A stretch of 39,176 nt of DNA, taken from Bacteroidales bacterium. GTDB taxonomy: Bacteria; Bacteroidota; Bacteroidia; Bacteroidales; UBA932. The notes below the pieces were generated by a model. That model had not been told where the DNA came from. It did not search any database and worked only from the letters and a program-made list of their open reading frames with translations. Positions 1-39,176 of the stretch are shown here, piece by piece. The position numbers were made by a program, and so were the translations under genes. Location: NCBI GenBank assembly GCA_017560825.1, contig JAFZED010000005.1, forward strand, positions 1 through 39,176, given 5' to 3'. How positions within the stretch are numbered: the first letter of the stretch is position 1; each line of letters begins with the position of its first letter.

Positions 1-476
1 AGGTCGGTGACATTTTCGTGACAGTGACTGGCTGCGACGGCGTCATCACAAAGGACCATTTCCTCAAGATGAAGGACGGCGCAATATGCTGCAACGCAGG
101 TCACTTCGACTGCGAGGTGGACGTGGCAGGCCTCAAGTCGATCGCAAAGGACGTGAAGCCGGCCCGCAAGAACATCATCGGATATACCCTCGAAAACGGT
201 AAAAGAATATATATCATCGCAGAAGGCCGCCTCGTAAACCTCGCGGCAGGTGACGGTCATCCGGCAGAGATTATGGATATGTCATTTGCAATCCAGGCCC
301 TCAGCGCCAAGTATTTGGTGGAGAACTCAGACAAGGTGAGCCGTGAGCCGGGCCAGATGGTGAACGACGTTCCTCTCTCTATCGATAAGGAGGTGGCAGC
401 GCGCAAGCTGGCATACTGGGGCTGCGAGATCGACACCCTCACCCCAGAGCAGCACAAGTACCTTTTCGGAGAGTAA
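1..476 (+). CDS. ahcY: S-adenosylhomocysteine hydrolase, C-terminal part (5' end outside window)
   Basis: The frame is open from base 3 and reads VGDIFVTVTGCDGVI, so the gene enters from the left and a GTG at 18 is not its start. The enzyme splits S-adenosylhomocysteine into adenosine and homocysteine with bound NAD, in the cytoplasm. Visible family segments are CNAGHFDCEVDV, AEGRLVNLAAGDGHPAEIMD and the closing EVAARKL...LTPEQHKYL helix. The protein ends at KYLFGE and lacks the usual tail ending in HYRY, which in classical enzymes reaches into the neighbouring subunit's NAD site. The wording resembles the short archaeal/Thermotoga type. I see no frameshift. The stop lies 3 bp from the convergent rodA stop. 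Confidence 0.93.
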   Translation, partial: VGDIFVTVTGCDGVITKDHFLKMKDGAICCNAGHFDCEVDVAGLKSIAKDVKPARKNIIGYTLENGKRIYIIAEGRLVNLAAGDGHPAEIMDMSFAIQALSAKYLVENSDKVSREPGQMVNDVPLSIDKEVAARKLAYWGCEIDTLTPEQHKYLFGE

Positions 477-479
477 TTG

Positions 480-1925
480 TCAGAAATACTTTTTCTCATT
501 GCGGTAAAGCGCAATGAATATGAAGATCAAGGCGGTGAATCCCCACAGGGATGAGCCGCCATAACTTATTAATGGCAGAGGTATGCCGATGACCGGCATA
601 AGTCCGATGGTCATACCTATATTAATAAAGAGGTGCATAAATATACAGCAGGCGACGCAGTAGCCATATATTCGCGTAAAGGCCTCTCTGCTCTGCTCCG
701 CATCCCTTATGATTCGCCATATCAGGAACACATACAGAAGGATGACCGCTGCCGAGCCGGCGAATCCCCACTCCTCTCCGATAGTACAGAATATGAAGTC
801 GGTACTCTGCTCAGGTACAAAACCATAGGTGGTCTGCGTGCCGTTGAGATAGCCCTTGCCGAACATTCCTCCGGAACCGATGGCGATCTTGGACTGACGT
901 ACATTATATCCCACTCCCGCAGGGTCTTCCTTCATACCCAGCAGCACCTCTATACGCTTGCGCTGGTGGTCCTGGAGGACATCATTGAATATGAAGTCGG
1001 CCGAGAAAACGAGTAATATACCCGCAATCGTTGACACAATGGCCAGGTGCGAGAATGTGTTTCTTTCCTTATATGCCCAATATATTACAGGCGGAATGGC
1101 AAGACCGATCACTCCAAGAAGAATGTGAAGAGGCTTAAGCTTGAGGCCCTCCTCTGCAAATCCGGCCAGGATCGAAGGCACAAATGCCATAAGCACAATG
1201 GCAGGAACGCAGATGAAAAACCACCATTTCAGTTTGTCGGAATAAAGGCATATGCAAAGCGAAGCAATGCCGACTATTACGAGTATCGCGACAAAAGGCG
1301 AGGCCGTCAAGGTCAGGATGAATGAAAGAATGGCCATTCCCGCAAGGAATATAAGCCATCCCGAAAGGCCTTCCCTGTACAGCATAAATATGAATCCCAC
1401 ATACACCAGAGCCGATCCTGTCTCGCTCTGGAGCACGATGATGGCCATCGGGATGAGGATGATAAGCGCTGTTACGATGAAGTTGCGCATCCTGCTTATC
1501 CTATATCCCTGCTGGCTCATATATGCCGCAAGCATCAGCGACGTCGATATCTTCGATATCTCGGCCGGCTGGAACCTGACGGGGCCGAACTCGAACCAGG
1601 AACTCGATCCCTTGACATCGATACCAAGGAATATGACGGCGACGAGCAGTGCCCCGACAAACAGATATATCGGGACGGCAAGTGATTCATATATACGAGG
1701 GTTCATCAGAAGCACAACGATGGCGATGATGAATGCCGTACCCATCCAGACTGCCTGCTTTCCGCTTCTGCAGGTCCAATCGAAGATGGACGCCGGATCT
1801 GATGAATGCACAGAAGCATAGATGTTCACCCAGCCGATGAACACCAGAAGCAGGTAACATATTACCAGCCTCCAGTCTATGCTCTTGAAGAATCCTCTGT
1901 CTCTATGTCCTCCTGCGCTTCTCAT
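480..1925 (-). CDS. rodA: Rod shape-determining SEDS glycosyltransferase RodA
   Basis: A 481-residue polytopic membrane protein of the FtsW/RodA/SpoVE family, which polymerises lipid II glycan strands together with a class B PBP during elongation. The SEDS core is clear: GSSSWFEFGPVRFQPAEI near the N-terminal third, the segment QDHQRKRIEVLLG with the expected catalytic-region Asp, then GVGYNVRQSKIAIGSGG, TDFIFCTIGEEWG and the terminal IPLPLISYGGSS. It is roughly 100 residues longer than enterobacterial RodA because of extra hydrophobic segments in the middle (about residues 185-310). It is the last gene of the mre operon, and its ATG overlaps the pbp2 stop by 4 bp (translational coupling expected). 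Confidence 0.95.
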   Translation of the reverse strand: MRSAGGHRDRGFFKSIDWRLVICYLLLVFIGWVNIYASVHSSDPASIFDWTCRSGKQAVWMGTAFIIAIVVLLMNPRIYESLAVPIYLFVGALLVAVIFLGIDVKGSSSWFEFGPVRFQPAEISKISTSLMLAAYMSQQGYRISRMRNFIVTALIILIPMAIIVLQSETGSALVYVGFIFMLYREGLSGWLIFLAGMAILSFILTLTASPFVAILVIVGIASLCICLYSDKLKWWFFICVPAIVLMAFVPSILAGFAEEGLKLKPLHILLGVIGLAIPPVIYWAYKERNTFSHLAIVSTIAGILLVFSADFIFNDVLQDHQRKRIEVLLGMKEDPAGVGYNVRQSKIAIGSGGMFGKGYLNGTQTTYGFVPEQSTDFIFCTIGEEWGFAGSAAVILLYVFLIWRIIRDAEQSREAFTRIYGYCVACCIFMHLFINIGMTIGLMPVIGIPLPLISYGGSSLWGFTALIFIFIALYRNEKKYF

Positions 1926-3766
1926 TTCTTGACTTTTACCCTGTCCATCAGGTCTCCTTTGATTATTCTGTCTTCCAATGCTTTTCTGTCCTTGCTGATC
2001 TCACCGTTGAGGTACATCTCTGTGAGCAGCGATGCTATAGGTGCGGCCCAAGTCGCTCCGAATCCTCCGTTCTCCACATATGCCGCAACAGCGATCTTCG
2101 GATCGTCCTTCGGCGCGAAGCAGATGAACACCGAGTGGTCGTGGCCGTGAGGGTTCTGGGCCGTTCCGGTCTTTCCGCATATGTCCAGACCTTCGACTGC
2201 AGCGACGCTGGCTGTTCCTCCGGAACCATATCCGCTGTTCACTGCCCTGTACATTCCTCCGATGACCTTAGGGAAGTGGGTGGTGTCCACCATTGTGTAC
2301 TGCCTTTCCCTGTACTTGTCATCTATCCTGATGTTCTCCGAGTCCTTGATGATGTGAGGAATGTAGTAGTGGCCCCTGTTGGCGATTGTCGCGCAGAGAT
2401 TGGCAAGGTGGAGCGGCGTACATCCGATCTCTCCCTGGCCGATGGAAAGCGAAATGACGGTTGTCGCCTTCCAGCCTCCCTTCCTGTAGTGCTTGTTGTA
2501 GTACTTTGAGTCAGGGATGAATCCTCCGAGCTCCGACGGGAAATCGCTTCCGAGCTTCTGTCCGAAACCGAAGCTCTTCACGTACTCGTTCCACTTGTCC
2601 ATAGCCTCGTCGATGGATCCGTATTTCTTGTTTTCCAGGATGTCGCGGAATACATAGCAGTAGTACGCGTTGCAGGACATCATAATGGATTCCTCAAAGT
2701 TGATAGGTGACTTGTGGGCGTGACATCCGAGCTTGTTCTTTCCGAAGTGGTAACCCATCTTGCAACCGTACAGGGTTGATGGGTTGAACACACCTTCCTG
2801 AAGACCTATGAGTCCGTTTACAAGCTTGAAGACCGATCCCGGAGGATAGGAAGCCTGTACTGTTCGGTTGAACATAGGCTTGTAAGGGTTTGATGAGATC
2901 TCACCGTAGTGCTGTCCGATGTCTGCAAGCATATCCACATCGATACCAGGGCTGGAAACCATTGTCAGGATCTCTCCGGTAGAGGGCTCTATGGCAATAA
3001 GGCTTCCTACCTTGTTGTTCATCAGCATCTGTCCGTAATTCTGCAGCTTTGCGTCGATGGTTGTTGTGATGTTGTCACCTGGTACGGCGTCCTTGTCGAA
3101 GGCTCCGTCGGCGTAGCGCTGCTCGATCTTGTTGCGGGAGTTTCTGAGCCAGATGTTATATCCCTTCTCTCCGCGGAGTTCCTTTTCCCTCGCCGCTTCG
3201 ATGCCGGTCTTGCCGGCGTAGTCGCCTGATTTGTACTCGTCCGGATGCTTCTCCATAAAGGCTGCGTCCACCTCGGACACATATCCAAGGAGGTTACCTC
3301 CGGCATTGAAAGGGTACTCACGGATGCTTCGGGCCTGTCCTCGGAATCCCGGGAACTGGTAGGCCACTTCCGCAAATCTCATATATTTCTCAGGCGGCAT
3401 CTGCTTTATCATTACTACCGACTGGTAGCCGATTCGTCTGCTCTTCTGCCTGTACTCGTCCATCTTCTCCTTTATGAACTCGACCGGAACCTCCAGCACT
3501 CTGCTCAGCGCCAGGGTGTCGAATGCTTCTACTTCCTTCGGAGTTACCATCAGGTCGTAAGCCACCTTGTTGCCGACAAGGATGTTGCCGTTGCGGTCGT
3601 GGATGATGCCTCGGGTAGGGTAGATGGTGGAGTACACCATAGAGTTGTTCTCAGCGTCCATCTTGTACTTGTCTTCGATGATCTGGATGCTGAAAAGTTT
3701 GGCTATGAGGATGAGGGCCGCTATGCAGAGGCCGATGATGAGTTTGTTCTGCCTGTTCAGTTTCAT
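1922..3766 (-). CDS. mrdA: Penicillin-binding protein 2, peptidoglycan transpeptidase of the elongasome
   Basis: A 614-residue class B PBP with one N-terminal membrane anchor (LIIGLCIAALILIAKLF), a dimerisation/pedestal domain and a C-terminal transpeptidase domain. The acylated serine lies in PPGSVFK (Ser near residue 311). The SxN-type motif is in MMSCNAYYC and the third motif is CGKTGTAQN. It cross-links peptidoglycan in the periplasm while RodA polymerises glycan. It lies between mreD (11-bp gap) and rodA (4-bp overlap), the usual Bacteroidales order. Several Cys sit near the active site (CKMGYHFGKNKLGCHAH, SCNAYYC). That may be lineage-typical, but I cannot check it here. Confidence 0.95.
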   Translation of the reverse strand: MKLNRQNKLIIGLCIAALILIAKLFSIQIIEDKYKMDAENNSMVYSTIYPTRGIIHDRNGNILVGNKVAYDLMVTPKEVEAFDTLALSRVLEVPVEFIKEKMDEYRQKSRRIGYQSVVMIKQMPPEKYMRFAEVAYQFPGFRGQARSIREYPFNAGGNLLGYVSEVDAAFMEKHPDEYKSGDYAGKTGIEAAREKELRGEKGYNIWLRNSRNKIEQRYADGAFDKDAVPGDNITTTIDAKLQNYGQMLMNNKVGSLIAIEPSTGEILTMVSSPGIDVDMLADIGQHYGEISSNPYKPMFNRTVQASYPPGSVFKLVNGLIGLQEGVFNPSTLYGCKMGYHFGKNKLGCHAHKSPINFEESIMMSCNAYYCYVFRDILENKKYGSIDEAMDKWNEYVKSFGFGQKLGSDFPSELGGFIPDSKYYNKHYRKGGWKATTVISLSIGQGEIGCTPLHLANLCATIANRGHYYIPHIIKDSENIRIDDKYRERQYTMVDTTHFPKVIGGMYRAVNSGYGSGGTASVAAVEGLDICGKTGTAQNPHGHDHSVFICFAPKDDPKIAVAAYVENGGFGATWAAPIASLLTEMYLNGEISKDRKALEDRIIKGDLMDRVKVKK

Positions 3767-3777
3767 CTGTCAGTCTC

Positions 3778-4293
3778 CTATTTTCTGTCGTCCGGAGTGA
3801 GGATATGGGTGACAAGAAGTGACAGCAGCCAGTTGCACACAAGCGAGAGTCCGAAATAGGTGAGGTTGTACCACATCGGGCGGGTGCCGGCTCCGTCGAG
3901 GATAATGTATATGGCAAGGAATACCGCTATCGCGGTGGAGACAGCTGCAGAAACCTTCAAGGCGCCGAACTTTCCGAATGAGAAGCTGTCGTTGCGGGAA
4001 AGAAGGTCCTCGCCGAAGAATATGCGGATGATGCCCTTCCTTGCGAGGGCTACAGGAAGCAGCGCCGCGGCATTGATGCCGATCAGGCCTTCAGAGAGCC
4101 AGTCTACTGAAAGACCGCTGAAGAAGGCGATGATCATACACAGCGGAGTGCTGATTCTCAGAGGTATGCAGAACACCATAGCCGGCAGCATCGAAAGCGT
4201 GATGTACGGTCCGAGCGGCGAGTAATTGCAAAGGGCGATCTGGCAAAGCAGCATCAGGACATAAAGCAGTCCGAAGTTCTGGTTCATTCTCAT
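3778..4293 (-). CDS. mreD: Rod shape-determining protein MreD
   Basis: A 171-residue, very hydrophobic protein with about five membrane segments. It shows the MreD features of a short N-terminal helix, a central GLSVDWLSEGLIGINA-type loop after a helix, and a further helix pair. MreD is an inner-membrane component of the elongasome that works with MreC. Sequence conservation in this family is low, so the call leans on size, hydropathy, and position directly after mreC (starts overlap by 4 bp, ATGA) and before pbp2. Confidence 0.88.
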   Translation of the reverse strand: MRMNQNFGLLYVLMLLCQIALCNYSPLGPYITLSMLPAMVFCIPLRISTPLCMIIAFFSGLSVDWLSEGLIGINAAALLPVALARKGIIRIFFGEDLLSRNDSFSFGKFGALKVSAAVSTAIAVFLAIYIILDGAGTRPMWYNLTYFGLSLVCNWLLSLLVTHILTPDDRK

Positions 4294-5114
4294 ATCTCGT
4301 CCTCCAATTCCTCTATCTCTTTCCTGCCGATGTTCTCGACGATGGTTACATATTTCAACTTGCCGAAGTCTTCAAAAAGGATCACTTCTATCTCGTAGGT
4401 CGAGCCGTTCACGATTTCTGCCTCACCTGTGGTTCCGATGGGGATGTCAGCAGGGAATATGGTGGAGAAGCCGCTTGTGTAGACTGTATCTCCCGGCGCG
4501 ACTTCCGCGTGGTGCGGGATCTCCTTGAGTATGGCGCGTGAACTGCTTCTGCCGTCCCAGCTCATCGGGCCGATGAAACCGTCCTTTCCAAGACGTGAGC
4601 TGACGCTCATCTCGTGGTTCTTGAATGAACGTGCATAGGAGTGGTGCTCGCTTACAGCGTCAATCACACCGACTACACCCTTTCCGGTGATGACTCCGGC
4701 TCCTTTGACCACTCCGTCGGCAGTGCCCTTGTCCAGGATCATATAGTTATGATGGGTGTTGTTGCTGATCTTCGCTATAGTTGCAGGGGTGTACCTGAAA
4801 TTGCCGGCCATACCCTTGGACTGTTCCGGAACCTCTGTCACGTGGCTGTCAGCCATAGCAGCCTCCAGCTGGGCGACACGCACTCTGAGCTCGTGGTTGT
4901 CCAGCGCAAGCTCTTCATTCCTCTTCTTGAGCGAGAAATACTGGTTCACATCCTGGGAGAATCCCCAGATGCTTTTCATAAAAGACTGGCTTCCGTTGGA
5001 GAACCAGCTGCTCTGGAGCTCGCTGTTGTTGCTGAGCATAGTCAACGCAGTCAACTCCAAAGCTATGAAGATGACTGCGTTGATGATATGATATATGATG
5101 TTGCTTCTGCGCAA
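4290..5114 (-). CDS. mreC: Rod shape-determining protein MreC
   Basis: A 274-residue protein with one N-terminal membrane helix (about residues 8-26), a short coiled coil (about 60-90, KKRNEELALDNHELRVRVAQL) and a periplasmic beta domain. That domain carries the MreC signatures NYMILDKGTADGV, GVVGVIDAVSEHHS and GDTVYTSGFSTIFPADIPIG. MreC forms periplasmic filaments that bind PBP2 and stimulate RodA-PBP2. It sits 4 bp downstream of mreB and is coupled to mreD by a 4-bp overlap. Confidence 0.95.
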   Translation of the reverse strand: MRRSNIIYHIINAVIFIALELTALTMLSNNSELQSSWFSNGSQSFMKSIWGFSQDVNQYFSLKKRNEELALDNHELRVRVAQLEAAMADSHVTEVPEQSKGMAGNFRYTPATIAKISNNTHHNYMILDKGTADGVVKGAGVITGKGVVGVIDAVSEHHSYARSFKNHEMSVSSRLGKDGFIGPMSWDGRSSSRAILKEIPHHAEVAPGDTVYTSGFSTIFPADIPIGTTGEAEIVNGSTYEIEVILFEDFGKLKYVTIVENIGRKEIEELEDEI

Positions 5115-5118
5115 GGCC

Positions 5119-6141
5119 TTATCTCATAAGGAATGTGTAGTTCTCAGTGTTCTTGAGAGCGAGGCAGGTACCTCTTGCTACTGCTCTGAGCGGGTCTTCC
5201 GCAACGTGGAACGGAATGTTGATCTTCTCTGTGAGTCTTGTTGCAAGACCTCTGAGGAGTGATCCGCCGCCTGCGAGGTGGATACCGCCCTCTACGATGT
5301 CCGAATAGAGCTCAGGAGGAGTCTGCTCGAGCACGTGGATGATTCCGCTTTCGATTCTTGCCACTGACTTGTCAAGGCAGTGTGCTATCTCCTGATGAGT
5401 GATGGTAGCGTGAACCGGATGAGCTGTCATAAGGTTCGGACCTGTCACGTTGTAAGGAGCCGGCTCTTCATCGAGGTTAGGGATTACTGCTCCGATAGCG
5501 ATCTTGATCTTCTCGGCTGTGATCTGTCCCACTCTGATGTTGTGCTGCTGACGGAGGTACATCTGGATGTCGTTGGTGAATACGTCACCGGCCACCTTGA
5601 TGGAATCCTGTACTACGATACCTCCGAGTGAAATCACTGCGATCTCAGTTGTACCACCTCCTATGTCCACAACCATATTTCCTTTCGGTGCCTCGACATC
5701 GAGACCGATACCGAGCGCAGATGCCATAGGCTCGTAAATCAGATAGACATCACGTCCTCCGGCGTGCTCTGTCGAGTCGCGGACCGCACGGATCTCCACC
5801 TCGGTACTTCCCGAAGGGATGCCTACCACGATCTTGAGGCTAGGTGTGAACAGTGATCTTTTCTTGCTGTTCACCTGCTTGATGAATCCGCGGATCATCA
5901 TCTCCGCAGCGTTGAAGTCTGCGATGACTCCGTCCTTCAGAGGACGGACTGTCTTGATTCCAGGATTCTCCTTCTCCTGCATAAGCTTGGCCTTCTGGCC
6001 GAGTGCAAGGGCTTTTCCTGTGTTATTGTCGATCGCCACGATACTTGGCTCATCGAGTACGATCTGGTCGTTCTGGAAGATGACCGTGTTCGCTGTACCC
6101 AAGTCTATGGCGAGCTCCTGTGTTAAAAAATTCAATCCCAT
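5119..6141 (-). CDS. mreB: Rod shape-determining actin homologue MreB
   Basis: A 340-residue actin-fold ATPase. The phosphate-1 loop is LAIDLGTANTVIF near the N-terminus, phosphate-2 is VVDIGGGTTEIAVISLGG, and the adenosine-binding region is IHLAGGGSLLRGLATRL near the C-terminus. The membrane-facing N-terminal residues MGLNFLTQ are compatible with peripheral membrane attachment. MreB filaments orient the RodA-PBP2 machinery, so the organism is probably rod-shaped or coccobacillary. It is the first gene of the mreBCD-pbp2-rodA operon. The 116-bp intergenic region with divergent ispD is AT-rich. I see no clean TAnnTTTG element on the mreB side. Confidence 0.97.
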   Translation of the reverse strand: MGLNFLTQELAIDLGTANTVIFQNDQIVLDEPSIVAIDNNTGKALALGQKAKLMQEKENPGIKTVRPLKDGVIADFNAAEMMIRGFIKQVNSKKRSLFTPSLKIVVGIPSGSTEVEIRAVRDSTEHAGGRDVYLIYEPMASALGIGLDVEAPKGNMVVDIGGGTTEIAVISLGGIVVQDSIKVAGDVFTNDIQMYLRQQHNIRVGQITAEKIKIAIGAVIPNLDEEPAPYNVTGPNLMTAHPVHATITHQEIAHCLDKSVARIESGIIHVLEQTPPELYSDIVEGGIHLAGGGSLLRGLATRLTEKINIPFHVAEDPLRAVARGTCLALKNTENYTFLMR

Positions 6142-6230
6142 ATTTTGTAGTTTTTTTGTCTGTTTATAAAATCGCGTAAAATTACAAAATATTATTCATT
6201 TTCCGTAGAAAAACTTCAACACATTCTTAC

Positions 6231-6238
6231 TATTTTTG
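6231..6238 (+). promoter_or_regulatory. Bacteroidota -7 promoter element of ispD
   Basis: TATTTTTG matches TAnnTTTG. It ends 19 nt before the ispD ATG. No TTG is visible at the expected -33 distance, so only half the promoter is supported. Confidence 0.55.
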
Positions 6239-6257
6239 CATAGTCAATCGTGAGACT

Positions 6258-6956
6258 ATGGAAAGAAAGAAATATGTAGTGATAATGGCTGCGGGAAGCG
6301 GCACAAGGATGGGCGCTCAAGTTCCGAAACAGTTTCTGGAGCTCGGTGGAAAAGCGGTGCTTCAGAGGACTATCGAAGTCTTTCAGAGAGCCTGTGAGGG
6401 CATATCTGTCATCACAGTCCTCCCGAAGGAGCATATGAACTATTGGAGGGACTACTGCCTCAGTCGCAACTTTACCTGCCCGCAGGTGCTTGTGGCAGGT
6501 GGAATCACCCGTTTCCATTCCGTGCGTAACGCTTTGGCGAAGGTGCCTGAGGGAGCCTTGGTAGCTGTTCACGACGGTGTCAGACCTCTTGTGACTGAGG
6601 AGCTTGTGAGGAAACTTTTTGAAACAGCTGAACGTGAACAGGCAGTGGTGCCGGTCATTCCGTGTGTGGACACGATGAAGGTGCTTGAGAGCAAGGACGG
6701 AGCCCTGAAGGCTATCCCGGGAGCCAAAGCTGACAGGTCGGTCCTGTTTGGCGCGCAGACGCCGCAGGTCTTTCATTCAGAGATCGTCAAGGGCGCATAT
6801 ATGATGGCGTACGACACGGCTTTCACCGACGATGCCTCGGTGGTGGAGAAATATGGGAAAGATATATGTTATATCGAAGGAGAAAGGTTCAACATCAAGA
6901 TAACCACCCGGGATGATATGGTTCTGGCCAAGGCAATCGAGGCCTTGAGGAAATAA
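6258..6956 (+). CDS. ispD: 2-C-methyl-D-erythritol 4-phosphate cytidylyltransferase
   Basis: 232 residues, normal for IspD. It transfers CMP from CTP to MEP in the non-mevalonate isoprenoid pathway. The N-terminal nucleotide-binding loop is MAAGSGTRMGAQVPKQFLEL. Further family segments are VAGGITRFHSVRNAL, VAVHDGVRPLV and KADRSVLFGAQTPQVFH, and FTDDASVVEKYG comes near the end. It is monocistronic, divergent from mreB, and ends inside a strong bidirectional terminator. MEP-pathway use fits Bacteroidales rather than Flavobacteriia. Confidence 0.96.
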   Translation: MERKKYVVIMAAGSGTRMGAQVPKQFLELGGKAVLQRTIEVFQRACEGISVITVLPKEHMNYWRDYCLSRNFTCPQVLVAGGITRFHSVRNALAKVPEGALVAVHDGVRPLVTEELVRKLFETAEREQAVVPVIPCVDTMKVLESKDGALKAIPGAKADRSVLFGAQTPQVFHSEIVKGAYMMAYDTAFTDDASVVEKYGKDICYIEGERFNIKITTRDDMVLAKAIEALRK

Positions 6957-6993
6957 AAACAAAAGGCTTACAATCCGTAAGCCTTTTGTTTTT
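6955..6993. terminator. Bidirectional intrinsic terminator between ispD and lrp-type gene
   Basis: Perfect 17-bp stem (6955-6971 with 6977-6993) around the 5-nt loop AATCC. A-tracts and T-tracts at the two ends let it serve both strands. It includes the last bases of the ispD stop codon and of the convergent regulator's stop codon. Confidence 0.92.
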
Positions 6994-7516
6994 ATAATAG
7001 ATCTTTTTCCTTCTTGCTTTTCTTTACGCTGGCAGAGAAACTTGTGTTCTGGTACTCCTTCACCCAGACCTGTCTTTCAATTGCCTGGTCGAGTGAGATT
7101 TGAGTCTCTGTCTGCTGTACGTATGGAATCTTCTGGATGGTGTTCAGGAGAATCTGCATAAGGTGGTCGTGGTCAAAGCAGTAGAGCTTTATCAGGAGGG
7201 CGTGCTTTCCTGTTACGAAATGACACTCCACAATCTCTGAAATCTTCTTGAATGACTCGATTACTTCCGGATACTTGTTAGCTTCTGAAAGTGACACGCT
7301 TACAAAAGCGCATACATTCAGGCCCAAAGCCTGAGGCTTGACAAGCAGACGGGATCCGGTGATGACACCATTGGTCTCCAATCTCTTGACTCTCTGATGG
7401 ATGGCAGCTCCTGACACTCCGCACTCACGGGCGATTTCAAGGAACGGCATTCTTGCATTCTTGACCAGGAATGACAGAATCTTCTGGTCGATTTGATCAA
7501 TCTGATAGCTAGACAT
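6992..7516 (-). CDS. Lrp/AsnC family transcriptional regulator
   Basis: 174 residues. The N-terminal winged helix-turn-helix runs from about 5 to 60 (IDQKILSFLVKNARMPFLEIA, then VSGAAIHQRVKRLETNGVI). The C-terminal RAM/ACT-like ligand-binding and oligomerisation domain runs from about 65 to 150 (VCAFVSVSLSEA, CHFVTGKHALLIKLY). A Lys-rich tail of about 20 residues extends beyond the usual family end. Such proteins bind DNA as dimers to octamers and often sense amino acids. The effector cannot be read from sequence. Its promoter spacer contains a TGACA-N10-TGTCA dyad, which suggests autoregulation. It lies downstream of topA on the same strand. Confidence 0.92.
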   Translation of the reverse strand: MSSYQIDQIDQKILSFLVKNARMPFLEIARECGVSGAAIHQRVKRLETNGVITGSRLLVKPQALGLNVCAFVSVSLSEANKYPEVIESFKKISEIVECHFVTGKHALLIKLYCFDHDHLMQILLNTIQKIPYVQQTETQISLDQAIERQVWVKEYQNTSFSASVKKSKKEKDLL

Positions 7517-7541
7517 AGTGGCTTTGGTTATAATTTAAAAC

Positions 7542-7602
7542 AAATTCCGACCGCTAATTTAATGACAAAATTGAAAATGTCAAAAAAATGGGTCGGAAAT
7601 TT
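7542..7602. repeat. Nested inverted repeat between topA and the Lrp-type gene
   Basis: AAATTCCGACC (7542-7552) and GGTCGGAAATTT (7591-7602) form an outer inverted repeat with one extra base. It encloses the inner TGACA-N10-TGTCA dyad. Read on the minus strand, the outer stem ends in a T-rich run, so it could be the topA terminator, an operator for the Lrp-type protein, or both. Confidence 0.5.
7554..7584 (-). promoter_or_regulatory. Promoter of the Lrp-type gene with a dyad in its spacer
   Basis: On the minus strand TTTG (7581-7584) is followed after 19 nt by TAAATTAG (7554-7561), a 7/8 match to TTTG-N19-TAnnTTTG. The dyad TGACA/TGTCA (7563-7567 and 7578-7582) fills the spacer, where a bound dimer would block RNA polymerase. 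Confidence 0.55.
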
Positions 7603-7615
7603 ACACTTTTTAAAT

Positions 7616-9928
7616 TTACTTACGCCTTTTCTTACGCCCTGTAGGTTCTGAGCTGGCTATGATCTCTTTGCACTTATCTTCTGTAAGCAAAGCGGCTTCG
7701 ACATCCTTAGGAATCTTGTAATTGCTTCCTGCGTGTTTGATGTATGGGCCGTAGGCTCCGTTGATGACCTGTATGTCGCTGTCCTTGAATTCTGCAATCA
7801 CACCTCCCGTATTTCTGTTGAGTGTGTCCTGAATCAGTTTGATGCAGGTGTCAAGATCCACTTTGAGAGGGTCTGTTCCTTTTGGAAGTGCGACATTCTT
7901 GGTTCCATACTTGAGGTACGGTCCGAAGCGTCCTTTGGTGCAGACAATGTCGATGCCTTCGTGCTGGCCGACTGTGCGCGGCAGTTCAAAGAGTTTCACT
8001 GCCTCTTCAAGGGTAATGCTCTCGATGAGCTGTCCAGGGGCCAGGCTCGCGTACTGCTTGTTGTCTCCGTCGCCTTTCTGAACGTAAGGTCCGTACTGGC
8101 CGAAACGTGCCACAAGCGGCTGGCCGTCATTAGGATCGACTCCGAGGTCACGGCTTACGTGGCTGTACTCCTTGTTGCTGATTGTCTCCTGCACCTTTTC
8201 GTGGAATGGAGAGTAGAAACCGCTGATCACGCTGTTCCATACCATCTCTCCCTCTGCCACCTTGTCAAAGTCCTCCTCGACATTGGCGGTGAACTGATAG
8301 TCAAGCACTGTAGGGAAGTTCTTCACGAGGAAGTCTGTCACGATCATTCCGATCTCCTGAGGAATCAGGCGGTTCTTTTCTGCTCCGACTGTCTCGCTCT
8401 TGGCAGACGAGGTGATCTTGCCGTTCTTCAGTGCAAGGTTTGTCACGCTGTGCTTTACGCCGGTCTTGTCTCCCTTTACGATATATCCGCGTCCCTTTGT
8501 GAGAGTTGTGATCGTAGGGGCATATGTCGAAGGACGGCCGATGCCGAGCTCTTCGAGCTTCTTGACGAGTGTTGGCTCCGAATAGCGTGACGGCGCGGAA
8601 GTGAACTTGCACTCAGCGGTGATTCCGTTCTCGAACATAGTGTCGCCGATGTGCATTTCAGGGAGGATTACTGTCTCGTCGTCCTGTGACGGCTCGTCAG
8701 TGCTCTCGATGTACAGTTTGAGGAAACCTTCGAAAAGTACTTCCGTAGCCTGTACGTTGAACTTTTCCTCTCCCTTGTCCGATGACACCTTGATGTCAGT
8801 CTTGAGTACACGTGCATCTGACATCTGTGATGCTACTGTTCTCTTCCAGATGAGTTCATAGAGTCTCTTCTCCTGCGGAGTACCTTCGATGGAGGTGTTC
8901 TCTATGTATGTAGGGCGGATGGCCTCGTGGGCTTCCTGGGCGCCTTTCGACCTTGTCCTGTACTGCCTTACCTTCGAATATTCCTCACCGAAGTTATTGA
9001 TGATGAAATTCTTGGCTGTGTTGATGGCGAGTGATGAGAGGTTAGTCGAGTCGGTACGCATATATGTGATAAGTCCGTGCTCATAGAGCTTCTGGGCAAT
9101 GCTCATTGTCTGACTTACCGAGAGCCTTAGCTTGCGCGCCGCTTCCTGCTGCAGGGTGGAAGTCGTGAAAGGAGCTGCAGGTGTCCTTGTACCCTCCTTC
9201 TTTTCGATGTCACAGATGCTGAAGTTGGCTCCGATGCATCTTTCGAGGAATTCCCTTGCTGACTCGATGTCCTTGAACCTTCTGTCCAGAGTCGCCTTTA
9301 CAAGAGTCTTCTCGGGTGTGCCTTCCGGATGGAAAAGGGCGTCTACCTTATAATACTGTTCGTTTGTGAATGCGTTGATCTCCCTTTCCCTGTCTACGAC
9401 AAGTCTCAGCGCCACCGACTGAACACGTCCGGCAGAAAGCTTCGGCTGGATCTTTCTCCACAGAACAGGTGAGAGTTCGAAACCTACGAGCCTGTCCAGG
9501 ACTCGACGGGCCTGCTGGGCATTGACGAGGTTCATATCGATTTCGCGGGGGTTCTCGATTGCGTTGAGAATCGCATTCTTTGTGATTTCGTGGAACACGA
9601 TACGCCTGGTGTTCTCCTTCTCAAGACCGAGGGTCTCGAAGAGGTGCCACGATATGGCTTCTCCTTCACGGTCCTCATCGGATGCGAGCCACACGGTAGA
9701 TGCTTTCTGTGCCGCCTTCTTCAGGTCGGTAACTACCTTCTTCTTGTCAGCAGGTATGACATATTTAGGACTGAATCCTCCTTCTATATCTATACTGAGT
9801 TCGTTGTCAAGCAGATCTCTGATGTGTCCGAAGCTGGACTTTACCACATAATCGTCTCCCAGAAACTTCTGAATCGTTCCCGCTTTTGCCGGAGACTCCA
9901 CTATCACAAGATTTTTTCTTTCTGTCAT
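7616..9928 (-). CDS. topA: DNA topoisomerase I (type IA)
   Basis: 770 residues from the ATG at 9928. The open frame runs upstream to 10108, but that extension is unlike TopA and overlaps the divergent gene. The ATG at 9928 has an excellent ribosome binding site and begins MTERKNLVIVESPAKAGTI, the standard TOPRIM start. Other signatures are SDEDREGEAISWHL (acidic TOPRIM residues), QQARRVLDRLVGFELSP, LSAGRVQSVALRLVVDRE and the active-site Tyr in GLITYMRTDSTNLS. Instead of zinc fingers the C-terminus carries about three short repeats (ARFGQYGPYVQ, GRFGPYLKYG, GAYGPYIKHA). The enzyme relaxes negative supercoils. It is divergent from PBP1A. Confidence 0.96.
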   Translation of the reverse strand: MTERKNLVIVESPAKAGTIQKFLGDDYVVKSSFGHIRDLLDNELSIDIEGGFSPKYVIPADKKKVVTDLKKAAQKASTVWLASDEDREGEAISWHLFETLGLEKENTRRIVFHEITKNAILNAIENPREIDMNLVNAQQARRVLDRLVGFELSPVLWRKIQPKLSAGRVQSVALRLVVDREREINAFTNEQYYKVDALFHPEGTPEKTLVKATLDRRFKDIESAREFLERCIGANFSICDIEKKEGTRTPAAPFTTSTLQQEAARKLRLSVSQTMSIAQKLYEHGLITYMRTDSTNLSSLAINTAKNFIINNFGEEYSKVRQYRTRSKGAQEAHEAIRPTYIENTSIEGTPQEKRLYELIWKRTVASQMSDARVLKTDIKVSSDKGEEKFNVQATEVLFEGFLKLYIESTDEPSQDDETVILPEMHIGDTMFENGITAECKFTSAPSRYSEPTLVKKLEELGIGRPSTYAPTITTLTKGRGYIVKGDKTGVKHSVTNLALKNGKITSSAKSETVGAEKNRLIPQEIGMIVTDFLVKNFPTVLDYQFTANVEEDFDKVAEGEMVWNSVISGFYSPFHEKVQETISNKEYSHVSRDLGVDPNDGQPLVARFGQYGPYVQKGDGDNKQYASLAPGQLIESITLEEAVKLFELPRTVGQHEGIDIVCTKGRFGPYLKYGTKNVALPKGTDPLKVDLDTCIKLIQDTLNRNTGGVIAEFKDSDIQVINGAYGPYIKHAGSNYKIPKDVEAALLTEDKCKEIIASSEPTGRKKRRK

Positions 9929-9936
9929 TCTCTGTT

Positions 9937-9945
9937 CCTCCTCCT
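9937..9945 (-). promoter_or_regulatory. Unusually strong Shine-Dalgarno sequence of topA
   Basis: AGGAGGAGG on the minus strand lies 8 nt before the topA ATG. It is the best anti-SD match I noticed in a window where most starts have none, and it decides the start codon. Confidence 0.8.
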
Positions 9946-10003
9946 TTTTCAAAAGAAAGTGCAAAGTAAGGTACAAAGTGGGCAATTTTCCAAATTTTGT
10001 TGC

Positions 10004-10011
10004 TATTTTTG
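10004..10011 (+). promoter_or_regulatory. -7 promoter element upstream of PBP1A gene
   Basis: TATTTTTG, a full match to TAnnTTTG. It predicts a 5' UTR of about 75 nt. No -33 TTG is visible. Confidence 0.5.
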
Positions 10012-10018
10012 TCAGTTT

Positions 10019-10053
10019 GTAGGAGGTCTGTGCAGACTGTCGCCTACGGCGAC
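10019..10053 (+). other. Alternative RNA hairpins in the PBP1A 5' UTR
   Basis: GTCGCC-TAC-GGCGAC (10039-10053) is a perfect 6-bp hairpin. The bases CCTAC (10043-10047) can instead pair with GTAGG (10019-10023), enclosing a GTCT/AGAC mini-stem. The two folds exclude each other. Function is unknown. Confidence 0.35.
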
Positions 10054-10069
10054 CCGCGCAGAAAATAAA

Positions 10070-10093
10070 ATGACACAAAAAAGCGCAGAATAA
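10070..10093 (+). CDS. Seven-residue upstream ORF coupled to the PBP1A start
   Basis: ATG ACA CAA AAA AGC GCA GAA TAA encodes MTQKSAE, and its stop overlaps the PBP1A ATG (TAATG). The stretch around its ATG (10057-10076) and the stretch around the real ATG (10083-10098) are near-copies of each other (GCGCAGAA...ATGACA). It could be a translational-coupling device or simply a small duplication of the start region. Expression cannot be judged from sequence. Confidence 0.3.
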   Translation: MTQKSAE

Positions 10094-12450
10094 TGACAGA
10101 AGCGACAAGAAAGAAAATAGTGATGTGGTTCTGGATCCTTTTCACAACGCCGATAGTGCTTGTGATCGGACTCCTCGCATCAGTCTGGGCATTTGCCGAC
10201 ATCCCTTCATTCGAGGAACTGGAAAATCCTGACAGCAAGCTCGCCACCGAGGTCATATCCTCAGATGGAGAGATCCTGACGACCTTTCATATAGAGAACA
10301 GGTCCTTCGTTACTTATGAGGAACTGTCCGAGCATCTCGTGAATGCGGCCATTGCAACCGAGGACTCCCGTTTCTACAAGCATTCGGGAATCGATTTCGA
10401 GAGCCTTGCCCGAGTCCTTGTCAAGACACTTCTTGCGGGAGACTCAAGCCAGGGAGGTGGAAGTACCATCACCCAGCAGCTTGCCAAGACCCTTTATCCG
10501 CGTGAGACCGTGAACTCGAAGTTCAAGATGGTGTGGATAAAGCTGAAGGAATGGATCACAGCAGTGAAGCTTGAGCGCAACTACACCAAGGAGGAGATTA
10601 TGAATATGTATATGAATCAGATCTTCTTCGGCAGCAACGCCTATGGAATCAAGGCTGCATCCCAGACCTTCTTCGGAAAGAATCCTGTGGACCTTACGGT
10701 GGAAGAGGCTGCGACCCTGGTGGGAATGGTGAACAAGCCTACAAGATACAACCCTGCGATCAATCCGGACAAGTCCCTCACAAGAAGGAACTTCGTCATC
10801 TCGCGAATGGAGCAGAACGGTTTCCTGACAAAGGAAGAGTGTGACTCGATCCAGCAGATCCCTATCACCCTGTCCTACCAGATTCAGGACCATAACGCCG
10901 GCATAGCTCCATATTTCAGGGATATGCTCCGTCGTACGATGAATGCCAAGGAGCCTAAACGTTCGTCATACAGCCAGTATGAGGACTATGTAGTGGACTC
11001 TCTCCAGTGGGCTGACGACCAGCTCTATGGTTGGCTGAACAAGAACACCAAGGCTGACGGTACCCCTTACAACCTCGACAAGGATGGCCTCAGGATCTAC
11101 ACGACCATCGATTCAAGGATGCAGAAATATGCAGAAGAGGCAGTTGCAGAGCATCTCGGAAAGGACCTTCAGAAAAGTTTCTGGAGAGACCTCAGATGGA
11201 AGAGGAACAAGCCGTTCTCTGACGATATCGATGTTCAGACAATTGACCAGCTGATGAAGCAGGCAAGACGATGGAGCGACCGCTACCGCATAATGAAGGC
11301 AAACGGCGCTTCTGAGTCGGAGATCCGCAAGAGCTTTGATGAGCCGGTGAAGATGAGGGTGTTCTCCTGGAACAAGAACGGCTACATCGACACTGTGATG
11401 ACCCCGAACGACTCCATTAAATATTATAAGTCACATCTTCGCGCAGCGTTTATGGCTATGGAGCCGGAGACCGGTCACGTCAAGGCCTATGTCGGCGGAC
11501 CGAACTACCGTTATTTCAAATATGACAACGTACGTCAGGGAAAGCGCCAGGTCGGATCGACCATCAAGCCTTTCCTCTATACCTTGGCTATGCAGGCTGG
11601 TATGAGCCCTTGCGACAAGGTGGTGAATGTGCCTCAGACCTTCATCGTGAACGAGGAGGAGACCTGGACACCTGCAAGTACCGACAAGGACGAGTGGATC
11701 GGTCAGACCGTCACTTTGAAGTGGGGCCTCACAAAGAGTTCAAACAACATCTCGGCCTACCTGATGAAGCAGTTCGGACCTTATGCTATGGTGGATATGA
11801 TGAGGAAGATGGGTATCGGATGCTACCTTGATCCTGTGAACTCCCTTTGCGTGGGTGCGGCAGACATCGCGGTCTATGAGATGGTTTCAGCCTATAATTC
11901 CTTCCCTTCGCGCGGAGTCTATGTGTCTCCGATCTTCGTGACAAGGATCGAGGACAGTATGGGTAACGTCCTTGGCGAGTTCACAAATCACAAGCGTGAG
12001 GCTATAAGCGAGTACACAGCCTACCTTATGGCAAATCTGATGCAGGGAGTCGTAAACAGCGGTACCGGAGTCAGACTCAAGGCCAAATACGGACTGACAG
12101 GCGAGATCGCCGGCAAGACTGGTACAACCAATGACCAGTCGGACGGATGGTTCATCGGTTACACTCCGTCGCTTACAGCCGGAGTCTGGGTGGGAGCCGA
12201 GGACCGTCAGGTGCACTTCGAGTCCCTCTCTCTCGGTGGTGGATCGAATATGGCCCTTCCTATCTGGGGAATCTTTATGCAGAAGTGCCGCTCAGACAAG
12301 AGCCTGGGAATGGATCCGGAAGAGAAATTTATGGCCCCTCCGGGCATTACGCTTGACCTGAACTGCGACGGAAGTGACGCAGACGCAGCGGCAAAGGCAG
12401 CGGAAGAGGGTTACGTGGAAGAAGAAAGTCAGGATTATTTCTTTGATTAA
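10093..12450 (+). CDS. mrcA: Class A penicillin-binding protein 1A (glycosyltransferase and transpeptidase)
   Basis: 785 residues with one N-terminal membrane helix (about 12-34). The GT51 glycosyltransferase has its catalytic Glu in ATEDSRFYKHSGID (Glu90), followed by GGGSTITQQLAKTLY and EIMNMYMNQIFFG. The C-terminal transpeptidase has its acylated Ser in GSTIKPFLY (Ser near 489), the SSN motif in TKSSNNISAY and the KTG motif in IAGKTGTTNDQSDGWF. It builds and cross-links peptidoglycan in the periplasm. Only 2 bp separate it from ddl, so an operon with ddl and prmC is likely. The last 40 residues are Ala/Glu-rich. Confidence 0.95.
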   Translation: MTEATRKKIVMWFWILFTTPIVLVIGLLASVWAFADIPSFEELENPDSKLATEVISSDGEILTTFHIENRSFVTYEELSEHLVNAAIATEDSRFYKHSGIDFESLARVLVKTLLAGDSSQGGGSTITQQLAKTLYPRETVNSKFKMVWIKLKEWITAVKLERNYTKEEIMNMYMNQIFFGSNAYGIKAASQTFFGKNPVDLTVEEAATLVGMVNKPTRYNPAINPDKSLTRRNFVISRMEQNGFLTKEECDSIQQIPITLSYQIQDHNAGIAPYFRDMLRRTMNAKEPKRSSYSQYEDYVVDSLQWADDQLYGWLNKNTKADGTPYNLDKDGLRIYTTIDSRMQKYAEEAVAEHLGKDLQKSFWRDLRWKRNKPFSDDIDVQTIDQLMKQARRWSDRYRIMKANGASESEIRKSFDEPVKMRVFSWNKNGYIDTVMTPNDSIKYYKSHLRAAFMAMEPETGHVKAYVGGPNYRYFKYDNVRQGKRQVGSTIKPFLYTLAMQAGMSPCDKVVNVPQTFIVNEEETWTPASTDKDEWIGQTVTLKWGLTKSSNNISAYLMKQFGPYAMVDMMRKMGIGCYLDPVNSLCVGAADIAVYEMVSAYNSFPSRGVYVSPIFVTRIEDSMGNVLGEFTNHKREAISEYTAYLMANLMQGVVNSGTGVRLKAKYGLTGEIAGKTGTTNDQSDGWFIGYTPSLTAGVWVGAEDRQVHFESLSLGGGSNMALPIWGIFMQKCRSDKSLGMDPEEKFMAPPGITLDLNCDGSDADAAAKAAEEGYVEEESQDYFFD

Positions 12451-12452
12451 AT

Positions 12453-13466
12453 ATGGAAATTAAAACTATAGCAGTAATATATGGAAGCGACTCCTCTGAA
12501 TGGGAGGTGTCGTGCAGAAGCGGCGAGTTCACCGCTTCGAGAATGGACGGACATAAGTTCGATGTATATGAAATATTCGCCCGCTTCGGTGAGTGGCAAC
12601 TCGTGGCCTACAGGAAGAAGAACTCGATGAGAGTGATCCTTCCGGAAAATGAGCGTCCTGTCATAGACAAGTCGGATTTTTCAGTGACAGTAGGTGGCGA
12701 GAAGGTCAAGTTTGACTATGCCTACATAATGCAGCACGGTACTCCGGGAGAGAACGGCCTTATGCAGGGCTACCTCGAGATGCTAGGTGTGCCTCACAGC
12801 GGCTGCAACGCATTTGTTTCAGCCATAACCTTCGACAAGTTCTCCTGCAAGAGCTACCTCAAGGATGTGGACTTTGTCAAATGTGCTGATGATGTCTTTA
12901 TGCGCAAGGGCGAATCCCTTGAAGGAATGGCGCAGAAGGCAGTGGAGAAGCTCGGCCTTCCGATGTTCGTCAAACCGACCGACGGAGGAAGCAGCTTCGG
13001 TGTCACCAAGGTGAAGACAGTCGAGGATTTCGACAAGGCCGTGGAATATGCCTTCTCGGAAGGTAATATGCTTATAGCGGAGGCTGCAGTCGTAGGTCGT
13101 GAGCTGACCTGCGCCGTATATTATAATGGTAAGGAGAATGTCGCCCTTCCTGTAATCGAGATCATTACAGAAAATGAATTCTTCGACTATGAGGCGAAGT
13201 ACAACGGTCACAGCAAGGAAATCTGCCCGGCTCAGATTCCTGATGCCCTTCGCGACCAGATTCAGGAGGTTTCGAAGAAGATATATGCCCACCTGGGCTG
13301 CAGCGGCCTTGTGCGTGTTGACTATATATCCGCAGAGGACGGCCTTTACTTCCTTGAGGTAAACACCATCCCTGGAATGACAGCCGCTTCCCTCGTACCT
13401 CAGATGGTGCGTGCTTCAGGAATGGATATGACAGACTTCCTGACAACGATCATTGAAAACTCATAG
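12453..13466 (+). CDS. ddl: D-alanine--D-alanine ligase
   Basis: 337 residues of the ATP-grasp fold. It joins two D-Ala with ATP to make the dipeptide ending of peptidoglycan precursors. Visible family features are the N-terminal VIYGSDSSEWEVSCRSG (where GGxSxEhevS is usual), HGTPGENGLMQGYLEMLGVPHSGC, the ATP-binding MFVKPTDGGSSFGVTKV and the metal-site region GLVRVDYISAEDGLYFLEVNTIPGMT. The start is 2 bp after the PBP1A stop, with the A/T-rich context AAATATG and no Shine-Dalgarno. Its product feeds the pathway that PBP1A, PBP2 and RodA complete. Confidence 0.94.
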   Translation: MEIKTIAVIYGSDSSEWEVSCRSGEFTASRMDGHKFDVYEIFARFGEWQLVAYRKKNSMRVILPENERPVIDKSDFSVTVGGEKVKFDYAYIMQHGTPGENGLMQGYLEMLGVPHSGCNAFVSAITFDKFSCKSYLKDVDFVKCADDVFMRKGESLEGMAQKAVEKLGLPMFVKPTDGGSSFGVTKVKTVEDFDKAVEYAFSEGNMLIAEAAVVGRELTCAVYYNGKENVALPVIEIITENEFFDYEAKYNGHSKEICPAQIPDALRDQIQEVSKKIYAHLGCSGLVRVDYISAEDGLYFLEVNTIPGMTAASLVPQMVRASGMDMTDFLTTIIENS

Positions 13467-13473
13467 GTTTCGG

Positions 13474-14352
13474 ATGAAACTGAAACAACTCATAGCAGAA
13501 TCAGTAAAGACCGTTTCAAGATGCTACCCTGAAGAGGAGGCACGCGAAATGGTCTTTGCCTATCTTGAATATGCCTTCGGCACAAAGAAGTACACCCATA
13601 TAATCGAGCCCGACTATGAGATCCCGGAAGGTGGAGTGGCTCAGGCCCGGCAGGCTTTTGACAGGATGGCTTCAGCCGAACCGCTTCAATATGTCACAGG
13701 CGAGGCTTATTTCTATGGACGCCGTTTCAACGTCACACCTGCGGTGCTCATCCCGCGTCCTGAAACAGAAATCCTCTGTCAGAGTGTGTTGAGCGAGTCC
13801 GGAGCGGGGAAAGGTTCGAAGATTCTGGATCTGTGTACAGGCTCCGGATGTATAGCCTGGACTTTGGCTCTCGAACTGCCTGGTGCGGAAGTGGCTGCTG
13901 TGGACATCTCCGAGGACGCCTTAGGTGTCGCTTCCGGACAGGATTTCTCAGAAGAAATAAGTCGCACAGAGTCGCATAAACCTCATTTTATAAAAGCTGA
14001 TGTCTTGGCTGCACCTATGGCAGAGCTCGGCCAGTTTGATGTGCTGACAAGCAATCCTCCATATGTTATGGAGTCAGAAAAAGCCCTGATGCGACGTAAT
14101 GTTCTGGAGCACGAGCCGGAACTTGCCTTGTTTGTTACAGATGAAGATCCTCTTATATTCTATCGCGCAGTTGCAAGCTGGGCAGTCGGACTTCTCAAGC
14201 CGGGCGGCTTCGGCATCGTGGAAATCAATGAGGCGTTGGGAGCAGAAACAGCAGAAGTATTTGCAGGTGCCGGGATGACAGATGTCAAGATAGTTGAGGA
14301 CCTGGCCGGAAAAGAGCGCTTTGTCGCTTTCAGAAAGAAGAAAAATGACTGA
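13474..14352 (+). CDS. prmC: Release factor glutamine N5-methyltransferase PrmC
   Basis: 292 residues from the ATG at 13474. A TTG at 13453, inside ddl, would add seven residues and seems less likely. PrmC methylates the Gln of the GGQ motif in release factors RF1 and RF2 using S-adenosylmethionine. The N-terminal helical substrate domain is followed by the Rossmann methyltransferase with KILDLCTGSGCIAWTLAL (motif I), EVAAVDISEDAL and the signature SNPPYV. The start falls 7 bp after the ddl stop. A hairpin with a T-tract follows about 60 bp downstream. Confidence 0.93.
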   Translation: MKLKQLIAESVKTVSRCYPEEEAREMVFAYLEYAFGTKKYTHIIEPDYEIPEGGVAQARQAFDRMASAEPLQYVTGEAYFYGRRFNVTPAVLIPRPETEILCQSVLSESGAGKGSKILDLCTGSGCIAWTLALELPGAEVAAVDISEDALGVASGQDFSEEISRTESHKPHFIKADVLAAPMAELGQFDVLTSNPPYVMESEKALMRRNVLEHEPELALFVTDEDPLIFYRAVASWAVGLLKPGGFGIVEINEALGAETAEVFAGAGMTDVKIVEDLAGKERFVAFRKKKND

Positions 14353-14411
14353 TGCTACCTAGAATTTTATTTCTGTTTTTGTAAAACGCAAATAAAATTT
14401 CAGATAAAAAG

Positions 14412-14443
14412 CGGCTTCTCAGGTGTTTGGGAGGCCGTTTTTT
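14412..14443 (+). terminator. Intrinsic terminator after prmC
   Basis: A 9-bp stem with two G-T pairs (14412-14420 with 14429-14437), an 8-nt loop, then six T. It closes the PBP1A-ddl-prmC unit. Confidence 0.8.
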
Positions 14444-14482
14444 GGAAATAGCCGTATACTTTTTGAGTATACGGCTATTTCT
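14444..14482. repeat. 16-bp perfect palindrome upstream of a lipoprotein gene
   Basis: GAAATAGCCGTATACT (14445-14460) pairs perfectly with 14466-14481 around a 5-nt centre, TTTTG. G44/T82 can add a wobble pair. There is no T-tract, so it is a poor terminator. It overlaps the -33 region of the next promoter and may be an operator for a dimeric regulator. Confidence 0.8.
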
Positions 14483-14493
14483 CTTGAACTTTG
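14462..14493 (+). promoter_or_regulatory. Promoter of the lipoprotein gene
   Basis: TTTG (14462-14465, at the palindrome centre) is followed after 20 nt by GAACTTTG (14486-14493), which matches TAnnTTTG except for the first base. The predicted start leaves about 35 nt of 5' UTR. Confidence 0.5.
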
Positions 14494-14533
14494 CACCTGA
14501 CATAAAATTAAAAACTTGTAAAATGATAGAAAT

Positions 14534-15745
14534 ATGAAATTCAAGATTATCATTCTCGCCTCAGTGGCGGTTATGTCAGTGGCAGGATCCTGTGAGATTC
14601 TTGACAACGATCCGGATAAGCATCTGAAGGATGAGGACCCCGTCTATGTCAGTCTTGATGAGGTGGCTTCAGTGTTGTCCAACATCCCGCTCGGGGTAGG
14701 ACAGTTGAATGAAGTCTATGACGCAGTGTCTTCGTCCTCTGGCAATGGCTATGACGAAGAATACACGATGCGTGACCTCTTTACCAGTCCGGGAGCAGGA
14801 GTCGGAGATGTGCCGGTGAAGGGCGGCGTAACTTATGATAAGCCGCTGAAGGACCTGATAGCAGATTATTTACGAGCAAAGCCTCAGGTGAAGTCCGGGG
14901 ACGCTGTAGATCCGGACCGGTTTATGAAAGCCCTCACCGACTCGGACATTCAGATCTACTGGCCCTACTCGGAAAATTGGGACGGCGCACAGATGCCTGT
15001 CATCACCTTTGATCCGGAAGACGGGGCAGAAGCAAACATAGGATACAGACTGGTTGCGGATGCTGAAGGAAGGCGCCGGGTTGAGGAAATAGTAGTCGAT
15101 GAAGAACTTGCAGCCAGTCATCCTGTGTGGGTGATAAACAGAAACTCGGATGCCGGATACACAACATTGGAGATGTTGAGAAAGGAAGATCCGGAATGGG
15201 GAGACGGAGGAGGTAATGTAGTAGTCAGACCAAGGGCTCAAGGCCAGCCTACAAAAGGAAAGGTCTCCTACAGGTCCCTTATGCTCAAGGAATTCACGAT
15301 GAAGAGAAACTATGATTCCTGGTTTGCAGGAGGATCGGAATTCTTCGTAAAGACTGGTGCAGTTGAAGACTTCTACGCCTCAACAGAAGCGGAAATGCGT
15401 CTGTATTCTCCTACTGTAACTGACTTTCTGGTGGTGGTCAAAAGAGATCAGGTGGGCCGTACGATCCCTTTCAATGCTATTCTGGTCTCAGAATGGACCG
15501 ATCAGGTGGACCAGTGCGCCTTTATGATAACCGAGGATGACGGAGGTACGATCACGCAGTGGATATGCAGCGCTCTTGTGAGGGTGGAGTCAAGAAGCTA
15601 CGGGATAGAAATCTCCATACCTTGCAATTCCCGTGATGACATAGTGTGGAGAGGTCAGCTTTCACGAAAGTGGTTGGAAGCCAACAGCAATATGACCGGA
15701 CATTTCGGTGATGTCGATCTGGTGTTCGAGGTTATAGAGTATTGA
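14534..15745 (+). CDS. Hypothetical secreted lipoprotein
   Basis: 403 residues. The first 20 form a lipoprotein signal peptide (basic start MKFK, hydrophobic core, then VAGSC with Cys20 as lipidation site), followed by acidic residues (DNDPDKHLKDEDP). The rest is acidic, lacks further membrane segments, and I do not recognise a domain. The C-terminal half (about 240-400) looks beta-rich, with a Trp/Tyr-rich MKRNYDSWFAGGSEFF region. It probably sits in the outer or inner membrane facing the periplasm, or at the surface. It has its own promoter behind a palindrome. Its last 14 bp overlap the convergent U32 gene. Function is unknown. Confidence 0.8.
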   Translation: MKFKIIILASVAVMSVAGSCEILDNDPDKHLKDEDPVYVSLDEVASVLSNIPLGVGQLNEVYDAVSSSSGNGYDEEYTMRDLFTSPGAGVGDVPVKGGVTYDKPLKDLIADYLRAKPQVKSGDAVDPDRFMKALTDSDIQIYWPYSENWDGAQMPVITFDPEDGAEANIGYRLVADAEGRRRVEEIVVDEELAASHPVWVINRNSDAGYTTLEMLRKEDPEWGDGGGNVVVRPRAQGQPTKGKVSYRSLMLKEFTMKRNYDSWFAGGSEFFVKTGAVEDFYASTEAEMRLYSPTVTDFLVVVKRDQVGRTIPFNAILVSEWTDQVDQCAFMITEDDGGTITQWICSALVRVESRSYGIEISIPCNSRDDIVWRGQLSRKWLEANSNMTGHFGDVDLVFEVIEY

Positions 15746-17603
15746 GTACGGTCATCTCACAGTTGCGGCAGTCAAATTTCAATGCAAAGCGCTGACCGTT
15801 GTTGAGAAGGAATAAAGGACCGCTGTCCTTGACCTTGTGATGGACTGGGCAGATGCCCAATTCGTATCTGATACAGTACTTGCTGCGCATAAGTTCTGCA
15901 TCTGTGTGGTGAGAAAGCTCGTAGGCCTGACTGACTGTTTCAGCTCCGGCTTCCTGATATAATTTAAGGGCCAGCCTGTTAGATACGTTAGCCTTGTATG
16001 GGACATCTTTCTGGAGAGCTGTTTTTTGAGTTTTTTTCAGTTCTCTCAGGAGGATGTCTTTTTTGCCGCAAGGCAGGGTGTCGAGCGCCTCTGCTATTTC
16101 CCTGCGGATACCGTTGAGAGATGAAGCACTCATAAAAGGAAGTCCGTCTTCAGCGCTGATGCTTCCTATGGAGAACTTGTAGCCGCCATAGGTTTTCTCC
16201 ACCTGCGTGTGGATCATTGCGGTCATTCTCTCGATGTTGTTCGCTTCCTGATCTCCGGCTGCGAACTCCAGGTCTATACACCTGCCGTCTTCGCTTACAG
16301 TGTGGGTGAAGACCTTCCATATGCCCTCTTCTTTGCGGAAATCCAGGTCGGTGACTGCGCTTATTATGCGTGAACACGCCTGCTTTTCGAGCTCGCGCTC
16401 GAAGGCTGCATTTATATTCCTGAATATTCTTGCTCCGACAAACAGGGACTGTACCGGCTTGCTGCGGATTACCGCACCCTCGCATATATCTGCTCGGAAA
16501 CCGGCTACGCTGCCGTCCTTGGCGACAAAAGAGAAACCGTCGCCGTTGTTCAGTTTTATATTTCTGTTCTGCAGCCTGAGGGTTACAGCTGCCTTGTCGC
16601 GGCTGATGGCCGTTACTGTTCCTATCTCTTCGCCCATTGACTTGGCGGCATCCATAGCTGCCCACCTGCCTCTTCGACCGTCGATGAAAAGTTCGGTGTA
16701 TCCTCTGTTGAATGTCTTTGCCGTGTCAGGAGTGAAGCCACCGGAAACAGTTCCGAAAGATCCTCTCTCGTAGATGTGAGGACGCTTGCTGACGATGTTG
16801 TCCAATGCAATGGAGTAATCTCTCACGACATTCTTGACGTAGGATTCGTTCTTAAGTCTTCCCTCTATCTTGAAGGAAGTGATGCCGGCGTCAGCCAATT
16901 CCTCGATCCTTTCCTTGAGGTTGTAGTCCTTGAGTGAAAGCAGAGCCTTGTCTTTGACAATCACCTTTCCGTTTCCGTCCACCAGGTCATAGCGCGAACG
17001 GCAGGCCTGTATGCAGGCCCCTCTGTTGGCGCTTCTGCCGGCTATCTTCTCCGAAAGATAGCACTGGCCGCTGTAGCATACGCAGAGGGCTCCGTGCACA
17101 AAGAATTCAAGCTCGCAGCTCACGGCATTACGTATTGCACGAATCTGATCGAGGGACAGTTCGCGTTCAAGAATGAGTCTTGAGAATCCCAGACTCTCCA
17201 GGAATACAGCCTGCTCCGGAGTGCGTATGGCGCATTGGGTAGAGGCGTGAAGCGGGATACGGAACTTTTCAAAACGTCCGCCGAATCCATCTCTTGCCAT
17301 TTCGACGATGCCCATATCCTGGATTATCAGTGCATCGGCTCCCGCCTCCTGCACTGCAAGCATCTGGCTGTAGGCATCTTCGAGTTCGTCGTCATAGATG
17401 ATGGTGTTTAGTGCGACGAAGATCTTTGCTCCGAATCTGTGGGCATATTCACACAGCCTTCTTATCTCTTCGATGTCATTTCCGGCTGCCTGTCTTGCTC
17501 CGAACCGCGGTCCGGCTATATACACAGCATCGGCACCGCAGTCGATTGCTGCGATGCCGATCTGTGTGTCTCTTGCCGGAGCAAGCAGTTCAAGCTGTCT
17601 CAT
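15732..17603 (-). CDS. U32 peptidase-family protein, RlhA-like (probable 23S rRNA cytidine hydroxylation factor)
   Basis: 623 residues. The N-terminal U32 TIM-barrel-like domain starts LELLAPARDTQIGIAAIDCGADAVY and includes HASTQCAIRTPEQAVFLE. The diagnostic segment HGALCVCYSGQCYLSEKIAG...RGACIQACRSRY has Cys spaced as in the RlhA and TrhP RNA-hydroxylation proteins. A long C-terminal part (DUF3656-like) matches the two-domain length of E. coli RlhA (about 650) better than TrhP (about 450). In E. coli, RlhA is needed for 5-hydroxycytidine in 23S rRNA and depends on iron and prephenate. Many databases still call such proteins collagenases, which is doubtful. The gene starts 8 bp after the TPR gene stop, so the two form an operon. 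Confidence 0.8.
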   Translation of the reverse strand: MRQLELLAPARDTQIGIAAIDCGADAVYIAGPRFGARQAAGNDIEEIRRLCEYAHRFGAKIFVALNTIIYDDELEDAYSQMLAVQEAGADALIIQDMGIVEMARDGFGGRFEKFRIPLHASTQCAIRTPEQAVFLESLGFSRLILERELSLDQIRAIRNAVSCELEFFVHGALCVCYSGQCYLSEKIAGRSANRGACIQACRSRYDLVDGNGKVIVKDKALLSLKDYNLKERIEELADAGITSFKIEGRLKNESYVKNVVRDYSIALDNIVSKRPHIYERGSFGTVSGGFTPDTAKTFNRGYTELFIDGRRGRWAAMDAAKSMGEEIGTVTAISRDKAAVTLRLQNRNIKLNNGDGFSFVAKDGSVAGFRADICEGAVIRSKPVQSLFVGARIFRNINAAFERELEKQACSRIISAVTDLDFRKEEGIWKVFTHTVSEDGRCIDLEFAAGDQEANNIERMTAMIHTQVEKTYGGYKFSIGSISAEDGLPFMSASSLNGIRREIAEALDTLPCGKKDILLRELKKTQKTALQKDVPYKANVSNRLALKLYQEAGAETVSQAYELSHHTDAELMRSKYCIRYELGICPVHHKVKDSGPLFLLNNGQRFALKFDCRNCEMTVLNTL

Positions 17604-17611
17604 AGAATGGA

Positions 17612-18553
17612 TTAGAGAGTCTTCAACTGCTCCTGTGCTGAAGCACCGTACTGAGGGTCACCTACTACCTTCTCGTAGTACTCCTTAGCCTTAGCCTTGT
17701 CACCAGCCTGCTGGTAGAGAGCTCCGATAGTGAAGTTTACGCCGCCCTTGTCCTTAGCCTTTGGAGTGAGCTCGAGGTACTTCTCGTAAGCTGCGATACA
17801 CTCAGCGTTCTTGCCGAGCTGCTGGTATGCGCTTGCTGTAAGCTTGTAAGCGTTGCCGTTCTCGAGAGCCTCGTTTGACTTAGTTGCGAAGTCGATAACT
17901 TCCTGATACTTCTTTGCCTTGCTTGAAGCCTGAGCCTTCTGGAGGTAAACCTGTGAGATGAGCTTGTTTGCGTTGTCCTCCTGACCGTTAGCCTTTGCAG
18001 TTTCAAGAGCTGCAAGTGACTCGTCATACTTCTTTGCTCTCATATATGCCTGACCGAGCTGGAGCGCTGCATTTGCGTTGTCTGGCTCGATGGCAAGAAC
18101 CTCTGTGAAGCAAGTCATTGCAGTTGCATAGTCCTTTGCCTTGAGGGCAGCCTGTCCCTCAGTGTTGAGCTTAAGGAGGTTAGCCTGGCCGATGAGCTCT
18201 GCAGCGTCAGCTGCGATCTCAGCCTCGCCGTATCCCTCAGCGATCTCTTTTGTCTTCTCGAAAGCCGCTACTGCGCCAGCGAAATCCTTAGCGTTGTAAA
18301 GTTCCTTAGCCATAGCGAGGTTAGTAGAGCAGATAGCCTTCTTGCAGTTAGCAACGAGGTCAGCACCCTCCTCTCCGAGAGCCTCACCCATTGTGAGAGC
18401 TGACTGGAAGTACTCCAATGCTGCGCCGTTATTTCCCATCTGGAGCTCCATAGCACCATTGTTGTAAGACTCTGTTGCCTGATTGATGTCCTGTGCAGAC
18501 AGTGCACCAGCTGTCATAACGACTGCTGCAATAAAGAGGAAAATTTTCTTCAT
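17612..18553 (-). CDS. Secreted tetratricopeptide-repeat protein
   Basis: 313 residues from the ATG at 18553. An open extension to 18604 would run into the promoter and is rejected. The signal peptide MKKIFLFIAAVVMTAGALSAQ is followed by about seven TPR-like repeats (NNGAALEYFQSAL, KDFAGAVAAFEKTKEIA, KDYATAMTCFTEVLAIEPDNANAALQLGQAYM, KNAECIAAYEKYLELTPKAKDKGGV). TPRs mediate protein-protein contacts. No enzyme domain is present. It is likely periplasmic and is first in an operon with the U32 gene. Its promoter is one of the best in the window, suggesting strong expression. The precise role is unknown. Confidence 0.87.
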   Translation of the reverse strand: MKKIFLFIAAVVMTAGALSAQDINQATESYNNGAMELQMGNNGAALEYFQSALTMGEALGEEGADLVANCKKAICSTNLAMAKELYNAKDFAGAVAAFEKTKEIAEGYGEAEIAADAAELIGQANLLKLNTEGQAALKAKDYATAMTCFTEVLAIEPDNANAALQLGQAYMRAKKYDESLAALETAKANGQEDNANKLISQVYLQKAQASSKAKKYQEVIDFATKSNEALENGNAYKLTASAYQQLGKNAECIAAYEKYLELTPKAKDKGGVNFTIGALYQQAGDKAKAKEYYEKVVGDPQYGASAQEQLKTL

Positions 18554-18601
18554 AATAGTTGTTATCAATTTGTTAATATTAGTATATTTTCGCACGAACT
18601 G

Positions 18602-18633
18602 CAAAAATAGGAATTTTTGTTTTAATTTTGCAA
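18602..18633 (-). promoter_or_regulatory. Promoter of the TPR-U32 operon
   Basis: On the minus strand TTG (18631-18633), 21 nt, then TATTTTTG (18602-18609): a full -33/-7 pair. The -33 element touches the -7 element of the divergent gene. Confidence 0.75.
18623..18630 (+). promoter_or_regulatory. -7 promoter element of the M16-like gene
   Basis: TAATTTTG matches TAnnTTTG. Only CTG lies at the -33 distance (18599-18601). It overlaps the divergent TPR promoter. Confidence 0.6.
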
Positions 18634-18651
18634 CTCAGAAAAGGATTTATG

Positions 18652-21267
18652 ATGAAAGAGATGCTTATCCGTTCAGTCGCAGTATTGTCAGCGCTATTGT
18701 TATCAATTACTATGCCAGCCCAGGACATCCCTTCGCTGCCTTCTGACAAGGCGGTGACAAGCGGAGTGCTTCCAAATGGAATGGCATATTACCTTGTTTC
18801 CAATAAGGCGAGCCTTGGTAGGGCGGATTTTGCTCTTGTTCAGAAGACCGGCACAGACAATCGTGTCGACACCTCTGCATTGGATCCCCTGCACGTTGCC
18901 AAGTCGGCACTGACTTCTTTGCAGCGTATAAATGGCACATCTCCTCAGACATTCGCAATCCGTCAGGGTGCAATGCCGTCAAAAGACGGTTTCGTGACCG
19001 TCGGTCCGGATGCGACAATCTTCCGCTTCGACGGCATCCAGGTGGGACGCGGACAAGAAGTGGTGGACTCAACCCTCCTTCTTCTGATGGACATTACCGA
19101 CAGGATCACATCTTCAACAGACAGCAGCGGCCTTCGCAAATGGTACTCGCCGTCGGATCAGGCGGTTGTTATCTCGGGAGATATTGACATTCAGTCCGTT
19201 GCGGGCAAGCTCAGGATGCTTTCATATATGACTTCCAGCTATCCTTCTGCAGAGAGAAGACAGTACACCTGGAGTGACAGGAAGGTTGAGTATGAGGTGA
19301 ACGAAGGCACTGAAGGCCTTGCTCAGATCTCTGCGACCTGGTTCTCCCAGAGGACTCCGGCTCACCTTATGCCGACCATTCATCCGGCAATTTTCGAGAT
19401 GTATGTCGAGTCGATCGGAGAAATTGTTGCTGACAGACTCTCGCAGAGAATGCGTGACCAAGGAATGCCTGTTGCCGACATAACTTACGAATATGTTAAA
19501 TCAGCCCAGACTTGCGGAGATGAGAGCTTCACTGTCTCTTTCGCAACGGAAAGCCACTGTGGTGAGGCTGCCCTCTCGCTGTTTGCCGGCATTATGTCCG
19601 CTCTTGAGTCGGGTTTGGCATCAGTAGCGGAGTATCGCCATTCGAAGGTAGAGTTCATTGGTGCCTTGATTGCAGAATGCCGTCCTGGAACAACTTCCAA
19701 CGAGGAATATATAGACCGATGCATCTCATCTTTCCTGTACAACGCATCTCTTGCTTCTCCGCAGGAAGAGCTTGGTTTTCACACGTCAAGACATATGCCG
19801 GATTCTACTGGGCGCGAACTGTTGAATGATTTCGCCTCTGCGCTTCTGGGTGCGGACAAGAACCTGTCTGTCAGCTGCTCTGGTTTCGACTGTGATGCTG
19901 AAAGCGTATTTGCTGCAGGATGGAGCAGACCGGACACGGTGCATTATGTAAGGACTGAGGCTTCAGATATGCCGGTAATACCTGTTGAAAAGCCGAAAAT
20001 CAAGGTCAAGTCTGTGAAGCCGGACCATCTCTCTGGAGGATCCATCATCACTTTCTACAATGATGTGAAGGTCGTTTACAAAAAAATGAATCTGGGAGAC
20101 AGACTGTACTACACCCTGGCCTTGAACGGCGGTTATATGTCTGTTCCGGACTTGCAGCCGGGAGAGGGTGCATATATGTCTGACTTCCCTATGATGTGCC
20201 GTATAGCTGGAGCGGATGCTCCGGATTTCCTTGACTCACTGAAGGAGAAAGGTATGACGATGGACTTCAATGTGAGTATGTCGAACACGGTGATCAGCGG
20301 CTGCCTTCAGGATGATGACATACATCTTCTGATGGAGTCTCTTCTCGCTTTTCTTACCAAGAGGGAGGCGGATCCTGAAAAACTGGAATATTACAGGTCT
20401 TGTGAGGAACTTGCACTGAAGACCCCGGATGGTCTGAGATCTTCCAAAATGGCAGTCATCGACAACATTATGTGTCCGAACTATGTCTATTCTTCACACA
20501 AGATGTCCGGCAGGATTTCGGATGAATTTATCACAAAGGCTGATGCGCTTTTCAGTAACATCTCAGGTAAACTCAATGACGGAGTGCTTGTGATAGTAGG
20601 AGACCTTGACATCGAGGAACTCAAGAAGGTCTTGCTTCCGTATGTGGCCTGTATGGGTACAAAGAGTGTCGTAAACAAAAGGACGGATGTGCGCTATCAG
20701 CCGATTTCAAGCCTTGCAACTCACACGGTGACAGGAACATCCAATTCGATTGAAGTGGCTATGTCCACAAGAATGCCGGTCACTGTGGAAAACTATATGG
20801 CTTCTTCCATCGCTGCAAAGGTGCTGTCTTATAATGTGGTGAAGGCCTTTCGTGAAATGGGTGTGCACACTTCGGTGACTCACAGCTGCAGCATCTATCC
20901 GGAGGAGAGATTCCACGTGCTGGTCTCGGTTGCGGAGGCATCGGGCGATGGCTTCGCCTACGGTATGAAGCAGGAAAGCCATCTTAAATTGCTTTTCGAT
21001 GTCCGTGAGGCAGTATCAGACCTGAAAAACCTGGAAGTGACAGATGACCTTCTGAAGATATACAAGGCTTCATTGAAGAATGAGATAGCAACCCGTATGA
21101 ATGATCCTCTCTACTGGACAAATGCAATTGCGGTAAGGTATCTTGACGGAAAGGATTGGACTACTAATTACCAGTCCAAGATAGATGCAGTGACAGCATC
21201 ACAGGTCAAGGCAATACTCGCATCCCTCGATGAAGGCTGCAAAGTAGAATATGTAACAAGAAAATAA
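18652..21267 (+). CDS. M16 (insulinase/PqqL-like) peptidase homologue with degenerate zinc site
   Basis: 871 residues from the ATG at 18652, with an ATG at 18649 equally possible. A TTG further upstream lies inside the promoter. The signal peptide MLIRSVAVLSALLLSITMPAQD is followed by an M16 start, SGVLPNGMAYYLVSNKASLGRADFALVQKTGT. Where active M16 enzymes have HxxEH (AHFLEHMAFNGT type), this protein reads LHVAKSALTSLQRINGT. The first His remains, but Glu and the second His are replaced by Lys and Ser. No other HxxEH or HxxxxH-Glu motif is seen. The fold is probably kept (four M16-like subdomains over the length) without metallopeptidase activity. It is followed after 11 bp by a DUF3109 gene. 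Confidence 0.85.
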   Translation: MKEMLIRSVAVLSALLLSITMPAQDIPSLPSDKAVTSGVLPNGMAYYLVSNKASLGRADFALVQKTGTDNRVDTSALDPLHVAKSALTSLQRINGTSPQTFAIRQGAMPSKDGFVTVGPDATIFRFDGIQVGRGQEVVDSTLLLLMDITDRITSSTDSSGLRKWYSPSDQAVVISGDIDIQSVAGKLRMLSYMTSSYPSAERRQYTWSDRKVEYEVNEGTEGLAQISATWFSQRTPAHLMPTIHPAIFEMYVESIGEIVADRLSQRMRDQGMPVADITYEYVKSAQTCGDESFTVSFATESHCGEAALSLFAGIMSALESGLASVAEYRHSKVEFIGALIAECRPGTTSNEEYIDRCISSFLYNASLASPQEELGFHTSRHMPDSTGRELLNDFASALLGADKNLSVSCSGFDCDAESVFAAGWSRPDTVHYVRTEASDMPVIPVEKPKIKVKSVKPDHLSGGSIITFYNDVKVVYKKMNLGDRLYYTLALNGGYMSVPDLQPGEGAYMSDFPMMCRIAGADAPDFLDSLKEKGMTMDFNVSMSNTVISGCLQDDDIHLLMESLLAFLTKREADPEKLEYYRSCEELALKTPDGLRSSKMAVIDNIMCPNYVYSSHKMSGRISDEFITKADALFSNISGKLNDGVLVIVGDLDIEELKKVLLPYVACMGTKSVVNKRTDVRYQPISSLATHTVTGTSNSIEVAMSTRMPVTVENYMASSIAAKVLSYNVVKAFREMGVHTSVTHSCSIYPEERFHVLVSVAEASGDGFAYGMKQESHLKLLFDVREAVSDLKNLEVTDDLLKIYKASLKNEIATRMNDPLYWTNAIAVRYLDGKDWTTNYQSKIDAVTASQVKAILASLDEGCKVEYVTRK

Positions 21268-21278
21268 GGTATATACCT

Positions 21279-21872
21279 ATGTATCACGGAACAATAATTC
21301 AGATTGATGACTGCCTCGTTTCAGAGGAGATTCTTACAGAATATTTCGCCTGCGACTATGAAAAGTGCAAGGGTTGCTGCTGCGTGATTGGCGATAGCGG
21401 CGCACCGCTCGAGGAGTGCGAGGCGGAAGCGATAGAGAAGAACTACCATATATTTTCACCGATAATGCAGGACGCCGGACGCGCTGCCGTGGAGAAGAAA
21501 GGTTTCTTCGAAATAGATATGGACGGAGATATGGTGACGCCCCTGGTGCCTGGAAGTGAGGAGTGTGTCTACACCCTCTTCGATGAGGAAGGCAACTGCT
21601 TCTGCTCAATGGAAAGATGCTGGTTCCAGGGAAAGGGCGACTTCCGTAAACCTATCTCCTGCTGGCTCTATCCGATAAGGATCACACCTCTGAGCAACGG
21701 CACACGTGCCTTGAACCTGCACCGCTGGCACATCTGCCAGGATGCTTTTGCAAAGGGCAAAAAAGAAAAGGTCCGCGTCTATCAGTTTTTACGCGAACCT
21801 ATCGAAAGGTATTTCGGTGAAGATTTCTATCAGGCTCTTGACGAAGCTGCCAAGATGCTTAATCACGATTAA
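21279..21872 (+). CDS. DUF3109 family cysteine-rich protein
   Basis: 197 residues with the DUF3109 pattern: CDYEKCKGCCCVIGDSGAPL near the N-terminus, then ECVYTLFDEEGNCFCSMERCWFQG, KPISCWLYPIRI and LHRWHICQDAF. The spaced cysteines resemble the zinc or iron-sulfur cluster proteins of the YkgJ group. No biochemical role is established that I know of. It follows the M16-like gene by 11 bp. Its last 14 bp overlap the convergent small membrane protein gene. Confidence 0.88.
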   Translation: MYHGTIIQIDDCLVSEEILTEYFACDYEKCKGCCCVIGDSGAPLEECEAEAIEKNYHIFSPIMQDAGRAAVEKKGFFEIDMDGDMVTPLVPGSEECVYTLFDEEGNCFCSMERCWFQGKGDFRKPISCWLYPIRITPLSNGTRALNLHRWHICQDAFAKGKKEKVRVYQFLREPIERYFGEDFYQALDEAAKMLNHD

Positions 21873-22320
21873 GAGTGTGCTCCAGCCCGCTTGCGGCGAG
21901 GAGCACATCTTTTCTCAAGCCTTCCATCCTGAATCCCGTGTCAGTCTTGCTTAAGGTGATGCGGTCCTCGTACATTCTTGACAGTCTTTCAGCAGTTGAC
22001 CTTCTGATGAAGGTGAGAGTGTCAGTATTTTCGGACTCCAGCTGATAACGCCTGTTCTTGAAATAGTCTTTGGCTATGCCAGTAACCTCACTCCAGTCTC
22101 TGTCCACCGCAACATCTCGTACAACAAAGCCGAGCTTGGGGTAGGCTGCTGCAACAACAGCGAAGAACAATCCCATCTTCCACAGGGCATTGTAGCCACC
22201 CTCGAAGATGTCATTGATGTCGCCGTTTACGGCGCCGATAAATATAAGGACAAAGACAATGGCGGTTGTGAGGAAGGCGAAATAAAAGAAGTACTTGACG
22301 GATCTGATTAGGTATTTCAT
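21859..22320 (-). CDS. Small membrane protein of unknown function
   Basis: 153 residues from the ATG at 22320, beginning MKYLIRSVKYFFYFAF. An upstream in-frame start at 22359 is less hydrophobic and overlaps a UTR hairpin. Two membrane segments lie at about 9-30 and 46-66, separated by a short acidic loop. A soluble cytoplasmic part of about 85 residues follows, with a Tyr/Arg-rich strand pattern (YQLESENTDTLTFIRRST). I recognise no domain by name. It has its own -7 element at 22370-22377 and overlaps DUF3109 at the 3' end. Confidence 0.75.
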   Translation of the reverse strand: MKYLIRSVKYFFYFAFLTTAIVFVLIFIGAVNGDINDIFEGGYNALWKMGLFFAVVAAAYPKLGFVVRDVAVDRDWSEVTGIAKDYFKNRRYQLESENTDTLTFIRRSTAERLSRMYEDRITLSKTDTGFRMEGLRKDVLLAASGLEHTLNRD

Positions 22321-22369
22321 ATTAGTCTGATATTTGCAGTTAATGTGTCGTTTGCGCAAAGGCGCAAGG

Positions 22370-22377
22370 CAAATATA
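22370..22377 (-). promoter_or_regulatory. -7 element for the small membrane protein gene
   Basis: TATATTTG on the minus strand. The 5' UTR after it can form TGCGC-AAAG-GCGCA (22353-22366). Confidence 0.5.
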
Positions 22378-22397
22378 CTAAAAATCCGATATTTTCT

Positions 22398-22405
22398 TAT
22401 CTTTG
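22398..22405 (+). promoter_or_regulatory. -7 element for the coiled-coil protein and hemW
   Basis: TATCTTTG followed by CG, a perfect match to TAnnTTTG, 36 nt before the ATG at 22442. No -33 TTG is seen. Confidence 0.6.
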
Positions 22406-22441
22406 CGCCCGAATAGGATAAACCCAACTCTAAAGAAACAA

Positions 22442-23308
22442 ATGAATATGGAGCAGAATTTGAAAAAGATAATGATCGCACTCATCGTGGTGGTAGTTGC
22501 GCTTGCAGGAGTGCTTGCTTATGTGTGGTACCAGAAATCATCTCTGGTAAAGGAACTTACAATCGAGAAGGACGAACTCACCGAGCAGATGGTTGCGCTT
22601 CAGAATGACTATGCGACACTTTCGTCGGATTATGATGAAATCAATCTCCAGCTAGATTCTTCACGCCTTGAGGTGCAGCTTCTCATCGAGAAACTTGCCA
22701 AGACAGAGGCTACAAACAGAAGCAAGATCCGTCAGTACGAGAAGGAATTGGGAACCCTCAGAAGCATTATGAGGAACTACATTGTCCAGATCGACTCACT
22801 TAATACGCTTAACAAGAAGCTTACAGCAGATGCTGCAGCAGCGCGTCGCGAGGCTGAGGAAAGCAGAAAGAGACAGGCCGAGCTGACCAAGACGGTAGAG
22901 AACCTCACAGGTCAGGTCGCTGCAGGTTCTGTAATTAAGGCACGCGGCATCAGCATAGACGCCTACAACTCGTCAGACAAAATCACAGACCGAAGCAGCA
23001 GGGTAGTGAGACTCCTTACAACCCTCAGCCTTGTCGAGAACGATCTTGCTCCAAGAGGACCGTTCAGAGTCTACATCAGAGTGAAGGACCCAGATGGAAT
23101 TCTTCTTACAAATGACACTCAGAGAACCTTTGAGGTGAATGGAGAGCCTATGATCTGCTCTGCATCCCGTGAGGTAGACTATCAGGGAAATGAAGTAGAA
23201 ATGAGTATCTATCTCAACGACATCCCAGCATATGTGAAGGGTATCTACACTGTTGAGGTCTATTCGGTACAGGGACTTCTCGGATCAGCCGAGCTGATGC
23301 TCAGATAG
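22442..23308 (+). CDS. Membrane-anchored coiled-coil protein, function unknown
   Basis: 288 residues from the ATG at 22442 (22448 is also possible). The TTG at 22403 lies inside the -7 element and cannot be the start. One N-terminal membrane helix (about 8-28) is followed by a long heptad-rich coiled coil (about 30-155, rich in Glu, Lys, Gln and Leu). A C-terminal beta-like domain (about 160-288: FRVYIRVKDPDGILL, YLNDIPAYVKGIYTVEVYS) completes it. It looks like a conserved Bacteroidales hypothetical envelope protein, probably with the coiled coil in the periplasm. Only 2 bp separate it from hemW. Confidence 0.85.
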   Translation: MNMEQNLKKIMIALIVVVVALAGVLAYVWYQKSSLVKELTIEKDELTEQMVALQNDYATLSSDYDEINLQLDSSRLEVQLLIEKLAKTEATNRSKIRQYEKELGTLRSIMRNYIVQIDSLNTLNKKLTADAAAARREAEESRKRQAELTKTVENLTGQVAAGSVIKARGISIDAYNSSDKITDRSSRVVRLLTTLSLVENDLAPRGPFRVYIRVKDPDGILLTNDTQRTFEVNGEPMICSASREVDYQGNEVEMSIYLNDIPAYVKGIYTVEVYSVQGLLGSAELMLR

Positions 23309-23310
23309 TC

Positions 23311-24438
23311 GTGATATACATTCACACACCTTTCTGCAGAAGTTTCTGCACCTATTGCGACTTCTATTCGGAAGTCGCTCCGAGGTGTCTTGATGCGTCG
23401 GCATATTCATCTGCCCTGGCAGCTGAAATCAAGAGGCGTTCTGCGGAAATAGATGATAAGATCAACACTTTATATATAGGAGGTGGCACCCCGTCGGTGC
23501 TGCCCCTTGTCTTTTTCAGGGACATCCTCCGCGTGCTTGACGAGTGCGGAAAAGGCGGCCCGTTCAGAGAATTCACAATTGAGGTGAATCCTGATGACAT
23601 AGTCGAGAAGGGAGAGGCCTATGTGGAGGGCCTTCTTGAGATGGGAGTAAACCGTGTCAGTATGGGAGTCCAATCTTTCGATGATTCCATATTGAAATGG
23701 ATGAACCGCCGTCACGACGCAGCTGCAGCTCGCAAGGCGTATACAATCCTTGAGAATGCGGGTGTGGAGAACATCAGCATTGACCTTATATTCGGCCTTC
23801 CTCAGGTGTCAGACCAGAAATGGACTGACACATTGAAGGCGGCTCTTGATATATCTCCTCGCGGCCTTCTTCCCCGCCATATATCTTCGTATCAGCTTTC
23901 GGTCGAGCCTGGCAGTGCGCTCGCGCGTATGGAAAGGGAGGGAAAGTGGAGCGAAGCTGCCGATGACCTGTGCGAGAGGCAGTATGGAATGTTGTGCAGT
24001 GCATTGAAAGAGGCAGGCTATCACCACTATGAGATCTCGAATTTCGCTCTGCCTGGCTATGAGGCGGTGCATAACAGCGCCTACTGGAACCATTCGCCCT
24101 ATGTGGGTCTCGGACCCGGGGCTCACAGCTTCAGCATTGATGACGGCAGATATATAAGGAAGTGGAATGAGCCTGATCTGAAGGCTTACATCAAGGAACT
24201 GGATTCGGTACTTGGCTTGGAAATCCTTGATCAGGAGCAGATTGCAATGGAAAAGATAATGTTGGGACTTCGTACCTCAGCAGGAGTGGGTGAATCCTAT
24301 CTTCTGGAGAATGGGGCTCCCGGTGCAGTGCGTGAGGCAATAAAGAACGGCCTCCTGGTGCGCCTGCCCGACGGACATCTGCGCATACCGGAAGACCGTT
24401 TCTTTATCTCAGATTCTATAATATCTGAAATAGTCTGA
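23311..24438 (+). CDS. hemW: Radical SAM heme chaperone HemW
   Basis: 375 residues with a GTG start 2 bp after the previous stop. The radical SAM cluster motif is CRSFCTYC (CxxxCxxC) at residues 9-16, followed by LYIGGGTPSVLP, IEVNPDD, GVNRVSMGVQSF and IDLIFGLPQ. The C-terminal HemN-like domain (EISNFALPGYEAVHNSAYW, YVGLGPGAHSF, LGLRTSAGV) matches HemW. These are heme-binding relatives of oxygen-independent coproporphyrinogen oxidase, often misannotated as HemN. The N-terminal cysteine spacing and lack of the HemN N-terminal extension favour HemW. Its stop abuts the convergent pspC-like stop with no base between. Confidence 0.92.
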   Translation: MIYIHTPFCRSFCTYCDFYSEVAPRCLDASAYSSALAAEIKRRSAEIDDKINTLYIGGGTPSVLPLVFFRDILRVLDECGKGGPFREFTIEVNPDDIVEKGEAYVEGLLEMGVNRVSMGVQSFDDSILKWMNRRHDAAAARKAYTILENAGVENISIDLIFGLPQVSDQKWTDTLKAALDISPRGLLPRHISSYQLSVEPGSALARMEREGKWSEAADDLCERQYGMLCSALKEAGYHHYEISNFALPGYEAVHNSAYWNHSPYVGLGPGAHSFSIDDGRYIRKWNEPDLKAYIKELDSVLGLEILDQEQIAMEKIMLGLRTSAGVGESYLLENGAPGAVREAIKNGLLVRLPDGHLRIPEDRFFISDSIISEIV

Positions 24439-24627
24439 TTACTCAGCCTTAGGAAGAACAAGGAGAAGGATAAGGTATGCCCACACTCCGAGTGAACCCA
24501 TAAGAGCGAGAACAAGCCAGATGATGCGGACGAGTGTAACGTCCAGACCGAAATAGTTTGCCACTCCTGCGCAGACACCAGCAAGCTTCTTGTTCTTGAT
24601 GTCTCTAACTAATTTTTTTGTGCTCAT
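24439..24627 (-). CDS. PspC-domain small membrane protein
   Basis: 62 residues from the ATG at 24627. Upstream in-frame codons to 24666 overlap the promoter. The PspC signature is KKLAGVCAGVANYFGLDVTLVRIIW, followed by one membrane helix VLALMGSLGVWAYLILLLVLP. In enterobacteria PspC senses envelope stress with PspB. Here it stands alone with no pspA, pspB or pspF nearby, so its partner is unknown. Confidence 0.9.
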   Translation of the reverse strand: MSTKKLVRDIKNKKLAGVCAGVANYFGLDVTLVRIIWLVLALMGSLGVWAYLILLLVLPKAE

Positions 24628-24663
24628 ATTGATAAAGTTATAGTTGATAAGTCTAAATCCTCG

Positions 24664-24671
24664 CAAAGATA
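24664..24671 (-). promoter_or_regulatory. -7 element of the pspC-like gene
   Basis: TATCTTTG followed by CG on the minus strand, 36 nt before the ATG. Confidence 0.6.
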
Positions 24672-24683
24672 AACAAAAAAAGG

Positions 24684-24691
24684 TAAATTTG
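24684..24691 (+). promoter_or_regulatory. -7 element of the Xaa-Pro aminopeptidase gene
   Basis: TAAATTTG, a full match, 19 nt before the ATG at 24711. It is divergent from the pspC-like promoter 12 bp away. Confidence 0.5.
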
Positions 24692-24710
24692 TCCTATTGA
24701 GATAATCCCT

Positions 24711-26531
24711 ATGTATATGAAAGAGAAATATATCGAAAGAATAGCCGCCCTGCGCAGACTGATGGAAGAAAAGGGTTGGGATGCTGTCGTGCTTACCGGT
24801 TCTGATCCGCATTCGAGCGAGTATCCGGCTCCAAGATGGAAGCAGGTCGAATGGCTTACCGGTTTTACAGGTGAGGCCGGAGATGTCGTGGTGACTGCAG
24901 ATCACGCAGGATTATGGACAGATTCCCGTTATTTCATCCAGGCTTTGGACCAGCTGGAAGGAACCGGTGTAGAACTTCATAAGACAAGAGTTCCCGGAGC
25001 AGTCGGTATTCCGGAATGGCTTTCTTTAAATGCAAAAGTGGTTGCTGTGGACGGCCTGTGCCAGAGCGTCAGCGCAGTTGAGGACATAGAAACAGCCCTT
25101 GGTGAGGGTGGCGCAGTCGTGGACGTGCCGGATCTGCTTCAGGGATTATGGGAGGACAGGCCTCAGATTCCTGTTACCCCCGTGATGACTCTTGATGTAG
25201 AGTGCTTTGGCGGCATCCAGCGCATCGACAAGATCTCGTGGCTGAGAAAGTGGATGCTTCTTCAGGGCTATGACAAGGTCCTTCTTTCATCATTGGACGA
25301 GATTGCGTGGCTCCTGAATGTAAGAGGTTCAGACATAGAGTACAATCCTCTGGTCATTTCCTACCTCCTTGTGTCTCAGGACTATGTCAAATGGTTTGTA
25401 AGAAAGGGTTCAAGCCAGCCGGAGGACCCGGACACCGTGGACAGCTTCGCGGAATTGAATATGGACCGTGTGGATGTCGAGGACTACGACGCAGTCTTCT
25501 TCGCCCTCTCAGACTTCGGTGAGGACGGGGAGTCGGGAAATATATTCATAGATCCGTCGACTTTGAACCATCATATATATAGGTATATATGCGATTGCTT
25601 CGCGCCTGAGTGTATAACCTGCGGCACATCGCCTGTAATACTTGAAAAGTCGGTAAAGACAGCTTCTGAGATCGAGAACCTTCGTCAGACCTACATTGAC
25701 GACGGTCTTGCTGTCGAGCAATTCCTTTACTGGCTCGAACACGAAGTCGCTTCCGGAAGGGAAGTGGACGAATGGGAGGCCTCTGAGAAGCTCACATCCT
25801 TCAGGGCAGCGATCCCGGGATACAGAGGAAACAGTTTCGAAAATATATCGGCGTACGGCCCTGCGGCCGCCCTGCCGCACTACTCGACCCCTTCAGAGGG
25901 CTCGTCGGTAATACGCCCGCACGGACTCTATCTTGTGGATTCGGGCGGACAGTACCTCACAGGAACTACTGACATAACCAGAACAGTGCCTATGGGTGAG
26001 TGCACTGATCTGGAAAAGGAGGACTACACTCTGGTGCTCAAGGGAATGATAGACCTGTCTATGGCAGTCTTTCCGCGCGGAACAGCCGGCTGCCAGATAG
26101 ATGCCCTGGCCAGAATGCCTCTGTGGAAGGCAAAGCGCAACTTCGGCCACGGCACCGGCCACGGCATCGGCTACTACCTCTGCGTCCACGAAGGCCCTCA
26201 GTCCATCCGTTATCAGTACAATCCACAGCCCCTCCTTCCTGGAATGGTGACTTCAAACGAACCGGGACTCTACAGAGAGGGAATGCACGGCATAAGGCAC
26301 GAGAACATCGTCCTCTGCAAGGAGGCCGGAACCAGCGAGTTCGGCGACTGGCTCGAATTTGAGACACTGACCTGCTGCCACTTCGACACCTCTGCAGTCC
26401 TGCCGGAAATCCTCGGCCCTGAAGCCCTGGCCTGGCTGAACGCCTACAACGAGAGAGTCTACCGCACCCTCTCCCCACATCTCCCGCCGGAAACAGCAGC
26501 CTGGCTCCGCGCCAAGACAATGCCGCTTTAG
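24711..26531 (+). CDS. pepP: Xaa-Pro aminopeptidase (M24B family)
   Basis: 606 residues, with an ATG at 24717 an alternative start. The length and layout are those of the larger M24B enzymes: two creatinase-like N-terminal domains (about 1-310), the pita-bread catalytic domain (about 320-540) and a C-terminal cap with the Trp/Leu-rich end. All five metal ligands can be seen: Asp in LVDSGGQY, Asp in TTDITRT, His in GHGTGHGIGY, Glu in TSNEPGLYREG and Glu in IRHENIVL. It removes N-terminal residues in front of proline. There is no signal peptide, so it is cytoplasmic. The final third is visibly more GC-rich than its neighbours. Confidence 0.94.
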   Translation: MYMKEKYIERIAALRRLMEEKGWDAVVLTGSDPHSSEYPAPRWKQVEWLTGFTGEAGDVVVTADHAGLWTDSRYFIQALDQLEGTGVELHKTRVPGAVGIPEWLSLNAKVVAVDGLCQSVSAVEDIETALGEGGAVVDVPDLLQGLWEDRPQIPVTPVMTLDVECFGGIQRIDKISWLRKWMLLQGYDKVLLSSLDEIAWLLNVRGSDIEYNPLVISYLLVSQDYVKWFVRKGSSQPEDPDTVDSFAELNMDRVDVEDYDAVFFALSDFGEDGESGNIFIDPSTLNHHIYRYICDCFAPECITCGTSPVILEKSVKTASEIENLRQTYIDDGLAVEQFLYWLEHEVASGREVDEWEASEKLTSFRAAIPGYRGNSFENISAYGPAAALPHYSTPSEGSSVIRPHGLYLVDSGGQYLTGTTDITRTVPMGECTDLEKEDYTLVLKGMIDLSMAVFPRGTAGCQIDALARMPLWKAKRNFGHGTGHGIGYYLCVHEGPQSIRYQYNPQPLLPGMVTSNEPGLYREGMHGIRHENIVLCKEAGTSEFGDWLEFETLTCCHFDTSAVLPEILGPEALAWLNAYNERVYRTLSPHLPPETAAWLRAKTMPL

Positions 26532-26536
26532 AACAT

Positions 26537-26575
26537 AAAAAGAGACCGACAGATGCAGCCGGTCTCTTTTGTATT
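26537..26575. terminator. Bidirectional terminator between pepP and sdhC
   Basis: The stem AAAAAGAGACCG (26537-26548) pairs with CGGTCTCTTTT (26560-26570). A/T runs on both sides serve both convergent genes. Confidence 0.88.
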
Positions 26576-26591
26576 TGTAATGATTCTTTAA

Positions 26592-27302
26592 TTAAAGTAC
26601 GCTTCCTGGGATAACGCCGTTAGCTACGAGGTAGCCTACAACAGCTGTTACTGAAAGGCATACGAAGAAGAGAGTTGCGAGGATGTTACCGATGCACATA
26701 AGTCTCTTCTCCCAGATCTTGTTGCTCCAACCGATTGACTGGAATGCGCTCCAGAAACCGTGAGTGAGGTGGAACCAAAGTGCAGCAAACCAAACGATGT
26801 AGATGATTACCATCCAGAGCTTGCCGAATGTGATCTCCATAAGCGCGTACACTGACTCTGGTGCTACGTGCTCGCCCTTGAACCACTCAACGTACTGCAT
26901 CTCAGCCCAGAAGTGTGACATATGGAATGCTACGAAACCGAGAACGATAACGCCGAGAACAAGCATATTCTTTGATGCCCAAGACTCAGCCTTGCCCTTG
27001 TGTGCTACTGCATAACGCTGAGGACCGCGTGCCTTGTAGTTTCCGTAAGTAAGGATACCAGCGTAGATGATGTGTACGAAGAATCCGAGTGCAAGGATAG
27101 GAACCATAATGTCAATGACAGGAGTTGCCATAAACCAGCATCCGCCGGCATACCATCCCTCACCTGCAGGTGCTCCCCAAGTGCCCTTGAATGCGTCAAT
27201 CACTGCAAAGAAGTTGATTGTAGTGTGAAGAAGAAGGAAAAGAATGAGGAAAAGGCCGCTTATACTCATAATAAGCTTCTTGGTAATTGAAGAAAGTGCC
27301 AT
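26592..27302 (-). CDS. sdhC: Succinate dehydrogenase/fumarate reductase cytochrome b subunit
   Basis: 236 residues with five membrane helices, as in the diheme type found with Bacteroides fumarate reductase. Histidines that could ligate heme are in LLLHTTINF, GFFVHIIYAG, VAFHMSHFW and WFHLTHGFW. The subunit passes electrons between the quinone pool and the FrdAB/SdhAB subunits. In Bacteroides the gene is normally followed by sdhA and sdhB. Here the next thing downstream is a terminator and a convergent peptidase gene, so the flavoprotein and iron-sulfur subunits must be elsewhere. The promoter has a clean -7 element. Confidence 0.93.
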   Translation of the reverse strand: MALSSITKKLIMSISGLFLILFLLLHTTINFFAVIDAFKGTWGAPAGEGWYAGGCWFMATPVIDIMVPILALGFFVHIIYAGILTYGNYKARGPQRYAVAHKGKAESWASKNMLVLGVIVLGFVAFHMSHFWAEMQYVEWFKGEHVAPESVYALMEITFGKLWMVIIYIVWFAALWFHLTHGFWSAFQSIGWSNKIWEKRLMCIGNILATLFFVCLSVTAVVGYLVANGVIPGSVL

Positions 27303-27358
27303 AATAGTTTATAATCTTTTGTAGTTAATATTCAGTCAGAATATGCTCTTCTATTATG

Positions 27359-27366
27359 CAAAGATA
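27359..27366 (-). promoter_or_regulatory. -7 element of sdhC
   Basis: TATCTTTG on the minus strand. The UTR after it contains ATATTC-N5-GAATAT (27328-27344), a small dyad. No -33 TTG at the expected place. Confidence 0.6.
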
Positions 27367-27375
27367 TATTCTTTC

Positions 27376-27406
27376 TTGGAAGTTTCATAATAATTCGATA
27401 TTTTTG
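27376..27406 (+). promoter_or_regulatory. Promoter of pyrH-frr
   Basis: TTG (27376-27378), 20 nt, then TATTTTTG (27399-27406): a complete -33/-7 pair, about 30 nt before the pyrH ATG. Confidence 0.72.
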
Positions 27407-27436
27407 TTTGCTTGAAATTTTGAAAATAACACGAAT

Positions 27437-28147
27437 ATGGGAGCATATAAGAGAGTTTTGCTTAAGTTGAGCGGCGAGAGCCTCGGAGGCCCTGCAGGAA
27501 AGGGTATAGATGAGAACTGGCTTGCCGCATACGCGGAAGAAATCGCTGAAGCGGTCAAGAACGGCCTTCAGGTGGCTATCGTCATCGGAGGCGGCAACAT
27601 CTTCAGAGGCCTTCAGGGAGTAGGAAAGGGATTTGACAGGGTAAACGGCGACAAGATGGGAATGCTTGCAACCGTGATCAACTCTCTCGGTCTTGCAATG
27701 GCTATCCGCTCTGCAGGTGTGGAGGCTGAGGTGTTCACGGCGACTCCTATGATGCCGGTGGCACGTTATTATATGAGGGATGACGCAGTGGCAGTTATGG
27801 AGAAAGGCGGCGTAGCCCTTATCGCCGGAGGTACAGGTAACCCTTACTTCACTACAGATTCAGGAGCAGCTCTCCGCTCGCTTGAGATCGGTGCGGACGC
27901 CCTTCTTAAAGGTACAAGAGTGGACGGTGTCTACACAGCCGATCCGGAGAAGGACCCTACAGCGGTCAAGTACGAGGAGCTCACATTCGACAAGGCTATC
28001 GAGGACAGGCTCAAGGTGATGGACCAGACAGCATTCGCCCTCTGCCGTGAAGGCAATATGCCTATCATCGTATTCGATATGAATCAGAAAGGTAACCTTA
28101 CAAAGCTCGTCAAAGGCGAGAAAGTGGGTACCTTGGTACACGTATAA
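27437..28147 (+). CDS. pyrH: UMP kinase
   Basis: 236 residues of the amino-acid-kinase fold. It phosphorylates UMP to UDP with ATP. Characteristic segments are KRVLLKLSGESLGG at the N-terminus, VAIVIGGGNIFRG, DKMGMLATVINSLGLAMA, the acceptor-site AGGTGNPYFTTDSGAALRS and KGTRVDGVYTADPEKDP. It starts AATATGG with no Shine-Dalgarno. It is followed by frr after 21 bp, the common pyrH-frr pairing. Confidence 0.97.
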   Translation: MGAYKRVLLKLSGESLGGPAGKGIDENWLAAYAEEIAEAVKNGLQVAIVIGGGNIFRGLQGVGKGFDRVNGDKMGMLATVINSLGLAMAIRSAGVEAEVFTATPMMPVARYYMRDDAVAVMEKGGVALIAGGTGNPYFTTDSGAALRSLEIGADALLKGTRVDGVYTADPEKDPTAVKYEELTFDKAIEDRLKVMDQTAFALCREGNMPIIVFDMNQKGNLTKLVKGEKVGTLVHV

Positions 28148-28168
28148 TATTATAAAATCCACAATACT

Positions 28169-28732
28169 ATGATTACAAAAGCTAAAGAAATTCTGGCAGC
28201 TGCCAAGGACAAGATGGGGCACGCTGTAACTCACCTTGAAGAGGAACTCAAGACATATCGCGCAGGAAAGGCAAACCCACTTGTATTCAACAATGTGATG
28301 GTAGACTACTACGGAAGCCCTACTCCGGTTCCACAGGTGGCATCTGTGACAACTCCTGATGCAAAGACCCTTATGATCCAGCCTTGGGAGAAGAAGATGA
28401 TTCCGCTCATCGAGAAGGCTATCCTCGATGCAAACATCGGCCTTACTCCATCTAACAACGGCGAGTCTATCCGCTGCACAGTTCCACCTCTTACTGAGGA
28501 CCGTCGTAAGGAGCTCATCAAGAAGGCAAAGGGCGCAGGTGAGACTGCAAAGGTGAGCGTACGTAACGCACGTCGTGACGCTATCGAGCTTCTTAAGAAG
28601 GCAAACAAGGACGGAATGCCTGAGGACCTCCAGAAGGAGTACGAGCAGCTCGTTCAGAAAGAGACAGACGCATTCTCAAAGAAGGTTGAGGAAGTTGTGG
28701 CTGCGAAGGAAAAAGAGATGATGACTGTTTAA
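28169..28732 (+). CDS. frr: Ribosome recycling factor
   Basis: 187 residues, the normal RRF length. The three-helix-bundle and beta-domain signatures are LKTYRAGKANPLVFNNVMVDYYGSPTP, MIQPWEKKMIPLIEKAI, GLTPSNNGESIRCTVPPLTEDRRKEL and VRNARRDAIELLKK. With EF-G it splits post-termination ribosomes. No terminator follows before the aromatic operon leader, so pyrH-frr transcripts may read into it. Confidence 0.97.
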   Translation: MITKAKEILAAAKDKMGHAVTHLEEELKTYRAGKANPLVFNNVMVDYYGSPTPVPQVASVTTPDAKTLMIQPWEKKMIPLIEKAILDANIGLTPSNNGESIRCTVPPLTEDRRKELIKKAKGAGETAKVSVRNARRDAIELLKKANKDGMPEDLQKEYEQLVQKETDAFSKKVEEVVAAKEKEMMTV

Positions 28733-28750
28733 TTTTAAGACATTTTTCTA

Positions 28751-28758
28751 TATATTTG
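28751..28758 (+). promoter_or_regulatory. Candidate -7 element of the aromatic amino acid operon
   Basis: TATATTTG, a full TAnnTTTG match in an AT-rich stretch, ending 8 nt before the leader-peptide ATG. The mRNA would then be nearly leaderless. No -33 TTG is visible, so read-through from frr is an alternative source. Confidence 0.45.
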
Positions 28759-28766
28759 TAACCGTT

Positions 28767-28829
28767 ATGGGAACTTATCGATTTAGCAGCTTCGGTTTTT
28801 ATAGCTTCTATTTCCAGAAAAGGGGATAG
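28767..28829 (+). CDS. Phe/Tyr-rich leader peptide (pheL-like)
   Basis: A 20-codon ORF, MGTYRFSSFGFYSFYFQKRG, ending in TAG. It has five Phe and three Tyr, and residues 4-16 hold 8 aromatic residues out of 13. Shortage of charged tRNA-Phe or tRNA-Tyr would stall a ribosome here. It lies directly upstream of a terminator hairpin and the Phe/Tyr biosynthetic operon. It has no Shine-Dalgarno, as is usual here. It is too short for normal gene calling. I know of no described homologue by sequence. The assignment rests on composition, position and the RNA folds around it. Confidence 0.85.
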   Translation: MGTYRFSSFGFYSFYFQKRG

Positions 28830-28896
28830 GCCGGATGCTGCGTGTCGAATAATATAGAATTTGATTTATGCTGTCCGGTGTAAGCCGGACAGTTTT
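28786..28896 (+). promoter_or_regulatory. Transcription attenuator of the Phe/Tyr operon (competing RNA stems 1:2, 2:3, 3:4)
   Basis: Region 1, GCAGCTTCGG (28786-28795, inside the leader codons), pairs with region 2, CCGGATGCTGC (28831-28841), with a single bulged T and one G-T pair. Region 2 CCGGA (28831-28835) can instead pair with TCCGG (28874-28878) in region 3, extended by wobble pairs. Region 3 (28871-28878) pairs with region 4 (28885-28892) as the terminator. Region 2 begins 1 nt after the leader stop, so a terminating ribosome would cover it and favour termination. A ribosome stalled on the Phe/Tyr codons would cover region 1 and free region 2 for antitermination. Confidence 0.78.
28871..28896 (+). 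terminator. Attenuator terminator hairpin before pheA
   Basis: CTGTCCGG (28871-28878) and CCGGACAG (28885-28892) form a perfect 8-bp GC-rich stem with a 6-nt loop, followed by TTTTATTAT. It ends 18 nt before the pheA ATG. Confidence 0.85.
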
Positions 28897-28913
28897 ATTA
28901 TATAAGTAAATAT

Positions 28914-29744
28914 ATGAAGAAGGTAGCGATTCAGGGAGTGAAAGGTTGCTTCCACGAGCAGGCGGCTCGTCTGTTCTATGAGCAGAGCGAGGGTGTGGTT
29001 CCGGATATATGCGAGTGCTCTACGTTTGACAGTCTGTACAGCAGTGTCGAGGCTGGTGATGCGGATGCTGCGGTTATGGCGATAGAGAACACTGTGTCCG
29101 GAGGATTGCTTCCGAACTTCGAACTCCTCAGAAAGTACGACCGCAAGATCAAGGGAGAGGTGTTCCTGCGTATTCAGCAGAACCTTATGGCCCTTCCCGG
29201 TCAGACAATCGAGGACATAAAGGAAGTCCGCACGCATTATATGGCGATCAACCAGACCCGAGAGTTCTTCAAGAACTATCCGTGGATAAGGCTGGTGGAG
29301 TCGGAAGACACCGCAAAGAGTGCTGCGGAAGTGGCGGCGGAAGGCCTTATGGGCGTCGGAGCTGTGGCGTCGACGCTGGCCGCAGAGCTCTATGGGCTGG
29401 AAATATTGGCCGAAAGTATAGAGACCTACAAGCAGAACTTTACAAGGTTCCTCGTTCTTGATGATTCCATCCAGGTGGACAAGTCCAAGGTGAACAAGTC
29501 TTCGATGTGCTTTACTCTTTCACACACTCCGGGATCGCTGGCTCACGTGCTGACCATCCTGTCGTTCTACGGTATGAACCTTACCAGGATCCAGTCCCTC
29601 CCGATTCCTGGGCAGGAGTGGCAGTACTTCTTCTATGTGGACATAAAGTTCCAGGACTACCTGCGTTATGAGCAGGCTCTGGCGGCAGTGCGTCCGTTGA
29701 TGGAGGACCTCAACATCCTCGGTGAATATGTAGCATCTATATAA
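28914..29744 (+). CDS. pheA: Prephenate dehydratase with ACT domain
   Basis: 276 residues. It converts prephenate to phenylpyruvate, the Phe branch. It is monofunctional, as no chorismate mutase domain precedes it (that activity is on the DAHP synthase fusion downstream). The PDT domain begins KVAIQGVKGCFHEQAA, continues with AVMAIENTVSGGLLPNFELL, and has the catalytic-site TRF motif in NFTRFLVL (Thr near 177). The C-terminal ACT domain (about 194-276) has GSLAHVL and RIQSLPIPG where GALxxxL and ESRP are usual for Phe binding. Allosteric Phe control may therefore differ. It is the first gene after the attenuator. Confidence 0.94.
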   Translation: MKKVAIQGVKGCFHEQAARLFYEQSEGVVPDICECSTFDSLYSSVEAGDADAAVMAIENTVSGGLLPNFELLRKYDRKIKGEVFLRIQQNLMALPGQTIEDIKEVRTHYMAINQTREFFKNYPWIRLVESEDTAKSAAEVAAEGLMGVGAVASTLAAELYGLEILAESIETYKQNFTRFLVLDDSIQVDKSKVNKSSMCFTLSHTPGSLAHVLTILSFYGMNLTRIQSLPIPGQEWQYFFYVDIKFQDYLRYEQALAAVRPLMEDLNILGEYVASI

Positions 29745-29751
29745 GGAATAT

Positions 29752-30930
29752 ATGATAAGACCGGCAAAAAGGACAGAAAGTGTCCAGGAGTATTACTTCT
29801 CAAGGAAACTTAAGGAGATAGCACAGATGAACGCCTCTCGCGCAGAGGCGGGGGAAGACCTTGTGATCAACCTTGGAATCGGCTCGCCTGACGGTATGCC
29901 TCCAATGGATGCTGTCGAGGCTTTATGCGGTAGCGCTGTGGAAGCTGGCAATCACGCCTATCAGAGTTATGTGGGTCTTCCCGAGTTGAGGAAGGCGTTT
30001 GCTGACTGGTATGCCCGCTGGTATGGTGTTACTCTTGATCCGGCAAAGCAGATCCAACCGCTGGTCGGCTCAAAGGAGGCTATCCTACTTATATCCCTGA
30101 CTTATCTTGACAAGGGCGACAAGGTGCTCGTGCCTGATCCGGGCTATCCTACTTATTCTTCGGCTTCCAAACTTGTTGAGGCTGAAATCATACCGTATGA
30201 TCTGAAAGAGGAAAACGGATGGTGGCCTGACTTTGACGCCTTGGAGAAGATGGATCTTAGCGGAGTCAAGATTATGTGGACAAACTATCCGAATATGCCT
30301 ACAGGTGCTCCAGCGTCGGAGGAACTCTACGCAAGGCTGGTCAAGTTCGGAAAGGACCACGACATACTGATATGCAATGACAATCCCTACAGCTTCATCC
30401 TGAATGACAGGCCGCTTTCAATCCTGGCTCAGCCGGGTGCGATGGACTGCTGCCTCGAACTGAATTCCCTCAGCAAGGCACATAATATGGCCGGATGGAG
30501 AATTGGAATGGTGGCTGCCCAGGCCGAGGTCATCTCGCAGATTCTGAAGGTGAAGAGCCAGATGGATTCGGGAATGTTCAAGCCTTTGCAGCTTGCTGCT
30601 GTCCAGGCTCTGAAACAGGGGCCGGAATGGTTCAGGGAACTGAATGAGGAATACCGCAGAAGGCGTGTGCTGGCAGGTGAGATTTTCGACCTGATCGGTG
30701 CCGCTTACCAGAAGGACAGCACAGGAATGTTCCTGTGGGGCAAGGTGTCGGAAGGAACTGGAGAACAGGTTTCGGACAGGCTCCTCTATGAGGCGGGAGT
30801 GTTCATCACTCCGGGCTTCATATTCGGAAAGAACGGCAGTCAATATATACGCATATCCCTGTGTGCCAAGCCGGAAATATTAAAGGCTGCAGCCGAACGA
30901 ATATCAGCAGTGCTTTACGCAACCGCCTGA
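29752..30930 (+). CDS. Class I/II PLP aminotransferase, probable aromatic aminotransferase
   Basis: 392 residues of PLP fold type I. The PLP-binding Lys is in LNSLSKAHNMAGWRIGM (Lys242). Other family segments are INLGIGSPDGMPP, YQSYVGLPELRKAFADWY, VLVPDPGYPTY and ISLCAKPEI. Relatives are annotated as aspartate or LL-diaminopimelate aminotransferases. Its place between pheA and tyrA, 7 bp after pheA, suggests it transfers the amino group to phenylpyruvate and hydroxyphenylpyruvate to give Phe and Tyr. Substrate is inferred from context only. Confidence 0.88.
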   Translation: MIRPAKRTESVQEYYFSRKLKEIAQMNASRAEAGEDLVINLGIGSPDGMPPMDAVEALCGSAVEAGNHAYQSYVGLPELRKAFADWYARWYGVTLDPAKQIQPLVGSKEAILLISLTYLDKGDKVLVPDPGYPTYSSASKLVEAEIIPYDLKEENGWWPDFDALEKMDLSGVKIMWTNYPNMPTGAPASEELYARLVKFGKDHDILICNDNPYSFILNDRPLSILAQPGAMDCCLELNSLSKAHNMAGWRIGMVAAQAEVISQILKVKSQMDSGMFKPLQLAAVQALKQGPEWFRELNEEYRRRRVLAGEIFDLIGAAYQKDSTGMFLWGKVSEGTGEQVSDRLLYEAGVFITPGFIFGKNGSQYIRISLCAKPEILKAAAERISAVLYATA

Positions 30931-30950
30931 TATTCAGCAGCATATCCAAA

Positions 30951-30978
30951 ATGCCTGCTGTCAGAATACAGCAGGCAT
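30951..30978 (+). other. Perfect hairpin inside the aromatic operon
   Basis: ATGCCTGCTGT (30951-30961) pairs perfectly with ACAGCAGGCAT (30968-30978) over a 6-nt loop. No T-tract follows, so a full terminator is unlikely. It may tune RNA stability or the expression ratio between the upstream and downstream genes. It lies 30 nt before the tyrA ATG. Confidence 0.75.
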
Positions 30979-31008
30979 ATAAGCTAAAGGGTTGATGGAT
31001 AGGGTTTT

Positions 31009-31893
31009 ATGAGAATCGAGAGTATGAAGACAATAGGAATAATAGGATTGGGTCTGATCGGAGGATCGATGGCGGTCGATCTAAGGCGCAGGGGCTTTGC
31101 CGGCGAGATAATCGGAGTCGAGGCGGAGCCGGTGAACGCTGCGGCCGCTTTGAAGATGGGCCTGGTGGACCGTATCGTGGATCTGAAGGAATGTGTTCAA
31201 GAGAGTGATGTGGTCATAGTGGCTGTGCCTGTAGGGGCGGCAACAGGTCTCCTTCCACAGGTACTGGACTGGTTTTCAGTTTTTGCACAAAGGGATGGAG
31301 ACTGTAAGAAGGTGGTGATGGATGTGTGTTCTACCAAAGAGCAGCTTGCATCCTGTGTAAATGGACACCCGTTCAGAAACAGATACGTGTCTACGCACCC
31401 TATGGCAGGAACCGAGTACAGCGGCCCGTGGGCAGCGATGGCCGGGCTTTTTGACGGCCACGCCTGCATCATATGCGCGGCGGAGGACTCAGCTCCGGAC
31501 GCAGTAAGGATGGCGGAAGATATATATGACACATTGAATATGAGGGTAATATATATGGAGCCCTCAGCTCACGACGTCCACGCCGCATATGTGTCTCACA
31601 TATCACATATCACCTCCTTTGCCCTTGCCCTGACGGTTCTTGAAAAGGAAAAGGACGAAAAGCACATCTTTGACCTTGCGTCAGGAGGCTTCTCGTCTAC
31701 AGTGCGTCTGGCCAAGAGCAGCCCGGATATGTGGACGCCGATACTGTCACAGAACAAGGACAATGTCCTTCACGTGATGGACACATATATAGAAAAAATG
31801 CAGGCTTTCAGACAGGCAATCGCAGAAGGTAATGAAGCGCAGGTGCGTGACCTGATCGAAGAGGCCAACAGGATAAGAAGAATAATAAGATAA
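31009..31893 (+). CDS. tyrA: Prephenate dehydrogenase
   Basis: 294 residues from the ATG at 31009. The ATG at 31024 starts MKTIGIIGLGLIGGS, the usual TyrA opening, and may be the real start. NAD(P)-dependent oxidative decarboxylation of prephenate gives 4-hydroxyphenylpyruvate, the Tyr branch. The Rossmann loop is GLGLIGGS, and VVIVAVPVGA, VMDVCSTK and the catalytic STHPMAGTEYSG follow, then AYVSHISHITSFALA. No fused chorismate mutase or ACT domain is present, so end-product feedback by Tyr would have to come from elsewhere, for example the attenuator. Confidence 0.94.
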   Translation: MRIESMKTIGIIGLGLIGGSMAVDLRRRGFAGEIIGVEAEPVNAAAALKMGLVDRIVDLKECVQESDVVIVAVPVGAATGLLPQVLDWFSVFAQRDGDCKKVVMDVCSTKEQLASCVNGHPFRNRYVSTHPMAGTEYSGPWAAMAGLFDGHACIICAAEDSAPDAVRMAEDIYDTLNMRVIYMEPSAHDVHAAYVSHISHITSFALALTVLEKEKDEKHIFDLASGGFSSTVRLAKSSPDMWTPILSQNKDNVLHVMDTYIEKMQAFRQAIAEGNEAQVRDLIEEANRIRRIIR

Positions 31894-31902
31894 CATAAAG
31901 AT

Positions 31903-33003
31903 ATGGCAGTCAATAGTTTTGAAATCATCCCTATGAATGAGTGGGGATTGTTTACCGACCCGAAACCGAGTGTAGTGGCCGGACCGTGCAGTGCGGAATC
32001 AGAAGAGCAGGTTCTCGAAACAGCGAAGCATCTGAAAGAGACAGGCATCAATGTATATCGAGCAGGTATATGGAAACCGAGGACGCACCCCGGTTCGTTT
32101 GAAGGCGTCGGAGCGGAAGGCCTGGCGTGGATGCAGCGTGCCAAGAAGGAATACGGATTGAAGATAGCCACCGAAGTGGCAAGCCAGAAGCACGTTGCCG
32201 AGTGTCTGAAACACGGTGTGGACCTCGTATGGCTTGGAGCCAGGACAACTGTAAACCCATTCCTTGTCCAGGAGATTGCGGATGCATTGAAGGGTACTGA
32301 CATCCCTGTGCTTGTGAAGAATCCGATAAATCCGGATCTTGACCTGTGGATAGGAGCCTTGGAGCGTCTCAGCAGAGCAGGTATCAAGAAGCTGGGTGTT
32401 ATCCATAGAGGATTCTCGACTTTTGATAAGATCAAGTACAGGAATGACCCGCAGTGGCAGGTGGCTATCGAGCTGCGCAGCCGTTACCCTGAACTGCCTT
32501 TCTTCGTGGACCCAAGTCATATGGGAGGAAGCAAGGACTACATCAGGGAGATCAGTCAGAGATCTCTTGACCTTGGTTTCGAGGGCCTTATGATTGAGGC
32601 ACACTGCAACCCTGCAGTAGCTTTGAGCGATGCGAAGCAGCAGCTTACACCTGCTGAGCTCGACGACCTTCTTTACAGACAGATCACAGTCCGCGACGCC
32701 GACTCGGATGCTCCGGAGTGGAAGGACAACATCGATCAGCTGCGTGCCAAGATAGACGTGATAGACGAGAACCTCCTGTATGCCTTGAACTCAAGAATGA
32801 AGGTCAGCAGCCAGATAGGAGAGTACAAGAAGAACAATAACATCGCCATCATCCAGGCGGCCAGATGGGATGTCGTGATGGCAAAGGTTATGGAAAAAGG
32901 AAAGGAATACGGCCTTTCGGACAAATTCCTCAGCACTGTCTTCGCCGCCATCCACGAGGCGTCTGTGGACGTTCAGAATGAGATTATCTCAAAGCAGAAA
33001 TAA
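31903..33003 (+). CDS. Bifunctional DAHP synthase (type I-beta) - chorismate mutase (AroQ)
   Basis: 366 residues. Residues about 1-260 are a KDO8P-synthase-like DAHP synthase (VVAGPCSAESEEQVLETA, YRAGIWKPRTHPGSFEGVG, VLVKNPINPD, FFVDPSHMGGSKDY, MIEAHCNPAVALSDAKQQL). It condenses erythrose 4-phosphate and PEP, the first shikimate-pathway step. Residues about 270-366 are an AroQ-type chorismate mutase (IDQLRAKIDVIDENLLYALNSRMKVSSQIGEYKK), which makes prephenate for pheA and tyrA. In related fusions the mutase domain also mediates feedback. It is the last gene of the operon, 9 bp after tyrA, and its final 20 bp overlap lpxK on the other strand. Confidence 0.94.
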   Translation: MAVNSFEIIPMNEWGLFTDPKPSVVAGPCSAESEEQVLETAKHLKETGINVYRAGIWKPRTHPGSFEGVGAEGLAWMQRAKKEYGLKIATEVASQKHVAECLKHGVDLVWLGARTTVNPFLVQEIADALKGTDIPVLVKNPINPDLDLWIGALERLSRAGIKKLGVIHRGFSTFDKIKYRNDPQWQVAIELRSRYPELPFFVDPSHMGGSKDYIREISQRSLDLGFEGLMIEAHCNPAVALSDAKQQLTPAELDDLLYRQITVRDADSDAPEWKDNIDQLRAKIDVIDENLLYALNSRMKVSSQIGEYKKNNNIAIIQAARWDVVMAKVMEKGKEYGLSDKFLSTVFAAIHEASVDVQNEIISKQK

Positions 33004-34114
33004 CAGTTGATTTGAATATGTTCCTGTCCTCATCACAGAGGAATTCCACTTTGATGGGGGCGTGGAACATTCTTGGTTTCAGACCTCCTGTGACATACCT
33101 GCAGTCTCTTACCCTCTGGCAGTCCTTTTCTGTGGTCATCACCACTGAAGTAGGGTAGGCGTCTGCCGCGTCTCGGATCGAAAGCATATCCGCACGTGAG
33201 AAACGGTGGTGGTCAGGGAAGTTGAAATGTTTTACGATCTTATAGTCGCCGCAGAGGTAGTTCCTGAGCGGTGTGTCGTTGGCGATTCCAGAGAACAGGA
33301 TGAGCCTTTTGGCGTAAAGATATCTTGAGTCTCCTTCCGGAAAGACAGCCTTCGCTGTGTCGTAAGCGATGCAGGTAAAGAAGATGTGCTGCTTCTTTCC
33401 GTTTTTTCTTGTGCCGCAGCACGACTGCTGGTCGTATTCCCTGATGCCGAGATTTTCTGCCCATCTTCTCTTCTCGGCTTCGTCGATGTAGGTAGGGCAT
33501 TTGGTTACTATCACTATGTCAGCTGCGCCGATTCTTTCAGGCAGGTCACGAAGTCTTCCGATAGGCAGAAGGTAATCCTTGAATGTAGGCCTGTTATAGT
33601 CTACCAGCACGATAGACAGTGTGGGCTTGATGGCCCTGTGCTGGAATGCGTCATCCAGGATGATGGCGTCAGCCTTAGGGAAGTCCTTCTCGCGGCACTT
33701 GCGTCCCTTCTTGGAGGTGTGGACCAGTTCCGGATTGCAGAGGAAGCGGCAGCCGTTTTTCCTGGACTTGTCCACGCAGACGGTTATCTGCGGGAACTTC
33801 CTCTTGATCTGCATAGGCTCGTCGCCGTAGAATTCGGCTGAACCGTCTGCGGTTACCTGCTGGAATCCCTTGCTCTGTCTCTTGTAGCCTCTGGAAAGTA
33901 CAGCTATGTTCCTGCCCATCCACTCGTCTTCTTCGAGCAGAGTCCTCACAAGCATCTCTGTGTGCGGAGTCTTTCCCGTACCTCCGACTGTGACGTTGCC
34001 CACGCAGATGGACGGAACTTCAGTGGAGTGGGATTTGAACAGACCGGTGTTATAGAGGAAATGTCTGCACTTGAGTGTCAGCCAATAAGGGAATAGCAGT
34101 ATTTTGTCAATCAT
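32984..34114 (-). CDS. lpxK: Tetraacyldisaccharide 4'-kinase
   Basis: 376 residues. It phosphorylates the lipid A precursor at the 4' position on the inner membrane. An N-terminal hydrophobic segment precedes a Walker-A-like loop, GNVTVGGTGKTPHTEMLV (about 39-56). Next come VLSRGYKR, YGDEPMQIKRKFP and ILDDAFQHR, all typical of LpxK. The C-terminal part has FSGIANDTPLRNYL and FPDHHRFSRADM. It marks the organism as a diderm with lipid A. It lies downstream of dusB, but a -7 element in the 40-bp gap suggests its own promoter. Confidence 0.95.
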   Translation of the reverse strand: MIDKILLFPYWLTLKCRHFLYNTGLFKSHSTEVPSICVGNVTVGGTGKTPHTEMLVRTLLEEDEWMGRNIAVLSRGYKRQSKGFQQVTADGSAEFYGDEPMQIKRKFPQITVCVDKSRKNGCRFLCNPELVHTSKKGRKCREKDFPKADAIILDDAFQHRAIKPTLSIVLVDYNRPTFKDYLLPIGRLRDLPERIGAADIVIVTKCPTYIDEAEKRRWAENLGIREYDQQSCCGTRKNGKKQHIFFTCIAYDTAKAVFPEGDSRYLYAKRLILFSGIANDTPLRNYLCGDYKIVKHFNFPDHHRFSRADMLSIRDAADAYPTSVVMTTEKDCQRVRDCRYVTGGLKPRMFHAPIKVEFLCDEDRNIFKSTVISALR

Positions 34115-34142
34115 AGTCAGTCTCTACACTAATAAAAGGTCG

Positions 34143-34150
34143 CAAATATA
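34143..34150 (-). promoter_or_regulatory. -7 element of lpxK
   Basis: TATATTTG followed by CG on the minus strand, 28 nt before the lpxK ATG and 4 bp beyond the dusB stop codon. Confidence 0.55.
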
Positions 34151-34154
34151 GCGA

Positions 34155-35219
34155 TTATAATCCATAAATGCTCCTGATTTCAGGGGCTTCTTCTCCCCAT
34201 CTTTCCGCGATGTAATCCAAGGTCGAGAAAAGTTCCTGAGGGTCGTTGATGGTCACAAGCTTGAGGCGTGTCTCCTTGAAGTCAGGAAGTCCCTTGAAGT
34301 AGCAGGACAGGTGACGTCGCATCTCGAGGATTCCCACTCTGTCGCCCTTGATTTCAAGTGACTTGGCAAGATGTCTCTTTGCAAGTGCAACCCTGTCGGT
34401 TACGCTCATCTGCGGGAGGATCTCGCCGGTCTTGAGATAATGCTTTATCTCCTGGAATATCCACGGGTGACCGTAGGTCGCACGTCCGATCATTATGCCG
34501 TCCACGCCGTAGCGGTCGAAATATTCCTTTGCCTTCTGAGGGGAGTTGATGTCGCCGTTGCCGATGATGGGGATGTGCATTCTCGGATTTTCCTTGATCT
34601 TTCCGATGAGGGTCCAGTCGGCTTCGCCTGTGTACATCTGGCAGCGGGTGCGGCCGTGCACGGTGAGGGCCTGTATTCCTACATCCTGCAGCCTTTCCGC
34701 AAGTTCCACGATGATCTTCGAGTCCTCATCCCAGCCCAGGCGGGTCTTTACGGTCACCGGCTTCTTCACGGCCTCGACCACGCGGCGGGTTATCTCCACC
34801 ATCTTGTCAGGCTCGCGCATCATTCCCGATCCGGCTCCGCGTTTGGCTATCTTGTTTACTGGACAACCGAAGTTGATGTCCACCACGTCAGCTCCGTGGC
34901 CGGCTCCCGGGCAGTTCTTTACCTCTTCCAGCTCAGCTGTTATCTCGGCTGCTCTTTCGGCCATAACCGCGGCATCTACCATAGCCTCAGGTATATTTCC
35001 ATATATCTGTATGCCTATCGGCGCTTCGTAGTCGTACGTAAGCAGCTTCGCGATCGCCTTCTTCGCGTCGCGTATCAGTCCGTCTGACGAAACGAACTCG
35101 GTGTACATCATATCCGCACCGAATTCCTTGCATATGAAACGGAAGGACGCGTCGGTCACATCCTCCATCGGCGCCAGAAACAGCGGTCTGTCACCCAAAT
35201 CTAAATTTCCTATCTTCAT
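34155..35219 (-). CDS. dusB: tRNA-dihydrouridine synthase (DusB type)
   Basis: 354 residues of the FMN TIM-barrel Dus family, which reduces specific uridines in tRNA. Signatures are FLAPMEDVTDASFR at the start, IGIQIYGN, the catalytic Cys in INFGCPVNKIAKRGAGSGMM, VKTRLGWDED, LTVHGRTRCQMYTGEADW, PIIGNGDI and MIGRATYGHPWIF. A roughly 12-residue insert, EEVKNCPGAGHG, precedes the catalytic strand. Its -7 element lies only 8 nt before the ATG, so the transcript may be leaderless or nearly so. Confidence 0.93.
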   Translation of the reverse strand: MKIGNLDLGDRPLFLAPMEDVTDASFRFICKEFGADMMYTEFVSSDGLIRDAKKAIAKLLTYDYEAPIGIQIYGNIPEAMVDAAVMAERAAEITAELEEVKNCPGAGHGADVVDINFGCPVNKIAKRGAGSGMMREPDKMVEITRRVVEAVKKPVTVKTRLGWDEDSKIIVELAERLQDVGIQALTVHGRTRCQMYTGEADWTLIGKIKENPRMHIPIIGNGDINSPQKAKEYFDRYGVDGIMIGRATYGHPWIFQEIKHYLKTGEILPQMSVTDRVALAKRHLAKSLEIKGDRVGILEMRRHLSCYFKGLPDFKETRLKLVTINDPQELFSTLDYIAERWGEEAPEIRSIYGL

Positions 35220-35227
35220 ACAGCCTG

Positions 35228-35235
35228 CAAAAATA
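35228..35235 (-). promoter_or_regulatory. -7 element of dusB
   Basis: TATTTTTG followed by CAGG on the minus strand, 8 nt from the dusB ATG. No -33 TTG at the proper distance. Confidence 0.5.
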
Positions 35236-35287
35236 CAAAAAACGTTTTCAAACTGAAAAATGTAAGGCTATGTTGTCGGATTTTTAG

Positions 35288-35295
35288 TAGATTTG
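35288..35295 (+). promoter_or_regulatory. -7 element of the GH3 gene
   Basis: TAGATTTG followed by C, 37 nt before the ATG at 35333. No clear -33 element. Confidence 0.5.
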
Positions 35296-35332
35296 CATTG
35301 AACCTGATAAGTTACAGCTAAACATACCGATT

Positions 35333-37543
35333 ATGATTAACTTGAGAAACCTGTTTCTTGCGGCTGCGTCTCTGTTTGTGTCAGCCGCTGTCTTTGCACA
35401 GACCTACGAGTATCCGTTCCAGAATCCTGACCTCCCGGATGAGGAGCGTATCGACAACCTTCTTTCGCTGATGACCCTCGAGGAAAAGATCGCTACATTC
35501 TCCGGTCTGGGAGTGCCTCGCCTGGGAGTAGCTCACCCTGGTAGTTCAGAAGCTATTCACGGAATCGTCAGAGGCGGAGCGACCGATCTGGAAAACTTCG
35601 TCCGCGTGTCGCAGCTCGACAGGGCAAGGGCTCCTCAGCAGCAGACTGCGCCGGCCCTTGTGCATAGTACAGCCTTTCCGCAGGGCTATGGTCTTGGAGA
35701 GACCTGGGACAAGGAGATTCTCAGGATGGTGGGAGAAGTGATGGCTGTCGAGGCAAGGTACCACTCCTGGAAGACAGGAAGGAATTGTCTGGTGCTTTGG
35801 GCTCCGAACGCCGACCTGGCACGTGACCCAAGATGGGGAAGGACTGAAGAAGCTTTCGGAGAAGACCCTTTCCTTGTTGCAAGACTCGCTGTAGAGGAGA
35901 TAAAAGGTATGCAGGGAGATGATCCGAAGTATTGGAGCACTGCCACAGTGATGAAGCACTTCCTTGCCAACAGCAACGAGGACGGACGTACCCGCACTTC
36001 ATCGGATTTTGATGAGGCTCTTTTCAGGGATTATTATTCCTATGGCTTCTGGAAGGGAGTTGTGGACGGAGGTTCACGTTCCCTTATGACCGCATATAAT
36101 AAATATAATGGTATACCGTGTTCGACCAATGACTTCATTCACGAGATACTGATAGATGAATGGGGAATGGACGGACAGATCCTCAACGACGGAAGCGCGC
36201 TTACGCTCCTTGTGACAGATCATAAATGGGCTGCAGACAAGAAGGAGGCGGTGAAGCTTACTGTTGAAGCCGGAATCACCCGAATTCTTGACCGCTTTGA
36301 CGAGGAAATGCTGGCTGCTGTAAAGGAAGGTCTGCTTTCGGAAGAAGTGGTTGACAGAAACACCAGATTCAATCTTCGCACTATGCTCAGACTCGGCCTT
36401 ATGGACAATTCGGATGCAAATCCGTACAAGGATATGGGATTTACCGATGTCGCTCCTTGGGAGACTGATGACCACAAGGCAAAGGCACGTCTGGCTGCCC
36501 AGAAGTCGGTGGTGCTCCTGAAGAATGAAGGAGGACTTCTTCCGCTGGACAAAAACAAGGTCAAGAAGATCGCTGTCTTCGGAAACCGTGCAGAAGAGGT
36601 GCTGAAGGACTGGTATGGTGCACTTCCTGCATATGAGGTTTCTGCTCTGACAGGTCTGCAGAATGCTGTCGAGGGTACAGATGTTGAGGTGCGTTTTATG
36701 AAATGGGATTCGGACGGAGAAGGACAGAAGCTTGCACAGTGGGCGGATGTTGCCATCGTCTGCGTAGGAAACCATCCTACTACAAGCCCTGACTGGCGCT
36801 GGGACAAGATCCAGGCTCCGTGGGCAGACGGCAATGTGGCCGGTGACGGAAGAGAGGCTGTGGACCGCAGGTCGCTCGAGCTTGAGACGGAAGACCTTAT
36901 AAAGGTAGTATGGCAGGCAAATCCGAACACGGTGGTAGCCCTGATAAGCAGCTTCCCGTATGCGATTGACTGGACTCAGGACAACGTACCTGCAATCCTT
37001 CATATAACTCAGTGCGGTCAGGAATTGGGAAATGCCCTTGCCGATGTGATCTTCGGAGATTACAATCCGGCGGGCCGAACTACCCAGACCTGGGTGCGTG
37101 ACATCCTGGACCTTCCGAATATGCTTGACTATGACATCCGCAACGGACGTACATATATGTATTTCAAGGGCGAACCGCTTTATCCTTTCGGCTTCGGTCT
37201 CAGCTACACCGAGTTCGCTTATTCGGGGCTTAAGGTAAAGAACGCCGGCGAAGGCGTGAAAGTGTCGTTCGACCTGAAGAATGTGGGCGGCCGTGATGGA
37301 GAGGAAGTGGTGCAGGTCTACGTGAAGGCACCTGGAGATGATGCGGCCAAGAGACTTCGCGGTTTTGAAAGGATCGCCGTCCCTGCAGGAAAGAAGGTGA
37401 AGGTCGAGATCGTCATACCGCAGGAAGACCTGATGCTATGGAACATCGATGAGCATAAGTTCAAGCTTTCAGAAGGAGCTTATGAGTTTATGGTGGGAGC
37501 ATCTTCGGCTGACATCCGCCTGAACTCCACTATAAGATTATAA
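35333..37543 (+). CDS. Secreted glycoside hydrolase family 3 (beta-glucosidase/xylosidase-like)
   Basis: 736 residues. The signal peptide (about 1-23, ending AAVFAQ) has no lipobox, so the enzyme is probably periplasmic. The GH3 N-terminal barrel has [47 protein letters not shown] and [15 protein letters not shown]. The nucleophile is in [14 protein letters not shown], Asp286, where SDW/SDC is commoner. The C-terminal alpha/beta sandwich starts at [16 protein letters not shown], and a fibronectin-III-like domain follows [15 protein letters not shown]. It cleaves terminal beta-linked sugars. No SusC/SusD pair or other glycan genes are near. The exact substrate is open. Confidence 0.92.
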
Positions 37544-37587
37544 GAATATATCAGGCCGGGGCCTGTAAGAAGTGTAGTAACATAAAT

Positions 37588-38574
37588 ATGGCAAAGATAA
37601 ATACAATCGGTGTCCTCACCTCAGGAGGTGACGCACCAGGAATGAACGCAGCGATCCGTGCGGTGACAAGGGCAGCCATCTACAACGGCTGGAAAGTTAA
37701 AGGAATATACCGAGGCTGGGAAGGCCTTATCAATAATGAGATCAAGGATTTCACATCCGAGAGCGTCAGCGGTACTATCAACAGGGGAGGAACTATCCTT
37801 CGCACTGCCCGCAGCAAGGGCTTTATGACCGAAGACGGCCGTATGAAGGCATATGAGAATATGCGCGCGCACGGCATTGACGCGCTCATCGTGATCGGAG
37901 GCAACGGCTCCCTTGCAGGAGCACAGGTGATAGCTACGGAATATGACATCCCTTGTGTAGGACTTCCGGGTACCATCGACAACGACCTTTATGGAACAGA
38001 CACCACCATAGGTTATGACACGGCTCTGAACACCATTATGGACTGTGTGGACAAGATCCGTGACACGGCAAATTCACACAACCGTATATTCTTCGTCGAG
38101 GTGATGGGCCGTGACGCCGGCTTCCTTGCTCAGAACGCAGCCATCGCTACCGGTGCCGAGGCTGCCATCATCCCGGAGGACAGGGCCGATGTAGACCAGC
38201 TCGCCACATTCATCGGAAGAGGAGTCCGCAAGAGCAAGAACAGTTCCATCGTCCTTGTGTCCGAAAGCAAGAAGGACGGTACAGGAGGAGCACAGTACTA
38301 TGCGGACCGTCTCGTCCACGAGTATCCTGAATATGAGGCCCGCGTGACCATCCTCGGCCACCTTCAGCGCGGTGGAACACCTACGGCAAATGACCGTATT
38401 CTGGCCAGCCGCCTCGGCGTCGCAGCCATCGAAGCCCTCAAGGACGGTCAGCGCAATGTGATGGTGGGAGTCAAGAACGACCAGATTGTCTATGTGCCGT
38501 TCAACAAGGCTATCAGAATAGACAAGCCTATTGACCGTGAACTCATTAACGTATTAAATGTATTGTCAATTTAA
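37588..38574 (+). CDS. pfkA: 6-phosphofructokinase
   Basis: 328 residues, the usual length of bacterial PfkA. It phosphorylates fructose 6-phosphate in glycolysis. The phosphoryl-donor loop is [17 protein letters not shown]. The catalytic [20 protein letters not shown], substrate-binding [12 protein letters not shown] and [22 protein letters not shown] are intact. The usual GGDGS motif reads GGNGSLAGA, with Asn at residue 106 where E. coli PfkA has the Mg-binding Asp103. The Gly after it is kept, so it is not the GGDDS motif of PPi-dependent enzymes. It follows the GH3 gene by 44 bp containing a small GC hairpin and may be cotranscribed. Confidence 0.94.
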
Positions 38575-38575
38575 T

Positions 38576-38606
38576 TTTGTCAATCGAAAATTTATTCCTA
38601 TCTTTG
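38576..38606 (+). promoter_or_regulatory. Consensus promoter of rplM-rpsI
   Basis: TTTG (38576-38579), 19 nt, then TATCTTTG (38599-38606) followed by CG: an exact TTTG-N19-TAnnTTTG, starting 2 bp after the pfkA stop. Confidence 0.85.
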
Positions 38607-38632
38607 CGACCCCTATGTAGTGTAGGGATCGC
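38606..38632 (+). other. Stem-loop in the 5' UTR of rplM
   Basis: GCGACCCCTA (38606-38615) pairs with TAGGGATCGC (38623-38632) over a 7-nt loop with one C-A mismatch. It lies at or just after the expected transcription start of a 70-nt A/T-rich leader. It is a candidate ribosomal-protein-binding leader or mRNA-stabilising hairpin. Confidence 0.5.
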
Positions 38633-38678
38633 AATTTTAGTATTAAATAATTAAGTATTAACCATTTAAAAGTACAAG

Positions 38679-39131
38679 ATGGACACACAGAGCTACAAAA
38701 CTGTATCACTCAAAGCAGGTGATATCAAGAAGGAGTGGGTTGTGATCGATGCTACCGACTTGGTAGTTGGCCGTCTTGCTGCCAGAGTAGCCCTCGTTCT
38801 TCGTGGTAAGAACAAGGCGTCTTTCACTCCGCATATGGATTGTGGTGACAACGTCATCGTAATCAACGCGGACAAGGTAAGATTCACTGGTAAGAAGATG
38901 ACCGACAAGGTGTACGTTCGCCACACTGGCTACCCAGGTGGACAGCGTTTCGCTACTCCAAAGGAGGTTATGGCAAAGAAGCCTACTGAAGTCTTAAGGA
39001 TGGCAGTAAAGGGTATGCTTCCTAAGAACCGTCTTGGTGCAAAGCTTATCACTAACCTTTACCTCTATGCAGGTAATGAGCATCCGCACCAGGCACAGAA
39101 CCCTAGAACAATCACTTTAAACGAAATTTAA
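38679..39131 (+). CDS. rplM: 50S ribosomal protein L13
   Basis: 150 residues, normal for uL13. Signatures are EWVVIDATDLVVGRLAARVALVLRGK near the N-terminus, HMDCGDNVIVINADKVRFTGKKMTDKVYVRHTGYPGG, and AVKGMLPKNRLGAKLITNLYLYAGNEHPHQAQ. It is an early-assembling 23S rRNA-binding protein of the large subunit. It starts ACAAGATGG with no Shine-Dalgarno and is followed by rpsI after 7 bp, the conserved L13-S9 operon. Confidence 0.98.
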   Translation: MDTQSYKTVSLKAGDIKKEWVVIDATDLVVGRLAARVALVLRGKNKASFTPHMDCGDNVIVINADKVRFTGKKMTDKVYVRHTGYPGGQRFATPKEVMAKKPTEVLRMAVKGMLPKNRLGAKLITNLYLYAGNEHPHQAQNPRTITLNEI

Positions 39132-39138
39132 GCAGAGC

Positions 39139-39176
39139 ATGAAAGTAGTAAACGCCCTTGGAAGACGTAAATCAGC
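39139..39176 (+). CDS. rpsI: 30S ribosomal protein S9, N-terminal fragment (3' end outside window)
   Basis: The last 38 bases start with ATG and encode MKVVNALGRRKS, the opening of uS9 (xxxGRRKxxxA). The position 7 bp after rplM is the universal L13-S9 arrangement. The remainder lies beyond the window. Confidence 0.93.
   Translation, partial: MKVVNALGRRKS

Follow-up and report, generated by a model that had tools for sequence, protein, structure and literature searches.

The region of interest lies within a 39,176-nucleotide stretch of DNA, referred to below as the window, from a genome that is 77% complete and belongs to a Bacteroidales genus; five close relatives are recorded as Candidatus Cryptobacteroides. 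The genes follow one another in the order pyrH, frr, leader, pheA, aminotransferase, tyrA and DAHP synthase/chorismate mutase fusion. The first structural gene, pheA (prephenate dehydratase, 28914-29744, + strand), scores below the curated cut-off of its best NCBIfam model, and the fusion gene (31903-33003, +) also scores below curated cut-offs. For the aminotransferase (29752-30930, +), the nearest models are those of LL-DAP aminotransferases, with scores below their cut-offs, and tyrA (31009-31893, +) encodes prephenate dehydrogenase. The four genes presumably form a single operon. Phe and Tyr, the products of the downstream genes, are also the amino acids specified by the codons of the leader.

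The gap between the stop codon of frr (28732) and the ATG of pheA (28914) holds a promoter box (28751-28758), a 20-codon leader (28767-28829) and a terminator (28871-28896). The leader ORF, MGTYRFSSFGFYSFYFQKRG, runs on the + strand from the ATG at 28767 to a TAG stop at 28829 and contains five Phe and three Tyr codons; it is supported by the sequence and by close relatives. Against a background of 6.8% Phe+Tyr in eight window proteins, eight or more Phe/Tyr residues in 19 codons have a probability of about 2e-5 per ORF, uncorrected for the number of short ORFs. Four further segments of the + strand, termed regions 1 to 4, were delimited by folding. Region 1 (28778-28796) comprises 28786-28796, with the letters GCAGCTTCGG at 28786-28795, and an outer stem of 28778-28782 with 28844-28848; it covaries with region 2. 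Region 2 (28830-28841; letters CCGGATGCTGC, 28831-28841), located one nucleotide past the leader stop and supported also by relatives and spacing, can pair with either region 1 or region 3. Region 3 (28871-28879; letters CTGTCCGG, 28871-28878), likewise supported by relatives, is the 5' arm of the terminator or the partner of region 2. Region 4 (28885-28896), supported also by covariation and a terminator scan, is the 3' arm of the intrinsic terminator with its T-tract (letters CCGGACAG, 28885-28892, then T's to 28896). A conserved hairpin formed by the last leader codons and the stop codon (CUAUUUCC / GGGGAUAG, 28808-28829, +) is nested inside the 1:2 structure.

An initial annotation of this DNA had described the 20-codon ORF with its five Phe and three Tyr codons, a stem 1:2 (28786-28795 with 28831-28841), a region 2 starting 1 nt after the leader stop, and a terminator with a T-tract at 28871-28896 followed by pheA. 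All of these parts are present where it placed them, and the presence of a leader, alternative hairpins and a terminator before pheA is confirmed. The 2:3 pairing that it drew between 28831-28835 and 28874-28878 exists but is longer, with 7 pairs (28830-28836 with 28873-28879) and an inner stem; the hairpin at 28808-28829 and the promoter box were absent from its list. It had also suggested folding the region, and the whole leader folds with a z-score of -4.30. Taken in isolation, the 1:2 state has a predicted energy of -29.0 kcal/mol (z -3.35), the antiterminator -18.5 kcal/mol (z -3.40) and the segment with the terminator -21.6 kcal/mol (z -5.37). Among three terminator-like sites on the + strand of 28600-29000, the leader terminator is the strongest (10 pairs, 6 GC); the two weaker ones lie inside pheA.

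The promoter box TATATTTG (28751-28758, +) is of the Bacteroidota type TAnnTTTG, a consensus assigned to the -7 region in the available portion of PMC7366714, and it ends 8 nt before the leader ATG. Given a box at the -7 region and this 8-nt gap, the 5' UTR would be about 5 nt or less. Among 71 distinct relatives, the gap is 8 nt in 33 and 9 nt in 4; in 5 more, which have two ATGs side by side, the gap to the first of them is 8 nt, making 42 in all. In another 25 the gap is 10-52 nt, and 4 lack a box, including L016, for which only 5 nt of upstream sequence exist. In the order-level sample described below, a box is found at 50 of 69 leaders, with gaps of 9-36 nt. Where the box ends 8-9 nt before the ATG, the leader mRNA is probably almost leaderless, its exact 5' end being predicted from the position of the promoter; read-through from frr would yield a second, longer leader RNA. 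Messages of this type are uncommon in the phylum: according to the published text available, 5' UTRs of <10 nt make up about 3.7% in B. thetaiotaomicron, and leaderless mRNAs have been put at 5.5% in F. psychrophilum.

Transcription attenuation by a translating ribosome is a textbook mechanism, and the arrangement found here suggests how it would operate at this locus. RNA polymerase would start a few nucleotides before the leader ATG, and a ribosome would initiate on the almost 5'-terminal AUG. With ample Phe-tRNA and Tyr-tRNA, the ribosome would reach the stop codon and cover region 2, allowing the 3:4 terminator to form. With either Phe- or Tyr-tRNA scarce, it would stall on a Phe or Tyr codon and so sit on region 1. 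Region 2, just past its leading edge, would then pair with region 3, and the polymerase would enter the pheA-aminotransferase-tyrA-DAHPS/CM genes. Without a translating ribosome, 1:2 would form and 3:4 would terminate transcription. Translation of the leader, stalling and regulated read-through are what we infer from the nucleotide sequence.

Conservation was assessed in a close set of 110 pheA loci, consisting of the best 80 of 173, the best 29 others from the genus and the window's own; the two underlying searches share some contigs, and the genus of the best 80 is unstated. A pheA match is present in 51 of the 61 genomes of the genus, with the weaker matches falling outside the set of 110. 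A leader was defined as an ORF of 12-30 codons with an ATG start, located within 600 nt upstream of pheA, in which Phe+Tyr number 5 or more and make up no less than 28%. Such an ORF precedes pheA at 81 of the 110 loci (72 of 100 when distinct PheA proteins are counted). Removal of 11 duplicates, of L092 (without region 3 behind a longer ORF) and of L093 (no T-run in range) left 68 distinct sequences, with leaders of 16-21 codons and 5-9 aromatic residues. Phe and Tyr account for 550 of their 1277 residues (43%, as opposed to 6.8% in the eight window proteins), a fraction biased upward by the selection rule, which itself demands these residues. Independent of that rule is the similarity of the peptides, RFSxxGFYxFYFQKR and kin. 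The TTN codons of the 68 leaders are exclusively TTT or TTC, never TTA or TTG, and region 3 reads GCTGTCCGG in 74 of 80 close loci, duplicates included. In view of these relatives, a chance origin of the window element is untenable.

Base pairing was evaluated in an alignment of the 68 distinct sequences by counting paired cells against 500 shuffles; a column-pair screen of stem 1:2 proved too noisy and was replaced by these counts, in which cells are sequences rather than independent events. Stem 1:2 is paired in 79.9% of the cells, 56 of which are double-changed versus 19.0±7.6 in the shuffles (0/500), with two of five covariation measures not above the shuffles (double-change pairs, 88/500; pair types, 191/500). 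The terminator 3:4 is paired in 95.8% of the cells (50 double-changed versus 4.1 shuffled, 0/500), and the hairpin over the last leader codons in 97.1% (15 versus 4.9, 0/500). For the antiterminator 2:3, 93.2% of the cells are paired versus at most 58.9% when the register is slid, with no covariation among the 68 close relatives because both sides are nearly invariant; this conservation could stem in part from the need of region 3 to pair with region 4. In all 68, a stem 1:2 of 7 or more pairs and a 2:3 pairing of 5 or more are predicted. In a synonymous-codon control, the native leaders folded with region 2 more stably than their recoded versions, although the signal was modest, with z<0 in 63 of 68 and below -1.64 in 20 of 68. 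The compensatory changes that the initial annotation proposed to look for are seen in stems 1:2 and 3:4 but not in 2:3, which is paired yet nearly invariant.

The spacing is equally constrained. In all 68 close relatives, the last aromatic codon starts 18-22 nt before region 2 (18 or 19 in 55), and the leader stop codon lies 3-9 nt before it. A ribosome reaches about 12 nt beyond its A-site codon, so a ribosome stalled at a Phe or Tyr codon would leave region 2 free, while one at the stop codon would cover it. The sequence features by which we recognise an attenuator were all found: an aromatic-enriched leader ORF, an intrinsic terminator between leader and pheA, a protector stem 1:2 that overlaps the ORF in the close relatives, an antiterminator 2:3 mutually exclusive with terminator 3:4, and a stall and stop-codon spacing suited to region 2. 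The initial annotation would have given up its reading had the codons or stems proved unconserved in close relatives; Phe/Tyr codons, stems, terminator and spacing are all kept.

A leader was not found at 29 of the 110 close loci. At six of them (L005, L006, L017, L024, L029 and L076), the leader and regions 1 and 2 are missing and the terminator behind frr is kept; given the well-supported branches of the pheA tree, this state must have changed no fewer than 4 times. At L005, the hairpin is immediately preceded by a TATATTTG box. At most of the remaining 23 loci, judged by eye, pheA begins at or shortly after the end of the reading frame before it.

To the order as a whole we applied the same reasoning to upstream regions of pheA. 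A covariance model of the element had been tried as a measure of breadth and was dropped in view of its low scores outside the genus (29-42 bits for the matches listed from the order). In the source genome it recovers the window copy with 127 bits and one 31-bit match (G000:C57:28090-28175, L141), which has no Phe/Tyr-rich ORF and is probably only a terminator; among 30 matched loci that were inspected (L112-L141), seven outside the genus have Phe/Tyr-rich leaders with a hairpin and T-run behind them. A pheA match was found in 88 of 198 Bacteroidales genomes, and 83 upstream regions were examined, with the window genome (G000), G107, G238, G338 and G339 left out; the 83 include L212, with only 15 nt of upstream sequence, and L142, from the genus of the window. 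An aromatic-rich leader is present at 69 of the 83 loci versus 10 of 83 on the reverse strand. Of 86 leader candidates, 81 have a terminator behind them, and each of the 81 outperforms 95% or more of its dinucleotide shuffles, which hold a terminator in 10% of cases on average.

A region 2 complementary to region 3 at p≤0.05 was detected for 70 of these 81 leaders, and not for 11, with a 45-nt search; a narrower search, from 15 nt before the leader stop, was significant for 43 and not for 38. The paired sequences vary by lineage yet stay complementary (GAGCGGGA/TCCCGCTC, ACGGGATTTTAT/ATAAAATCCCGT, GGGGCTT/GAGCCCC), a kind of variation that the close relatives do not offer. This is no proof by itself, because region 2 resembles region 4, and some of the complementarity may derive from shared ancestry of the two arms. 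In long-tailed leaders of Bacteroidales, region 2 lies inside the ORF, and across the order region 2 follows the last aromatic codon at a median distance of 15 nt (43 cases, narrower search). A class-level set of 70 matches, minus G000 and five repeats, contributed 61 loci from other orders and 3 extra loci from Bacteroidales. All 3 of the latter have a leader, as do 37 of the 61 from other orders (3 of 61 on the reverse strand), where a terminator accompanies 41 of 43 candidates and a significant 2:3 pairing 32 of the 41. In leaders of some other lineages, Trp codons occur within or beside the Phe/Tyr run, at L152, L154-L156, L220, L221, L228, L254 and L258, perhaps in connection with an operon that also contains the first enzyme of the common aromatic pathway.

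Taken together, the data make it very probable that, as the initial annotation proposed, the window element belongs to the trp/phe/his-leader kind of ribosome-mediated transcription attenuators and senses charged Phe- and Tyr-tRNA: close relatives have kept its codons, stems, terminator and spacing, and the same layout is met again across the class. It might be supposed that the hairpin at 28871-28892 does no more than end transcription of the upstream pyrH-frr unit, the short ORF being incidental: frr ends at 28732, the interval from there to pheA yielded no second terminator, and the six close loci that keep a terminator behind frr but have no leader attest that the hairpin can exist alone. 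Conservation of the leader codons, the covariation of 1:2, the fixed spacing of region 2 and the recurrence across the class of the leader-terminator-pheA arrangement all speak against this, and we regard it as quite improbable.

Slightly less credit still is given to a leader that acts on the translation of pheA, or via Rho or another protein, instead of through the intrinsic terminator. A covarying GC-rich hairpin with a T-tract stands before pheA, and the distance from the leader stop to pheA ranges from 61 to 479 nt among relatives, which is ill-suited to sequestration of the start; other routes of control by a leader ORF do exist, with Rho, for example, considered for mgtCBR in the accessible part of PMC3641672. 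A tRNA- or ligand-binding element (T-box or riboswitch) would account for a structured 5' region ahead of an amino-acid operon. We consider it the least plausible explanation, hardly worth entertaining, as conservation is explained by the ORF and neither the window nor 9 related loci gave a match that reached the gathering score of any Rfam 15 family. The Rfam 15 families presumably include the amino-acid leader and T-box families. A sensitive Rfam scan of 28700-28960 returned seven matches far below gathering scores, with no riboswitch or T-box among them, and a phage search gave no match.

While the attenuator of the window is a single unit, two leader-terminator units in series precede pheA at 13 of 83 Bacteroidales loci and at 4 of 61 loci from other orders (L143, L144, L148, L155-L158, L176, L184, L193, L217-L219, L233, L256, L272 and L289). 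None of these 17 loci has a TAnnTTTG box between the two leaders, and 10 have one before leader 1. The 2:3 pairing reaches significance in the first unit at 13 of the 17 loci and in the second unit likewise at 13, with both significant at 10 loci; L272 is weak throughout. Two qualifying ORFs were found in 17 of 83 order-level regions on the forward strand versus 3 of 83 on the reverse strand, so without regard to terminators a few doublings could be due to chance. A single leader RNA with two leader ORFs is also known from Salmonella mgtCBR, which responds to ATP and proline and whose stem-loops, as described in the accessible part of PMC3641672, are unlike intrinsic terminators; the doubled Bacteroidia loci instead have two Phe/Tyr leaders, each with its own terminator. 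That text presents the mgtCBR tandem leaders, with their different signals, as a singular example, and a single literature search turned up no description of same-signal attenuators in series.

Uncontrolled scans of other amino-acid operons of Bacteroidales covered 22 of 25 hisG loci and 19 of 28 loci of the trpE family (PF04715). His-rich ORFs precede hisG at 16 of the 22 (L294-L315), and Trp-rich ORFs lie upstream of trpE-family genes at 15 of the 19 (L319-L337), of which L331 and L333 look like chance cases. Many of the His- and Trp-rich ORFs have a terminator-like hairpin behind them, and L304 and L325 appear to be doublets. Judged by these sequences, the window element probably belongs to a family of amino-acid attenuators in the order.

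The pheL, trpL and hisL leaders of Proteobacteria consist of a codon-rich short ORF, alternative pairings and an intrinsic terminator. The window element resembles them in its short ORF rich in codons of the regulated amino acids, its exclusive 1:2, 2:3 and 3:4 pairings, its intrinsic terminator and its stall geometry, and differs from them in its lack of an Rfam match, its mixed Phe and Tyr codons, its very short 5' UTR and its occurrence in Bacteroidota. A leader ORF at the 5' end of the transcript, in a leaderless-mRNA attenuator, has been described for trpL of Sinorhizobium meliloti (PMC7298713, in the portion available), an alphaproteobacterial system that responds to Trp rather than Phe/Tyr.

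Attenuation has also been studied comparatively by Lopatovskaya and colleagues, in work that may include Bacteroidetes. In the open-access literature, leader-peptide attenuation in Bacteroidota is met with in passing mentions (PMC9723704 and PMC7366714, as far as their text is available). The accessible text of Guerin et al. 2021 (PMC9723704) refers to strong clues to leader-peptide attenuation before amino-acid operons, which it leaves unnamed, and to a 5' element of pheA that is conserved among Flavobacteriaceae, Flavobacterium psychrophilum included. The latter concerns the same gene and phylum as the window element and is known by its description, which in that text gives no leader sequence, Phe/Tyr codons or alternative stems. 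Similarly, sORFs reminiscent of leader peptides are mentioned for B. thetaiotaomicron in the available part of PMC7366714. The initial annotation was not aware of any description of such an element, and this holds in so far as we found none of a Phe/Tyr leader in Bacteroidales among the matches listed from open-access full text; it has to be qualified by the clues and the pheA 5' element of PMC9723704. What is probably new here is a Phe/Tyr leader of known mechanism, its nearly leaderless start and, elsewhere in the class, the same-signal series form.

On balance, although with distinctly less assurance than for the attenuator itself, we favour the view that leader-peptide attenuators are old and class-wide in Bacteroidia (for Phe/Tyr, and in Bacteroidales for His and Trp as well), that they run on leaderless or nearly leaderless mRNA in the close relatives of the window, and that they were doubled in several other lineages into same-signal series needing two stalls. 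If true, this would imply that transcription and translation are effectively coupled as early as the first codon, in a phylum where initiation is not led by Shine-Dalgarno sequences. The window element itself would place a well-defined, testable coupling-dependent switch in gut Bacteroidales. It could serve as a natural reporter of whether ribosomes closely trail RNA polymerase in Bacteroidota and of initiation on leaderless or nearly leaderless messages, and the doubled forms of other families pose the question of what advantage a series of two same-signal attenuators has over a single one.

Two minor features of the leader region may be added. Between regions 2 and 3 of the window, a short AU-rich stem (28844-28865) is predicted in both the terminator and the antiterminator folds, and an ATATA motif is common at this position in close relatives. 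Upstream of the leader promoter, a GTCATTTCGAG stretch that looks like a dispersed repeat recurs at L004, L007, L011, L013, L015, L021 and L022.
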